Virus record (IMG/VR): IMGVR_UViG_3300013233_000211
Location: 1-54,690 of that record
Length of the DNA stretch: 54,690 nucleotides
Direction: 5' to 3' (one strand)
Origin: a virus
Shown here: positions 1 through 54,690 of the stretch, one piece after another
How positions within the stretch are numbered: the stretch's first letter is position 1
Layout of the letters: every line of letters starts with the position of its first letter
The notes under the pieces: generated by a model
What the model was told of the DNA's origin: nothing
What the model saw: only the letters and a program-made list of their open reading frames with translations
Database searches by the model: none
Made by a program: the position numbers and the translations under genes

Positions 1-2775
<2,775 letters not shown>

Positions 2776-2783
2776 TATAAATA
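2776..2783 (+). promoter_or_regulatory. T4-like late promoter box before the desaturases
   Basis: The octamer TATAAATA is identical to the T4 late promoter consensus. It stands 22 bases before the desaturase start at 2806. Transcription would start near 2789, giving the desaturase block its own late promoter separate from nrd read-through. It is immediately followed by an inverted repeat (separate entry). Confidence 0.6.
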
Positions 2784-2805
2784 CTGCTTAACATCGGAGC
2801 AGTAT
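2781..2805 (+). promoter_or_regulatory. Inverted repeat that could mask the desaturase RBS
   Basis: The arms ATACTGCT (2781-2788) and AGCAGTAT (2798-2805) are perfectly complementary, with a nine-base loop. The Shine-Dalgarno GGAG (2796-2799) lies at the edge of the 3' arm and the ATG follows at 2806. RNA reading through from nrdB would contain both arms; RNA started at the late box would lack most of the 5' arm. This matches the way T4 blocks early translation of genes e and soc. Confidence 0.55.
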
Positions 2806-3660
2806 ATGAAATTCAGAAATCCATTAAGTAATGACCACCAGGTTAAAGTACTAAACGCACTAGTATATGTAGTAGCGATATCGACGTTAGTTTTTTCATT
2901 TAGCTGGGTATTGTTATGTTTAGCGTTATCGAGCGGCTGGATGCTATACTTATCAGGTTTTCACGGTAGTTTGCACATGTATTCAAGTCACCGCGCATTT
3001 CTCCCACGAAATATATTCTTTAAGTATCTTATATTATTTGCCGGAACGATGACAGGTGTAGGATCAAACATAATGTGGGCAGCCACACATCGCAAGCATC
3101 ATAAATTTAGTGACAAACCCGGTGACCCACATAGCCCAGTAGAGCCAGCAGAAGGAAAGGTTGGATGGTTACATAATTTTAAATTGTGGTTTTATTATTT
3201 CCCAACATATCATATTAACGTGCGTACAGTAAAAGACCTTACAGTAGATAAAGAGCACAAGTTATTTCACAAGCATTATTTTAAAATTCACATAGCGTTT
3301 GTTGTGTTATTAGCATTAATTGATCCAATATACATAGGATACTTCTGGGCAATTCCTATATTATACGGGTATACGGGTACTAATTATATTGTAGTGACTT
3401 GTCACTTACCATGGTGGAAAGAACGCATCGGATATACAAATTTTAAAGACCAAGTCGACAATAGTTACAATAACAAGCTGATGGCAATATTACTACCAGG
3501 CGAAGGCAATCACGAAAATCATCATGTTAACCCAGGCGCTATACGAAATGCGTTATCCACGCGCGACATTGATTTAGGGTGGTGGTGGATTAATATAGTT
3601 GCTCTGCCAGATTCGCTAGATACATCGGAATCTACGTGGAAACAGGAATACAAGACGTAA
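2806..3660 (+). CDS. Membrane fatty acid desaturase, copy 1
   Basis: A 284-residue integral membrane di-iron enzyme that would introduce a double bond into an acyl chain (acyl-CoA, acyl-ACP or acyl-lipid). The three histidine boxes are intact: H57xxxxH62 (HMYSSH), H95RKHH99 and H236ENHH240 in PGEGNHENHH. Hydrophobic stretches flank them at about 20-50, 70-90 and 162-195, as in the delta-9/SCD-like family, though the protein is shorter than most bacterial members. It is the first of three tandem paralogues and is closest to copy 3 (shared HMYS-H, HR-HHKF-D and MPGEGNH or LPGEGNH phrases). Desaturases have been reported in cyanophages. The substrate here is unknown. Confidence 0.9.
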   Translation: MKFRNPLSNDHQVKVLNALVYVVAISTLVFSFSWVLLCLALSSGWMLYLSGFHGSLHMYSSHRAFLPRNIFFKYLILFAGTMTGVGSNIMWAATHRKHHKFSDKPGDPHSPVEPAEGKVGWLHNFKLWFYYFPTYHINVRTVKDLTVDKEHKLFHKHYFKIHIAFVVLLALIDPIYIGYFWAIPILYGYTGTNYIVVTCHLPWWKERIGYTNFKDQVDNSYNNKLMAILLPGEGNHENHHVNPGAIRNALSTRDIDLGWWWINIVALPDSLDTSESTWKQEYKT

Positions 3661-4464
3661 GTGGCGAAGGCAGCAAAGTACAACAAATACATCAAGTACA
3701 TTAATCTCAATGGATCCAGGATGATAGTTGCGATGAGTTATATTACATCCGCAGCAACGTTGGTATTTTCATTTAATATGATATTTTTAATCACTGCTAT
3801 TGTAATCGGTTGGCTATTTTATGGTATTACTATGATAGTTAATCACCGCTATGCTGCTCACAGTGTATTTAAACCAAAGTCGGCAGTTCACGAATATGTT
3901 ATGTATTTTCTAGCAACATTAGCAGCAAGCGGGTCACCGTTTAGTTGGGCATACGCACACCGTGTGCATCATACTAGCCTAGACACCGGTGCCGACCCGC
4001 AATCGATATACACGGTTGGATTTATCAAGACATGGTTCGCATGGGGTCAAGTTCCAGGTAGATTTCGAGTACGACTAGTTAAGGATTTACTAGCTAATAA
4101 AGGGTTGATGTTATTTCACAAATCTTATCATGCAATGTTAGCTATGTATATGATTGTTTTACTAGCATTATCCCCGACATTATTTGGGTATGTGTTTGGA
4201 ATTAGTGTTACGATATCTTACATATTACTAGGGATACTAAATACAGCCGGTCATGCGTTTAATGGGCCAGGCCAAGTTAATAATTTAAAAATACCATTTA
4301 TCTTTTTTGGCGAAGAACAGCATGCCCGTCATCACAATAATTACACTATGTACTACAGTAATAATAAATATGATATAGCAGGGTATATAATTAAATACAT
4401 GTTAGCGAATAAAACATCATTGCTTGAGAGGCCACATGAAACTAAAATATCAAACTCAAATTAA
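3661..4464 (+). CDS. Membrane fatty acid desaturase, copy 2 (divergent)
   Basis: A 267-residue desaturase with a GTG start directly after the stop of copy 1. The histidine boxes are H62RYAAH67, H100RVHH104 and H221ARHH225 in GEEQHARHHNN, with hydrophobic segments at about 22-60 and 157-197. It differs from copies 1 and 3 in having NHRYAAH rather than HMYS-H, and GEEQHARHH rather than GEGNH-NHH. It probably acts on a different substrate or bond position. The third-box phrase is closer to bacterial acyl-CoA/acyl-lipid delta-9 enzymes. Its 3' end overlaps copy 3 by 29 bases. The regiospecificity cannot be read from sequence. Confidence 0.88.
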   Translation: MAKAAKYNKYIKYINLNGSRMIVAMSYITSAATLVFSFNMIFLITAIVIGWLFYGITMIVNHRYAAHSVFKPKSAVHEYVMYFLATLAASGSPFSWAYAHRVHHTSLDTGADPQSIYTVGFIKTWFAWGQVPGRFRVRLVKDLLANKGLMLFHKSYHAMLAMYMIVLLALSPTLFGYVFGISVTISYILLGILNTAGHAFNGPGQVNNLKIPFIFFGEEQHARHHNNYTMYYSNNKYDIAGYIIKYMLANKTSLLERPHETKISNSN

Positions 4465-5251
4465 TTTGCTTTATATTACAGTATACTTATCTAGTCTGCT
4501 AACATTATATTTTTACTGGGATCTAACATATTTTTTATTTTCAGTAGCCGGCGGTTGGCTATTAGCAGCGTGCGGAATGCACGGAAGTGTCCACATGTAT
4601 TCAGCACATAGATCGTTCGAACCACGTAATAAAATAGTCAAGCATGCTCTATTATTAATAGGTACTCTAGCTGGAATCGGATCCGGCATTAGTGTTGCTA
4701 TATTGCATAGAACACATCATAAATTTGCCGATACAAGTAAAGATTCGCATTCACCGTATTACCCGACAAAAAGCTGGGCCAATTCTTTAAGAGTTTGGTT
4801 TCAGCAATTTATTAATTTCACCCCTAACTATAAGCTAGTAATTGATTTAATGCGCGACCCAGACCACGTATTTTGGCACAAAATATTCTTTAAAGTACAC
4901 CTATTGTTATTTATATTACTACTAGTAATTGATCCTAAATTAGTGGGTTATGTTTGGGCAATCCCTATATTATATACATACCAAGTAGTAGGTTACTTAG
5001 GTGTTGGTTTGCACACTACTTGGGGCAGAAACATTTTAGGTTCTGCCCCGTATAATGTTAATGATATGAGTAGTAATCAGTTTATCGCAAGTATATGGAT
5101 GCCAGGCGAAGGTAATCACAATAATCATCATGAACATCCAGCTAGTGCTAAAAATAGTGAACGATGGCACGAAATCGATCTTGCATACTGGTTTATAAAA
5201 TTAGTAGGCAAGGATATCCACATAGACAAGGAAACACACGAAAACACATGA
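4436..5251 (+). CDS. Membrane fatty acid desaturase, copy 3
   Basis: A 271-residue protein. The ATG at 4436 is chosen because GAGAGG lies just upstream; a TTG twelve bases earlier is less likely. Histidine boxes are H53MYSAH58, H91RTHH95 and H228NNHH232 in MPGEGNHNNHH. It is a clear paralogue of copy 1 with the same box spacing. The start lies inside the end of copy 2 and the stop overlaps the dioxygenase start (ATGA), so the three desaturases and the dioxygenase should be made from one mRNA. All catalytic histidines are kept in each copy, which argues against decay after duplication. Confidence 0.9.
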   Translation: MKLKYQTQINLLYITVYLSSLLTLYFYWDLTYFLFSVAGGWLLAACGMHGSVHMYSAHRSFEPRNKIVKHALLLIGTLAGIGSGISVAILHRTHHKFADTSKDSHSPYYPTKSWANSLRVWFQQFINFTPNYKLVIDLMRDPDHVFWHKIFFKVHLLLFILLLVIDPKLVGYVWAIPILYTYQVVGYLGVGLHTTWGRNILGSAPYNVNDMSSNQFIASIWMPGEGNHNNHHEHPASAKNSERWHEIDLAYWFIKLVGKDIHIDKETHENT

Positions 5252-6300
5252 AAACACGACCACTTAAAAATTATAAAGGTAGTATAGGCTGCGAAGTATA
5301 CGACATTGATCTAGCAACAGCTAACCAAGACGAAATAATGGAACTAGGTAAACTAGTTGAAGATCAATGCAATGTCTTTATTAATCAAAAAGTAACCCCG
5401 CGCCGCCACTACGAAATACAAACTAGTTGGGGGCAGCCATCCCGGGCATTGTTGCATAACTATGTAGTTGATAAAAGAGTCAAAGGAACACATTGGCGTA
5501 ATTTGTTAGCTAATCTAGGATATGTAGCACGCGAAATTCACAACACTGATACTGACTTAGATATGTCTCCGGGCATGTCACAAGTTAGTTTCCGCAAAGA
5601 CGCAAAGGGCAGACCAACTGGAATATTCGCTAACGGCACACTAAATTGGCACAGCGATCAATGCGCATTAGACGAAGCTCCGCGATTAAACGGCTTATCT
5701 AGTTTGCACGACAGTGCTGGTAGCAGAACAGACTTTTTACAAACACATGATGCATTTATGGAATTGTCAAGTGACATGCAAAGTATGATAAAAGAACTTA
5801 AAGTAAAGCATACTTGGCGGCCAATGGGCATTGCTAAAGATTTAAGTGATGCGCAGCAAGAACTTACACGCTACAATATGGTATCACTTGACGGTCAGGA
5901 AACACCATTGTATAGCGAAACAGCAAGCGGTCGTCCTGGTATTAAATTCCCTAGTTATACGTTCAATGGATTTGTTGGCATGTCAGACGCAGAGAGTTGG
6001 AAGATACATAGTATGCTGTCTCAGGCAATATACAACCCTGATTACATTTATCAACATGATTGGCAAGACGGTCAAGTAATGTACTTTGATCAAAGTATTT
6101 GCTTACACAGACGTCCTACTAATATAGTAGATGGCGATCAAAGAACAATGACCCGGATCGTAACGTTCATGGATAAACTTTATGAGAATGCAGGCCCACG
6201 TGATTATGTTTTATGGAATGGCCAAAAACTAACTCATAATGAGTTTGCAGTATTAGTTGATGCTGATCGTAAAGCCGCATACGAAATATCTAAAAATTAA
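5248..6300 (+). CDS. TauD/TfdA-like 2-oxoglutarate/Fe(II) dioxygenase
   Basis: A 350-residue protein; the ATG at 5248 overlaps the previous stop as ATGA and is preferred to a start inside the desaturase. It would use Fe(II), oxygen and 2-oxoglutarate to hydroxylate an unknown small molecule. The facial triad is visible as H135xD137 (NWHSDQ) and a distal H287 (CLHRRP), followed by R299/R303 in GDQRTMTRIV for 2-oxoglutarate binding. An aromatic and acidic C-terminal tail of about 40 residues follows. Coupling to three desaturases suggests, but does not prove, a lipid or lipid-headgroup substrate. TauD-like proteins occur in several marine T4-like phages. Confidence 0.85.
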   Translation: MKTRPLKNYKGSIGCEVYDIDLATANQDEIMELGKLVEDQCNVFINQKVTPRRHYEIQTSWGQPSRALLHNYVVDKRVKGTHWRNLLANLGYVAREIHNTDTDLDMSPGMSQVSFRKDAKGRPTGIFANGTLNWHSDQCALDEAPRLNGLSSLHDSAGSRTDFLQTHDAFMELSSDMQSMIKELKVKHTWRPMGIAKDLSDAQQELTRYNMVSLDGQETPLYSETASGRPGIKFPSYTFNGFVGMSDAESWKIHSMLSQAIYNPDYIYQHDWQDGQVMYFDQSICLHRRPTNIVDGDQRTMTRIVTFMDKLYENAGPRDYVLWNGQKLTHNEFAVLVDADRKAAYEISKN

Positions 6301-6339
6301 GCAAAATAATAGTACTTAAAGTAATGGATTTTTTTCACA

Positions 6340-6363
6340 TAGGTTTACGGTAATTTAAACCTA
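6340..6363. repeat. Inverted repeat in the 5' region of the adhesin gene
   Basis: TAGGTTTA (6340-6347) and TAAACCTA (6356-6363) are perfect inverted repeats separated by eight bases. No T-run follows on the plus strand, so it is a weak terminator candidate. It could equally be an operator upstream of the adhesin promoter. Confidence 0.4.
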
Positions 6364-6385
6364 GGGTACTAGTACTATCGTACAA

Positions 6386-6414
6386 TAGACAAAACCTCCC
6401 TATAATGTTATACT
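6386..6414 (+). promoter_or_regulatory. Sigma70-like promoter of the adhesin gene
   Basis: TAGACA (6386-6391) and TATACT (6409-6414) are separated by exactly 17 bases. A TATAAT also occurs at 6401-6406 but has no well-spaced -35. The adhesin ATG is 35 bases downstream of the -10, behind the Shine-Dalgarno AGGAG. The gene thus appears to be transcribed separately from the desaturase operon. Confidence 0.6.
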
Positions 6415-6448
6415 TACAATAAGTAATAATACACAGGAGATATTACAA

Positions 6449-9400
6449 ATGACCATTGGCACAATCACAGAATTAACAGGCACCGTTTTAGTCAACGGCA
6501 TCCAAGCAAAAATAGGTGACATCATAAACTTAAATGATGTTGTAACAACGAGTACAGGATCGATTCTAATAGCACTAGACAATGGCGAAAACTTTGTCTT
6601 AGGTCGCAATAGTAGTGCAATAATCGATAGTGAAGTATATACTCCGATTCCGGATGAAGTAGCATCAGAAGCTACGCTGACCCCCGAACAGTTAGAAGCA
6701 GCAGTATTAGCAGGAGCAGATATTACTGACTTATTAAAGAAAACAGCAGCTGGACCAAGTGACAGCGGACCTGAGAGCGAAGGAGGCGGCAACGCAGTAT
6801 TCATAGCGCGCACAGGAACAGCAGTAACACCATCGGCTGGCTTCGAAACAACTGGATTAGCAGCACCAGCAATACAGCAAACAAACGAAGTAGGTCAAGT
6901 CATACCCATTGCCCCTCTAGTAACGCCGCCAAAACCACCAGTAACACAACAACCAGTAATCGTTGTAACAATCGAAACTGATCAACGTATTACAACTAAT
7001 ACAGAAGTAACCGCTAACGTCGGTAATGAATATGAAGTTAATCGTTCTAGTACGGTTACTAGCACTAACGGCACAAATACAGTAACTACCACAACGACTA
7101 CTACCGTAAATTACGACAAAGAAACTGATACAGTAACTACAACAACGACAACAACAGAGAACTTCGCTCGCACAGTAACAACAACCACCTTCCCAGACGG
7201 AACAGTTACCGTAGATACAACACCATATGTTTTAACAGATACAAACACAGTAACTGATACTAGTAGCGATATAACTAATACACCACGAGCAGAAGTACTT
7301 GTTAGTTCAGTAGCAGTACTAACAGAATTTGATACCCGAGTATCTACTGATACTAATGTAACTGTTAGCGCAGGTAATGAATACGAAGTCAATCGTAGTA
7401 CTGCTAATGTAGTAACTAATCCAGATAACGATACAGAAGTAACTACGACTACAACAACTATCAATTATAATCAAGTTACTGATACCACTACGTCAACTAC
7501 TACTACAACTGATAATTATTCACGTACTATAACAACAACTACAGGCACAGATGGTACAGTAACAGTAGATACAAGTCCGTATGTGTTACTTGATACAAAT
7601 ACTGTAACATCGGATGATGTTAGTAGTGTTAGTACACCAAGGCAAGAAGTACTTGTTAGTTCAGTAGCAGTGCTAACCGAGTACGATACTCAAGTATCAA
7701 CTGATACCAATGTAACAGTTAATGCAGGTAATGAATATGAAGTTGATCGCTCAACAAACGATGTAGTAACTAACCCAGATAATGTCACAGAAGTAACTAC
7801 AACTACAACAACGATTAATTATAATCAAGTTACTGATACAGTAACAGCAACAGCAACAACGACTGACAATTATTCACGTACGGTAACAACCACTACAGAT
7901 ACTAGCGGCAATGTAACAGTAGATACAAGTCTGTATGTGTTAATTGATACCAATACAGTAACATCAACGAATGATAACGTAGTTGGCACACCGAGACAAG
8001 AAGTACTCACTAGTACCGTTGAAGTAGTAACCGAGTACGATAGCAGTACTGATACTGTAGTAGACGCTGTAATTAATGCTGGTACTGAGTACGAAGTTGA
8101 TCGCTCAACAAACGATGTAGTAACTAATCCAAATAATGTCACAGAAGTAACTACTAGCACAACAACTATTAATTATAATCAAGTTACTGATACTGTTACT
8201 ACAACTACAACAACTAACAAAGAGTTTGAACGTACAGTAACAACGACAACAGATACTAGTGGTAATGTAACCGTAGTTACTACTCCGTTTATTGAAATTA
8301 ATTCATCTACAGCAGCTAATGCAGTAACTACCTCATCATCGACACCTAGGCAAGAAACATTACAGCAGATAGTAGAAGTAGTACAGGAAACCGATCCACG
8401 AACAGTAGCACTTGATCCAATGGTAAGTGCAGCAGTATATGGCACCGAAGCGTTTGTAAGCACGCACGATTCTGCTACAGTAACAACATACACATATTAT
8501 GATCAAGCAGAAACAGTAGTAAAATCAGCAACAACATCGTACAGTACTACAAATAACTATGAAACACCAGGTACTATTACAACTACAACGCAAGAACGTG
8601 TTGACACTTACTCTCGCACTAGCACAACTACAACAAATATTGACGTTAATGGAAACAGTACCGCAGTTGGCCCAGTTTATACAGTATACGCATTAACAGC
8701 TACAGGCGCAGCATATAACACAGGTACAAGCACAGCAGCAGCAACTCCGCTAACTAGAGTAGAAGTAATTGAGTACAGTGATGTTGATAACTTCCCGTTT
8801 GCTGATGATGATACGTTTACTGTTAATGAAGATGCGGTTATCACTGCCACCTTAGCAACCAACGACACACCCTCGTTAGACGGCAGTAATGTATGGACAA
8901 TGCTAACAGATGTATCGCACGGAGCAGTAATAGTTAACACAGACGGAACATTCACTTATACACCAGATGCTAATTATAATGGTAATGATTCATTCACTTA
9001 CAGGATTACAGATGCCGATGGCGATACTAGCGATGCTGTAGCAACATTTACAGTCACACCGGTTAATGACGTGCCAATTGCGATAGATGACACATACGAT
9101 TATACAGCCGATGCTAGTGGATTAACTGGCGATGTTTCTCTAAACGACAAAGAAATTGGCGATGGAGCCCATACTTATGTAGTCACAACATTACCAGCAC
9201 ACGGTATACTAGATTTCTTAGACGACGGCACATTTCATTACACGCCAGTGGATGGATATATCGGAGAGGACACCTTTGATTATTATATACAAGATGCAGA
9301 TGGCGATAAGGATCCAGCAACAGTAACAATAAACGTAGATCAATTAGTAACAGAGCCACCAGTTGATGAAGATTCATCTATGCTAGTTGACAGCAAACTA

Positions 9401-10063
9401 GATGACGATGATGACTCGGAAATGACAGATGACGATGATGATTCAGAAATGACAGATGATGAAGACGATGACGAAGATGATTCAGAATTAGTAAATGACG
9501 AAGATGACGATGATGACTCGGAAATGTCAGATGAAGAAGATGATGACTCAGAAATGACAGATGAAGACGATGATAACGACCACGAAGATGATAACGACCA
9601 CGAAGATGATTCAGAATTAGTAAATAACGAAGACGATGATTCAGATCATGCTAGCATAATCGAGGGTGATGGCGAAACCATAGACTTATCAAACGCAGCA
9701 GATATATTTGCTGATGTTAAGGGCAATAATACACTAATATTCACTAGCGACGATGTAGGCCAAGTAGATCATATATACGGGTTTGATGCTAATGCCGATC
9801 CAAGCAATAAATCTGATACACTAGATTTAAGCGATATTTTAGCAGATGCCGGTTATACAACAGGTGATAGCATAGATGATTACTTACAAGTAACTCAAGA
9901 TGATAAGTCCGGCGATACTACAGTAGCAGTTGATGTGCACGATGGCAACGGCTATCAGGATTTAGCTGTATTATATGCGGATAGAGGATACGGTAGTTCA
10001 TCCTCCAATGGATTAGACAACACATTAGGAGAAATGGTAGATAACGGTTCTATAATAATTTAG
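6449..10063 (+). CDS. Giant LapA-like secreted adhesin with retention module and type I secretion signal
   Basis: A 1204-residue protein with an architecture familiar from bacterial biofilm adhesins. Residues 1-135 resemble the LapA-type retention module: a FecR-like beta fold (GTVLVNG, GDIINLNDVVTT, FVLGRNSS), then EQLEAAVLAGADIT and a TAAG tetrapeptide at 99-102, which is the kind of site cut by the periplasmic protease LapG, then FIARTG and AGFETTG. Residues 172-690 are Thr-rich repeats of about 117 residues, each with an EYEVNRS or EYEVDRS phrase. Residues about 780-967 hold two cadherin/VCBS-like units (TPDANYNGNDSFTYRITDADGD). About 970-1070 is an Asp/Glu run. The last 130 residues match the type I secretion C-terminal target type (DTLDLSDILADAG, TTVAVDVHDGNGYQDLAVL). 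No transporter is encoded in the window, so host export is implied. Confidence 0.85.
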   Translation: MTIGTITELTGTVLVNGIQAKIGDIINLNDVVTTSTGSILIALDNGENFVLGRNSSAIIDSEVYTPIPDEVASEATLTPEQLEAAVLAGADITDLLKKTAAGPSDSGPESEGGGNAVFIARTGTAVTPSAGFETTGLAAPAIQQTNEVGQVIPIAPLVTPPKPPVTQQPVIVVTIETDQRITTNTEVTANVGNEYEVNRSSTVTSTNGTNTVTTTTTTTVNYDKETDTVTTTTTTTENFARTVTTTTFPDGTVTVDTTPYVLTDTNTVTDTSSDITNTPRAEVLVSSVAVLTEFDTRVSTDTNVTVSAGNEYEVNRSTANVVTNPDNDTEVTTTTTTINYNQVTDTTTSTTTTTDNYSRTITTTTGTDGTVTVDTSPYVLLDTNTVTSDDVSSVSTPRQEVLVSSVAVLTEYDTQVSTDTNVTVNAGNEYEVDRSTNDVVTNPDNVTEVTTTTTTINYNQVTDTVTATATTTDNYSRTVTTTTDTSGNVTVDTSLYVLIDTNTVTSTNDNVVGTPRQEVLTSTVEVVTEYDSSTDTVVDAVINAGTEYEVDRSTNDVVTNPNNVTEVTTSTTTINYNQVTDTVTTTTTTNKEFERTVTTTTDTSGNVTVVTTPFIEINSSTAANAVTTSSSTPRQETLQQIVEVVQETDPRTVALDPMVSAAVYGTEAFVSTHDSATVTTYTYYDQAETVVKSATTSYSTTNNYETPGTITTTTQERVDTYSRTSTTTTNIDVNGNSTAVGPVYTVYALTATGAAYNTGTSTAAATPLTRVEVIEYSDVDNFPFADDDTFTVNEDAVITATLATNDTPSLDGSNVWTMLTDVSHGAVIVNTDGTFTYTPDANYNGNDSFTYRITDADGDTSDAVATFTVTPVNDVPIAIDDTYDYTADASGLTGDVSLNDKEIGDGAHTYVVTTLPAHGILDFLDDGTFHYTPVDGYIGEDTFDYYIQDADGDKDPATVTINVDQLVTEPPVDEDSSMLVDSKLDDDDDSEMTDDDDDSEMTDDEDDDEDDSELVNDEDDDDDSEMSDEEDDDSEMTDEDDDNDHEDDNDHEDDSELVNNEDDDSDHASIIEGDGETIDLSNAADIFADVKGNNTLIFTSDDVGQVDHIYGFDANADPSNKSDTLDLSDILADAGYTTGDSIDDYLQVTQDDKSGDTTVAVDVHDGNGYQDLAVLYADRGYGSSSSNGLDNTLGEMVDNGSIII
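6990..8400 (+). repeat. Tandem ~350 bp repeats inside the adhesin gene
   Basis: The coding sequence contains about four degenerate copies of a roughly 350-base unit. Successive copies share the stretch coding for GNEYEV(N/D)RS, followed by polythreonine (up to seven Thr in a row), INYNQVTD and PYVL-DTNTVT. Polythreonine is coded by mixed ACN codons. Such arrays tend to change copy number by recombination and to complicate assembly. Confidence 0.8.
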
Positions 10064-10096
10064 CACCAGATTACTCAAAGTACTCAAAGTACTAGG

Positions 10097-10139
10097 AAGC
10101 GCCTTGATAATATGTTACACTACAACAAGGTGCTTTTTT
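10097..10139 (+). terminator. Rho-independent terminator after the adhesin
   Basis: The stem AAGCGCCTTG (10097-10106) pairs with CAAGGTGCTT (10126-10135) with one G-T pair, followed by a run of six T. The loop of 19 bases is long but the T-run is clear. It closes the adhesin unit. Confidence 0.75.
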
Positions 10140-10171
10140 ATGGCCTATTAGAAATTAGGATAATTAATAAT

Positions 10172-10426
10172 ATGATAACAATATACAGTAAAACAAATTG
10201 CCCAAATTGCGTACAAGCAGGGCAGCTATTGACTATGTTTAAAATTGAGCACAATGTAGTTAAAATTGATGAAGATACCACAGCAGAAGAATTTGTTGTA
10301 AGTAATGGCCACAGAAGCGTACCGCAGTTATATATAAACGATACGTTATTTGTAGAAGGTGGTCTAGATGGATTAATGACAATGTCTAAAGAGGACATTA
10401 CCAAAAGAGTCGAGGATTTATCATGA
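10172..10426 (+). CDS. Glutaredoxin
   Basis: An 84-residue thiol-disulfide oxidoreductase. The ATG at 10172 gives the family start MITIYSKTNCPNC; an upstream in-frame ATG at 10112 lies inside the terminator hairpin and is rejected. The active site is C10-P-N-C13, and the later HRSVPQLYIND carries the cis-proline and the GG phrase follows in EGGLDGL, as in classical glutaredoxins. It would reduce NrdA's C-terminal cysteines using glutathione. The stop overlaps the next start (ATGA). Confidence 0.93.
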   Translation: MITIYSKTNCPNCVQAGQLLTMFKIEHNVVKIDEDTTAEEFVVSNGHRSVPQLYINDTLFVEGGLDGLMTMSKEDITKRVEDLS

Positions 10427-10722
10427 ATATAGCAGTAAACAAGATCTATTCACTGAGGCTTAACAACGGGCAAGAAATTATTGGCAAGATTACAGAGATA
10501 AATGATGGCTCATATCAGCTCGAATCACCACTTGCTATTATGATGGGACAAGAAGGCATACAATTAGCTCCAGCATTATTTACAACTGATCAAAATGCTA
10601 ATGCAATATTATACAGCAATGCGATCGCGTATGTATCGGAATCGCGCGAAGATGTAATTGATGTATATAGAGAAGCAACCACTGGGATTAAAGTACCAGA
10701 TAAGAAGATTATTCTAGGCTAA
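10423..10722 (+). CDS. LSm/Hfq-like small beta protein (phage conserved)
   Basis: A 99-residue protein, translationally coupled to glutaredoxin by ATGA overlap. The N-terminus (YSLRLNNGQEIIGKITEIND) has the pattern of an Sm-type beta barrel: hydrophobic strand, NG-Q, I-G-I, acidic turn, then a strand with a short hydrophobic run. Similar proteins are common in marine T4-like phages and are often described as Sm-like. RNA binding is an inference. The TAA stop is part of a TAAATA box that may drive the next gene. Confidence 0.6.
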   Translation: MNIAVNKIYSLRLNNGQEIIGKITEINDGSYQLESPLAIMMGQEGIQLAPALFTTDQNANAILYSNAIAYVSESREDVIDVYREATTGIKVPDKKIILG

Positions 10723-10725
10723 ATA
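10720..10725 (+). promoter_or_regulatory. Late-type TAAATA box five bases before the PAAR gene
   Basis: CTAAATA overlaps the previous stop. It is followed by five bases (TAGCT) and then ATG at 10731. No well-placed Shine-Dalgarno is present. It is one of five genes with the same TAAATA-N5-ATG spacing. Confidence 0.45.
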
Positions 10726-10730
10726 TAGCT

Positions 10731-11018
10731 ATGCCAAAAGCAATAAGATTAAGTACAGATGCCAGCACAGGACATTGTTATCCACCGATAGTGCCAATCG
10801 CAGCCTCACCTGATGTATTTACAAATGGGATTAAGCAAGTACGTGCCGGCGACGCATACCCAGTGCATTGCTGCGGAGATAGTTGCCACGCTGGTGTAGC
10901 TGGCCCATCAAGTCCAACAGTATTTGTTAACGGTAAAGGAATGCATCGAACAGGTGATAGCATAACTTGCGGTGATACAGCGAGTAGCGGCTCACCTGAC
11001 GTATTTGTAGGACCATAA
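10731..11018 (+). CDS. PAAR-motif tail spike tip protein
   Basis: A 95-residue PAAR-repeat protein, expected to cap the baseplate central spike (the role of T4 gp5.4) and sharpen it for membrane piercing. It has alternating Pro/Gly-rich strands and metal-binding His/Cys (TGHCYPP, YPVHCCGDSCHAG, MHRTGD, ITCGD) typical of the small cone fold with a bound metal ion. It is followed without a gap by a structural protein gene (TAATG overlap). Function is well supported by the family. Confidence 0.88.
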   Translation: MPKAIRLSTDASTGHCYPPIVPIAASPDVFTNGIKQVRAGDAYPVHCCGDSCHAGVAGPSSPTVFVNGKGMHRTGDSITCGDTASSGSPDVFVGP

Positions 11019-12706
11019 TGCCAGCAGAATCTAACTTAACAAAGTTTACGCCAATGACACTGTCTGCTATAGATGGGTTAACTAATAATCAAACATTAGC
11101 GATTCATCCAGACTTAATTACAGCAATGAACGCATTTATAAATTACCCAGAGGTAGCGTCGCATAGAAGTGCTATTAATGCGATCAAATCATTCTTAGAT
11201 ACAGCTATTAATCCAGATCCTGTGTATGCGAGTACGTTAGCAGAATTACAAAACATATCTATAATTAGCGATTATAATAACATCAACATGCAGCACTATG
11301 ATGATATTATAGCTAGACAAGGTTCGTATACAACGTCCTCGCCAAGTTTAAGTACTAGCAAAATATTACAGCACTTAGGAACAGTAACAAGCACAGTAAC
11401 AGTATTAAACGGTACAATAGGCAGTGCTGATAAAGCAGGTGATTTTCAAAAACAATCATTTACTAATTCCAATGATTTAGCTAGTGGCAATTTAACAGCA
11501 GTAACAAGTGATCCATTATTATTCGGCAATGATTTAAAAAATACAGGAACATACTTAGATTTAAGCGAGATCAAGAATATAGGCGCACCACACGGATTGC
11601 TGGATGCGCTAATTAGATCCAATATGCTAGTAACATTGCGCAGTGAATTTGCAGCAACAGGGGTCAATACAAATAGTATATCGGCAGCAATGATTTCTAA
11701 CCCAGATTTACAGTTAAAGCCGATAGTACAAAAAGCAGTATACGCCGTTGCTAAAGAAGTAACAGGCAGTAAATTAACAAATATATTAATTGTGCTAGAT
11801 GTAGTAACTGATAATATCACAACATTGTCAGATTTATTAGATTTAAGAAAATTATTCCCTAATAGTTTCGATACACTAAAATACAACAATACGCTAATTT
11901 ACAACGGTACAAATCTAGCATCAAATGTTAGCGAATTAACCACACCGTTATTAAGTGTATTAACAGAAGATATTATTAAGCCAAGTATAGCATTTCAACG
12001 TTCTATGCAGACTATAAAAAACATTAGTACAATAACGCCATCCTCACTAAGTGCTGCATACTTAAATTTAACAGAGACAACAGGGTTAGCTACAATCAAC
12101 ACCCGCACAGAAGCAGTGCCAGCAAGTGTAATAACACAGATTCAAACTGACGTAGCAAATGGCACCGATGCAGGTGGCACTTATAAATTAGAAGCAGCAG
12201 TGAGATCTGTATTAAATTCGTCACACATGGATTTATATATAAAGATAGTAGAGACGTTAGATCAAATAAATTTAGGCAATTTAGGCACGCTATTTACAGA
12301 TATAGAAACTGCAGTTATAGCAGAAGATGCCGATGCCCTTGCTGGAACTACAGTCGCACCATTAACAGATGGGTTGTTGTTAGAATTACAAAATGAATTA
12401 GTTATATATAATTCTAACGCAGCAGCATTTTCGATAGCAACTGAGTTCACATTAAGCAAAGATGATTTATTCATTGAGAGATTCTTAGAGGATCCAAATT
12501 TCCCAATATTTCCAGTAATGCGTGATACCGATATAATGCGATATGCTAGTTCGTTAACAACATTAACCGATCCTGAAATGCTAGATATATTAAACAGATT
12601 AGCAGCAGATAATGGAGCTGGAGAAGCACTAAAAGCGTCATTAATTGAGGGAAAAAACACCAGAAAGCTGCAAGAAGCTGGATTAAACGTAGATCCTAGC
12701 ATATAG
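11018..12706 (+). CDS. Probable virion structural protein, unknown
   Basis: A 562-residue protein with no motif I recognise. It is rich in Asn, Thr, Ser, Leu and Ile, mostly helical-looking, has no membrane segment or signal peptide, and contains no Cys. Its start overlaps the PAAR stop, so it is co-translated with the spike tip and is probably a baseplate or tail component. Marine T4-like phages often carry a large structural protein beside the PAAR gene (one is labelled VrlC-like), but I cannot confirm that homology by eye. Confidence 0.6.
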   Translation: MPAESNLTKFTPMTLSAIDGLTNNQTLAIHPDLITAMNAFINYPEVASHRSAINAIKSFLDTAINPDPVYASTLAELQNISIISDYNNINMQHYDDIIARQGSYTTSSPSLSTSKILQHLGTVTSTVTVLNGTIGSADKAGDFQKQSFTNSNDLASGNLTAVTSDPLLFGNDLKNTGTYLDLSEIKNIGAPHGLLDALIRSNMLVTLRSEFAATGVNTNSISAAMISNPDLQLKPIVQKAVYAVAKEVTGSKLTNILIVLDVVTDNITTLSDLLDLRKLFPNSFDTLKYNNTLIYNGTNLASNVSELTTPLLSVLTEDIIKPSIAFQRSMQTIKNISTITPSSLSAAYLNLTETTGLATINTRTEAVPASVITQIQTDVANGTDAGGTYKLEAAVRSVLNSSHMDLYIKIVETLDQINLGNLGTLFTDIETAVIAEDADALAGTTVAPLTDGLLLELQNELVIYNSNAAAFSIATEFTLSKDDLFIERFLEDPNFPIFPVMRDTDIMRYASSLTTLTDPEMLDILNRLAADNGAGEALKASLIEGKNTRKLQEAGLNVDPSI

Positions 12707-12707
12707 C

Positions 12708-12736
12708 TTGACAACAGCACTATATTCCTGTATAAT
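12708..12736 (+). promoter_or_regulatory. Perfect consensus sigma70 promoter of the ligase gene
   Basis: TTGACA (12708-12713) and TATAAT (12731-12736) match the consensus at all twelve positions with a 17-base spacer. It should be read by the unmodified host polymerase, which would make ligase an early gene. Expected start near 12743. Confidence 0.9.
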
Positions 12737-12765
12737 TAACTTAATTAACAGCAAATAGGAATATA
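12721..12765 (+). promoter_or_regulatory. Inverted repeat pairing the promoter spacer with the ligase RBS
   Basis: TATATTCCT (12721-12729, within the promoter spacer) is perfectly complementary to AGGAATATA (12757-12765), which contains the Shine-Dalgarno AGGA. RNA begun at the local promoter lacks the 5' arm, while read-through RNA from the structural gene would form the hairpin and block ligase translation. Confidence 0.6.
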
Positions 12766-12766
12766 T

Positions 12767-14122
12767 ATGCCTCAAAATTGGATTCACAAACTAAATGAAA
12801 GTAATTCTCGCTTACACAAAGAAGAGGTAATATCACAAGCATTATCGGCAGTAACATTAGGCGATCAATCAGCACAGAAATTCCTTGTATTAGCACAATT
12901 CTGTTACAATCCATTTATGCCGTACAATATCAAAAAGATACCGGTAACAGACAGCATTACCGGAGAAGACAATAACATTGAGGAATTTGTTAGTTTACTA
13001 GAAAATTTAGCGAGCAGGGTAGTGACTGGAAATTCAGCAATAGCAGCAGTAGAGCAAGCTAGTTTAAATTACGATAGTGACTTATGGAATAATTTATTAC
13101 GTCCAGTAATATTAAAAGATCTACGTGTTGGTGCTACAGTAAAAACATTTAACAAAATACTTAAAAAAACTGAATTTGAAATCAACGTATTTGAATGTCA
13201 GTTAGCAACAGATTCCGAAAAGCATCCAAACAAACTAGTGGGCAAGAAAATACTCGAGCCAAAATTAGATGGTATTCGCATACTAGCTGTAATTGATAAT
13301 AGATTCCCAGAGCAAGTACAATGTAATCTGTTTAGTCGCAATGGCAAGCCTATGCCTAATTTCCCAGCAATAGAAGAACAGTTAAAGAAGCAGTTTGCGT
13401 ATACACCAACCTGGAGCACCAATAGGGTATCTAGATTTGTGCTAGACGGGGAAATCATTAGCGAGAACTTCCAAGCCTTAATGAAGCAAGCTCAGCGTAA
13501 AACAGACATTAATACAGCAGACGCAGTGTATACAATATTCGATGTAATACCACGCAGCCATTTCGATAGTGGAAAATGGGTAGTTCCACAGTGCGCACGC
13601 ACAAGCCTTTGGCTAGGTGAAATAAAAGATCGTATTAATTCATCTGCTGATAATTTGCATGTTATCTCGGGCATAGAAGTAGATCTAGACACTGCAGAAG
13701 GTCATGACATTATGCGCAGATATGGCGAAGATCATGTAGCTATGGGTTACGAGGGAATCATGATCAAAAATGTTGACGCGCCATACGAATGTAAGCGCAG
13801 GACAAACTGGATGAAATGGAAACCTACTATTAGTGTTGATTTAACCGTAGTCGGTGTTGAGGAAGGTACAGGTCGTAATGAAGGGCGATTAGGTGCGTTA
13901 GTATGCGAAGGAGTCGATGATGGCGTATTAATTAAAGTTAACGTAGGTGGCGGTTTCTGCGATGCCCAGCGTGATATATTCTGGGAAGACAGGGAACACA
14001 TAATAGGTGATATCGTCGAGATCAAAGCAGATGTAGTAACACAAAACCAAGACGGTGGATATTCACTGAGATTCCCTAGATTCCTTAGATTCAGAGGAAC
14101 CGAGCCTGGTGAGAAGATTTAA
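12767..14122 (+). CDS. 30: ATP-dependent DNA ligase (T4 gp30 type)
   Basis: A 451-residue enzyme that seals nicks during replication and repair. Motif I is at about 164-169 (EPKLDG, with the adenylated Lys166). Later motifs are FSRNGK (Ia), FVLDGEI (III), GYEGIMIK (IV) and WMKWKP (V). An N-terminal helical DNA-binding region and a C-terminal OB-fold of about 110 residues frame the catalytic core. Length is near the 487 residues of T4 ligase. It has its own strong promoter and a hairpin-gated Shine-Dalgarno. Confidence 0.94.
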   Translation: MPQNWIHKLNESNSRLHKEEVISQALSAVTLGDQSAQKFLVLAQFCYNPFMPYNIKKIPVTDSITGEDNNIEEFVSLLENLASRVVTGNSAIAAVEQASLNYDSDLWNNLLRPVILKDLRVGATVKTFNKILKKTEFEINVFECQLATDSEKHPNKLVGKKILEPKLDGIRILAVIDNRFPEQVQCNLFSRNGKPMPNFPAIEEQLKKQFAYTPTWSTNRVSRFVLDGEIISENFQALMKQAQRKTDINTADAVYTIFDVIPRSHFDSGKWVVPQCARTSLWLGEIKDRINSSADNLHVISGIEVDLDTAEGHDIMRRYGEDHVAMGYEGIMIKNVDAPYECKRRTNWMKWKPTISVDLTVVGVEEGTGRNEGRLGALVCEGVDDGVLIKVNVGGGFCDAQRDIFWEDREHIIGDIVEIKADVVTQNQDGGYSLRFPRFLRFRGTEPGEKI

Positions 14123-14123
14123 C

Positions 14124-14131
14124 CATAAATA
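14124..14131 (+). promoter_or_regulatory. Late promoter box CATAAATA five bases before ATG
   Basis: CATAAATA is followed by CAACT and ATG at 14137. The only Shine-Dalgarno-like sequence (GAGAAG) is about 20 bases before the ATG and upstream of the box. RNA from this box would be essentially leaderless. Confidence 0.6.
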
Positions 14132-14136
14132 CAACT

Positions 14137-16074
14137 ATGTTTAATTATATCACGTTAATATCCGCATTGTCGATTAGTAGTGTAGCAATATACTACAGTG
14201 TCGCAGGCTTAGCCACTATATTCGCAGCATCTGCGATCCAAGTAATCATCATGGGCACCGTACTCGAGCTCGGCAAATTAGCTGCAGTAGTATGGTTGCA
14301 TAAAAATTGGCATCACGCAATATGGTGGTTAAAGTATTACTTATCGGCAGCGGTACTAGTGCTAATGCTAATTACTTCGGTTGGCATTTATGGCTATTTA
14401 TCGAAGTCCCATATAGAGCAAACAGCATCCTCACAAGAAAGTGTAGCACAATCAGCTAGAATTAAGAAAGAGATAGCAATCAACAACGCAATTATATCAC
14501 GTGCTGAAAGTAAAATCAAAGGTTTCGAATTAAACGGTAGTGATGTTGATGCTAGTTTAGCAGGCCAAATTGATAAAGAACAGCAACGTATTAACCATGC
14601 GTACGATAGAGTAAAGCCAGTGATAGCCGAGCAATTAGCAATCATACAGCAAGAAGAAGATAAAGCAGAAAAGCGGACTAAACCATATCGCACAGCAGTA
14701 CAAAACATAAGTAAATTATTATCCGATTTACAAACAGCAGTTAATACTAATAACATTAAAAAAGCACAAGGTATAGTAGGAACTAATCCTGACGGCAAAT
14801 ACGGTCCTGCAACAGCACGCACTATAGAAGCATTTCGTTCATTGCAGGATACTAAACGCAGTGCTGCATTAACAAAAATAGATAATATAGTAACTAGCGA
14901 TAATGATACTATAAAATCATCACGTAGTGAAATCTCACGTATTCGAGCTACAGTACAATCTGAAATTAATGAGAGTAATTTATTAATTAAACGATTACGC
15001 AATCGCATTGGCAAATCTAAGAAGCAATCCATTGAGGAATTGATTGAGCAGCAGCAATTAAAAATAACAACATCGAACAATAGAATCGACGTATTAACAC
15101 AAGATCAGTTTACTATAGAAGCACAGTACAGAAAGTTAGAAGCTGAAGTAGGCCCGATAAAGTATATTGCTGAGTTTATATACGAAGGCGAAGCTGATGC
15201 TAATCTATTAGAGAAAGCAGTCCGCTGGGTTATATTACTTATTATATTCGTATTTGATCCGCTGGCAGTATTATTATTAATAGCTACGCAATATAGTTTT
15301 GAACGTGCTAAAAAAGAAGTTAAACCTAAACCGTTGCCAACTACACCAACTCCTACACCAACTCCTACTCCTGCAATAAGTCAATATAATATACAATTAT
15401 CAACTTCGGCAATGCCACTAGCTCCAGTAGAAAAGCCCAAAGAGAACACAATAGGATCACATATCAAGACAGTATGGCCAGATGAAGAAGATAGCGAACC
15501 GTTATATAATGACTTAAACGAGTTAAGTGAGATAGCACAGCAAATCAAAGAAGATAATAAAGATGAAACAGTACAAGCAGTACAAGATTTGGAAGGAGAA
15601 CCAGATATTACTGACACTCCGTCAACAGATACTCCGCCAACAGAAACAAGCGTCGAAGAAGAAGTACACGAGCCTGAAGTTGAAGAGTTAGTTAATAGGG
15701 AAATGATATTAGTTAAAACAGCAGAAGATTATGTTACTTACGCTGGTAAACGTTATAGCACTGCAGCACTCATAGGCACATTTCCAGAAATGAACTTCGA
15801 TTTCACAACACCAGTAAGGTTTGGCAACAAATTTCCAGGAATTAATGTGAATGGTGAATTGTATTTAAATACTGATACGCAGCCAACTAGATTATATAGA
15901 TTTAACGGTCTAAGCTGGGATCCAATTGATAAGAATTTATTAGAAAGTAGTGCGTATAGTACAGAATACTTAAATCATTTAATTAATAGTATAGCTATTA
16001 ATAAATATAATCACGAGTTATTAAACGAAGAAGAGAAACACCTAATAGAAGATTTACTACTTGACGAGGAGTAA
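14137..16074 (+). CDS. Membrane-anchored coiled-coil protein with a peptidoglycan-binding-like segment
   Basis: A 645-residue protein of unknown function. Two or three hydrophobic segments lie at about 2-40 and 68-88; a long charged coiled coil follows (about 95-345) and another pair of membrane spans at about 360-390 (WVILLIIFVFDPLAVLLLIA). Within the coil, residues 209-233 read as a peptidoglycan-binding-domain phrase (NPDGKYGPATARTIEAF). A Pro/Thr-rich stretch (PTPTPTPTP) and an acidic region lead to a C-terminal domain of about 120 residues. Large membrane coiled-coil proteins of this layout occur in marine T4-like phages. The late box suggests a virion or lysis-stage role. Confidence 0.65.
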   Translation: MFNYITLISALSISSVAIYYSVAGLATIFAASAIQVIIMGTVLELGKLAAVVWLHKNWHHAIWWLKYYLSAAVLVLMLITSVGIYGYLSKSHIEQTASSQESVAQSARIKKEIAINNAIISRAESKIKGFELNGSDVDASLAGQIDKEQQRINHAYDRVKPVIAEQLAIIQQEEDKAEKRTKPYRTAVQNISKLLSDLQTAVNTNNIKKAQGIVGTNPDGKYGPATARTIEAFRSLQDTKRSAALTKIDNIVTSDNDTIKSSRSEISRIRATVQSEINESNLLIKRLRNRIGKSKKQSIEELIEQQQLKITTSNNRIDVLTQDQFTIEAQYRKLEAEVGPIKYIAEFIYEGEADANLLEKAVRWVILLIIFVFDPLAVLLLIATQYSFERAKKEVKPKPLPTTPTPTPTPTPAISQYNIQLSTSAMPLAPVEKPKENTIGSHIKTVWPDEEDSEPLYNDLNELSEIAQQIKEDNKDETVQAVQDLEGEPDITDTPSTDTPPTETSVEEEVHEPEVEELVNREMILVKTAEDYVTYAGKRYSTAALIGTFPEMNFDFTTPVRFGNKFPGINVNGELYLNTDTQPTRLYRFNGLSWDPIDKNLLESSAYSTEYLNHLINSIAINKYNHELLNEEEKHLIEDLLLDEE

Positions 16075-16075
16075 T

Positions 16076-17215
16076 ATGAATACTTGCAACTTTTGTGGCA
16101 AAGATAACACATCGGTAAAAACATTAATCACAAGCGATAACGTAGCTATATGCAATGAATGCGTGGTAATGTGTGACACAATAATTACTAAAACAGCCGT
16201 ACCTACAACAGCTAGTAATAAATTTATCGACATTAACCCTATAGAATTAAAGCAGCACCTAGATGATTGTGTCGTTGGGCAAAATCAAGCTAAAATTATA
16301 TTAAGTGTAGCAATAGCTAACCATTATAAACGTATCAAGGGCAATCTCGAAGATATTGATAAAAGTAACGTATTGTTACTTGGACCGTCCGGTTGCGGTA
16401 AAACATTATTAGCTAAAACAGTAGCAAAATACTTAGATGTTCCTTTTGTGATAGTTGACGCCACATCATTAACAGAATCTGGATATGCAGGTGCCGATGC
16501 CGATTCTATATTAGTTAAGTTATTAGCAGCAGCAAACAACAATATAAAGAAAGCAGAAGCCGGAATCATTTTCATTGATGAGATAGATAAAATATCAAAA
16601 CGTACTGCTTCGTTAACAAAGGATGTTAGTGGTGAAGGAGTGCAGCAAGCATTGTTAAAACTAGTAGAAGGAGCTAAGCACACATTAACTATAGGCAAAC
16701 ATGAAAAAACCGTAGAAATTGATACTAAAGATATATTATTCATTGCTAGTGGTGCTTTTGTTGGATTAGATAAGATTAAGAAACAAGCTACTCGCATCGG
16801 CTTCAGTGCCAGCATAGCTACAGCATCCGGAAAAGAAACAGAACACAGTGATTTAGTTAAGTACGGGTTAATTCCAGAGTTCACTGGTCGTTTTCCTATT
16901 ATAGCAGAAATAGATTCGTTAACTGATAAAGAAATGTTGCGAGTTCTATCTAGTATAGATAATAACTTAGTTGAGCAATATACAAAAATATTTGAGATTA
17001 GTAATGTTGCGCTAGCATTTAATCCTAGTGCGTTATCGCAAATCGTACAAATAGCAGTAAAAAAGAATAGTGGCGCAAGGGGATTAAAGTCCACTATGGA
17101 AAAAGCTTTATTACCACATATGTATAATGTTGTGCGGTACAAGCAAACCGGCATAAATAAACTAACAATTACTAAGAAATTAGTCAACCAACCAAAAGAG
17201 ATTAAGCAAAAATAA
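16076..17215 (+). CDS. clpX: ClpX, ATP-dependent unfoldase
   Basis: A 379-residue AAA+ unfoldase; ATG 16076 is chosen because GAGGAG lies just upstream and the protein then begins with the zinc-binding domain (C4/C7 and C26/C29). Walker A is GPSGCGKT (103-110) and Walker B IIFIDEID (164-171). The pore-loop GYAG, sensor 2 region (SGARGLKS) and the ClpP-docking tripeptide I241-G-F243 (TRIGFSAS) are all present. E. coli ClpX is 424 residues, so this copy is slightly short. With ClpP at 35611 the phage could build its own ClpXP protease. It overlaps the bS21 start by one base. Confidence 0.95.
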   Translation: MNTCNFCGKDNTSVKTLITSDNVAICNECVVMCDTIITKTAVPTTASNKFIDINPIELKQHLDDCVVGQNQAKIILSVAIANHYKRIKGNLEDIDKSNVLLLGPSGCGKTLLAKTVAKYLDVPFVIVDATSLTESGYAGADADSILVKLLAAANNNIKKAEAGIIFIDEIDKISKRTASLTKDVSGEGVQQALLKLVEGAKHTLTIGKHEKTVEIDTKDILFIASGAFVGLDKIKKQATRIGFSASIATASGKETEHSDLVKYGLIPEFTGRFPIIAEIDSLTDKEMLRVLSSIDNNLVEQYTKIFEISNVALAFNPSALSQIVQIAVKKNSGARGLKSTMEKALLPHMYNVVRYKQTGINKLTITKKLVNQPKEIKQK

Positions 17216-17421
17216 TGCCAAGAGTGATAGTACACAACAACAATTTTGAAAAAGCCATGCGAAAATTTAAGAAAAAAGTAATGGCAGCAGGAATCATAGA
17301 AGATGTAAGAGCCAAGCAATTCTTTGAGAAGCCAGCACAAGTAAAGCTTCGTAAAAAAGCAGCAGCTAAAGCACGCTGGGCAAAGAAATTACGCGAAGAT
17401 AAAATTCCTCCACAATACTAG
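17215..17421 (+). CDS. rpsU: Ribosomal protein bS21
   Basis: A 68-residue, strongly basic protein with the bS21 plan: short N-terminal strand (MPRVIVHNNNFEKAMRKFKK), V-A-G-I-x-E-V-R turn, (K/R)-QFFEKP and a basic helix (KLRKKAAAKARWAKKL). bS21 sits near the anti-Shine-Dalgarno on the small ribosomal subunit and aids initiation. Phage copies, known from several large phages and pelagiphages, may replace the host protein and bias translation. It starts at the last base of clpX and is directly followed by the hsp20 promoter. Confidence 0.9.
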   Translation: MPRVIVHNNNFEKAMRKFKKKVMAAGIIEDVRAKQFFEKPAQVKLRKKAAAKARWAKKLREDKIPPQY

Positions 17422-17447
17422 ACTTTATTGATATATTCTGCTATAAT
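17419..17447 (+). promoter_or_regulatory. Extended -10 promoter for hsp20
   Basis: TATAAT (17442-17447) is preceded by TGC, giving an extended -10 (TGCTATAAT), with a weak -35 (TAGACT, 17419-17424) at 17 bases. The expected start near 17454 gives a leader of about 80 bases before hsp20. Confidence 0.6.
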
Positions 17448-17470
17448 ATACAAGTAAGATAAATAAAAGT

Positions 17471-17524
17471 ACAGAAACGCCGAATAGTCGGGTTCCTGTA
17501 TACAACTTGCTATAATTATAGGAG
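17471..17524 (+). ncRNA. Candidate ROSE-like RNA thermometer in the hsp20 leader
   Basis: A first stem (17471-17483 with 17488-17499; one mismatch, one bulge) is followed by a second hairpin built on the palindrome CTATAATTATAG (17510-17521). Its 5' side carries UUGCU (17507-17511) opposite the Shine-Dalgarno AGGAG (17520-17524), so that C pairs G, G faces G, and U pairs A. UUGCU against the Shine-Dalgarno, including a G-G pair, is the signature of ROSE heat sensors in proteobacterial hsp20 genes. A competing reading is that TGCTATAAT here is a second promoter -10. Confidence 0.45.
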
Positions 17525-17532
17525 AATATAAA

Positions 17533-17988
17533 ATGACAAGATTAACAACACTCAACCTCGCACCTTTCTACAAAAACACAGTAGGACTTAACCATTTATT
17601 TGATCAAACACTAAATCGTGTAGAACATGCCAATGGCAGCAATTACCCTCCGTATAACATCATAAGTGTTAGCGAAGACAAGTACAGAGTTGAAATTGCC
17701 ATCGCAGGATTCGGCCAAGACGATATTACAGTAACCTCGCAAGATGGCCAACTAGTAGTAGACGGTGATAGTCGCATTGCAACAAGCATAGAAGAGCCAG
17801 AAACAGTGAAGGTGAATTATTTACACCACGGTATTAGTAACAAAACGTTCCGTCGCACATTTCAGTTAGCTGATTATGTTGAAATACAAAGTGCTGAAGT
17901 ATCCAACGGTATTTTAGTAATTGAACTTGAACGTATAGTGCCAGATAGTTTAAAACCGAAACAGATCGAAGTTAAATTCGCATCATAG
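17533..17988 (+). CDS. Small heat shock protein Hsp20 (IbpA-like)
   Basis: A 151-residue alpha-crystallin-type holdase that binds unfolding proteins. It starts with an IbpA-like N-terminus (PFYKNTVGLNHLFDQTLN), has PPYNIISVSEDKYRVEIAIAG, and the conserved end of the crystallin domain (FRRTFQLADYVEI, NGILVIELERI). The C-terminal I-x-I/V tail motif is replaced by QIEV. Hsp20 is common in T4-like marine phages. Its leader contains the possible RNA thermometer. Confidence 0.92.
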   Translation: MTRLTTLNLAPFYKNTVGLNHLFDQTLNRVEHANGSNYPPYNIISVSEDKYRVEIAIAGFGQDDITVTSQDGQLVVDGDSRIATSIEEPETVKVNYLHHGISNKTFRRTFQLADYVEIQSAEVSNGILVIELERIVPDSLKPKQIEVKFAS

Positions 17989-17994
17989 CATAGA

Positions 17995-18026
17995 AATTAG
18001 TACACATAGCAATATGTGTACTAATT
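17995..18026 (+). repeat. Perfect 14-bp hairpin with GCAA tetraloop between hsp20 and clpS
   Basis: AATTAGTACACATA (17995-18008), GCAA (18009-18012) and the exact complement (18013-18026) form a perfect stem closed by a GNRA tetraloop. No T-run follows directly, so it is not a classical terminator. It could stabilise the hsp20 mRNA end, act as an RNase III site or give partial termination. Confidence 0.6.
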
Positions 18027-18060
18027 AACTTATATAAATTAATGAATTGGAGAGATTCAC

Positions 18061-18360
18061 GTGGCAAATACAGAAGTAGCAATTAAACCGCAATTAGATT
18101 TAGCAGTACCACCAATGTTTAAAGTAATATATGTTGACGATAACAAGACTAGTATGCAGTTTGTTATTGATAGTTTAGTAGATCACTTTAATTATGCCGT
18201 AAGCACATCAGAAGGCTTAGCGAATACAGTACACACACAAGGCAGTGCTATTGTAGCAGTAATGCCATTTGAGATTGCCGAGCAAAAAGGTATAGAAGTC
18301 ACTGTAGCAGCAAGGGCAGCAGGATATCCTTTTCAGGTTCGAATCGAAAAAGAAACTTAA
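18061..18360 (+). CDS. clpS: ClpS-like N-degron adaptor
   Basis: A 99-residue protein with a GTG start behind TTGGAGAG. It matches the ClpS core: PPMFKVIYVDDNKTSMQFVI, then a helix pair, VHTQGSAIVAV, EIAEQK and a final beta strand. In E. coli ClpS the bound N-terminal residue is held by Asn34, Asp35, Asp36 and His66. Here the line reads V-D-D-N, so the first and third change (N to D, D to N) while the His of VHTQG is kept. ClpS normally delivers substrates to ClpA, which is not seen here. It may retune host ClpAP or serve the phage ClpX. Confidence 0.82.
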   Translation: MANTEVAIKPQLDLAVPPMFKVIYVDDNKTSMQFVIDSLVDHFNYAVSTSEGLANTVHTQGSAIVAVMPFEIAEQKGIEVTVAARAAGYPFQVRIEKET

Positions 18361-19130
18361 AAAGAAAGCTGCTTAGGGTAATATGAATTAATATCCCTAT
18401 GTTGTGCAGGATTATTCATATATCTAACACCATCAATATTATAGTCTAAATCCTCTGGAAAATTTCCAAACACCCAAGTCTTAACTTTATTCTTAATATC
18501 ATTGTCTAAGCATTCAGCAATGCCATTATTCCCAGTCATATCCCCTAACGCAGTGCCATCGTAATCGTTGTTATGATTAATCAGATTAGGTAGTGGTACG
18601 GTATTTGTTACTACTATGATATTATTACAATCATTCATAGATTGGCATGTTGCTATACTTTGATACATATAATCAGAATCAATTAAACTCATGCCTAGTA
18701 CTTCGGTGGATTCTTCTATTGTTTTAAGCCCGCGCAGATCCAGGAATTCTATAGTATCGCCTATGTCGTGATTTTTGTTACAAAAATTAAAGTTAGTCCA
18801 TCCGTTAGTTGCTACTATAGTAGCATTATCTAGCACAACTATATTTTCATGTAAAAACACTACACGATCAATATATTCTATGCCATCTTCGAGATTCTGA
18901 TAAGACGCGGCAAAATCATCCGAAAATGATTGATGTTCTAGTTGCCCGTCTATGAAAAAAACAGCGTTATAGTATGAGGATATTTCGTCTAAAAATTCGA
19001 ATAAGATATCTCTATGCTGCGATATATTTCCTGCTACTATACAGAAAATAGAAGTTCGTTTCCCTTCCCATGTAAAGTCATCCAAGTTTTCTAAGTATAA
19101 ATCTGATATTACGTCAAATGTTGTATTCAT
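18357..19130 (-). CDS. Metallophosphoesterase-fold protein lacking its metal ligands (pseudoenzyme)
   Basis: A 257-residue minus-strand protein following the marine-phage metallophosphoesterase template, but with every signature altered. DxH is now D10-L-Y12, GD is G34-N35 (VAGNISQ), GNHE is G62-Q-L-E65 (FFIDGQLEH), THT is T175-N-T177 (VVTNTVP) and GHTH is G222-N-F-P225 (VFGNFP). The surrounding framework (VRYMNNP at the end, TNGWTNF) is kept and the frame is open, so selection on the fold seems likely while phosphatase chemistry is lost. It overlaps clpS tail to tail by four bases. The fold call is confident; the role is unknown. Confidence 0.7.
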   Translation of the reverse strand: MNTTFDVISDLYLENLDDFTWEGKRTSIFCIVAGNISQHRDILFEFLDEISSYYNAVFFIDGQLEHQSFSDDFAASYQNLEDGIEYIDRVVFLHENIVVLDNATIVATNGWTNFNFCNKNHDIGDTIEFLDLRGLKTIEESTEVLGMSLIDSDYMYQSIATCQSMNDCNNIIVVTNTVPLPNLINHNNDYDGTALGDMTGNNGIAECLDNDIKNKVKTWVFGNFPEDLDYNIDGVRYMNNPAQHRDINSYYPKQLSF

Positions 19131-19153
19131 TGTTATTATGTTTCCGTTTTAAA

Positions 19154-19161
19154 TATTTATT
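19154..19161 (-). promoter_or_regulatory. Late-type box for the minus-strand pseudo-phosphoesterase
   Basis: Read on the minus strand this is AATAAATA, 23 bases before the ATG at 19130. The divergent plus-strand box lies 43 bases away, so both genes would be late. Confidence 0.45.
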
Positions 19162-19203
19162 ACAATCTACAGCACCGAATGAAATAACTTCAGGAGTTGT
19201 ACT

Positions 19204-19211
19204 CATAAATA
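19204..19211 (+). promoter_or_regulatory. Late promoter box CATAAATA
   Basis: The box stands 30 bases before the ATG at 19242, with a Shine-Dalgarno AGGA at 19231-19234. It is flanked by GTTGTA (19196-19201) and TACAAC (19210-19215), a six-base inverted repeat spaced by eight. Confidence 0.6.
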
Positions 19212-19241
19212 CAACAAACAATTAACAAACAGGAATATACT

Positions 19242-19730
19242 ATGCAAGTTAGTGAAATTTTAAGACAAATCGCAGATGTAGTTGATCAGCAAGAAACTAC
19301 CGCAGCAAAACAAGTTCAAGCTGCCGAAGCGACAAAACAAGTAGAAATAGCAGCAGCAGTGCAAGATGCGCAGGAGCTACAAGCAGGGCAAGTAGCACAA
19401 ATGGTTAACGCTGCTTCTAATGCTAAGCAAGCAGCTACAACTACAGCACATAATATAGCAGATCCAATGTCAGAGGTACCAACAGAAGTGTCGGTTGGCG
19501 ATACAATGGTGCCACCACTACAGCAAAAACACGAATTATTAAAGAAGGCAACCGATGTAGAAAACAATGTAGATGCCTTTGCTACTAGCACAGACAATGA
19601 TGAGTTAGCAATGATGCGCAAAATGGCAGGGATAGGACAAGAACAATCATACGAAACAGAGCAAGAAATTAACCCACGAAAAGAAGCAGCATTAACGCAT
19701 TTTCGCAGCGACAACTACGACGCAGAATAA
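19242..19730 (+). CDS. Coiled-coil, probably structural protein
   Basis: A 162-residue acidic, Ala/Gln-rich protein. Residues 1-75 look like a continuous helix (ILRQIADVVDQQET, ...EATKQVEIAAAVQDAQEL), the middle is Pro-containing and the end is charged. No catalytic motif or membrane segment. It is the first gene behind a late promoter that leads into the tail-fibre cluster, so a virion or assembly role is likely. Unknown family to me. Confidence 0.6.
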   Translation: MQVSEILRQIADVVDQQETTAAKQVQAAEATKQVEIAAAVQDAQELQAGQVAQMVNAASNAKQAATTTAHNIADPMSEVPTEVSVGDTMVPPLQQKHELLKKATDVENNVDAFATSTDNDELAMMRKMAGIGQEQSYETEQEINPRKEAALTHFRSDNYDAE

Positions 19731-19735
19731 AGTAG

Positions 19736-20359
19736 ATGGCATATATACGCAAAATTAAAGCGGCCTTAGTTAAACAAGATTCATCTAACTATATTGGCGA
19801 AGAATCTTATCTTTTCTATGACATAGAAACAGCATGCTTGCGTATTTCCGACGGAACACCGGGCGGTCGCCCTGCATGTATAGAAGGAGCTAGCGCAGGC
19901 GTTGTATTCTATCCTGTATTAACTGATTTTCCATCTATTGGCGAAGCTGATGTTATATACGGATCCGACGCTACGAATGTATTATATAGATGGGATGGTA
20001 CTAATTATATTCAATTAACGGCGACATCAGCAACAACACATGACTCGGCAGCAATAACAATAGTACCAGGTGATACAGCAACGTTAATGACTATATTGCC
20101 AACTAATAATCTGAGTATAAAATTTATAATTTCGGTAGTAGACACAGCAACTGGACGATTTGCTAGTTCCGAAGTGCTAGGGTCTTACAATGTTAGTAAT
20201 AATAGTGTAAGTCACATGCAGTACAGTAAGCTTGGCGACAAGATCAAGTATCGTCCGGAAGTGATATTTTCCACCCCGAATATCGAATTAACTATAACGA
20301 ATAACGACGTGAATGATATTACGGTTAGTGTAACCAGAATTCCAACGTTAAACGTATAA
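19736..20359 (+). CDS. Tail-fibre-like protein
   Basis: A 207-residue protein. The N-terminus (IKAALVKQDSSNYIGE, then FYDIETACLRISDGTPGG) resembles phage fibre segments where a short strand is followed by LR-SDGTPGG. The middle has YRWDGTNYIQL, a repeated fibre phrase also seen in the collagen-like fibre (RLYYFDGTNWQYI). The C-terminal half is beta-rich with frequent Asn and Thr. It lies just after the previous gene and before two more fibre genes. Receptor binding or fibre attachment is inferred from context. The start has no strong Shine-Dalgarno. Confidence 0.6.
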   Translation: MAYIRKIKAALVKQDSSNYIGEESYLFYDIETACLRISDGTPGGRPACIEGASAGVVFYPVLTDFPSIGEADVIYGSDATNVLYRWDGTNYIQLTATSATTHDSAAITIVPGDTATLMTILPTNNLSIKFIISVVDTATGRFASSEVLGSYNVSNNSVSHMQYSKLGDKIKYRPEVIFSTPNIELTITNNDVNDITVSVTRIPTLNV

Positions 20360-20389
20360 AACAAAAGCTATATATAGGAGACTTTTGAC

Positions 20390-21595
20390 ATGGCATTAGA
20401 TTTATTTAGAGTACAGCATGGATTAGAGATTGAAAATGATCTAACCGGTAGTGCAGCAAGCATTTTAGTTGGCGACGGCTTACCAGGCGGCGACGGCGAT
20501 ATACAAGACGCAGCACCAATTGGATCGTTCTTTCTTAGGACCAATCTAGAAACAGACGGCTTACAAGTATACTGGAAACATTCTACAGTAAACAATAGTT
20601 CTGCGGATTGGAAACAATCAGCTGATAAAGACTATGTCGATGCTATAGCTAGCGGCCTATCCTGGAGAGAACCAGTAGTAGCTCGCGATGGCACATTATA
20701 CGCTGACGTATCAGCTTTCCCAGTAACCGGTGTTATTGATGGTGTAACATTGGCAGTAAATGATCGAGTATTATTCGGCAATGTAACAACAGCAACAGAT
20801 GCGAACGTCTTTATATGGGACGGTACAACCTGGACAGAAGATGCTAACGCAGAAACAGATGGTGATGCTGTATTAGTACAGCAAGGTACAAATGCCGAAG
20901 AACAATGGGTATATGATGGCACAAACTGGGTACAATTTGGATCAGCAGCAGGATCAGCAGAACTTGGCTTCTTGCGTTCGTTTGTTGGCAAAACTGGGCC
21001 AGGCGCAGAAACACCAACTTATTCATCTATTGGTGTTGTAACACAAGGTGGCACACTAGAAACTGCAATTGGCGAATTAGATAATTCTATTGGTAACAAA
21101 ACGTATACAAATGATAATGTAGTAATTGATGGGCAGGACGTAACAACATCTATAGACGCATTAGATACAGCAATCGGTTCGCAGCTATACACTGGTGACA
21201 ATGTAGTAACAGATGGTCAAACAGTAACAGCAAGTATTGACGCATTAGATACAGCAATTGGCGCGTTCACTCAAGCTAGTTTGGTAACAACTGGTACTAA
21301 TGTATCAGGTCCAGCAGTAGTTGATACTATAGCATTAGTAGATGCAACTGAAGCTAAGTGGATTATCCAAGTACGCCAGACTGGTGTGCCAGCTAATAGA
21401 CGTGCGTTAGAAGTTCATGCTTTAACAGATGGCACTAATGTAGATCACACACGTTATGCTGTATTGAAGTTAGGTGCTAACATAGCAGGTTTTTCTGTTA
21501 CTGTTGACATTAACGGTCCAGACATGCGACTATTAATTAACGCTACTAATGCGTTTGATTATGTTGTTAAGCGTGTAGCAGTATCGGCATTTTAA
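20390..21595 (+). CDS. Tail-fibre protein with repeated coiled-coil segments
   Basis: A 401-residue protein preceded by TAGGAG. It starts like marine T4-like fibre proteins (ALDLFRVQHGLEIE, then ILVGDGLPGGDGD and IGSFFLRTNLETDGLQVYWK). Three near-repeats of TxxxxxIdxLDtAIG (IGELDNSIGNKTYT, SIDALDTAIGSQLYT, SIDALDTAIGAF) look like trimeric coiled-coil segments. The C-terminal 100 residues are beta-rich, probably the receptor-binding tip. The repeats suggest length variation by recombination. Confidence 0.7.
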   Translation: MALDLFRVQHGLEIENDLTGSAASILVGDGLPGGDGDIQDAAPIGSFFLRTNLETDGLQVYWKHSTVNNSSADWKQSADKDYVDAIASGLSWREPVVARDGTLYADVSAFPVTGVIDGVTLAVNDRVLFGNVTTATDANVFIWDGTTWTEDANAETDGDAVLVQQGTNAEEQWVYDGTNWVQFGSAAGSAELGFLRSFVGKTGPGAETPTYSSIGVVTQGGTLETAIGELDNSIGNKTYTNDNVVIDGQDVTTSIDALDTAIGSQLYTGDNVVTDGQTVTASIDALDTAIGAFTQASLVTTGTNVSGPAVVDTIALVDATEAKWIIQVRQTGVPANRRALEVHALTDGTNVDHTRYAVLKLGANIAGFSVTVDINGPDMRLLINATNAFDYVVKRVAVSAF

Positions 21596-21605
21596 GGTAA
21601 TATAA

Positions 21606-22625
21606 ATGGCAAATATCGACAATGGATTCCGTGTTGAGATTTTATCACTAGATGATAAAGTTTTAATCGGATCAGGAACAGCAGACCCTAGTATTACTAC
21701 AGGGTATAATGCGCCGCAAGGTTCTATGTACTTAAAGCAAGATGCCGGAACAAGTGGCTCAGCGTACTTTAAGTTTGGACCAGCGGATGTTGACTGGACT
21801 TTAATAGGTGCGTCAACACCACAGGGTTTACTAAACGTAGTCGAAGATTTATCTCCAGAGCTTGGAGCAGATCTTGACGCGTTATTAAATCGCATTGTCA
21901 ATATTGCCGACCCAGTAACAGCACAAGGTGCTGCTACTAAAAATTACGTGGATCTCCACACACATGCTATTACAGAATTAACAGATGTTCTTAGTAGTAT
22001 GATTCCAGCCCAAGGTGATGTTTTAACATATAATACCTTAAACGGCTGGCAAGCAGAAGCAAGTAATATAGCAGTCAAGGATGAAGGTATAGCATTAGCT
22101 AATACTCCGCATACTACTTTAAATTTCGTAGGCACTAATGTTACAGCAGTAGATACCGGTACAGGCGAAGCGACTATAACAGTGACAGCGGCCAGCGACA
22201 CAACTTATGTATCAGCACACAATAGCACAGTAGCACAAACATTTACAGCTAGCACAGTAATTGGATTTAATACAATTATACGCAATGACATCGAGTACAC
22301 GTTAACTAATGTAGCAGGCGGCACAGAATTATCATTTGCTAATAGTGGCTGGTATAAAATACAATATGATATAACATACGACGATGGCAGCAATGCCAGA
22401 ACATCATCACGGTCGGCAATAGAATTAAATGCAGTAGAATTACCTGGCAGTGTATCGCACGGTTATCACAGAAACGCAGCCAAGGGTGAGAATTCCATGT
22501 CTGGCTCAGTTTTAATTAACGTAGTAGCTAATGACATAATTACAGTAGTAGGCAGCGGTACCGGCGCAATAACCACAGTAGCAAACGGCTGTCGACTCAA
22601 TGTAGAATCGGCACCGAACCCTTAA
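21606..22625 (+). CDS. Tail-fibre protein with a C1q/TNF-like tip
   Basis: A 339-residue protein related in its N-terminus to the previous gene (RVEILSLDDKVLIGSGTADP, GSMYLKQDAGTSGSAYFKFG). A middle LHTHAITELTDVLSSMI segment resembles fibre neck regions. The last 120 residues (YTLTNVAGGTELSFANSGWYKIQYDI and LINVVANDIITVVGSG) have the strand pattern of a C1q/TNF-like jelly roll, which often forms a trimeric adhesive head. Placed between fibre genes, it is likely an alternative receptor-binding protein. The fold call is by eye. Confidence 0.62.
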   Translation: MANIDNGFRVEILSLDDKVLIGSGTADPSITTGYNAPQGSMYLKQDAGTSGSAYFKFGPADVDWTLIGASTPQGLLNVVEDLSPELGADLDALLNRIVNIADPVTAQGAATKNYVDLHTHAITELTDVLSSMIPAQGDVLTYNTLNGWQAEASNIAVKDEGIALANTPHTTLNFVGTNVTAVDTGTGEATITVTAASDTTYVSAHNSTVAQTFTASTVIGFNTIIRNDIEYTLTNVAGGTELSFANSGWYKIQYDITYDDGSNARTSSRSAIELNAVELPGSVSHGYHRNAAKGENSMSGSVLINVVANDIITVVGSGTGAITTVANGCRLNVESAPNP

Positions 22626-22633
22626 GGATTACA

Positions 22634-25369
22634 ATGGCAATAAAATATACAAAAATCTTCACATCAACATGCTACTCTGTAGTTTTTGACAGAGTAAATT
22701 CATCACCTAACATTAGTCCAACGTTAATACAGATTGTGCATGATCCAGTGGCTAGCCCAACTACAAGTGATTGTTGGTTTGATATAGCATTAACATTTGC
22801 TGAAGAAACAGCACTAGAAGATATATTAGACGCCTGGGTTGATGCAGTGGATTGTATAATACCACTAGCAGGTGACACTGGCGTAGGTGGTAACGAGAAA
22901 TTAACTTATAAAAATGCCTGGGTAGGTGACATAAACGATCTCCCTGTCGAAACAATAATATATGATAAAGCAGAAATCACTAATATAGTTAATAATATTA
23001 CAGCATTTGGTATATACGCAGTAGCTAAAACCAATGGAATTGGAACAGCAATATCATCCAATGGTTTAACAGTGATAAGAGTTAGTGCTGGTATATACGA
23101 TTATACGTTCTTACAAGATTTCGGCAGTGTGAACTATACATTATCCGGTCAGACGTACAATACAACAACCGACACAAACATTCATATATCAAATCAAACG
23201 TCAGCAGGATTTAGATTAATAACAGGCCAAGGTGACAACGGCGCAGCAGCAGACACTAGAATTGATGTAGAGCATTCTGTCACTGTATTTGGATTAAATG
23301 GTCCAACTGGATTAGGTAGTGCGTATCAATCTTGGCAATTAGTAGGAAACGTCGGTACTGAGCAACAATTTATTGATTCATTAATTGGCCCAATTGGCGC
23401 CAGTATTCAAGGTCCAGAAGGGCCGCAAGGAGCACAAGGAACGCAAGGCATCCAAGGTACAACCGGGACAACAGGATTAACTGGTTTAACAGGATCACAA
23501 GGATTAACTGGACCTCAAGGTATTCAGGGCATTACAGGAGACACTGGATTAGCAGGCCCACAAGGAGCCACAGGATCACAGGGATTAACTGGACCGCAGG
23601 GCATACAAGGCATACAAGGGGACATCGGCTTAACAGGCATTCAAGGCATTCAAGGCATCCAAGGTGACACTGGGCCTCAGGGCATGCAAGGTACAACTGG
23701 CCTAACAGGCAACAGTTTCGAGATTGATACTATATTTAATAGTGTAGCTGAATTACTAGCAGCAACAATAACAACAAATAAATTCGGATTAGTAGCAGGT
23801 AATCTCTCAGTGGACAATACTGACTACGGTAGATTATATTACTTCGATGGCACCAACTGGCAGTATATAACAGATATGTCCGTTAAAGGAGCCGAGGGGG
23901 TCACCGGACCAGCTGGTATCACAGGAGATACTGGACCAACAGGACCACGTGGTATTACTGGCCCAACAGGCGCAACAGGAGCCACTGGTTTAACCGGAGC
24001 AACTGGCTTAACAGGGAATACCGGAGTAAGTGCTTACCAATCAGCGTTAAGCAATGGATTCGTCGGAACGTTACAAGAATGGTTAACCTCTATAATAGGA
24101 GCGCAAGGCATACAAGGATTAGTCGGTCCAGCCGGCAGCACAGGCGCGCAAGGAACCACAGGACTAACAGGCGATACTGGATTAACAGGTGACACAGGAC
24201 AAACAGGCCAAACAGGCCCGCAAGGAGCCCAAGGCATACAAGGGCCAATCGGTTTAACGGGCAACACTGGATTAACAGGCAATACCGGATCAACTGGCAT
24301 ACAAGGGCCGATAGGTCCAATAGGAGATACAGGGCCACAAGGTATCCAAGGGATCATAGGCGATACTGGATTAACAGGTGACATCGGTCCAGCCGGACAG
24401 AGTTTTAATATAGAAACTATATTTAACAGCGATGCGGAATTATTAGCAGGTACAGTGTCAGAAGGAGCGTTTGCGCTAGTAGCAGGCACATTGCTAGATA
24501 CTGACCCGGACTATGGAAGATTATATTTATATAAAAATGCGACATGGCAGTATATCACAGATATGTCAGTAGCAGGTGCTGCCGGCATACAAGGGCCACA
24601 AGGTAATACAGGTTCACAAGGTACCACAGGTAATACAGGGCCACAAGGTGTAAAAGGAGACATTGGCTTAACAGGTGATTCGGGAACACAAGGATTGCCA
24701 GGTAACACCGGTCCGCAAGGAATACAAGGCGACGTCGGTCCGCAGGGTACCACAGGCAGCACAGGTCCGCAAGGCATCCAAGGTGATGTAGGCGATACTG
24801 GTTTAACTGGTCAAGCAGGAACGCCAGGTGCACAAGGTATTCAAGGAGCCACAGGAGCGCAAGGAGCTACAGGGCCACAAGGTATACCAGGCATAAGTGG
24901 CAATACTGGATTAATTGGTTATGCTCATCAGATTTCATTCAATGAAGCTGGTACTGCTAGAAATGAATGGTTAGAACTATACGGGGATAGCAAGTACTCA
25001 AACAAGACTATGGCTGTTATGCCACTGAAGTCGAAGTTAGTAGCAATAACGTTTAGTAATAAGCGCAATGATGTTAGTACAGAAATAAGATTATATTCAA
25101 CACCAGAAGGTGGCGGCAGTAGTCCAAAAACATTGGATTTAAATTGGGTAATAACAAATCAACGTACTGCTCACAAGTCAGACTTTACAACAGATATTAT
25201 ATTCGATGCTGGCAGCAAGCTAGCTGTATACGCAGCAGATCAACCAGGAAGTGATCCACAATATGTGACAGTGATGTTATACTTTGCGGCAATAACAAAC
25301 AATACGCAATCAGGTGGCGAGAACTGGAAAGGCGATTATAAAACAACAACAGGTGGTGGATCAAGTTAA
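22634..25369 (+). CDS. Collagen-like tail fibre
   Basis: A 911-residue fibre. Residues 1-250 are a globular attachment domain. After that come three long runs of Gly-x-y triplets (about 257-356, 420-590 and 650-755; for example GPQGIQGITGDTGLAGPQG) that would form collagen triple helices. The runs are interrupted twice by near-identical short domains: one with FEIDTIFNSVAELL and RLYYFDGTNWQYITDM, the other with FNIETIFNSDAELL and RLYLYKNATWQYITDM. A C-terminal 140-residue beta domain is the probable receptor tip. Collagen-like phage fibres are known. Because triplets are rich in near-identical repeats, length may vary between isolates. Confidence 0.85.
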   Translation: MAIKYTKIFTSTCYSVVFDRVNSSPNISPTLIQIVHDPVASPTTSDCWFDIALTFAEETALEDILDAWVDAVDCIIPLAGDTGVGGNEKLTYKNAWVGDINDLPVETIIYDKAEITNIVNNITAFGIYAVAKTNGIGTAISSNGLTVIRVSAGIYDYTFLQDFGSVNYTLSGQTYNTTTDTNIHISNQTSAGFRLITGQGDNGAAADTRIDVEHSVTVFGLNGPTGLGSAYQSWQLVGNVGTEQQFIDSLIGPIGASIQGPEGPQGAQGTQGIQGTTGTTGLTGLTGSQGLTGPQGIQGITGDTGLAGPQGATGSQGLTGPQGIQGIQGDIGLTGIQGIQGIQGDTGPQGMQGTTGLTGNSFEIDTIFNSVAELLAATITTNKFGLVAGNLSVDNTDYGRLYYFDGTNWQYITDMSVKGAEGVTGPAGITGDTGPTGPRGITGPTGATGATGLTGATGLTGNTGVSAYQSALSNGFVGTLQEWLTSIIGAQGIQGLVGPAGSTGAQGTTGLTGDTGLTGDTGQTGQTGPQGAQGIQGPIGLTGNTGLTGNTGSTGIQGPIGPIGDTGPQGIQGIIGDTGLTGDIGPAGQSFNIETIFNSDAELLAGTVSEGAFALVAGTLLDTDPDYGRLYLYKNATWQYITDMSVAGAAGIQGPQGNTGSQGTTGNTGPQGVKGDIGLTGDSGTQGLPGNTGPQGIQGDVGPQGTTGSTGPQGIQGDVGDTGLTGQAGTPGAQGIQGATGAQGATGPQGIPGISGNTGLIGYAHQISFNEAGTARNEWLELYGDSKYSNKTMAVMPLKSKLVAITFSNKRNDVSTEIRLYSTPEGGGSSPKTLDLNWVITNQRTAHKSDFTTDIIFDAGSKLAVYAADQPGSDPQYVTVMLYFAAITNNTQSGGENWKGDYKTTTGGGSS

Positions 25370-25776
25370 TGAATTATGCGGAAGCTTATGCTAAGCATAG
25401 ATTCCAATGGGCCACAGGCAAACATTTAGGAACGTTAGTAGAATATGAATTTCCGTATAATTTCTTATACGAAGATGAAAAGTTTATAACAGTTGAAGTG
25501 GATATAAATATATGCAGGCCACAAGAAGTAGACGCTACTAGAGTTAATGAGTACATGAATTTATTATCGCAAGATATTGATCTAGGCTGCCCGTGGGTAA
25601 CTTGCGGAAAGTTATCAAACGATGGATCGACATCAATGTATTGGCATAATAAATGTTATGCGTTAGATGGAAATCACAGATTAGAAGCAGCACGATCATT
25701 AGGTAATACTACTATTAACGTAATAGTGCCAGAGACAGATTATATAGCGTACACAAACGCACAAAAGGTGAAATAA
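25369..25776 (+). CDS. ParB/sulfiredoxin-fold-like small protein
   Basis: A 135-residue protein whose start overlaps the stop of the fibre gene. Its recognisable part is the C-terminal ALDGNHRLEAARSLG, which fits the ParB/Srx signature (DGNHRL-A), a nucleotide-binding and sometimes nuclease fold. Upstream, the protein is acidic and aromatic with no further motif. Its position inside a tail-fibre cluster is odd for a partition-type protein, so a role in fibre modification is possible but unsupported. Confidence 0.55.
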   Translation: MNYAEAYAKHRFQWATGKHLGTLVEYEFPYNFLYEDEKFITVEVDINICRPQEVDATRVNEYMNLLSQDIDLGCPWVTCGKLSNDGSTSMYWHNKCYALDGNHRLEAARSLGNTTINVIVPETDYIAYTNAQKVK

Positions 25777-26744
25777 TGAGTAGAATAGTAAAAGTAAGAA
25801 ATGCGACAATGACCGGAATGACAGTAGCCGGTCATTCGATATCAGCAGGTGAGTATTATATGTTATCGCCAAGTGATATTACTAACTGGCCCAACGATTC
25901 AGACGTATTTGCGTTAATTGGCTCAGGTGATTTGATTGTATGTTCTGGTTCTGATATGATGGATGACATTAAAGATCCAGTAAAAGGATGGCAATGGATA
26001 TTAGGTGATACGTTACCATTTTCCACATCAATTGAAGGCAAGTTAGCAGTACATTCTAGTACTAAGCCAGAACCAGCTGGCACCAGTACATTTGCTGTAT
26101 GGACAGGATCCGGTGATGATATGACAGCAGTAGCAGCAGAAGATAGTATAGGATGCGGCGAACTACTTATGTTTAATATGACATACAAACCCGAAGGCAA
26201 GCACGTTCTATATAAAGATGTCGAATTTGATCCGCGTCACGGTAGAGTATGGATTCACGAAGCTTACTTAAAGTTTGAAAATGGTGGCATCCCAGATTAT
26301 TTAACCGCTATGGTAATGGGTAAAGCAACACAACTGCAGCAAGCTGCTAATTTAGATTTAGTACTTGCTAATAATTGGATAACATATTCAGCAGGCGGCC
26401 CAGGAACAGGCACACACGGTTTCGCAGCAAACCCGGTATTAGTGCCAAGACCGTATAGCAAAGATGGTGATTGGGATTTCGATGGAACAAATCTAACGCC
26501 AAATTTCACAGGCTCCGGAGCATATAAGATTTCAGACATTGAGCGTAAAGTAAATCAATACTTTAACAAAATACCATTAAATGGATCAAGCGCCACATAC
26601 TTTACAATGTCATCGGAAGAAACAGCAGAATTGTTAGTAGCTAACGGATATTTCATTAGGATAGAAGTTCATAATGAATCTAATACGCCGTGGGACGTAT
26701 CGGTTATCATGGAGATATACAGAGAACGCACGGTATCACCTTAG
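25776..26744 (+). CDS. Tail-associated structural protein
   Basis: A 322-residue protein, coupled to the previous gene (one-base overlap). It is beta-rich with many Gly, Asp and Trp (GWQWILGDTLPF, RHGRVWIHEAYLKFENGG, GYFIRIEVHNESNTPWD) and no catalytic motif. The order after the fibre genes suggests a fibre-tip or baseplate-attached adhesive domain. No family recognised. Confidence 0.55.
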   Translation: MSRIVKVRNATMTGMTVAGHSISAGEYYMLSPSDITNWPNDSDVFALIGSGDLIVCSGSDMMDDIKDPVKGWQWILGDTLPFSTSIEGKLAVHSSTKPEPAGTSTFAVWTGSGDDMTAVAAEDSIGCGELLMFNMTYKPEGKHVLYKDVEFDPRHGRVWIHEAYLKFENGGIPDYLTAMVMGKATQLQQAANLDLVLANNWITYSAGGPGTGTHGFAANPVLVPRPYSKDGDWDFDGTNLTPNFTGSGAYKISDIERKVNQYFNKIPLNGSSATYFTMSSEETAELLVANGYFIRIEVHNESNTPWDVSVIMEIYRERTVSP

Positions 26745-26745
26745 G

Positions 26746-26751
26746 TAAATA
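26746..26751 (+). promoter_or_regulatory. Late-type TAAATA box five bases before ATG
   Basis: GGTAAATA is followed by ATAGT and ATG at 26757. The only Shine-Dalgarno-like sequence is AGG at the 5' edge of the box. It matches the leaderless pattern seen at four other genes. Confidence 0.5.
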
Positions 26752-26756
26752 ATAGT

Positions 26757-27278
26757 ATGGGACTAGATAAAAAAGACGAAGAGATATTAGATAACATTGC
26801 TGCTAATAAGCGAGTAATGGATAATATGTTACGTTACTGGCCAATGATAACATTAATACTCGGAGTAACCGGCACTGCTTTATATAATACTGCAGTATGG
26901 GCATTTGACGTTGAGCGTGAAATTCGTACTACTAGTAAAACAGTTATTATTAATAAAGAAGCGATAAACAAAGATTTATCAACACACAAAGAATTAGCTG
27001 CTAGTAAGTTAGGTGAGTTTAACAAAATCAAAGATAATGTGAGTGAGTTAAAGGCTGACAGTAGAATACTAAAAAGTCAAGTACTTGATATTAAGGATAC
27101 ACAAAACACTACTAATAAATTATTGGAAGATTTAGCTCGTACATTATCAGCACAACAAGCACAACCGGTACAACGAATACAACAGCCTGTATATCAACAA
27201 CCTCAGTATAATAGCTATAGACAACAGTACATTCAAAGAATGCCAGTGTATCAACAGCCGAATTATTATGGCCAGTGA
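26757..27278 (+). CDS. Single-span membrane coiled-coil protein (lysis or structural candidate)
   Basis: A 173-residue protein. A short acidic N-terminus leads to one membrane span at about 29-50 (MITLILGVTGTALYNTAVWAF), then a heptad-like coiled coil (about 55-125) and a Gln/Tyr/Pro-rich tail (VYQQPQYNSYRQQY). This plan resembles i-spanin or holin-associated proteins, but the length and tail are not diagnostic. It overlaps the next gene by 11 bases. Confidence 0.55.
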   Translation: MGLDKKDEEILDNIAANKRVMDNMLRYWPMITLILGVTGTALYNTAVWAFDVEREIRTTSKTVIINKEAINKDLSTHKELAASKLGEFNKIKDNVSELKADSRILKSQVLDIKDTQNTTNKLLEDLARTLSAQQAQPVQRIQQPVYQQPQYNSYRQQYIQRMPVYQQPNYYGQ

Positions 27279-27663
27279 AATTATAGTAAAATTCATGCCC
27301 GCAGCAACATGGTCGCAGCGTGCCAAATGGGAGCTATTACAAGATTACACATCAATTAATGGAAGTATTACAGTACCAGAAGGCTTTATAACCGACGGCG
27401 CTAGTATACCACGATTAGCACGTAATTTCTTTAGCCCCACTGGTAGATATTTTGGAGCAGCAATAATACACGATTATATATTAATTACTGAAAAAGATTG
27501 GATTAAAGCTAATAGAGAATTTGAAGCTGAATTAACTGGACTAGGTATAACATCATCACGTAAAACATTCTTAATGGCAGGCGTAAAAACTTATGCTATG
27601 TTTTTAAAAGCAATTGGCAAAACATCACTGGCTACAGAAGATGATCGTACTTCTCTAAAATAG
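27268..27663 (+). CDS. DUF1353 family protein
   Basis: A 131-residue protein with the family phrases GFITDGASIPRLAR and GRYFGAAIIHDYI, followed by a helical tail. DUF1353 proteins are frequent in tailed phages, often near lysis or tail genes; the molecular role is unknown. It shares 32 bases with the minus-strand glycosyltransferase-like gene at its 3' end. Confidence 0.8.
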   Translation: MASEIIVKFMPAATWSQRAKWELLQDYTSINGSITVPEGFITDGASIPRLARNFFSPTGRYFGAAIIHDYILITEKDWIKANREFEAELTGLGITSSRKTFLMAGVKTYAMFLKAIGKTSLATEDDRTSLK

Positions 27664-28930
27664 CAGCAGCAACATCTGGGTTATGTTCTGTTAAATAACC
27701 GATTATTTGAGCTATACGTTTTCTATTAAAATCAGTAATATCGTGACCATCTTGGTGTAATTTATCCAAGTACATAAACCAAGTACCCCCGGGCATATTA
27801 ACAAAATCATCATCACGTTTCTTTATAGCAGTATCTAGATTAGTATGTAATTCATTTAGCATTTGCGCTTCAAACGCCTCACTAAAAAATAATTTATGAT
27901 TATGTTCTACAATACTCTTAGCACGATCTATAATGCGTTCGTATGACGCATCGTCTAATTTAGTTAAACGTTCTACTACGTTAATAATAGCTGCCATACG
28001 TTCATCACCGTCTATTATGCTATCGTACGATTCGTCCCATAATCCGTCGAAGGTGCGGAATCCGTATGATTTTAAATAAGCTAGTGTATTAGGGCAGCCA
28101 GCAATAATAAAAGGTTGTTTCATCACAATAGGTTTAAACACTTTTTCTGTTAAATGCGTTTTAGTAGTGCGAAACAATGTCTCGGGGACAATCTGTATAT
28201 CAAATAATTTACAATCCCCGGTGACGATAGTAGCCGAGCTATCACTATTATATTCAGTGTCACTTAATTCGTATGCTTGCGTAATAGTATCATCAAAATT
28301 CTCAAGATCTAATTTAATAATAGGATCCTGTAGTTTATAATAAAGATCATCCTTGTACGGGATTAATTGTTTAAGTAAATCTAGTCTATATTCCCTACTA
28401 CCGGTTGCGTCTCGACAATACATACCCAAACGCTTTGCATTCGCCCCTCTAGCTGTGCTATAATGTTTATAGTGCCGGAACCAATCACGTGCAATAAGTC
28501 CGTGATAAAAATAGTGTACAGCGTGGAAGTAATTATCTTCAAATAATTGCACCTCTGTACTATTTCGTTCACTATGGAATAACAGAGGAGTACGCACAGC
28601 AGAAAAGTGTCGAAAAATAAAATCAGTAGGGGATAAATTCTTAAAGAGTACCAGGACAGCCGGATCCGAGTAGCCAGATGTTAGTGTACTGCTTTCCCGC
28701 CAATTCATTAAGTATTCTATACTAATCGGTTCTTGATCATGTACAAGGGACGATCCTGTTAATTTATCCCCGTTAGCAGGGGATAGTGTTTGTATAGAAT
28801 GTATACTTCTACTGCCGTGCGGGAAAAATGTTTTTAGTTTTATATCTTTTATACTAGTAAAACAATAATCGTTTAAATAGTTATAGAAATTGTCAACACT
28901 GAACATACTAGTATTTACAGTAGATAACAT
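27632..28930 (-). CDS. Glycosyltransferase-like protein (exostosin-type C-terminal motif)
   Basis: A 432-residue minus-strand protein. The clearest part is KTHLTEKVFKPIVMKQPFII, then NTLAYLKSYGFRTF and WDESYD, which resembles the nucleotide-sugar-binding half of GT47/exostosin-like transferases found in phages and bacteria. The N-terminal half has no clear motif (it includes LFHSERNSTEV and YHGLIARDWFRHY). It ends over the 3' end of the DUF1353 gene. It diverges from the sugar-nucleotide dehydrogenase with only 26 bases between starts, so the two may be co-regulated for glycan or sugar transfer. Confidence 0.6.
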   Translation of the reverse strand: MLSTVNTSMFSVDNFYNYLNDYCFTSIKDIKLKTFFPHGSRSIHSIQTLSPANGDKLTGSSLVHDQEPISIEYLMNWRESSTLTSGYSDPAVLVLFKNLSPTDFIFRHFSAVRTPLLFHSERNSTEVQLFEDNYFHAVHYFYHGLIARDWFRHYKHYSTARGANAKRLGMYCRDATGSREYRLDLLKQLIPYKDDLYYKLQDPIIKLDLENFDDTITQAYELSDTEYNSDSSATIVTGDCKLFDIQIVPETLFRTTKTHLTEKVFKPIVMKQPFIIAGCPNTLAYLKSYGFRTFDGLWDESYDSIIDGDERMAAIINVVERLTKLDDASYERIIDRAKSIVEHNHKLFFSEAFEAQMLNELHTNLDTAIKKRDDDFVNMPGGTWFMYLDKLHQDGHDITDFNRKRIAQIIGYLTEHNPDVAAAILEKYDHLL

Positions 28931-28956
28931 AGAATGAAAAATTAATTGAGGAAATC

Positions 28957-30192
28957 ATGAATAAAGATATAAAAGTGGGATTTGTGGGTTTGGGAAAATT
29001 AGGATTAGACGCGGCAGAAGTATTTGCCGATCACTACACAACATACGGATATGATGTCTCACCAAGGACATCTGACACGGTACAAGTGCTAGACACATTA
29101 GCAGGGGTCGTTGAAAAAAGTGACTGGATATTTATCGCAGCACCAACGCCACACGACGAAGAATATGGCGGCGGAGTACCATCGTGCCACTTAGCACCGA
29201 AAGATTTTAATTATGATACAGTAAAATCAATTCTCGAGGAAATTAATACATTAGCTACATCAGAGAAAAATATTGTATTAATTAGCACAGTACTCCCAGG
29301 CACTACGCGCAGGCAATTTCAGCCATTATTAACAAATCACAATTTAATTTATAATCCATACTTAATAGCAATGGGCACAGTTAAATGGGATATGGTAAAC
29401 CCGGAGATGTTAATCATAGGATCCGAGAATGCCGATGATCAACGTGTAACCGAATTAATTAGTATATACGATGCGTTCATGGAAAACAGTCCTCGCGCTG
29501 AAGTGGGCACCTGGGAAGAAGCAGAAGGTATCAAGATTTTTTACAACACATACATATCGGCGAAAATTGGCATTGTTAATATGATACAAGATTTCGCTAT
29601 GAAAATAGGTCACATGAACAGTGAAGTAGTAGCCGGGGCATTAGCACGTAGTACGATGCGATTACAATCGCCACAGTACATGGTACCAGGCATGGGGGAC
29701 TCAGGCGCCTGTCACCCACGAGATAACATCGCACTGAGATGGTTAGCAGAAGAATACAAAGTCGGTTATGATATGTTTGATACCATCATGAAAGCACGGG
29801 AAGTGCAAGCTGAAAACATGGCAGTCTTTATTGTTAAAGAAGCAGTTAAAGCAGACTTGCCTATAGTAATTCATGGTAAAGCATATAAGCCAGATGTTGA
29901 ATTTACAATAGGATCATACAGTACGTTAGTTGGGCATTATATCAATGCGCTGGGTCACAAGGTATTATACGCTGACCCACTAACAGAAGACACTCCGACA
30001 TTGGCACCAATGAAAGCAGTGGTGTTATTAGCACATAGCAAAGAAGTAACGTATGCTTATACCGGTTCTACTGATACTACTCCATTTTATTTTGATATTT
30101 TAGAAGGCAGTACTTTAATTGATCCGTGGAGACGTACTAATAAGAATATGACTACTTATAATGTTGTTCATTACGGTGACACCCGTGGTTAA
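28957..30192 (+). CDS. UDP-glucose/GDP-mannose dehydrogenase family protein
   Basis: A 411-residue NAD-dependent enzyme that would oxidise a nucleotide sugar to the uronic acid. The N-terminal Rossmann motif is VGFVGLGKLG. The catalytic set is present: K193 and N197 in GIKIFYNTY, and the nucleophile C252 in SGACHPRDN. A C-terminal NAD/UDP domain follows (HGKAYKPDVEF, YADPL). Length is typical. Phage homologues are rare but known. It heads a plus-strand cluster with an oxygenase and an amidinotransferase. Confidence 0.85.
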   Translation: MNKDIKVGFVGLGKLGLDAAEVFADHYTTYGYDVSPRTSDTVQVLDTLAGVVEKSDWIFIAAPTPHDEEYGGGVPSCHLAPKDFNYDTVKSILEEINTLATSEKNIVLISTVLPGTTRRQFQPLLTNHNLIYNPYLIAMGTVKWDMVNPEMLIIGSENADDQRVTELISIYDAFMENSPRAEVGTWEEAEGIKIFYNTYISAKIGIVNMIQDFAMKIGHMNSEVVAGALARSTMRLQSPQYMVPGMGDSGACHPRDNIALRWLAEEYKVGYDMFDTIMKAREVQAENMAVFIVKEAVKADLPIVIHGKAYKPDVEFTIGSYSTLVGHYINALGHKVLYADPLTEDTPTLAPMKAVVLLAHSKEVTYAYTGSTDTTPFYFDILEGSTLIDPWRRTNKNMTTYNVVHYGDTRG

Positions 30193-30700
30193 GGGCAAAG
30201 GATACACACCACTAGTCTGGACGAATAACGAACATAGATTACTAAACTATGTTAACGAACCATTTAATAACACTATGGCTATAAGTGAGTGGGATAATAA
30301 CGGTTACACTAATCAGTTCACTGGTGATATGTATGATATGCGTAACCCGTGGCCAAAGTGGTTTGATATGACGTTATATAACAACATTTTTAATTGGAAA
30401 CAGTTAAGTTGGTCATTTTATAAAATGAAAACTGGCACTATTTTGCCAGAGCATATCGACACTTACAGTAGATTTAAACAATTAAATACGCATTATAAAG
30501 ATTATAACGTACGCAGAGCCATCGTCTTCTTAGAAGATTGGAAACCTGGCCACGTGCTAACATTAGGCAATAGCCAACTAAGCACCTGGCGCAAAGGCGA
30601 TTATGTATGGTGGGAAGAAGACGTGCCTCACTTAGCAGCAAACATAGGGATTAACGATAGATACACATTACAACTAACAGGATTCGTCAAGGATGATTAA
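30161..30700 (+). CDS. Cupin-fold HxD...H oxygenase-like protein
   Basis: A 179-residue protein with a possible Fe(II)/2-oxoglutarate facial triad: H98xD100 (PEHIDTY), H157 (VPHLAANIG) and R167 (NDRYTLQLTG). The neighbouring GDYVWWEEDVPH is typical of aspartyl-hydroxylase-like double-stranded beta helices. The start at 30161 overlaps the dehydrogenase by 32 bases; a GTG at 30185 would shorten it by eight residues. Its substrate may be a nucleotide sugar or an amino acid made by the neighbours; this is inference. Confidence 0.62.
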   Translation: MLFITVTPVVKGKGYTPLVWTNNEHRLLNYVNEPFNNTMAISEWDNNGYTNQFTGDMYDMRNPWPKWFDMTLYNNIFNWKQLSWSFYKMKTGTILPEHIDTYSRFKQLNTHYKDYNVRRAIVFLEDWKPGHVLTLGNSQLSTWRKGDYVWWEEDVPHLAANIGINDRYTLQLTGFVKDD

Positions 30701-31676
30701 AAGTAATAACGAATACAGCACATTACGATCTATAATAATCGGAACCGCAACTAACGCACATTTTCCTGTCAATGATAAACTATTTACGCTAAGTATGTCG
30801 CAAGCAGGTTGGCTAGAAACTCCACCGCCGAGCGGTCCTGTAATACAACGCATTATAGATGAGACTAACGAAGATTTGCAGAAGTTAGCAGATACATTAG
30901 CAGTACTTGGAGTAGATGTACACCGACCCGACGATATAGATTATGCTAGCATCGATGGACAATACGGCTACTGCCCGCGCGATAGCTTATTAGTAGTAGA
31001 TGACTTAGTAATAGAAACGCCTATGTCTACTTTAAGTAGGAGCAACGAAGCTAATGCGTTTAGTACCATTAAGCGCAAAGTTATAGCAGCAAGCGGTAAG
31101 TGGATCTCAGCCCCACGACCACGATTACATTATAACGAGAATGTGCTAGATGGTATCTTTAACCTAACTAATAACGAACCAATATTCGACGCAGCTAATG
31201 TATGTCGTTTTGGAAACGATTTATTATACTTAATAAGTGACAGCGGTAACGAAGCCGGTGCTAAATGGTTACAAACAGTACTAGGGGACAAGTACACGGT
31301 CCATACCACAGATTGCTATGCATCATCTCACATTGATAGCACGATAGTTCCTATTAGCAAAGATACAGTAGTGCTTAATGCTAGTAGAGTAAATGATGAT
31401 AACCTGCCCGATTTTCTTAAATCCTGGAATAAGATCTACATCACAGACGATATGATTATTCCGCAAGATTTTCACGAATATCCTTATGCTAGTAAATGGA
31501 TAGCAATAAACATGTTAGCAATAGGTAATAATATAGTAATATGTGATAAAAACCAACCAGCCATCATACACGAATTAAAGATACATGGTTTCACTGTAAT
31601 ACCACTTGAATTACGTCACAGCAGAACATTAGGCGGTGGCTTTCATTGTGTTACATTAGATTTAGTAAGAGAATAA
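30693..31676 (+). CDS. Amidinotransferase (AGAT/StrB1-like)
   Basis: A 327-residue protein of the guanidino-transfer superfamily, which moves an amidino group from arginine to an amine. Signature residues are R96-D97 (YCPRDSLLV), H213xD215 (SSHIDSTIVPI) and the nucleophilic C319 in GGGFHC near the C-terminus. Members include arginine:glycine and inosamine-phosphate amidinotransferases (StrB1). The gene overlaps the oxygenase by eight bases and follows a nucleotide-sugar dehydrogenase, so a guanidinylated sugar or small molecule is a fair guess. Confidence 0.85.
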   Translation: MIKSNNEYSTLRSIIIGTATNAHFPVNDKLFTLSMSQAGWLETPPPSGPVIQRIIDETNEDLQKLADTLAVLGVDVHRPDDIDYASIDGQYGYCPRDSLLVVDDLVIETPMSTLSRSNEANAFSTIKRKVIAASGKWISAPRPRLHYNENVLDGIFNLTNNEPIFDAANVCRFGNDLLYLISDSGNEAGAKWLQTVLGDKYTVHTTDCYASSHIDSTIVPISKDTVVLNASRVNDDNLPDFLKSWNKIYITDDMIIPQDFHEYPYASKWIAINMLAIGNNIVICDKNQPAIIHELKIHGFTVIPLELRHSRTLGGGFHCVTLDLVRE

Positions 31677-31679
31677 ATA
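31672..31679 (+). promoter_or_regulatory. Late-type AATAAATA box five bases before ATG
   Basis: AATAAATA overlaps the amidinotransferase stop. The next gene's ATG at 31685 comes five bases after its last A, the same spacing as at 10731, 14137, 26757 and 49460. This supports 31685 as the start. Confidence 0.5.
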
Positions 31680-31684
31680 TATGC

Positions 31685-32236
31685 ATGAATGTAAGTTGGG
31701 TATTATCAGAAAATATAGCTAGTGATGCAATATCACTTGATACGCTAACAGAAATCGGACCATCGTGGTCTCCATGGACAGCCTGGCAGGAATACAAAAC
31801 AGATAATACAGTATGCGATGATCATGTCACCGCTGCTAGATTAGTTAAACGCGGTTTTCAGATTGTTTCAAATTTATACTTACCGCAAGAATCATTTATT
31901 AAATTAAATCGCCCTAGTAATGTTAGATTATACAGCGGCGAATTTAGCGATAGTGCTGTAAGCAACAAAGATGATATCATCGCATTAAATCTAGCAGCTC
32001 CAACAGTGGATATTATCTTGATGTTGGGATTTGATCTTGCTAATTGTCGGTACAACGATCCATTAGCAGAAATGCTATGCGAAGGTTATCACACTAATAT
32101 AAAATCTATTATAGAGGAAAATAGTGAGGTACAATTTGTACTAGTAAACTACGAGAATACGTTAGCAGATTGCTTTAATGATCTCCAAAATTTAACACAA
32201 GATACATTAAAAGCAGTAATATCCCTCCTTAAGTAA
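31685..32236 (+). CDS. Unknown protein downstream of the amidinotransferase
   Basis: A 183-residue protein. The start at 31685 is chosen over an upstream in-frame ATG at 31646 because the TAAATA box fits it. Residues 99-115 (APTVDIILMLGFDLANC) look like the central strand and turn of a Rossmann-like fold, with FVLVNYEN as a later strand. No cofactor motif is clear. It may complete the sugar/amidino pathway; no family recognised. Confidence 0.55.
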   Translation: MNVSWVLSENIASDAISLDTLTEIGPSWSPWTAWQEYKTDNTVCDDHVTAARLVKRGFQIVSNLYLPQESFIKLNRPSNVRLYSGEFSDSAVSNKDDIIALNLAAPTVDIILMLGFDLANCRYNDPLAEMLCEGYHTNIKSIIEENSEVQFVLVNYENTLADCFNDLQNLTQDTLKAVISLLK

Positions 32237-32252
32237 GTCATTGATTTATATA
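32234..32252 (+). repeat. 19-bp dispersed repeat, copy A
   Basis: TAAGTCATTGATTTATATA is repeated exactly at 37049-37067 and 37105-37123. Copy A lies just past the stop of the previous gene and about 60 bases before the promoter of the next. All copies are upstream of a related promoter module. Function unknown; regulatory use is likely. Confidence 0.65.
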
Positions 32253-32299
32253 CATTCGCAAAATAACTCTAAATAACTCCAAATAATAGTAAATAAAGG

Positions 32300-32328
32300 T
32301 CGACCTTTCGGTGTATATGTCATATAAT
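32300..32328 (+). promoter_or_regulatory. Sigma70-like promoter with overlapping palindromes (module 1)
   Basis: TCGACC (32300-32305) and TATAAT (32323-32328) are 17 bases apart. AAAGGTCGACCTTT (32295-32308) is a perfect 14-base palindrome over the -35, and GTGTATAT (32311-32318) with ATATACAC (32327-32334) is an inverted repeat over the -10. The module is nearly identical to that at 37223-37262. It looks like operator-controlled early promoters. Confidence 0.65.
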
Positions 32329-32360
32329 ATACACATATTAACAAAACAGGTAGAGTAATT

Positions 32361-32636
32361 ATGTACGTTATTTACAACAGAGATACATCCGAGTTAGCAT
32401 ATAAATACAAATCTTACAAAACCGGAGCAGCAGCAAAAGGTGCGTTAACTAAAGCATTAAACAGCGGCAAGCTACATCCAGCAATTGACTGGGAAGTAGC
32501 AGCAGAAGAAGTATACCGAGCTAATATCGAACAGCAAGTAGAAGTAACTAATTTAATGACAGGCGAGAAGTTTAAAGAATCTATAAATATACCATCTTAC
32601 TTATCACCGTCAAGCGAAAGCTTCTGGAGTGCTTAA
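32361..32636 (+). CDS. Small conserved-looking phage protein
   Basis: A 91-residue protein, first gene behind promoter module 1. It starts MYVIYNRDTSELAYKYKSYK and continues with an Ala/Lys-rich helix (TGAAAKGALTKALNS) and a mixed strand region. The YNRDT-x(n)-K-x-Y-K-T beginning is common among small phage early proteins whose function is unknown. A Shine-Dalgarno-like AGG precedes it. No motif recognised. Confidence 0.6.
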   Translation: MYVIYNRDTSELAYKYKSYKTGAAAKGALTKALNSGKLHPAIDWEVAAEEVYRANIEQQVEVTNLMTGEKFKESINIPSYLSPSSESFWSA

Positions 32637-32638
32637 TT

Positions 32639-32785
32639 ATGTTAAACATATACAGAGTATATTGTGCAGGAAAGTTAGTAGCGACATTTAGTGCTATTAG
32701 TAAAAGCTCGGCAATAACATCGGCATTTAATATGATAGGAACGCCGGCAAGTTCTTTAAATCAGTTCACAGCGGAGAAAATGTAA
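32639..32785 (+). CDS. Small protein, paralogue of the next
   Basis: A 48-residue open frame (MLNIYRVYCAGKLVATFSAI at the start, FTAEKM at the end). It lies four bases after the previous stop. It resembles the next gene: both have a (Y/K)-V-Y-x(2-3)-(G/E)-(K/F) start, an S-x-K-x-A-I helix start, and end in FTAEK. The pair looks like a tandem duplication. Confidence 0.5.
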   Translation: MLNIYRVYCAGKLVATFSAISKSSAITSAFNMIGTPASSLNQFTAEKM

Positions 32786-32786
32786 A

Positions 32787-32939
32787 ATGTTTAAATATAA
32801 AGTGTATTACAACAACGAGTTCAGAGTTAAATTGCGTGCTGTATCTTTAAAAGATGCAATCAATAAAGCATTTAGTATGGGCGGTGGCACAAAGGGCGGC
32901 ATCAACTTTAAATTATTTACAGCAGAGAAGGCATTATAA
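32787..32939 (+). CDS. Small protein, paralogue of the previous
   Basis: A 50-residue open frame starting MFKYKVYYNNEFRVKLRAVS and ending FTAEKAL; preceded by GGAG within the previous gene. The stop overlaps the next start (TAATG). Its similarity with the preceding ORF in plan and in the FTAEK ending suggests duplication. No function known. Confidence 0.5.
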   Translation: MFKYKVYYNNEFRVKLRAVSLKDAINKAFSMGGGTKGGINFKLFTAEKAL

Positions 32940-33130
32940 TGTTAAGTAAAGCAATAGATTCAACATTCGAGAAAATAGTCAACACGTGGTCAGTAAATCA
33001 GCTTAAAAAAGCATTGTTAGTCTCGGTGTTAAATGATTATTATGATTCTTACACCGAGGCTGAATACAGCGAAGTTAATTTAGATGAGTTTATTGCTGGG
33101 TCATTAAGATCGTTAGAAAAAGAAATTTAA
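32939..33130 (+). CDS. Small acidic helical protein
   Basis: A 63-residue protein coupled to the previous gene. It is all-helical in appearance (FEKIVNTWSVNQLKKALLVS, YTEAEYSEVNLDEFIAGSL) and acidic. It is the last gene before the terminator at 33187. Unknown. Confidence 0.5.
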   Translation: MLSKAIDSTFEKIVNTWSVNQLKKALLVSVLNDYYDSYTEAEYSEVNLDEFIAGSLRSLEKEI

Positions 33131-33186
33131 GCACCTAGGTGAAAAGCCTAGCAAACCATAGCAGAGAAACATAGACGCAAATCATT

Positions 33187-33214
33187 AAGCCCTATACTTG
33201 AAATAGGGCTTTTT
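33187..33214 (+). terminator. Terminator between convergent genes
   Basis: AAGCCCTAT (33187-33195) and ATAGGGCTT (33203-33211) are perfect arms with a seven-base loop and a T-run to 33214. An outer GCAAAT/ATTTGC pair extends the stem. It ends the small-gene operon and precedes the minus-strand gene end at 33223. Confidence 0.85.
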
Positions 33215-33222
33215 AGTGATTG

Positions 33223-34647
33223 TTATTTGCGTAGTTTAAAAGTTATGCGGCCCTTGGGCTTAGCAGATGCATAATAATTAGTTTCAGGATCAACTTGTAT
33301 AGTGCCAGCAAATGTTGGCGGGTAAACTACTTTAAACGCACTAAACGCAGCTGCATCACCACCTTTCTTAACTTTAGTATATACTTGTACTAAATCAGCA
33401 TAATTTAGCACACCCTTAAAGAATCCAGTGGCATCCATTGAATTAAGTTTTGCTCCAACTAATCTTGAGACTATCGACATCATATGAAACCCGATGTTAT
33501 AATTAGCATGAGATAAATTCGGCGAATACACTTTGCCCGACACTGGCGATTTTGCACCATGCTTTAAAAGTTTCTGTGCTGGTTTGCTTAGCGTGCCAAC
33601 ATTGTTGTCAAAGGACTTAGAACGTTCTTTAATTTCGTTAGCAATATCAGCAGTAATGAAATTCCATGTCACTGCTAATGTAAGCGGGCCATCCGAGCTA
33701 TTCTTCGACATAATAACTTCGAGAGCTTTAATAAATTTAGCATTCTTTTTAAGGAATTTTGGATCCATTTGGTCTTTCTTTCTTGAAATAATACCCATTA
33801 TGCCATCAACTGACGCAGCAGCTCCACCACCTGTTTGTGCTTTGCTGCTAACTCCTAATTTATAGTCCCCTGCGATTAAATAACTGTCTACTAATTTTTC
33901 AGCGATGCTTGTTGGCCAGATTACCTTAGTGAAGCTTTTCCACGACAGCCCTTGCGGTTTAAGTAATTGATCTTCTACAGCTTGCATATCACCGATTAAC
34001 AATGAGGAATTTTTAGCTAATGCGTACGGAGCAGCATATTCGCCAGTGTATACCTCGTGTAAATTAGCATTTTCGTTAGCACCCGGGACTAATGCAGTGT
34101 CACCGTTGCCGGCTTGTTGCACTAGCGTTGCCATTTCTGTTTTTAAAGTCGCGTCAACATCGCGTGATTCTAACCCGCTAGTTAGTGCTGCTGGTACTCT
34201 GTTTATGGCTATTTGTTTACCACCTAACACATCACCGGGTTTAACATCTAGTGTCTGGGTGATTGACTTCTTATCCTGTGGCCCGTAACCGACAGCTCGA
34301 TTAAAGTCAGCATTGGTCCAGTTAACGCCTAAAAGGCCTGGATTGATTTTAGAAGCATACTTACCGTATGCTTCTAAATCCCCACCTGCATGTTTCCATA
34401 CAGTAATCATTGCAGCTTTTGAACCAGCAGTGGGATTCCCAGTCATGTAAGTATCACCTTCGAATTGATCAGCAAATTCTTGAATAGCATTCATTAATAC
34501 TTCGTTCTCAGGATATTGCCCTGGATCAGATGGCAGGTATATAATTTGCTGTAACGTAATAGTATCACCATTTCCGTCTTGAAACTGAGTGCCAATTTCG
34601 CGTGCTGCTATGCCTCTCCCTTCTGTGATAATTTCTGTAAATCTCAT
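33223..34647 (-). CDS. Unknown phage protein, possible nuclease partner of the DNA methylase
   Basis: A 474-residue minus-strand protein, starting MRFTEIITEGRGIAA. The N-terminal 100 residues and the C-terminal half are mixed alpha/beta. A segment near 243-270 (IAGDYKLGVSSKAQTGGGAA) has the spacing D-x-x-L-G-V-S-S-K, loosely like a PD-(D/E)xK nuclease core, but the acidic residue of the (D/E)xK is Ser here. It diverges from a DNA methylase with a 63-base gap. The arrangement suggests restriction-modification, but the nuclease reading is weak; related long proteins with this N-terminus seem frequent in marine T4-like phages. Confidence 0.45.
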   Translation of the reverse strand: MRFTEIITEGRGIAAREIGTQFQDGNGDTITLQQIIYLPSDPGQYPENEVLMNAIQEFADQFEGDTYMTGNPTAGSKAAMITVWKHAGGDLEAYGKYASKINPGLLGVNWTNADFNRAVGYGPQDKKSITQTLDVKPGDVLGGKQIAINRVPAALTSGLESRDVDATLKTEMATLVQQAGNGDTALVPGANENANLHEVYTGEYAAPYALAKNSSLLIGDMQAVEDQLLKPQGLSWKSFTKVIWPTSIAEKLVDSYLIAGDYKLGVSSKAQTGGGAAASVDGIMGIISRKKDQMDPKFLKKNAKFIKALEVIMSKNSSDGPLTLAVTWNFITADIANEIKERSKSFDNNVGTLSKPAQKLLKHGAKSPVSGKVYSPNLSHANYNIGFHMMSIVSRLVGAKLNSMDATGFFKGVLNYADLVQVYTKVKKGGDAAAFSAFKVVYPPTFAGTIQVDPETNYYASAKPKGRITFKLRK

Positions 34648-34674
34648 GGTTGTCCTTTTTGGTATATTGAAGTC

Positions 34675-34703
34675 TTGCTTCTTTGTACTATTTATGCTAT
34701 ACT
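34675..34703 (+). promoter_or_regulatory. Sigma70-like promoter for the DNA methylase
   Basis: TTGCTT (34675-34680) and TATACT (34698-34703) are 17 bases apart. The methylase ATG follows at 34711, only seven bases downstream of the -10, so the RNA would have almost no leader. Confidence 0.5.
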
Positions 34704-34710
34704 AATTCTA

Positions 34711-35595
34711 ATGTATAAGATTATAAATAGTGAAAGTAAATTAGCACTACAATCAATGGATGATAATTCAATCGATTGTTGTGTTTCCGATCCGCCGTAT
34801 GGACTTAAACTGCTAGGTAAACAATGGGACTACGATGTTCCAAAAAAAGAATTCTGGGAAGAAGTACTAAGAGTCCTAAAACCGGGTGCATTTGTATTAG
34901 CCTTCTCAGCCCCGCGTACTTATCATAGAGCTACTATCGAAATAGAAGATGCTGGATTCGTTATAGCTGATCAATTACAATGGATAATAACAACTAAAAT
35001 GCCAAGTGGTAATAATCTCAAACCCTGTTACGAACCTATTACGTTAGCACAAAAGCCAATAGAAGGATCTATAAAAGCAAACTTCAAAAAATACGGTGTT
35101 GGCTACATTAACACAACCACCACTAGAATACCATGGGAAGGAAAACCACCAAAGGGCTGGGTTAAAGGTGGGCATCAACGCAGACACTTTGGCGAAGACG
35201 GTAATACTAAAGGAAACACGCACGATGACGGTACTGTAGATGCTAATCCAGATGGTCGTTATCCGAGCAATGTGATAGGATTATTCGATAACACAGATCA
35301 TCAAAAATATTTCTATGCGCCAAGAGTAAGCACAGCAGAACGTGGAGAAGGAAATAATCATCCAACGCCTAAACCAGTTGACTTAATGCGGTACTTAGTA
35401 TCGTTAGTAGCACCAGATAACGGAGTAGTACTAGATCCATTTAACGGAAGCGGATCAACTGGTTTAGGCGCATTAAGAGAAGGATGCGATTATATCGGTA
35501 TCGAAATGAATAAAGATTATTGTGATATATCTAATAATAGATTATTGCAAGTAGAAATAGAAATGAAACAACCATCAAACTCATTGTTTGATTAA
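34711..35595 (+). CDS. DNA adenine/cytosine-N4 methyltransferase (beta class)
   Basis: A 294-residue AdoMet-dependent DNA methylase acting on an exocyclic amino group. The catalytic motif IV is D27-P-P-Y30 (DPPYGLKL) near the N-terminus, and motif I is at the C-terminus (LDPFNGSGSTGLGALREG, 241-258), the order of beta-class enzymes. A target-recognition region lies between (about 100-230). The ATG at 34711 is used rather than an upstream in-frame ATG because it has promoter spacing. Phage methylases often protect DNA from host restriction. Confidence 0.88.
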   Translation: MYKIINSESKLALQSMDDNSIDCCVSDPPYGLKLLGKQWDYDVPKKEFWEEVLRVLKPGAFVLAFSAPRTYHRATIEIEDAGFVIADQLQWIITTKMPSGNNLKPCYEPITLAQKPIEGSIKANFKKYGVGYINTTTTRIPWEGKPPKGWVKGGHQRRHFGEDGNTKGNTHDDGTVDANPDGRYPSNVIGLFDNTDHQKYFYAPRVSTAERGEGNNHPTPKPVDLMRYLVSLVAPDNGVVLDPFNGSGSTGLGALREGCDYIGIEMNKDYCDISNNRLLQVEIEMKQPSNSLFD

Positions 35596-35610
35596 TTTAT
35601 AGGAGATAGT

Positions 35611-36198
35611 ATGAGTAACTTAATACCAATGGTAATAGAAAAAACACCTAACGGTGAACGTAGCTATGATATTTTTAGCAGATTATTAAAAGATCGCATT
35701 GTTATGTTAACAGGTGGCGTAACAACCGAAAGTTGTAATATATTAGTAGCACAGATGCTATTCTTAGAAAGTGAAGATCCAGACGCTGAAATTCTATTTT
35801 ATATTAATTCCCCCGGCGGTGAGGTAACAGCAGGAATGGCAGTAATTGATACAATGAATTTCATTAAATGTGATGTTAGAACCATTGTAGCAGGCCAAGC
35901 TTGTAGTATGGGCTCACTGTTAGCAACAAGCGGTACTAAAGGAAAAAGAATGATGCTTAAACATAGTACCCATATGATCCATCAGGTTTTATCTAATTTC
36001 AATGGTCAGGCATCTGACATGGAAATTCACACTAACGAGACATTACGTTGGAAAAAAGCATTAAATGACGTATATGTGACATGCACCGGTAAAGATTACG
36101 ATACCGTATTAGCTGATACAAACAGAGATAATTTTCTCACAGCAGAAGAAGCTGTAGCGTATGGGTTAGCTGACGAAATTATCACGGAGCGTATATGA
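35611..36198 (+). CDS. clpP: ClpP, ATP-dependent protease subunit
   Basis: A 195-residue serine peptidase with the full catalytic triad: S99 in GQACSMGSLL, H124 in HMIHQ and D173 in NRDNFLTAEEAVAYGLAD. It forms tetradecameric degradation chambers for ClpX/ClpA. The Shine-Dalgarno is AGGAG. GroES follows in ATGA overlap. Together with phage ClpX that has the IGF docking motif it could act as an independent protease. Length fits the bacterial mature enzyme. Confidence 0.95.
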   Translation: MSNLIPMVIEKTPNGERSYDIFSRLLKDRIVMLTGGVTTESCNILVAQMLFLESEDPDAEILFYINSPGGEVTAGMAVIDTMNFIKCDVRTIVAGQACSMGSLLATSGTKGKRMMLKHSTHMIHQVLSNFNGQASDMEIHTNETLRWKKALNDVYVTCTGKDYDTVLADTNRDNFLTAEEAVAYGLADEIITERI

Positions 36199-36464
36199 AA
36201 ACAGCAATTAAGCCATTGGCAGATAGAGTATTAATTAAACGTGATGAAACCGAAGCAGTATCAGCAGGTGGTATTGTATTAGCAGGTACAGAAGTAGAAA
36301 AGCCTGTATTAGGTGAAGTACTTGCTATAGGTAATGATGTGACAGCAGTATCTGTAGGAAACAAAGTAATCTTCGCAAAAATGGCCGGAGAGGATGTTAC
36401 AGTAGACGGTGATACGAACTTGATGTTATTAGAAGAACATATTATTGCCATAGTGCGAGAATGA
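36195..36464 (+). CDS. groES: GroES co-chaperonin
   Basis: An 89-residue protein with the GroES plan: IKPLADRVLIKRDETE, a mobile loop with SAGGIVLAG (the GroEL-binding tripeptide GIV-L is kept), GEVLAIGNDV, VGNKVIF and a terminal IIAIVRE strand. It would cap host GroEL during folding of phage proteins. The start overlaps clpP (ATGA), and the stop overlaps the next gene (ATGA). A second GroES-like gene of gp31 type lies at 47292. Confidence 0.93.
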   Translation: MKTAIKPLADRVLIKRDETEAVSAGGIVLAGTEVEKPVLGEVLAIGNDVTAVSVGNKVIFAKMAGEDVTVDGDTNLMLLEEHIIAIVRE

Positions 36465-36640
36465 TATTTTATAAAACACTAGGATTCAACGTCTGGATTC
36501 CAGTTAATAATGGTAATAATATGCCAAGGTTCAATGAGGGCACAGTAATTCGTATACAAGGTGAGGAATTCACAAAAGCTACTGAGCGTTATACTGAATT
36601 ACTAGAAGCTGAGATAATATGGGATAAATTATCGTTTTAG
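36461..36640 (+). CDS. Small acidic protein coupled to groES
   Basis: A 59-residue open frame whose ATG overlaps the groES stop. It starts MIFYKTLGFNVWIPVNNGNN, then GTVIRIQGEEF and EAEIIWDKLSF. No motif recognised. Its position in the clpP-groES operon suggests a related task or a leftover small gene. Confidence 0.45.
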   Translation: MIFYKTLGFNVWIPVNNGNNMPRFNEGTVIRIQGEEFTKATERYTELLEAEIIWDKLSF

Positions 36641-36652
36641 ATTATCTTGTGG

Positions 36653-36680
36653 TTGACAACATGTGTTAATCGTGTATAAT
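36653..36680 (+). promoter_or_regulatory. Strong sigma70-like promoter
   Basis: TTGACA (36653-36658) and TATAAT (36675-36680) are consensus hexamers with a 16-base spacer. The leader holds a 10-base hairpin (36690-36713: ATTGTAAGAA/TTCTT-A-ACAAT). The Shine-Dalgarno GGAG (36731-36734) lies in the loop of AATATT-GGAG-AATATT. Confidence 0.85.
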
Positions 36681-36745
36681 ATATACTACATTGTAAGAAT
36701 TGTTCTTAACAATGAAAAACTTTAAAATATTGGAGAATATTAAAA

Positions 36746-36979
36746 ATGGCTAAAATTACAAAGATTCAAACGTCGCAAAAACAGTTCCTTAACGAAACAC
36801 TTCGTGGCACTGGCGTAGCAATGACAAAAGCGCAAGCAGCAAAGCTAGGCATTAAAAACTTATCAGCACGCATGTCAGAATTGCGTAAAGAAGGTTTAGT
36901 AGTAAAAGTAAAAGCAGGCACATATACAGTCGCAGCACGCGATGTAAATGGTTCACGCGCACGAAAAGTATTTGCTTAA
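36746..36979 (+). CDS. Small basic winged-helix-like DNA-binding protein
   Basis: A 77-residue protein with a plausible winged-helix: helix 1 (QKQFLNETLRGTGVAMTKAQ), turn and recognition helix (NLSARMSELRKEGLVVKVKAGT) then a wing strand (YTVAARDVNGSR). Basic pI. It has its own strong promoter and terminator, so it is likely an early regulator or nucleoid-type factor. Homologues are common in marine T4-like phages; exact role unknown. Confidence 0.65.
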   Translation: MAKITKIQTSQKQFLNETLRGTGVAMTKAQAAKLGIKNLSARMSELRKEGLVVKVKAGTYTVAARDVNGSRARKVFA

Positions 36980-36999
36980 CAGCTAAGCAGTACTTAATA

Positions 37000-37024
37000 G
37001 CCTCGCGCAATGCGGGGCTTTTTT
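37000..37024 (+). terminator. Terminator after the winged-helix gene
   Basis: GCCTCGC (37000-37006) pairs with GCGGGGC (37012-37018) through one G-T pair, with a GCAAT loop and six T (37019-37024). A strong factor-independent terminator. Confidence 0.88.
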
Positions 37025-37048
37025 ATGAGTAAAATTTATACGGACTTG

Positions 37049-37123
37049 TAAGTCATTGATTTATATAGAGTTATAGCGATGCTTATGTAGTTCACTTAAA
37101 CCACTAAGTCATTGATTTATATA
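37049..37123 (+). repeat. 19-bp dispersed repeat, copies B and C
   Basis: TAAGTCATTGATTTATATA occurs at 37049-37067 and 37105-37123, both followed by GAG. The 37025-37285 region has no gene. Besides these repeats it holds promoter module 2. Confidence 0.7.
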
Positions 37124-37227
37124 GAGAAAGTGAAATATTTGGCTTGCGTAATACGATATCTAGCGTATTGATACACCTAGGAGCACAAAACGGGGTTATT
37201 TGAGATATAAATTAGTTAAAATAAAGG

Positions 37228-37256
37228 TTGACCTTTTAGTGTATATGTCATATAAT
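37228..37256 (+). promoter_or_regulatory. Sigma70-like promoter (module 2, near-copy of module 1)
   Basis: TTGACC (37228-37233) and TATAAT (37251-37256) are 17 bases apart. AAAGGT/ACCTTT arms (37223-37236) surround the -35, and GTGTATAT (37239-37246) pairs with ATATACAC (37255-37262) over the -10. From about 37220 to 37270 it differs from module 1 by only a few bases. Confidence 0.75.
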
Positions 37257-37285
37257 ATACACATATTAACAAAAAGGCAAAGAAT

Positions 37286-37444
37286 ATGAATAAATTAGAT
37301 TTAGCTACGTGGTTATCAACTGTCTCATTTCGCAATGGTGCTAATACATTTAAAGGTCGTACTACTTTAGCAAAATGGGTTACATTTTATATGAGTATGT
37401 CAAAAGCGCAGTTACAAGACGAATATAAATCATACGGATGTTAA
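37286..37444 (+). CDS. Small protein under promoter module 2
   Basis: A 52-residue open frame (MNKLDLATWLSTVSFRNG at the start; ending QDEYKSYGC). Mildly basic and mostly helical in look, with LATWLSTVSFR and AKWVTFYMSMSKAQL. It is the first gene behind the module 2 promoter and has only a weak Shine-Dalgarno. Unknown early protein. Confidence 0.5.
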   Translation: MNKLDLATWLSTVSFRNGANTFKGRTTLAKWVTFYMSMSKAQLQDEYKSYGC

Positions 37445-37454
37445 CAGCAAAAGG

Positions 37455-37482
37455 TTGACATTTCGGTAAATGATGCTATACT
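37455..37482 (+). promoter_or_regulatory. Sigma70-like promoter of the lipoprotein gene
   Basis: TTGACA (37455-37460) and TATACT (37477-37482) are 16 bases apart. The -35 context (AAAGGTTGACATTTCGG) resembles that of promoter modules 1 and 2. Confidence 0.7.
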
Positions 37483-37508
37483 TATATATAAGCAATTAGG
37501 AGAATGAT

Positions 37509-37676
37509 ATGAGATATACGATATTGTTACTAACGTTATTATTTGTAACCGGATGTGTGCATAATGTTAAAATAGAAGCACCAGATAAACCAATTAATAT
37601 TAACTTAACAATCAACTTACAGCATACATTGGTGATTAAAGATGAAACTGGACTATTTAAAAGAAACAACAAGTAA
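37509..37676 (+). CDS. YnbE-like lipoprotein
   Basis: A 55-residue lipoprotein with an ATG behind AGGAG. The signal peptide MRYTILLLTLLFVTGC ends in a lipobox (VTGC, Cys16), so the mature protein is lipid-anchored and begins CVHNVKIEAPDKPIN. The mature part NVKIEAPDKPININLTINLQ is close to E. coli YnbE, whose mature start is C-TPRIEVAAPKEPITINMNVKIEHEI. YnbE partners YdbH in bridging the envelope for lipid transport in E. coli. I know of no described phage member. Overlaps the next gene by 35 bases. Confidence 0.72.
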   Translation: MRYTILLLTLLFVTGCVHNVKIEAPDKPININLTINLQHTLVIKDETGLFKRNNK

Positions 37677-37833
37677 TTGGGAAACCGAATACAGAGTTCC
37701 GTGTCATACTTATATAGTAAATGGCAGTAAACTAGTTGGTTATATCAAGGAAAGTAATAACGAAAAGATTATGTTTTCTAAATCAAGAATATTTAACCGC
37801 AAAGGTAGAACGTTTACAAAGGTGAAATTATGA
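37642..37833 (+). CDS. Small basic protein
   Basis: A 63-residue protein that starts inside the lipoprotein gene. It is basic, with RVPCHTYIVNGSKLVGYIKE and IFNRKGRTFTKVKL. Similar short proteins (HTYI...GYIK...GRTF-KV) seem to recur in marine T4-like phages. Its stop overlaps the following start (ATGA). No function known. Confidence 0.55.
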   Translation: MKLDYLKETTSNWETEYRVPCHTYIVNGSKLVGYIKESNNEKIMFSKSRIFNRKGRTFTKVKL

Positions 37834-37898
37834 AAACAGTATTATTTATATGCGCATCAGTGTTATTAATTTTATATATTTTAAGTGGGTACAATTAA
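37830..37898 (+). CDS. Tiny single-span membrane peptide
   Basis: A 22-residue open frame, almost entirely one hydrophobic span (LFICASVLLILYILSG), coupled by ATGA overlap to the gene before and by one base to the gene after. Its Shine-Dalgarno is weak (GGTG). Small holin-like or inhibitor peptides look like this; expression is not certain. Confidence 0.4.
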   Translation: MKTVLFICASVLLILYILSGYN

Positions 37899-38189
37899 AT
37901 GGATACAGCAGAACAATCAAACATGTGGTTTATCAAATACGAAGTTATGTCGCAATACGCAGATCTAAAGTATGATAAACAAAGTGATTTATTTATATCC
38001 TTTGAAGTACCAACAATAGATGATGTATTTGATCAAATTGAGTCTGATGATTTTCAGGAATACCTTGAATGCGAAGATGTTATTAATCAAGATGCGCTAG
38101 CACTGGAAATATATCCAGAAAGTACTAATTTTAAGTACGTTGAAATAAAGGACCAGTATAACAATGTCGTTTATCCAGTGCCAGAATAA
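37899..38189 (+). CDS. Acidic protein, unknown
   Basis: A 96-residue, strongly acidic protein (DDVFDQIESDDFQEYLECED, DALALEIYPES). No motif. DNA-mimic inhibitors can have such composition, but nothing specific supports it here. Located among early-type small genes. Confidence 0.5.
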   Translation: MDTAEQSNMWFIKYEVMSQYADLKYDKQSDLFISFEVPTIDDVFDQIESDDFQEYLECEDVINQDALALEIYPESTNFKYVEIKDQYNNVVYPVPE

Positions 38190-38192
38190 ATA
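38185..38192 (+). promoter_or_regulatory. Late-type AATAAATA box
   Basis: The box is 20 bases before the ATG at 38213, with a Shine-Dalgarno AGGAG between. Confidence 0.4.
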
Positions 38193-38212
38193 ACGTACAC
38201 AGGAGAAATAAA

Positions 38213-38419
38213 ATGAAAACGTTCACCGCCAAAGTATATGTAAAAAATGGCAATTCGAGAATTCCGCATACAGTACAATTTAATGCAGAATCTAGTTTCG
38301 CAGCACAACAAATGCTATCCGCACAATACGGGTCTAGCAATATTGCTTCTATTCCAGTAGAAGTGCAAAGTGGGAGTAGTTATAATTCTGCTCCGTGGAT
38401 GTTAAATATTTTAGGTTGA
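38213..38419 (+). CDS. Small protein, possibly related to the FTAEK pair
   Basis: A 68-residue protein starting MKTFTAKVYVKNGNSRIPHT, with a strand-helix-strand plan (AESSFAAQQMLSAQYG) similar to the small paralogues at 32639 and 32787. Good Shine-Dalgarno. Function unknown. Confidence 0.55.
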   Translation: MKTFTAKVYVKNGNSRIPHTVQFNAESSFAAQQMLSAQYGSSNIASIPVEVQSGSSYNSAPWMLNILG

Positions 38420-38426
38420 TATTATT

Positions 38427-38654
38427 ATGAAAGCATACGGATTACCAAGAGCATTAGATATCGAGCATCCAGACTTAATGGATATCCGGGTATACGGCTT
38501 AAAAAGCAGCACAGGGCAAATCCGTAGCAAAGGCGGTGATTACCGTGGACATAACAAATCAAAAACACGCAACGCAGCTAGAGCAGTATGGAAAGGCAAA
38601 GCGCGTGCTGCAGCTAAGCAAAATATTCGCAAAGAGCTTGACATAAATGGATAA
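38427..38654 (+). CDS. Small strongly basic protein
   Basis: A 75-residue protein with a basic C-terminal helix (NKSKTRNAARAVWKGKARAAAKQNI), which suggests nucleic acid binding. The N-terminus is acidic-neutral (ALDIEHPDLMDIRVYGLKSS). The stop overlaps the next start. Unknown family. Confidence 0.55.
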   Translation: MKAYGLPRALDIEHPDLMDIRVYGLKSSTGQIRSKGGDYRGHNKSKTRNAARAVWKGKARAAAKQNIRKELDING

Positions 38655-38850
38655 TCCTAGTATAATACAAAGAGCAGAAGTACTGTTATCGTTACAAACG
38701 ATAGAACATGCCTGGGAATCATCGGATGATATTAGCATGGATGAAATGTGCGACCACTTAGAAGCAGTTATTGCTATAGTAGAAGGGAAATCTACGTTAA
38801 CAGAATTTAATGAAAGAACCAATTTAAACAGCCAATCACGGCTTAATTAA
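38647..38850 (+). CDS. Small acidic helical protein
   Basis: A 67-residue acidic protein overlapping the previous gene by eight bases (VLLSLQTIEHAWESSDDISM, MCDHLEAVIAIVEGK). It pairs in sequence order with a basic partner, which could suggest a two-component complex. Unknown. Confidence 0.5.
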   Translation: MDNPSIIQRAEVLLSLQTIEHAWESSDDISMDEMCDHLEAVIAIVEGKSTLTEFNERTNLNSQSRLN

Positions 38851-38868
38851 TATTCCCTGGAGGAATCT

Positions 38869-39231
38869 ATGTCAGAAAAAACATTTACAGTAGTAGGAAC
38901 AGCAATCAATGCCAATGGCGAAATGAAAATGCGATGGGCAAACGACCTAGCTAATCGTATCAAAATCCTAATTAAAGCAGACTGCGAAGATATTGATTTA
39001 ATTGAATTACCACAAGGTATGACGAAATTAGCAGCAGCAGAATATCTCAAACAACATCGCACATTATCCCCGGAGCAAGAAGCAGTAGTTGATTTAAAGA
39101 TTGGCGAAAAACGCAGAATGCAAGCTAAAGCAGAAGTAAAAGCAACATTAACAGCAAATGTTAATGCTACTGTAGCAAGTGGTAAAACAGATCCCAAGGT
39201 AGCAGCATTTATCGAAAAAGAATTAGCATAA
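38869..39231 (+). CDS. Conserved-looking phage protein
   Basis: A 120-residue protein behind TGGAGGA. Charged and helical after an N-terminal strand (FTVVGTAINANGEMKMRWAN); DLANRIKILIKADCEDIDLI, TLSPEQEAVVDLKIGE and a Lys/Ala-rich C-terminus. No catalytic motif. One-base overlap with the next gene. Similar proteins appear in marine T4-like phages, without function. Confidence 0.6.
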   Translation: MSEKTFTVVGTAINANGEMKMRWANDLANRIKILIKADCEDIDLIELPQGMTKLAAAEYLKQHRTLSPEQEAVVDLKIGEKRRMQAKAEVKATLTANVNATVASGKTDPKVAAFIEKELA

Positions 39232-39560
39232 TGCTTGATGAGCTCGAACCTAATATCAGACTAACAGTTATTGGTATATTATCAGAACTGTATATGTCTG
39301 GATTAGTGGATAAAGTTGACATTAGTAATGTTATGCGGTTATTTGGTATTAGTAAAACTTCCTGTGATAAAATGTCTGGTGAATTTCTTTATTTCAATGA
39401 TCCAGAGGTGATTGCTGCTATTGAATCACATTTAGGTGTTGATTTATCAGAAGATGAGTTAGCAGAGAAATACAAAGGTAAATCCGATGCTGAAAAACTT
39501 GATATTATTGACAATGAATTAGATATGCAAGAAGCAAAAGCTCAGAAATATCTACATTGA
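39231..39560 (+). CDS. Acidic helical protein
   Basis: A 109-residue acidic protein (RLTVIGILSELYMSGLVDKV, VIAAIESHLGVDLSEDEL, ELDMQEAKAQKYLH). Coupled to the neighbours on both sides by overlaps of one and four bases. No motif recognised. Confidence 0.55.
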   Translation: MLDELEPNIRLTVIGILSELYMSGLVDKVDISNVMRLFGISKTSCDKMSGEFLYFNDPEVIAAIESHLGVDLSEDELAEKYKGKSDAEKLDIIDNELDMQEAKAQKYLH

Positions 39561-39835
39561 AAGAAAAATTAGCATTATTTGTATTACAGAGTTATCATAG
39601 TGATAAGATAGCATTCTTTAATGAATTTATAAGTTTTGTATTAACTGTAACCGCATCTATTTGGATGGCAACAGAAGCAAAGAATCCGCCACTAGATATT
39701 ATATACCCTGTGTATTTAATAGGATCGGTATTTGGATCGTATGCTTATTATAGAAGACAGTTAGTATGGCCGATGTTGTTAACAACATTTTTTATAGTAA
39801 TTAACGCAATAGGTGTATTCGTATTATACACATAG
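39557..39835 (+). CDS. Small membrane protein
   Basis: A 92-residue protein with about three hydrophobic spans (FISFVLTVTASIWMATEA, IYPVYLIGSVFGSYAYY, LLTTFFIVINAIGVFVLY). The start overlaps the previous stop. Possibly an inner-membrane protein active in superinfection control or lysis timing; there is no specific evidence. Confidence 0.6.
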   Translation: MKEKLALFVLQSYHSDKIAFFNEFISFVLTVTASIWMATEAKNPPLDIIYPVYLIGSVFGSYAYYRRQLVWPMLLTTFFIVINAIGVFVLYT

Positions 39836-39843
39836 GAAAATTT

Positions 39844-40068
39844 ATGGAATTAGAACTAAAGAACGCAATATCAATGTTAATTGGCACTGTTATAGGGGTG
39901 TTCTTGACATTAGCATTGTATAGATTCAGTCCAGTTGTTAGCGATATGATAGCGTTGTTTGATGAAGGCAATAGAATCAAGGCAGAATGTGAGAAATCTT
40001 TAGCAAGAGATCAGCATTGTGAAATTAAGATGTTCGCAAGAGTATCTAAAAATAAGACCGGCGTTTAA
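39844..40068 (+). CDS. Single-span membrane protein
   Basis: A 74-residue protein with one N-terminal span (ISMLIGTVIGVFLTLALYRF) followed by a soluble charged tail with two Cys. It follows another membrane gene and has a Shine-Dalgarno (AGGAAA). Unknown; i-spanin-like topology, but short. Confidence 0.55.
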   Translation: MELELKNAISMLIGTVIGVFLTLALYRFSPVVSDMIALFDEGNRIKAECEKSLARDQHCEIKMFARVSKNKTGV

Positions 40069-40114
40069 TCACGCTAAATAAAGGTAGACAATTAACAATA
40101 CATAGGAGTATTAA

Positions 40115-40291
40115 ATGACAAACCACGAAATTTTGATCGAACAGATGGAAGTATACATCGCAGAAAATACAAAACTTACTGAGAAAAAAGTGAAAGCGAG
40201 TGCAGCCAGAGCAAGAAAAGCATTACAAGAAATTAGTAAAGCTATCAAAGAACGCCGCAAAGAAATCATGGTAGAAAAAGAAGCTATCTAG
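40115..40291 (+). CDS. Histone H1/Hc1-like small protein
   Basis: A 58-residue, Lys/Ala/Arg-rich protein with a good Shine-Dalgarno (AGGAG). KKVKASAARARKALQEISKA and KERRKEIMVEKEAI resemble the Hc1-like histone proteins seen in many marine T4-like phages, though the first 20 residues are acidic. It may bind DNA or chaperone another protein. Overlaps the next GTG start region. Confidence 0.55.
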   Translation: MTNHEILIEQMEVYIAENTKLTEKKVKASAARARKALQEISKAIKERRKEIMVEKEAI

Positions 40292-40453
40292 GTGACTACT
40301 TATTCTACATTAGTAGAAAAAGACGCCGAGTCGGGGGATTTGTATATAACATTTCCCCCGGAGCTCATCACCGCAATGGGATGGGACGATGATCCATTAT
40401 TAGAATGGACACAAATTGACGCAGAAAGATGGCAACTTAAAAAAGCCGAGTAA
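40292..40453 (+). CDS. AbrB/SpoVT-like small protein
   Basis: A 53-residue protein, GTG start directly after the previous stop. The plan GDLYITFPPELITAMGWDDD and LLEWTQIDAERWQLKKA matches the swapped-hairpin AbrB type (strand, helix with LGW-x-DGD, strand). Phages carry many such short AbrB-like proteins, presumably as DNA-binding regulators. Confident on fold, not on target. Confidence 0.65.
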   Translation: MTTYSTLVEKDAESGDLYITFPPELITAMGWDDDPLLEWTQIDAERWQLKKAE

Positions 40454-40458
40454 TTCAC

Positions 40459-41520
40459 ATGACAGCAAAAGAAATGCTATCTCAATTAAAGTTATTTACT
40501 ACTAAAGGTGGATTAAATAACAACACATTATTACACATAAAATCATCTAACTTACTTAACATAATTCTTAAAGAAACAAGTTTCTTAAATACATCAGCTA
40601 CATTAGCAGAACGTATATATAATATAATGAATAATATTACTGCTCTGCAGCAATGCAATTCGTGTCACAGTAGTGTATCATTTAGATATTACGCTCACGG
40701 TTATAGCAAATACTGCTCATCAAAATGCGGTAATAATTCTAGTAGTCATAAAGCTAGTGCTAAATCAACTAACTTAGCTAAGTACGGAGTTGAATATCCA
40801 TCAGCATTGCCTGAGTTTATTAACAAAGCACAGCAAACGAATCTAAACAAGTACAAAGTTACATCAAAGCAAAAACTACAAAGTAACATAGCACAAGTAA
40901 AACAAACAAAATTACAGCGACACGGCGATGCTAATTATAATAATAAAGAACAAACTAAAGCAACTAATCTTACCCGTTATGGCAGTCACTTAACACAAGC
41001 ACATTTTAACGATGGAGTACTTAACAAATTACAGTCTAAATCGTGGCTATTAAATGAACATATAACTAATACTAAATCACTAGAACAAATAGCAACTGAA
41101 TTAGATGTGGACAATACTACGATTGGGAATTATTTAAGAAAAGCCAACATAGAAATACAAGCATATAATTATTCATATCCTGAGCAAAGCATAGCAGAAT
41201 ACGTTAAATCATTATACGATACAACTATTATACGCAATACTAAGAACATTATACCACCACGTGAGATTGATATCTACTTACCGGAGTTTCATCTAGCTAT
41301 AGAGTTTAATGGCACGTATTGGCACAGGCCAGAAATATATGGCGGATATAATGAGTGGCTAGAATATCATCAAAGCAAGATAGATTTATGTGCTAAAAAA
41401 GGTATAGCGTTACTACACTTATGGGATGGATTAGATAATCACAATGATCTCATCGAGAGTGCAGTAAATGGATTTATAACAAATGATTTGAAATCAGATT
41501 ACAATAGATTATTCGGATAA
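40459..41520 (+). CDS. Homing endonuclease-like protein (zinc finger plus Vsr-like EDxHD nuclease)
   Basis: A 353-residue free-standing endonuclease candidate. The N-terminal third has a zinc-finger-like CNSCHS...YCSSKC. The middle has repeated short modules with (N/T)L-(A/T)-(K/R)-(Y/H)G (about 100-180), a NUMOD-like DNA-binding array, and a helix-turn-helix (SLEQIATELDVDNTTIGNYL). The C-terminal nuclease REIDIYLPEFHLAIEFNGTYWH with a later D-L-C-A-K-K-G-I is the Vsr-like EDxHD pattern known from phage homing enzymes. It lies between small genes and the structural operon. A target site near its homologous insertion locus is expected. Confidence 0.7.
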   Translation: MTAKEMLSQLKLFTTKGGLNNNTLLHIKSSNLLNIILKETSFLNTSATLAERIYNIMNNITALQQCNSCHSSVSFRYYAHGYSKYCSSKCGNNSSSHKASAKSTNLAKYGVEYPSALPEFINKAQQTNLNKYKVTSKQKLQSNIAQVKQTKLQRHGDANYNNKEQTKATNLTRYGSHLTQAHFNDGVLNKLQSKSWLLNEHITNTKSLEQIATELDVDNTTIGNYLRKANIEIQAYNYSYPEQSIAEYVKSLYDTTIIRNTKNIIPPREIDIYLPEFHLAIEFNGTYWHRPEIYGGYNEWLEYHQSKIDLCAKKGIALLHLWDGLDNHNDLIESAVNGFITNDLKSDYNRLFG

Positions 41521-41523
41521 ATA
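41516..41523 (+). promoter_or_regulatory. Late promoter box GATAAATA
   Basis: It overlaps the homing endonuclease stop and lies 29 bases before ATG 41553. It drives the following structural genes. Confidence 0.6.
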
Positions 41524-41551
41524 CTGTTTAACTTAAATAAGGAAACAGTAT
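41521..41551 (+). promoter_or_regulatory. Inverted repeat gating the RBS of the structural gene
   Basis: ATACTGTTT (41521-41529) and AAACAGTAT (41543-41551) are perfect arms with a 13-base loop. The Shine-Dalgarno AAGGA (41539-41543) is in the loop edge and the start codon follows at once. The 5' arm overlaps the late box, so only read-through RNA folds this hairpin. Confidence 0.6.
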
Positions 41552-41552
41552 A

Positions 41553-41891
41553 ATGACAATCCAAACAATAAATATCGGTTCATCCGCTAACGACGGCACA
41601 GGCGATCAACTTCGTACCGCTTTTGATAAAATCAACGATAACTTCGGTGAACTATACACAGGTGTAGATTCCGATGCTGCAGTAACTAATCCAGTAGAAA
41701 CAACACGTTTTGGTAATGTAACAGGTGATGTTACTGGCAATGTTACAGGTGACGTAACAATACCAGCACCAGGTGTACCAGCAACAGCCACAGCAACAGG
41801 CACAACAGGCCAAATTTCTTGGGATGCTTCATTCATTTATGTTTGTGTAGCCACAGACACATGGGTAAGATCACCACTAACTACTTGGTAA
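41553..41891 (+). CDS. Short tail structural/fibre-linked protein
   Basis: A 112-residue protein starting with QTINIGSSANDGTGDQLRTA, a phrase shared by many marine T4-like fibre or neck-linked proteins (INIG-x-ANDGTGD-LR-AF-KIN-NF). Its middle has four VTGDVTGN-like repeats. The C-terminus is a small beta domain (ISWDASFIYVCVATDTWVR). Likely a fibre or baseplate add-on; it precedes a large Ig-like protein. Confidence 0.72.
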   Translation: MTIQTINIGSSANDGTGDQLRTAFDKINDNFGELYTGVDSDAAVTNPVETTRFGNVTGDVTGNVTGDVTIPAPGVPATATATGTTGQISWDASFIYVCVATDTWVRSPLTTW

Positions 41892-41899
41892 CATAAAGT

Positions 41900-44419
41900 A
41901 TGTCTCAGCAGCCAGTATGGGATACAGCCCCTGGATCACTAGGAACAGTGCCAGAAGGCAAATTCTATAGAATAGCAGTTAATGCTTATGATCCAGAATT
42001 CATCAATGACCCAACAGTAATATCATATTCGTTATTGTCCGGTTCATTGCCTTCTGGCATCCAAGTACAACGCAATGGTACTATAGAAGGTATTCCAGTA
42101 TCCATTGCGGATGTTAAAGGTGTTCCGACAGAAGTAGCTGAGAACACTAAGTCTAAATTCACAATCCGCGCCACATCTGCAGCAAATAGAATCAACGACC
42201 GTACATTCACGTTAACTATAACTGGACAAGATACGCCAGTGTTTATTACTAATGCTGGTAGTATAGGGATATACGAAGATGGCGACCCTGTAGATTTTCA
42301 ATTTGAATACAAGGATAATGATCCTGGTGATGTAGTTACTATAAAACTATTATCTGGTGAATTACCTAGTGGGTTAACATTAACCGAGACTGGGTTATTA
42401 ACGGGTTTCGTAGAGCCATTTCCGGACACTAACTTCGGATTTGATTTACCGCAGTTATTTGACGAATTTGGTGATCCTATATTAACACGTACATTTGACA
42501 ATGAATTTGATTTCTACGATGAAGTTCCGTGGGAGTTTTTGCCAGGTTCACTTAGTAAAGATTATCTGTTTACATTAGAAATAACCGATGGTAAGAATAT
42601 CAATACTAGAAACTTCTCAATGTTCGTACAAAGTCAAGCAGAACCCAAACCGTTTATACGAAACTATGTTAGGAACTTAGGTACCGTAAGGCATGATAAT
42701 TTCTACACACATAAAATAGAAGGTGATGATGTAATTGGATTTAATGTTATGTACCGATTACTTACTCCGTTACCTGAACTGAATTTAACACTAGATACTA
42801 ATACTGGATGGTTAACCGGCTATCTGCCTGATATTAACTTGAGAGTAGAAACATACACGTTCAATGTAGAAGTATATGTTATAAATAGCTCCGGACTTGA
42901 AATTACTTCTAATGTATACAAGTACGATCTAACTATTAGTGGAGATATTGAAGCTAGTGTATTTTGGTCATCAGATTCAGATCTAGGAGCAATAATAAAC
43001 GGGCAAGAAAGTACGTTATTTGTCGAAGCACTGCACGAGACATTACCGCTAGAGTATCAACAAGTAGCTGGTAATTTGCCAGCAGGTGTAGAATTATTAT
43101 CATCGGGAATATTAGCTGGTAGAGTAGATTTTGAAACGTTTAATCTTGACAGCGGAAGAACAACGTTCGACGCAGAATTTAGCACACGATTATCTAATGC
43201 GGATCCACTAACATTTGATTTAGTATACACGTTTACTGCGAATGCATACTCAAGCGATAAAACCGTATCCATATTTAAGGAATTTATCGTATCAATTGAC
43301 AAGCAGTTTAACACACCGTTTAATTCGATATATGCCAAGGCGCTATTAAATACGCATGACAGGGATGCGATATCATCAATGTTATCTACTATAGATTTTA
43401 ATTTACTATATAGACTCGGTGACGAGAACTTCGCAGCAGCTAAAAACTTAACATACACACATGCTTACGGGTTAACGCCGGCTAACATAGAAGATTATTA
43501 CTTAGCTACTAAATTAAATCATTATAATAAACAGTTAGTCTTAGGTGAATTAAAAACCGCAAGGGCGTTAGATGAAAATGGATTAGTTCAATATGAAGTA
43601 GTATATAGCCAAATTATCGACAATTTAGTTAACCCCAATAGTGAAAGTGTATCGTCTAAAGTAGATACATTCACTGGCATTATAAACGATGGAAGTGGAA
43701 AAAGTGTAACAGTTCTTGATGATTTTGTATATCCTAATAGTTTAAAGAATATGCGAGATAATATAATAGACACCATTGGGCAAGAATCTAAACTATTGCC
43801 GCGCTGGATGTTAAGCAAGCAAGAAAATGGAAATATATTAGGTTTCACGCCAGCATGGGTAATCGCTTACACAAAGCCCGGGCAATCAAAATTATTATCA
43901 TATCAGCTTACTAATGATTATTTAAACTTAAATCAAATTGACTTCACTGTAGATCGATTTACATTAGAAAATAGATACACACATAACTGGGATATAGTAT
44001 ATACTGCCGATAGTACAAGATCAGCACCATGGACAGGGTTAAAGACAAGTGATGGAGCAGATGGCTGGCACAAAGCAGAAATAACGTGCGACTCTAGTAT
44101 AATATACACTGATGCTACTAACACAGCAGATTCGTATGAAGACCTAGGGTTGAGTTTGTTTACAGTAGACAATGCGTTCTTCACAGCAGATTCTAATTTA
44201 ACAGCAGATTCAGTAACAACAGAAATAACGTTTATATCAGTAGACAAGGACGGTGCGTTAGTTCCGCTAGAGCAAGGAAGAACAGGTTACGACAATGCGT
44301 TGTATGATTCACTAGCATATGACGAAACATTGACGGTATTAGTACTAAACGCTAATACTAAAACCCAGGATAGATTTGACAAATACATTAAATTTCCACA
44401 AACGAATATCGTGAAATAA
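41900..44419 (+). CDS. Large tail protein with repeated Ig-like (He_PIG) domains
   Basis: An 839-residue virion protein. At least three units of the putative-Ig type are visible, each with PEGKFYR..., a YSLLSGSLPSGIQVQRNGTI or LLSGELPSGLTLTETGLLTG phrase, and about 85-100 residues. The C-terminal 350 residues are mixed alpha/beta with no motif. Such proteins form long tail or baseplate appendages. It follows the previous gene with no separate promoter seen. Its exact position in the virion is unknown. Confidence 0.7.
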   Translation: MSQQPVWDTAPGSLGTVPEGKFYRIAVNAYDPEFINDPTVISYSLLSGSLPSGIQVQRNGTIEGIPVSIADVKGVPTEVAENTKSKFTIRATSAANRINDRTFTLTITGQDTPVFITNAGSIGIYEDGDPVDFQFEYKDNDPGDVVTIKLLSGELPSGLTLTETGLLTGFVEPFPDTNFGFDLPQLFDEFGDPILTRTFDNEFDFYDEVPWEFLPGSLSKDYLFTLEITDGKNINTRNFSMFVQSQAEPKPFIRNYVRNLGTVRHDNFYTHKIEGDDVIGFNVMYRLLTPLPELNLTLDTNTGWLTGYLPDINLRVETYTFNVEVYVINSSGLEITSNVYKYDLTISGDIEASVFWSSDSDLGAIINGQESTLFVEALHETLPLEYQQVAGNLPAGVELLSSGILAGRVDFETFNLDSGRTTFDAEFSTRLSNADPLTFDLVYTFTANAYSSDKTVSIFKEFIVSIDKQFNTPFNSIYAKALLNTHDRDAISSMLSTIDFNLLYRLGDENFAAAKNLTYTHAYGLTPANIEDYYLATKLNHYNKQLVLGELKTARALDENGLVQYEVVYSQIIDNLVNPNSESVSSKVDTFTGIINDGSGKSVTVLDDFVYPNSLKNMRDNIIDTIGQESKLLPRWMLSKQENGNILGFTPAWVIAYTKPGQSKLLSYQLTNDYLNLNQIDFTVDRFTLENRYTHNWDIVYTADSTRSAPWTGLKTSDGADGWHKAEITCDSSIIYTDATNTADSYEDLGLSLFTVDNAFFTADSNLTADSVTTEITFISVDKDGALVPLEQGRTGYDNALYDSLAYDETLTVLVLNANTKTQDRFDKYIKFPQTNIVK

Positions 44420-44422
44420 ATA
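44415..44422 (+). promoter_or_regulatory. Late-type AATAAATA box
   Basis: It overlaps the stop of the preceding gene and is 23 bases before ATG 44446, with an AAGGA Shine-Dalgarno. Confidence 0.5.
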
Positions 44423-44445
44423 CACGCAACTAAGGACACTTATAC

Positions 44446-44763
44446 ATGACATCATTAATTAATACAACAAATATAGACGAGACATATCCAATATCCGGCC
44501 AAGATAACGACAGCCAAGGATTCAGAGATAATTTCACAAACATCAAAACTCAGCTAGACACAGCATCATCTGAGATTTCAGGATTACAAGCTATATTTCA
44601 TCCAGAGTTCGGAACGCCAGCAGATAGCAAAGGTGTTATAACAGACAAGCAAGGTATGATACGATTTGATGATAATTACAAATATTACTGTATCTTAGAT
44701 TACACCGACGGTGTTGCTGATATATGGGTACGTGAAACATTAGCACTAGCCGGATGGGTATAG
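44446..44763 (+). CDS. Small structural protein
   Basis: A 105-residue protein beginning like other tail-linked proteins here (NTTNIDETYPISGQDNDSQG, then FRDNFTNIKTQL, a motif of fibre genes with a short helical segment). The C-terminus is beta-rich (IRFDDNYKYYCILDYTD, WVRETL). It shares the plan of the 41553 product (start strand, F-x-NF-I-x-L, end strand pair), so it is probably a paralogous adaptor. Confidence 0.65.
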   Translation: MTSLINTTNIDETYPISGQDNDSQGFRDNFTNIKTQLDTASSEISGLQAIFHPEFGTPADSKGVITDKQGMIRFDDNYKYYCILDYTDGVADIWVRETLALAGWV

Positions 44764-44772
44764 CCTAAATAT

Positions 44773-44824
44773 TTGACTGTATACCATATCCAGTGTATAC
44801 TAATACTTTAAATAGGAGTATACA
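44773..44824 (+). promoter_or_regulatory. Sigma70-like promoter with RBS-pairing repeat before MazG
   Basis: TTGACT (44773-44778) and TATACT (44796-44801) are 17 bases apart. TGTATACT (44794-44801) is complementary to AGTATACA (44817-44824), which overlaps the end of the Shine-Dalgarno AGGAG (44814-44818) and abuts the TTG start. The same gate design is used as at the ligase gene. Confidence 0.6.
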
Positions 44825-45226
44825 TTGGATTTAACACAATATCAAACGTTTGTAGAGTCAGTTATCTCAGACCCGAGCAAACACAACGAAGCATTTCTAG
44901 AACGATTTAACGAGTTAACAAAAAATACACTTAATGTGAATATACCAATGATGATGACATCTGCAGATGGATTAGGTGCTGAAGCAGGCGAATATACAGA
45001 GATTGTCAAGAAGATATTATATCAAGGTAAACCACTAGACGAAGCTAATCGTTTTCATATGATGCGCGAATTAGGTGATGTTTTATTTTACTGGACCATG
45101 GCTGTAACAGCACTAGGGTATAACCCACAAGAAGTTCTCGATGAAAACCACAATAAACTTACACAACGATATCCAGATGGATTTGATGTTAGCAAATCAG
45201 AGAATCGAAAAGCAAACGACATTTAA
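44825..45226 (+). CDS. MazG-like nucleotide pyrophosphohydrolase
   Basis: A 133-residue protein with a TTG start behind AGGAG. It has the MazG helical pattern EAGEYTEIVKKILYQG and RELGDVLFYWTMAVTALG, matching the ExxE(12-28)ExxD metal motif. Phage MazG proteins hydrolyse nucleoside triphosphates and can lower host ppGpp or recycle nucleotides. Well fitted by neighbouring NrdAB and glutaredoxin. Its short size is normal for phages. Confidence 0.88.
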   Translation: MDLTQYQTFVESVISDPSKHNEAFLERFNELTKNTLNVNIPMMMTSADGLGAEAGEYTEIVKKILYQGKPLDEANRFHMMRELGDVLFYWTMAVTALGYNPQEVLDENHNKLTQRYPDGFDVSKSENRKANDI

Positions 45227-45256
45227 TTGGCCGCTTATAACTTTTCCGCCAATTAA
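45223..45256. repeat. Inverted repeat in the MazG 3' region
   Basis: TTAATTGGC (45223-45231) and GCCAATTAA (45248-45256) are perfect arms separated by 16 bases, overlapping the mazG stop. No T-run, so it may be a processing or weak termination site between mazG and the next gene. Confidence 0.45.
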
Positions 45257-45270
45257 TCTTTGGAGTATAT

Positions 45271-45510
45271 ATGGAACATCCGTCAATCGACGTATCGAAA
45301 ATAAAGAACGAGTTAACACTTGAGGAAATTCAAACCAAGAATAATGAAATATTCTCAAGGTTGCGATTTGCGTACAGTACAAACAATCAAGCATTAATAT
45401 ATCAGCTTGAAATGACACAAGCATCATACGATCGCGCAATGCAGGAAAAGTTGCATGAAATGTTTAATAAGAATGATAACGACGGTGGCGGAGCAATAGA
45501 TATAACATGA
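45271..45510 (+). CDS. Small helical protein
   Basis: A 79-residue protein behind TTTGGAG. Helical and charged (LTLEEIQTKNNEIFSRLRFA, ALIYQLEMTQASYDRAMQEK). It overlaps the next gene by four bases (ATGA). No motif; similar coupled small proteins occur in T4-like structural operons. Confidence 0.6.
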   Translation: MEHPSIDVSKIKNELTLEEIQTKNNEIFSRLRFAYSTNNQALIYQLEMTQASYDRAMQEKLHEMFNKNDNDGGGAIDIT

Positions 45511-46115
45511 TAAAATACGAATATAATTTTCTAGCAGGCATTCATTTTCAGGGCAGTTTAGTATTCAATAATTTTAAGCTATCATTATTAATGTACACTA
45601 GTTCAGATTCCGAGGATATTCAGAATACAGCATTTGAACGTATGCATTATACGATACACGAAATCGTCGGAAACTCTGTATTCGTTGATGAAACAGATGC
45701 CGACACTATACTAAATTTAAATAATGCTAATATACCTGTATTACCGATACCTCATCCCGGGCCTTACGATCAAATGATTCAAATGGCATTGATGTCTAAA
45801 TTAAATGCAATAATGGAAGAATATTTAGTAATAACCGATTGTGAAATAACCTCCGAAAAAGGCAACGTTACATACACATATTCCATAGAGGAACAACTAG
45901 AGCACATTGATTTATTACCGGACACAGGTGATCAATGGTGGAATAGCGCAACAACTGATTTTGGTATTAGTTATAACAACGAAAGTTGGGATGATTTAAG
46001 TATGGGATGGTATGAAGACAACGACGACAATAACGATACTAACACAACGCCCGAGCCTATTATAGAACCTTCAACAGATAATGATAACATCATTGACTTT
46101 AATAAAAAGAAATGA
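45507..46115 (+). CDS. Acidic structural-type protein
   Basis: A 202-residue protein coupled to its neighbours by ATGA overlaps. Its N-terminal 140 residues are mixed, with FKLSLLMYTSSDSEDIQNTA and NNANIPVLPIPHPGPYDQMI. The C-terminal 60 residues are Asp/Asn/Glu-rich (DNDDNNDTNTTPEPI). No catalytic motif found. Phage conserved in context; function unknown. Confidence 0.6.
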   Translation: MIKYEYNFLAGIHFQGSLVFNNFKLSLLMYTSSDSEDIQNTAFERMHYTIHEIVGNSVFVDETDADTILNLNNANIPVLPIPHPGPYDQMIQMALMSKLNAIMEEYLVITDCEITSEKGNVTYTYSIEEQLEHIDLLPDTGDQWWNSATTDFGISYNNESWDDLSMGWYEDNDDNNDTNTTPEPIIEPSTDNDNIIDFNKKK

Positions 46116-46606
46116 ACGTAGACAAATACTCACAGCACATATACACCGAAGCAGAAGCGTTTGATGTGTTAATGTCAAACCCTGCTAATAGAACTGCATA
46201 CGGCCCATTTCTATTAGAATCCACTGAATACAATACCGACACATTTAAACAATACACTGATTTAAATCTAACCATAGCGGATTTCGACGCTAATCAGCAA
46301 AAAGAGTGGTTTATGTCACCATTCTATAAAAATATAGATATTGCTAGTCACATCTTAGATTTATGCAATAACGATCAAGCAAAGTTACAACGTGTGGGTG
46401 CAGAGTTATTATTATTTCAAGAATTAAATTTATTTAATCTACTTCGATATTTATTGTACTTAGTAGATACAATGACAGCAAATAAAATCATATGGGGAGT
46501 TGGGCGCGGATCCAGTGTAGCTAGTTATGTGCTGTACTTACTAAAAGTGCATAAAATAGACAGTATGTTTTATGATCTCGACTACAAAGAATTCCTACGT
46601 GTTTAA
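46112..46606 (+). CDS. Protein with a bacterial DnaE-like (C-family polymerase) segment
   Basis: A 164-residue protein. Residues 120-162 (IIWGVGRGSSVASYVLYLLK, then HKIDSMFYDLDYKEFLRV) closely resemble a C-family polymerase palm segment, GRGSAAGSLVAY-LGIT followed by a hydrophobic strand and FERFL. The upstream part is unrelated to DnaE by eye. T4-like phages have a B-family polymerase, so this is unlikely to be a replicative enzyme; it may be a domesticated fragment. Homologues seem to recur in marine T4-like phages. Confidence 0.6.
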   Translation: MNVDKYSQHIYTEAEAFDVLMSNPANRTAYGPFLLESTEYNTDTFKQYTDLNLTIADFDANQQKEWFMSPFYKNIDIASHILDLCNNDQAKLQRVGAELLLFQELNLFNLLRYLLYLVDTMTANKIIWGVGRGSSVASYVLYLLKVHKIDSMFYDLDYKEFLRV

Positions 46607-46611
46607 ATAGC

Positions 46612-46619
46612 AATAAATA
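46612..46619 (+). promoter_or_regulatory. Late-type AATAAATA box
   Basis: It lies 24 bases before ATG 46644 with AGAGGAC as Shine-Dalgarno. The gene downstream is probably structural. Confidence 0.55.
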
Positions 46620-46643
46620 CAGTTAATAACAGAGGACAAAATA

Positions 46644-47279
46644 ATGGCTAAGAATATAATTAAAACATTACAAGGTAAATCACTCGATATGGGTGAATTA
46701 GCATTGCGTAATGAAAAAGTAACAGCAGTAGGCAACATGCAGCAAGCTACTAAACGAGCTGTCGTAAAAAATACATCAGTTGCAACAAACACTCGACGCC
46801 CAGGAAAAGGTCAATTGCGTAGACAAATCTCAGAGAAAGTCGAAGATGCTCCAGTAATGGAATCATTGCGTGCTGCTAAAGTATTGGTTAAAAAGTACAT
46901 GGAGTTAGCTGAAAAAGAAGTACAAGGATTAGACGAAATTACAAAAGTTGATAATACAGCTAAAAAGCCAATTGAAAATAATCCTACAGTAACAGGTCGT
47001 CCACCAGCACAAACAAAGTACGTACCTACGCAATCAGTAGAAACTACACAACCTGCTACCAAGCCGATTCCAGCAATAACAAAGGATCCAATTCCAATGA
47101 CTATACCTAAAAAAGCTGAAGACTTAACAGTTGAAGTACTAGAAAAAGTAATAGAAAAAGCAGCAAGTAAGCCACAAGGATTAGCCGGAGCGATTGCTAA
47201 AGCTCGTGAAGTAAAACAAGAACCACTAAAAACACAACGCGAAGAAGCACGAAGTGTAGACGGCGTAAAACGCATTTAA
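46644..47279 (+). CDS. Basic, Pro/Thr-rich, probably structural protein
   Basis: A 211-residue basic protein with low-complexity Pro/Thr/Lys segments (TKPIPAITKDPIPMTIPKKA) flanked by helical parts (LRAAKVLVKKYMELAEKEVQ). No motif. Its late box and basic tail suggest a packaged or tail-associated protein; it also resembles scaffold-like proteins in composition. Unknown. Confidence 0.55.
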   Translation: MAKNIIKTLQGKSLDMGELALRNEKVTAVGNMQQATKRAVVKNTSVATNTRRPGKGQLRRQISEKVEDAPVMESLRAAKVLVKKYMELAEKEVQGLDEITKVDNTAKKPIENNPTVTGRPPAQTKYVPTQSVETTQPATKPIPAITKDPIPMTIPKKAEDLTVEVLEKVIEKAASKPQGLAGAIAKAREVKQEPLKTQREEARSVDGVKRI

Positions 47280-47291
47280 ATAGGAATATAA

Positions 47292-47714
47292 ATGGGATCA
47301 TTAATAACATATACAGCTAAATCACTAGAGCCAATTCTAGACCATATTCTAGTAACAGACATGGAATTCAGTGATCGATTAACAAGGGGTGGGATCATCA
47401 TACCAAATGATAATGCTACGTCGCAAGGAATAAGGCCACGGTGGGGCAAGGTATATGCCGTAGGTCCGGAGCAGAAAGATGTTAAAGTAGATGAGTGGGT
47501 ATTAGTTGAGCACGGTCGATGGACGCGCGGGATCACAATGATTTTAGATGGTGAAGAAATCACAGTGCGTATGATCGACAATGATAATATCATAGTAATA
47601 AGCGATGAAGAAATGACCGACGAAACATTATCAACAGCATTAATTCCGCAAAGTGATGCACATCGATTGCAAGGTAGTTTGCATAATGATGGCGCTAATA
47701 TGAATGATATTTAA
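47292..47714 (+). CDS. 31: GroES-like co-chaperonin, T4 gp31 type
   Basis: A 140-residue protein with the GroES fold: LEPILDHILVTDMEFSD, a mobile loop RGGIIIPNDN with the hydrophobic tripeptide, GKVYAVGPEQKDVKVDEWVL and a long C-terminal extension of about 35 residues. This resembles T4 gp31 and its cyanophage homologues rather than the true GroES at 36195. gp31 with host GroEL is needed to fold the phage capsid protein. A second phage co-chaperonin in the same genome is unusual. Confidence 0.82.
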   Translation: MGSLITYTAKSLEPILDHILVTDMEFSDRLTRGGIIIPNDNATSQGIRPRWGKVYAVGPEQKDVKVDEWVLVEHGRWTRGITMILDGEEITVRMIDNDNIIVISDEEMTDETLSTALIPQSDAHRLQGSLHNDGANMNDI

Positions 47715-47730
47715 ATAGTGCCAAAACACA

Positions 47731-47773
47731 TAGACCTCCTGCTTAGTGTATGTTATAATACATTACAGGAGGT
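47731..47773 (+). promoter_or_regulatory. Sigma70-like promoter with a perfect RBS-masking repeat
   Basis: TAGACC (47731-47736) and TATAAT (47754-47759) are 17 bases apart. ACCTCCTG (47734-47741, in the -35/spacer) is the exact complement of CAGGAGGT (47766-47773), which is the whole Shine-Dalgarno. RNA started near 47766 lacks the 5' arm, so it is translated; read-through RNA would fold and block it. Confidence 0.7.
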
Positions 47774-47778
47774 TTTCC

Positions 47779-47976
47779 ATGACACAAGACAATATAGCAC
47801 AAATTGATGAGTTATCAAACGAAGAAATAAAACTACTAGTATCATTTATTCCCGACAAGCCAGTAGCGGGATTAGATCCAACTTTTTATCATACACTTAC
47901 TTACAAGGGCGATTTAGAGCTGTATATAAAACTAGAAATCATTCGAAATAAATTAACAAGAAAGCGAGAATTATAA
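47779..47976 (+). CDS. Small acidic protein before gp44
   Basis: A 65-residue protein; ATG at 47779 lies six bases behind the Shine-Dalgarno AGGAGG. Acidic and helical (NIAQIDELSNEEIKLLVSFI, LKLEIIRNKLTRKREL). It directly precedes gp44 without a gap. The gp62 partner of gp44 is not recognised here, and this protein is too short to be gp62. Unknown. Confidence 0.6.
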   Translation: MTQDNIAQIDELSNEEIKLLVSFIPDKPVAGLDPTFYHTLTYKGDLELYIKLEIIRNKLTRKREL

Positions 47977-48897
47977 ATGCAAGAATTATGGACCGAATTG
48001 TACAGGCCGGACACAGTAGATGGGTACGTCTTCCGCGACGAAGCACAACGTAAACAAATACAAAGCTGGATAGATGATAAAACAATACCACACTTATTAT
48101 TCAGTGGTGGCGCCGGCGTTGGAAAAACAACATTAGCTAGAATATTAATTAATCAGTTAGAAATTGACGAATATGATGTCCTAGAAATTAACGCGTCAAG
48201 AGAGAACAGTGTTGATACAATACGTGATAAAATCACCGGGTTTGTGCAAACAATGCCGTTTGGTGACTTTAAAGTAGTATTACTCGACGAAGCTGACTAT
48301 ATAACGCCCAATGGACAAGCAGCATTACGTGGTGTAATGGAGACCTATGCTTCTAGTGCAAGATTCGTATTAACATGTAATTATCCAAATCGTATTATTC
48401 CAGCATTGCATTCACGTTGTCAAGGATTTCATATCGATAAGGTCGACCAGACAGAATTCACCGCTAGGATTGCCGAGGTGCTAATTACCGAGAACATTGA
48501 GTTCAACTTGGATACATTAGATGATTATGTTAAAACCACATATCCAGATTTACGCAAATGTCTTAATATGTGCCAAATGAACAGCACTGCTGGAACATTA
48601 ATAAGTCCGCAAGGCGACGAGGGTAGCTCCGGTGAATTTAAAATGGAAGTAGTGAAGTACTTTAAAGCAGGAAAATATACAAAAGGCAGAGAGTTATTAT
48701 GTGCTAGTGTACGGCCTGAAGAAATAGAAGAAATATTCCGATGGTTCTACGATAATTTAGAATTATGGAGTGATACCGAAGAAGGTCAAGATCAAGCGAT
48801 ACTAGCTATACGGACAGGGTTAGTTAATCATAGTTTTGTAGCAGATCCAGAGATAAATCTTAGTGCTACGCTTTGTGAGTTAACATCAATTGAATAA
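47977..48897 (+). CDS. 44: Sliding clamp loader ATPase (T4 gp44 type)
   Basis: A 306-residue AAA+/RFC-like clamp loader subunit that opens and loads the gp45 clamp. Walker A is GGAGVGKTTL (44-53) and Walker B VVLLDEADYI (DEAD at 104-107). The RFC-type SRC box (LHSRCQGF) carries the arginine finger. T4 gp44 has 319 residues. In T4 and cyanophages gp62 and regA follow; neither is evident after this gene. It starts directly at the previous stop. Confidence 0.94.
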   Translation: MQELWTELYRPDTVDGYVFRDEAQRKQIQSWIDDKTIPHLLFSGGAGVGKTTLARILINQLEIDEYDVLEINASRENSVDTIRDKITGFVQTMPFGDFKVVLLDEADYITPNGQAALRGVMETYASSARFVLTCNYPNRIIPALHSRCQGFHIDKVDQTEFTARIAEVLITENIEFNLDTLDDYVKTTYPDLRKCLNMCQMNSTAGTLISPQGDEGSSGEFKMEVVKYFKAGKYTKGRELLCASVRPEEIEEIFRWFYDNLELWSDTEEGQDQAILAIRTGLVNHSFVADPEINLSATLCELTSIE

Positions 48898-48913
48898 TAA
48901 CAGGAGTACAAAT

Positions 48914-49195
48914 ATGAAAAACAACAGATATTTAGTAGTAAATTATAAGCAACAGCCAGACGGAAAATATTCAGAAGCAATCGCAGTTACTGATAAAATT
49001 AAAAATAACGCGTTACAGTACAGTTCTATTATATTAGATTATAAAGATCGTATTGTAGTTAAATTGCGAATCCCTGATCAAACCCCTGAAAGCAGAGATT
49101 TTAATAAACTAAGTGCTTTCTACAAAACACATTATAGTGATATAGTTAGCATGCTCGAATTAAAATGGGATTATATCGCTGATGCTAGTAAGTAA
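48914..49195 (+). CDS. Small basic protein after gp44
   Basis: A 93-residue protein; ATG 48914 sits behind CAGGAG (an in-frame ATG at 48890 overlaps gp44). Mixed alpha/beta with basic clusters (YLVVNYKQQPDGKYSEAIAV, SRDFNKLSAFYKTHY). It is in the place of gp62 but does not resemble it, and is about half its size. Possible RNA- or clamp-loader-associated factor; unknown. Confidence 0.55.
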   Translation: MKNNRYLVVNYKQQPDGKYSEAIAVTDKIKNNALQYSSIILDYKDRIVVKLRIPDQTPESRDFNKLSAFYKTHYSDIVSMLELKWDYIADASK

Positions 49196-49451
49196 TTTAT
49201 TACTAATATTATCAGCTTTTATATTAGTAGCACTAAGAGCATTTCAAAGTCAGAATGTAGTACACGGTTATTATTGGTGGGCAGCGGTTACGAGTTATGC
49301 GCTAGCATTTGGTGAAATCGCATTAATCTTATATGTAGTACAACAAGGATGGTCTAGCGCAATATTTGTAGGAACCGGTGGTGCGCTAGGAGTTACATTC
49401 GCTATGTTCGTTCATAGGCGATATATACATAACAAAAGTAGATCATCATAA
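49182..49451 (+). CDS. Small membrane protein
   Basis: An 89-residue protein with about three membrane spans (NLLLILSAFILVALRAF, VTSYALAFGEIALILYVVQ, TGGALGVTFAMFVHRRY). The start lies inside the preceding gene. Similar small three-span proteins occur in marine T4-like phages with no known role. Confidence 0.6.
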   Translation: MLVSNLLLILSAFILVALRAFQSQNVVHGYYWWAAVTSYALAFGEIALILYVVQQGWSSAIFVGTGGALGVTFAMFVHRRYIHNKSRSS

Positions 49452-49454
49452 ATA
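49447..49454 (+). promoter_or_regulatory. Late promoter box CATAAATA five bases before ATG
   Basis: CATAAATA, then ACACT, then ATG 49460. The box overlaps the preceding stop. It is the same element as at 14124, and no Shine-Dalgarno is nearby. Confidence 0.6.
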
Positions 49455-49459
49455 ACACT

Positions 49460-50050
49460 ATGAATACAGAACTTTTTAAAGGCGATACCGATTATTGGGC
49501 TGTCGCAGATACAATTAAAGCACTTTATATGTCAGATGGTAGTATGTCGATGTTGCTCGATTACGAGCGAGTTCTTGACGAAATCAACTTATACGCCTTT
49601 CAAAACTGGTCATTGGGTGAATTAGTTGAAGGGCCAGAAATATCGCGATATAGTGTATCATGCACTTTTATGTGGCCGGCACAATTAATGCCTGATCCAC
49701 GCGGTGCTAAACGATTATTACCATTTGATTGCAAGGTATCATTTAAAAAGACTACTATGAAAGTGCCAAAGAAGATCGATGCAGCAAGCGATTTTATTAG
49801 CGGCACAAAGAAGGCAAAACTAATAGATAAAGCAATATGGCTAGTAGAGATAGTAATGCCAAAGGACTTAATCACAGACATTAGAACTGGTTCTGTTGAA
49901 ATGGAAGGACAGGATATAGATTTAGAAGATTTGGATTTATCATACGAAGAAGATATTGAGCAAAACGCAGTAGTAGATGATAATGCTGATGATATCGACG
50001 ATGAAATGGAACTACAGGATATGGATGATGACGAGGCTGCTTTCGGATGA
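49460..50050 (+). CDS. Acidic-tailed phage protein, unknown
   Basis: A 196-residue protein. Residues 1-135 are mixed alpha/beta with SVSCTFMWPAQLM and LPFDCKVSFKKTTMKVPKK; the last 60 are strongly acidic (DLEDLDLSYEEDIEQN, MELQDMDDDEAAFG). The acidic tail resembles those of replication or assembly chaperone-like proteins that interact with a partner, but no family is recognised. The stop overlaps the next start (ATGA). Confidence 0.6.
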   Translation: MNTELFKGDTDYWAVADTIKALYMSDGSMSMLLDYERVLDEINLYAFQNWSLGELVEGPEISRYSVSCTFMWPAQLMPDPRGAKRLLPFDCKVSFKKTTMKVPKKIDAASDFISGTKKAKLIDKAIWLVEIVMPKDLITDIRTGSVEMEGQDIDLEDLDLSYEEDIEQNAVVDDNADDIDDEMELQDMDDDEAAFG

Positions 50051-50583
50051 TAACAGAAGGAATGGAATTCAAAGATTGTGTTGGGCTAGTTAAACCTACA
50101 TTGTATGTTGATGCGTTTGTATCAAAAATTGGTGACGATGACGAATACTCTGTGTTAAGTTTTTACGTGCATAATGATAAAGTAGCTAGCGATTTAGTAG
50201 ATTGGTTTGAAAAAGGTTACGATTATATTATAGATGCCGATCGCAGCCCAGGCGAAATTGAACCGAATAGATTCCTTGTGTATGTTGAAATAGCTCGTCG
50301 GACTGCTCTAGTGGATCAAATCGAAGAGATATTAGATGATTTAAATACGTTAACTGAACACGACTTAGCTGACTGGATCATCACAGCAGAAGGAATAGAT
50401 ATGAAGTACGATAAGGAAATATTAGAAAAAACATTAACATTAAGCCCGCATGCTTATAGAGAGAAACACGAGACCGATCTCAATGAGATGCGTACTGCAG
50501 CAAACCTCCCTGTTAAACCAGTACACAATAAAAAAATAAGTAAAGATTTAGATATTATTCGTCAACAGGCCGGGCTTCTCTAG
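50047..50583 (+). CDS. Phage protein, unknown
   Basis: A 178-residue acidic protein translated with the previous gene. It has strand-rich VGLVKPTLYVDAFVSKIGDD and FLVYVEIARRTALVDQIEE, then a helical, basic C-terminus. No motif recognised. Its 3' end overlaps the minus-strand methyltransferase by 29 bases. Confidence 0.55.
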   Translation: MITEGMEFKDCVGLVKPTLYVDAFVSKIGDDDEYSVLSFYVHNDKVASDLVDWFEKGYDYIIDADRSPGEIEPNRFLVYVEIARRTALVDQIEEILDDLNTLTEHDLADWIITAEGIDMKYDKEILEKTLTLSPHAYREKHETDLNEMRTAANLPVKPVHNKKISKDLDIIRQQAGLL

Positions 50584-51109
50584 ACCATATCGCAAAATAG
50601 CGAGCCGGACCATTGTCGTTCTGGTCTATTATAGACATTGATGTAGTAAACCCGTGCTTTATTGCGTATTGTTCAAGTAATTCAGGTGACCAGTTGAAAT
50701 AAGTGTATCTATGGAATGGTTGCGTAGGGTTAAATCTCCAGAATATCCTAGCTGATTGATTTAGCCACGACACTACTTTAGCAATTTGATAGTCGACTAG
50801 TTCGCTATTGCCAAATCCAATTGAACCCAAGCACAGCGCCACGTCGAACTTTCTACTGGGTTCAAACTCTTCAATGGTTGAGATATAATCACCGTTAGAT
50901 GAGCTCGACGGATCAAATGCAATTAAATTCTTTATTTTATTTTTAAACGGATTATTACCGCAGCCGCAATCAATTACATGTTCGTTGTCGTTAATTAATG
51001 TTGGTAATATTTCGGCATTGCTGAAGATGTTGTGTTTAGCTGAACTTTTTGAGTTGTTAGACCATAATGTATTGTATAGCTCATTTAAGATTTGCTGCTC
51101 AGGATTCAT
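50555..51109 (-). CDS. Class I SAM-dependent methyltransferase, copy 1
   Basis: A 184-residue minus-strand protein with motif I VIDCGCGNNPFKN, a motif II-like LIAFDPSSSS and a later FDVALCLGSIGFG strand. The target is not readable; such small enzymes methylate proteins, RNA or small molecules. It overlaps its upstream paralogue (51106) by four bases (ATGA), and the two copies have the same motif order. C-terminal half is aromatic. Family position uncertain. Confidence 0.75.
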   Translation of the reverse strand: MNPEQQILNELYNTLWSNNSKSSAKHNIFSNAEILPTLINDNEHVIDCGCGNNPFKNKIKNLIAFDPSSSSNGDYISTIEEFEPSRKFDVALCLGSIGFGNSELVDYQIAKVVSWLNQSARIFWRFNPTQPFHRYTYFNWSPELLEQYAIKHGFTTSMSIIDQNDNGPARYFAIWSREARPVDE

Positions 51110-51645
51110 TGTATGTCTCTAGACCATTCAGCATATAATCGCATATGATTTCCGTTATGATCATGTGCGCAATTACTTTGCGTAAATCCATATAACGCTG
51201 CAAACTCCGCCAGCAAATCAAATGTCCAGGGGTAGAAATTTATTTGTTTACATTCCTCGTTCCTGTGATCTTGTTGCCCCGGATTTAACCTCCAAAATAC
51301 TTTAGACTTATCATTTAATAAATCGTTGACTTTTTCTATTTGATTTGCTATAATAGTATCACTGCCAAAGTTAATAGAACCTAAGCACAGTGCCACATCG
51401 TACTTATTATCGGTGTTATAATCTTCAATAGTACTAACAACATCAGCGCCAATGTCACTGGGGTCAATGCCAGTTAAGTTAGCGATTTTGCCTTTAAAGG
51501 GATTTGCACCACAGCCTATATCAATTACAGTGTCGGTATCGGCATTTATTTTGTCGAGTATAGCGTAACCGCTATAAATATACTTGTGCCCATTTGAGCG
51601 CCAGTGTGTAGAAAAGTATTCATTGAGGAAAGTTTGATCATGCAT
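51106..51645 (-). CDS. Class I SAM-dependent methyltransferase, copy 2
   Basis: A 179-residue protein, paralogous to the downstream gene: motif I VIDIGCGANPFKG, then LTGIDPSDIG and YDVALCLGSINFG. The start at 51645 (MHDQTF) is chosen over an upstream in-frame ATG because it aligns with copy 1. Its start codon shares the palindrome ATGCAT with the divergent gene at 51640. The substrate is unknown; a methylated glycan or lipid is possible in this neighbourhood. Confidence 0.75.
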   Translation of the reverse strand: MHDQTFLNEYFSTHWRSNGHKYIYSGYAILDKINADTDTVIDIGCGANPFKGKIANLTGIDPSDIGADVVSTIEDYNTDNKYDVALCLGSINFGSDTIIANQIEKVNDLLNDKSKVFWRLNPGQQDHRNEECKQINFYPWTFDLLAEFAALYGFTQSNCAHDHNGNHMRLYAEWSRDIQ

Positions 51646-51876
51646 GATAAAGATAGTACCTTTTATATTAAGTGGATCTCGGCCACACTTATACTTATCG
51701 CAATGGTACTCCATGTGCTAGGAATTACACCGTGGAATAGTTATGTACAAATGCTTGGTGCCAGTGGCTGGATTTATGTTGGGTTTAAATGGAACGAAAA
51801 AGCTATCATTATGAACTTCTTACCGCAGTTTATTATTATTATACCGGGATTATTTTACTTACACTATTATGGATAA
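51640..51876 (+). CDS. Small membrane protein, divergent from the methyltransferases
   Basis: A 78-residue protein with about three spans (WISATLILIAMVLHVLGI, YVQMLGASGWIYVGF, FLPQFIIIIPGLFYLHYY). ATG 51640 stands behind TTGAGGAAA. The ATG overlaps the start codon of the minus-strand methyltransferase in the hexamer ATGCAT, inside the 12-base palindrome ATCATGCATGAT. The stop overlaps the next gene start. Unknown role; it may anchor the cluster's products at the membrane. Confidence 0.6.
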   Translation: MHDKDSTFYIKWISATLILIAMVLHVLGITPWNSYVQMLGASGWIYVGFKWNEKAIIMNFLPQFIIIIPGLFYLHYYG

Positions 51877-52513
51877 ACTAATAGCGTTCGGCGACAGTTT
51901 TACTTGGGGTAGTGATATGGCCGACCAAGATCACAATACCCCATCACGTAGTACGTGGCAAGCATTATATGCTAACGCAAACGATATGGATTATGTATGT
52001 TATGCTAAACCTGGATGCTCGAATCAAACTATATTACGCACGTTTTTTGAAAAAGCCGATACATTTAATAACGAAGATTTGATTAGCGTTAACTTTACGT
52101 GGCGCGATCGTTACGACATATTATCTAGCACTAATCCAGCAGTATGGGAAACATTACGCCCAACTGGAACCGAAGATTCTGAATATTTTAAAATGTATTA
52201 CAAGCATATACAAAGTAGTATATGGGATCAAATTGAAAATCTAAAATCTATTAATTTAATTATTAATTACTTAGAATCAACTAATCAGCAGTACATTATT
52301 ACATGCATTGACCGATTGATTTTTGATGATGCCCATCATTCTAGTAAGCTGATAAAGAAATTACAAAGTCTGCACTTTGATAAAATCACATGGTTCAACG
52401 ATAATGGCTTCCACGCATGGGCTACAGACCACAATTACCCAATCAGCCCGATGTGGCACCCACTCGAAGAAGCACACACAGCTGCATACGAATATATAAA
52501 GGATAAAATATGA
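51869..52513 (+). CDS. SGNH/GDSL-type hydrolase
   Basis: A 214-residue protein with the block I motif LIAFGDSFTWGSDM (nucleophile Ser10) and a C-terminal WHPLEEAHTAAYE that matches the final Dx-x-H-like block with PxxxxH. Middle Gly and Asn blocks are less clear (VNFTWRD). Family members are esterases, lipases or O-acetyl-esterases acting on lipids and glycans. In this cluster an acyl- or acetyl-transfer role on a surface glycan is possible. It overlaps the sulfotransferase-like gene by four bases. Confidence 0.75.
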   Translation: MDKLIAFGDSFTWGSDMADQDHNTPSRSTWQALYANANDMDYVCYAKPGCSNQTILRTFFEKADTFNNEDLISVNFTWRDRYDILSSTNPAVWETLRPTGTEDSEYFKMYYKHIQSSIWDQIENLKSINLIINYLESTNQQYIITCIDRLIFDDAHHSSKLIKKLQSLHFDKITWFNDNGFHAWATDHNYPISPMWHPLEEAHTAAYEYIKDKI

Positions 52514-53100
52514 AATTACCAAAAAGAATCTTTTTCACGGGAGTACCAGGATCCAAATGGTCAGGTATTGCGCAAGTAATGGAATCAGTACAAGGATTTA
52601 ATACCACAGATCGCACGCCTGCACGCGAATATAATCACAATCAATTTAGCGGGCACAAAGGTGCGTACTTCGGAACAGATATGGAATTTGGCCAAAATAG
52701 CTACGAAGTTGATCAAGCCTGGGCTGATCCGAATTGGGGTACAAAATTAGTTAAGAGTCATGAATGGGCCAATGATTTGAAAGGTATTAGTTTATACAAT
52801 GGCAAGCAAGATGGTGATTGGATTATGCTAGTATACCGCCCTACCTTAGTAAGTAATGCATGGTGGCACACCGCAGGCGGCTTTAATATAACATATCCTA
52901 ATTACGAATATTATGAAAATAGCAATCGTATGCTATACGAGATAGAAAAACAGAATAACAATATGCTTACATTTGCGTACGATGAAGGATTACACTGGCA
53001 ACACTTCGATGATGATTTTATGTACGATTATTTTGGAACTAATAATCATGATGAGATCAAGCCAATGCCGGATGTACTAGTAGCAATGTGGAAACCTTAA
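52510..53100 (+). CDS. Sulfotransferase-like P-loop protein
   Basis: A 196-residue protein. The N-terminal RIFFTGVPGSKWSGIAQVME has the 5'-phosphosulfate loop shape (FxxGxPxSG-W) of PAPS-dependent sulfotransferases, and later KLVKSHEW and YRPTLVSNAWWH fit the 3'-phosphate/substrate region loosely. It would transfer sulfate to a sugar or lipid. The protein is shorter than most members, and the RxGxxG-like motif is not evident, so the call is tentative. Confidence 0.55.
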   Translation: MKLPKRIFFTGVPGSKWSGIAQVMESVQGFNTTDRTPAREYNHNQFSGHKGAYFGTDMEFGQNSYEVDQAWADPNWGTKLVKSHEWANDLKGISLYNGKQDGDWIMLVYRPTLVSNAWWHTAGGFNITYPNYEYYENSNRMLYEIEKQNNNMLTFAYDEGLHWQHFDDDFMYDYFGTNNHDEIKPMPDVLVAMWKP

Positions 53101-53103
53101 TAA

Positions 53104-54669
53104 ATGATTGAATATTTTTTAGCACTAGTAATAGGTACAGTATACGGACTGATTGTTGGTGTAATACCTGCAGCTGGCGCGACAACAGGATTAGTAGCTC
53201 TTTTCCCGGCCGTTGTTATGTTACAAGCAGTAGACCCGTATCTTGCAGTAGTGTTCATTATGGCAGTCGTTGCGGCTAGTACAACCGGGGATACATTCGC
53301 TAGCATATTATTAGGAATACCAGGAGCTAATAGTTCGGCTGCTACAATGGTTGACGGTTTTCCGCTAGCACAACAAGGCAAAGCAAGTTATGCATTATCA
53401 GCAGCGATCACCACTAGTACAGTAAACGGGTTATTATATGGTGCCGCCACATTCTTATTATTACCGTACTACAAAGACTTTTTATTATTACCGGCAACGC
53501 AAGGCGGAGTAGGACAAGCAGAGTTATTTGCGTTCTGCATAATGGCATTTATTACAGTGAGTTTTATATCTAATAGTTATTGGTTCCGATCTATTGTAGC
53601 ATTATCACTGGGTATATTTTTTAGTTTAGTAGGAACAGATCCTATTACTGCAGCACCACGCTTTACACTAGGCTGGGATTTCTTAGAAGATGGGATATCA
53701 ATGATCCCAATGATGGCAGGCTTATTTGCTATGCCTGAGATGCTTCTTGCATTTAAATCACAATCACTGTTAACAGATAAAACATACAATGTTGATGACA
53801 GAAAACAAATCATCGACGGAATTAAGATATCGTTTAAAGAATGGAAATTATCGTTAAAAGGTGGACTAATAGGAAGTGTAGTAGGATTCTTACCGGGCAT
53901 AGGTGGTGGTGTAAGTGATTGGTTATCGTACGGAGCTACAGTAGCAAGCAATCCTAAGGAAACATTTGGTAACGGTAACATCAAAGGTGTTATCGGGCCA
54001 GAAGGAAGTAACAACGCACAAAAAGCAACTAGTATGATACCTACTGTGCTGTTTGGCATTCCAGGGGCAGCATTTGCTGCTATTATTATAGGATTATTTG
54101 GGACAATCGGATTTGACTTATCGCTAGACAGTGCCAATGTAATTAAAGATCCAAAGTTCTTTAACGCAATGAGTCTTGGGTTTTTAGCAGCAACATTATT
54201 AACAGGGATTATATGTATATTTGCGATAAAGCCTATTTCTAGGATTGCGTATATACCGTATAAGTATTATTTCCCAGTATTGTTAGCCTTAATAGTTTGG
54301 GCAACTTATACTGCAGGTTTCTCGACTTATGGCGTAGAAAATGTTATACTACTTGTAGTATTTACTTTAGTAGGAATAGCATTAAAGAAATACCACTTTA
54401 GCAGACCAGCTTTAATGATTGGTTTTATGCTAGGTGACAAGATTGAAGAACTTGCCACGCAAACGTTACAGATATTTAACGTAGGTGGCTACCCTTTAAT
54501 AAAGCTAAAGGAAATCTTTGGTTATCATGTTGGGCAAGGTCAAATTGATCTTGCGTTAGACCCAAGTAAAAACTTACTAAGTCATCCGACATTCGTTGGC
54601 ATTTGTTTAATAATAGTCTTGGTATTATACTGGGGTTATAAAAACAAAAGTAAAATTAATTACTCGTAG
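53104..54669 (+). CDS. tctA: TctA-family tripartite tricarboxylate transporter permease
   Basis: A 521-residue membrane protein of the TctA type (large permease of the TTT family), with about 11-12 spans. The inverted-repeat signatures are both present: GLIVGVIPAAGATTGLVALF, TFASILLGIPGANSSAATMV in the first half, and VGFLPGIGGGVSDWLSYG and VLFGIPGAAFAAIIIG in the second. It is close to full length. In bacteria it works with TctB and the periplasmic binder TctC to import carboxylates. Transporter permeases of this size are very rare in phages. A further gene starts at 54678. Confidence 0.88.
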   Translation: MIEYFLALVIGTVYGLIVGVIPAAGATTGLVALFPAVVMLQAVDPYLAVVFIMAVVAASTTGDTFASILLGIPGANSSAATMVDGFPLAQQGKASYALSAAITTSTVNGLLYGAATFLLLPYYKDFLLLPATQGGVGQAELFAFCIMAFITVSFISNSYWFRSIVALSLGIFFSLVGTDPITAAPRFTLGWDFLEDGISMIPMMAGLFAMPEMLLAFKSQSLLTDKTYNVDDRKQIIDGIKISFKEWKLSLKGGLIGSVVGFLPGIGGGVSDWLSYGATVASNPKETFGNGNIKGVIGPEGSNNAQKATSMIPTVLFGIPGAAFAAIIIGLFGTIGFDLSLDSANVIKDPKFFNAMSLGFLAATLLTGIICIFAIKPISRIAYIPYKYYFPVLLALIVWATYTAGFSTYGVENVILLVVFTLVGIALKKYHFSRPALMIGFMLGDKIEELATQTLQIFNVGGYPLIKLKEIFGYHVGQGQIDLALDPSKNLLSHPTFVGICLIIVLVLYWGYKNKSKINYS

Positions 54670-54677
54670 GAGAGATA

Positions 54678-54690
54678 ATGAAATTAAAAT
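54678..54690 (+). CDS. Start of a further gene (partial)
   Basis: ATG at 54678 with AGGAGAG just upstream; only four residues (MKLK) are visible before the window ends. In bacterial tct operons a tctB or tctC gene is usually present, so this may be the partner, but nothing can be read. Confidence 0.4.

Follow-up and report, generated by a model that had tools for sequence, protein, structure and literature searches.

Many Gram-negative bacteria switch between the free-living state and the biofilm by means of adhesins with a retention module. A dedicated type I secretion system (T1SS) exports the LapA-type adhesins, which become anchored by their N-terminal module in the TolC-like LapE (PMC6890996). 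Cleavage at a di-alanine site by LapG releases the adhesin, LapG itself being restrained by LapD and c-di-GMP (PMC6890996); the anchoring of LapA and its release by LapG have been established in Pseudomonas and Vibrio (PMC6890996, PMC13090378). In the substrates of LapG, the motif [T/A/P]AAG is accompanied by a "DP" turn and a targeting helix (PMC13090378).

The locus described here resides in a viral stretch of 54,690 nucleotides (hereafter, the window), which is a linear IMG/VR contig and represents a fragment. Its phage genes include those for ribonucleotide reductase, DNA ligase, clamp loader, and head maturation protease along with tail fibres, a tail assembly chaperone, and PAAR. The NrdB of the window is 60–62% identical to its counterparts in phages of the type of Cronobacter GAP32, with genomes of ~350 kb, and two related contigs, 343 and 353 kb in length, share the block NrdA–NrdB–Grx–phrog_527–ligase with the window; hence, the window may be a piece of a far larger genome.

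Architecture of the Encoded Protein

The gene and its recognizable parts are as follows:

6449–10063, plus strand: LapA-like adhesin gene (1204 aa)
6455–6856, plus strand: LapA-type N-terminal retention module, residues 3–136 (NF033682 of NCBIfam)
6743–6754, plus strand: TAAG, the predicted LapG site, residues 99–102 (by alignment with bacterial modules)
6974–8803, plus strand: Thr-rich repeats, four in-register units and a degenerate fifth
8795–9364, plus strand: two tandem-95/Big_9 Ig-like domains, residues 783–972 (NF012211, PF17963)
9374–9664, plus strand: acid-rich segment of the DDDDDSEMTDD type, standing where RTX repeats would be
9767–10060, plus strand: T1SS_VCA0849-type C-terminal secretion domain (TIGR03661 match at 9767–9958)

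The chance of a 1204-codon open frame at this composition is about 4e-36. The predicted protein is acidic (pI 4.05), rich in threonine (20.5%), and devoid of cysteine; its N-terminus lacks a hydrophobic segment able to serve as a Sec signal, which agrees with T1SS substrates. According to the original prediction, this phage genome encodes a protein of LapA-type architecture, the absence of matches to the retention-module and T1SS models being named there as the contrary outcome. The corresponding search was run and both models matched, the two terminal domains scoring above the curated cut-offs.

The retention module expected at the N-terminus was recovered with the model NF033682 at 63.9 bits in the whole adhesin, at 70.3 bits in its first 159 aa, and at 70 bits in a six-frame scan, the curated cut-off being 50 bits; the match spanned model positions 3–144 of 145. 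A profile built from 30 bacterial retention modules alone, with sequences fetched from genomes, found the adhesin ORF as its sole match among the 401 frames of the window (E 1.3e-21). The AlphaFold2 model of the N-terminus is of low confidence (pLDDT 49); its best PDB match found by Foldseek was 5IX9, a "cell surface anchoring domain" (probability 1.00, TM 0.61 by target length, E 0.006), which was matched by the family sequence profiles as well.

The TAAG announced for residues 99–102 is there, and in the alignment it falls in the column where the bacterial modules have TAAG or PAAG. It is the only instance of [TAP]AA[GV] in the adhesin, and upon shuffling of the N-terminus [TAP]AAG appeared within residues 71–130 in 2.3% of cases. 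The site is preceded by a predicted helix and by "GADITDLLKK" (the low-confidence model places helices at 79–87 and 92–101), so the protein reads "DI" where the LapG substrates usually have "DP" before TAAG; the P is absent from several bacterial modules of the 30-module alignment, too. Given a predicted helix, an I after the D, and the TAAG itself, anchoring is better supported than cleavage.

At the opposite end, the anticipated VCA0849-type secretion domain was evidenced by the match of TIGR03661 to the last 135 aa of the adhesin (39.8 bits) and in the six-frame scan (40.7 bits at 9767–9958), both above the cut-off of 17.6 bits and running over the initial two thirds of the model (positions 1–62 of 91). 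The match was seen only with the C-terminus alone or in the six-frame scan: the NCBIfam scan of the whole adhesin listed no secretion domain, seemingly because the acid-rich stretch upstream masked it. When aligned with adhesins of Panacagrimonas and Pseudomonas, the C-terminus displays the common core "DxLDLSxxL...DdYLxxT...GxTT" and, after a conserved glycine, a hydrophobic end.

Between the terminal domains, the foreseen Thr-rich repeats turned out to be four units of 117–118 aa (residues 176–292, 293–410, 411–528, and 529–646) and a degenerate fifth (residues 647–785). The three best units are 54–78% identical as proteins, 30–42% of the codons for their identical residues differ, and the pairwise dN/dS values (Nei–Gojobori) are 0.15/0.83, 0.43/0.86, and 0.33/0.66; the codon divergence together with dN below dS shows that the repeats are old and have been maintained as protein. 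A structure model of two units was all-beta (pLDDT 64), the fold search with the repeats returned nothing but long-strand matches devoid of meaning (TM up to about 0.2), and no NCBIfam family matched them. The units taken initially for cadherin-like proved to be the two tandem-95/Big_9 Ig-like domains (NF012211 at 106.6 bits with this region scanned alone, PF17963 at 96.9 bits in the whole adhesin). In the acid-rich segment, D and E make up 60% of the residues. No GGxGxD or GxGxDxx was found in the protein (the test for the RTX nonapeptide GGxGxDxUx). Judging by these features, the assignment of the predicted adhesin to the family of retention-module T1SS substrates is strong; strictly speaking, the predicted protein falls outside the RTX adhesins, as it lacks RTX nonapeptides.

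The Gene as Phage Cargo

The surroundings of the gene in the window comprise the following elements:

1657–2775: NrdB, the left border of the cargo slot
2776–10171, plus strand: variable cargo slot between NrdB and glutaredoxin, with conserved flanking order
6386–6414, plus strand: promoter-like site TAGACA-17-TATACT with TG before the second hexamer (10/12 match)
6435–6439, plus strand: good ribosome-binding site AGGAG, 9 bases before the ATG at 6449
10096–10139, plus strand: intrinsic terminator, an 11-bp stem (10096–10106 / 10126–10136) and a T run
10112–10426: glutaredoxin ORF, first ATG at 10112, likelier start at the ATG 10172

Among about 80 viral loci possessing a related NrdB, the majority keep the order NrdA–NrdB–[cargo]–Grx–phrog_527 and vary in the cargo. 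Elsewhere the cargo includes isocitrate lyase, class II aldolase, SAM synthetase, a homing-endonuclease-like protein, and a FabH-like synthase (examples of the gap: L037, 11126–12334; L060, 4543–5202; L067, 2473–3546; L003, 5060–6581). The gap between NrdB and glutaredoxin is a hot spot of exchangeable cargo across a wide phage group. In the window, it harbors the adhesin gene preceded by three consecutive genes for distinct fatty-acid desaturases and then the gene of a TauD-family dioxygenase (2806–5251). In the closest relative, L003, the gene for TauD (72% identical) runs directly into that for glutaredoxin, and the adhesin gene is absent. The retention module was found in none of 57 related viral records; the insertion was seen in one contig only.

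The terminator, which separates the adhesin gene from glutaredoxin, has a folding energy of −14.2 kcal/mol (z −3.8), a stability equalled by none of 200 shuffles. Since the ATG at 10112 falls inside its hairpin, 10172 is the more likely start of glutaredoxin. The promoter-like site ends 35 bases upstream of the adhesin start codon; sites of that quality are no commoner than chance (46 observed vs. 50 expected), so this promoter is suggestive only. Considered together, the terminator and the upstream signals make it probable that the adhesin gene is a transcription unit of its own. A promoter motif common to the adhesin gene and glutaredoxin was also considered and dropped: its frequency does not exceed chance, and the copy near glutaredoxin is the terminator loop. 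A perfect sigma-70 consensus promoter (TTGACA-17-TATAAT) is present at 12708–12736, just upstream of the DNA ligase gene.

The GC3 of the adhesin gene is 0.24 (0.25–0.36 in most of its neighbours), and its codon choices match those of the phage. Together with the empty syntenic site in L003, this phage-like codon usage and GC3 argues against a chimera. It could still be supposed that a bacterial lapA was gained by chance, via transduction or as an assembly artifact joining unrelated sequences, and plays no role in infection. Consistent with this, there is a single contig, and the family is a bacterial one: of 299 Pseudomonadota genomes, 31 contain a retention-module match above the cut-off. 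Apart from the base composition, this explanation is rendered improbable by the phage genes flanking the insertion on both sides, which match the syntenic relative, by the age and preservation of the repeat units, and by the Thr-rich repeats not being found in 398 Pseudomonadota genomes (a search run without a positive control). The phage context is a strong one, as far as one contig goes. As judged from the sequence, the adhesin gene is genuine phage cargo, a "moron": it is an extra gene, equipped with a terminator (and, suggestively, with a promoter-like site) and absent from the same site of the relative.

The rarity of the find was assessed in several collections. Nothing credible was retrieved from 50,697 phage records with the adhesin N-terminus, two bacterial retention modules, or the C-terminus, and the N-terminus was not found in 72,556 plasmids. 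The search of IMG/VR with the full adhesin, its N-terminus, and its C-terminus revealed no relative within its reach, limited to short peptide patterns; hence, rarer or more distant copies may exist. A P. putida LapA N-terminus was used as a search seed only, and the conclusions rest on sequences fetched from genomes. The HCBP-related model PF06594 matched in no genome searched, a result without informative value. Two IMG/VR contigs (L136 and L137) retrieved via the bacterial-module alignment as candidates for phage lapA were rejected: each carries a Pseudomonas-like lapA at the border of a prophage contig named after an isolate genome, and these genes look like host flank. The full-text literature searches also yielded no description of a phage LapA, so the earlier statement that none had been described holds for the libraries and literature searched. 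Within the collections searched, the adhesin is the only phage-borne case of a retention module.

The alternative that the protein is a part of the virion, i.e., a tail fibre or decoration protein which happens to contain bacterial adhesin domains, takes its appeal from phage C48C1, where tandem-95 domains occur in a protein encoded beside baseplate genes, and from the PAAR and phrog_527 genes situated just downstream of the adhesin. The whole adhesin gave one match in the phage records, limited to its tandem-95 part. Such a function is very unlikely: the adhesin is unmatched by any tail or head PHROG, its retention module and T1SS tail are without known use in virions, and the gene, in contrast to essential virion parts, is missing from related phages and occupies a variable slot together with auxiliary metabolic genes.

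Other genes of these contigs deserve mention on their own. In L003, the desaturase/TauD set is retained and supplemented by FabH-like and hexapeptide-transferase genes, as if the phage modified the lipids of its host. A viral contig with a TauD-type gene, L007, also contains a tryptophan-halogenase-like gene (629–2083; read from the sequence). At the right end of the window (53104–54669), directly after a 196-aa ORF, there is a full-length gene for TctA, the large subunit of the tripartite tricarboxylate transporter (PF01970, 305.6 bits), an unusual phage cargo. An 839-aa ORF at 41900–44419 comprises two He_PIG Ig-like stretches and has no PHROG match; possibly, it codes for a surface or virion protein.

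Possible Role during Infection

The LapG family had no match in the window or in 34 related viral records, and no T1SS family was present among the window genes scanned (a part of the ORFs of this fragmentary contig), so the machinery of the host would be needed. Similarly, neither linked LapB/C/E secretion genes nor LapD/LapG were seen beside the adhesin gene in this fragmentary contig. The contention that nothing else in the window could export the protein therefore stands for the window genes scanned, the rest of the genome lying outside the linear fragment. T1SS substrates unlinked from secretion genes are known, e.g., in Legionella (PMC7730722).

With a probability of about 0.62, the gene is a moron encoding an adhesin of the LapA kind that is exported by the host T1SS and displayed, anchored, on the infected cell. 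Its export, display, cleavage, and benefit are what we infer. During infection, the presumed Lap-type T1SS of the host (LapB/C/E-like) would recognize the C-terminus of the adhesin, which would leave the cell C-terminus first; the N-terminal module would fold in the periplasm and jam in the TolC-like pore of the outer membrane, so that the Thr-rich repeats and the Ig-like domains would remain displayed on the cell surface. The infected cell would then stick to an aggregate or biofilm, or be kept within it, up to its lysis or to cleavage at TAAG by LapG, provided that the host possesses this protease. The likely gain would be that the progeny is set free where susceptible hosts are dense.

Should LapG be missing or its cleavage be poor, the adhesin would be anchored permanently, a situation fitting lasting adhesion and pore plugging alike. 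Under the latter explanation, the retained T1SS substrate of a lytic phage would lastingly plug the TolC-like channel by its retention module while the stalk covers the channel and the adhesive repeats coat the cell, with a host protease site permitting release. The outcome would be superinfection exclusion, directed at phages using the channel as a receptor, or a take-over of the surface by blocking the adhesin export of the host itself. TolC-like proteins serve as phage receptors, a lytic phage profits by excluding its competitors, and the adhesin gene ends in a terminator of its own and stands without a partner gene. Plugging, too, is predicted by the anatomy of the adhesin: it is by the retention module that such adhesins are held in the TolC-like LapE pore (PMC6890996). 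Still, the plug is an unlikely function here: nothing links this phage or its competitors to a TolC-like receptor, and the long repeats with the Ig-like domains exceed the needs of a plug.

The display of an anchored adhesin, the preferred reading, would mean that a phage could govern the adhesiveness of its host in the course of infection, tying viral infection to aggregation and biofilm. The adhesin is a phage product apparently built for the T1SS of the host, and this one gene makes the question of whether phages remodel the infected-cell surface through host secretion systems directly testable.

Comparison with Known Systems

Phage morons are cargo genes equipped with a promoter and a terminator of their own. 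The adhesin gene resembles them in being a single gene lodged amid conserved genes of the phage and missing from the relatives; it has a terminator and a promoter-like site. The surface-acting morons known so far encode mostly small proteins of the membrane or proteins that modify LPS; no other moron of the LapA kind was found among the phage collections searched.

Of the individual proteins, 5IX9, the retention domain from the ice-binding adhesin of Marinomonas primoryensis, corresponds by profile and fold to the N-terminal module of the phage protein (about 32% identity, 75 columns), with the match restricted to this module and the other parts of the phage adhesin unmatched. The best bacterial match to the retention module (38% identity) is a 2503-aa protein of the genome G366 (L149, 6122–13633). 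Its C-terminus is similar to that of the phage adhesin, and it also has VCBS-like repeats, as read from the sequence; unlike the phage adhesin, it possesses RTX repeats and a duplicated N-terminal module and lacks the Thr-rich repeats. A VCA0849-type C-terminus, as in the phage adhesin, occurs in the bacterial protein of L092, VCA0849 being CraA.

In comparison with the class NF033682, i.e., LapA/MapA of Pseudomonas and CraA/FrhA of Vibrio cholerae, the phage adhesin is short (1204 aa vs. the several thousand residues usual for the class), contains an acid segment instead of the RTX nonapeptides, and reads "DI" rather than "DP"; it is carried by a phage, with no lapBCEDG genes seen alongside. 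At the same time, it shares with this class a like retention module with TAAG in the same column, a repetitive stalk, and Ig-like domains.
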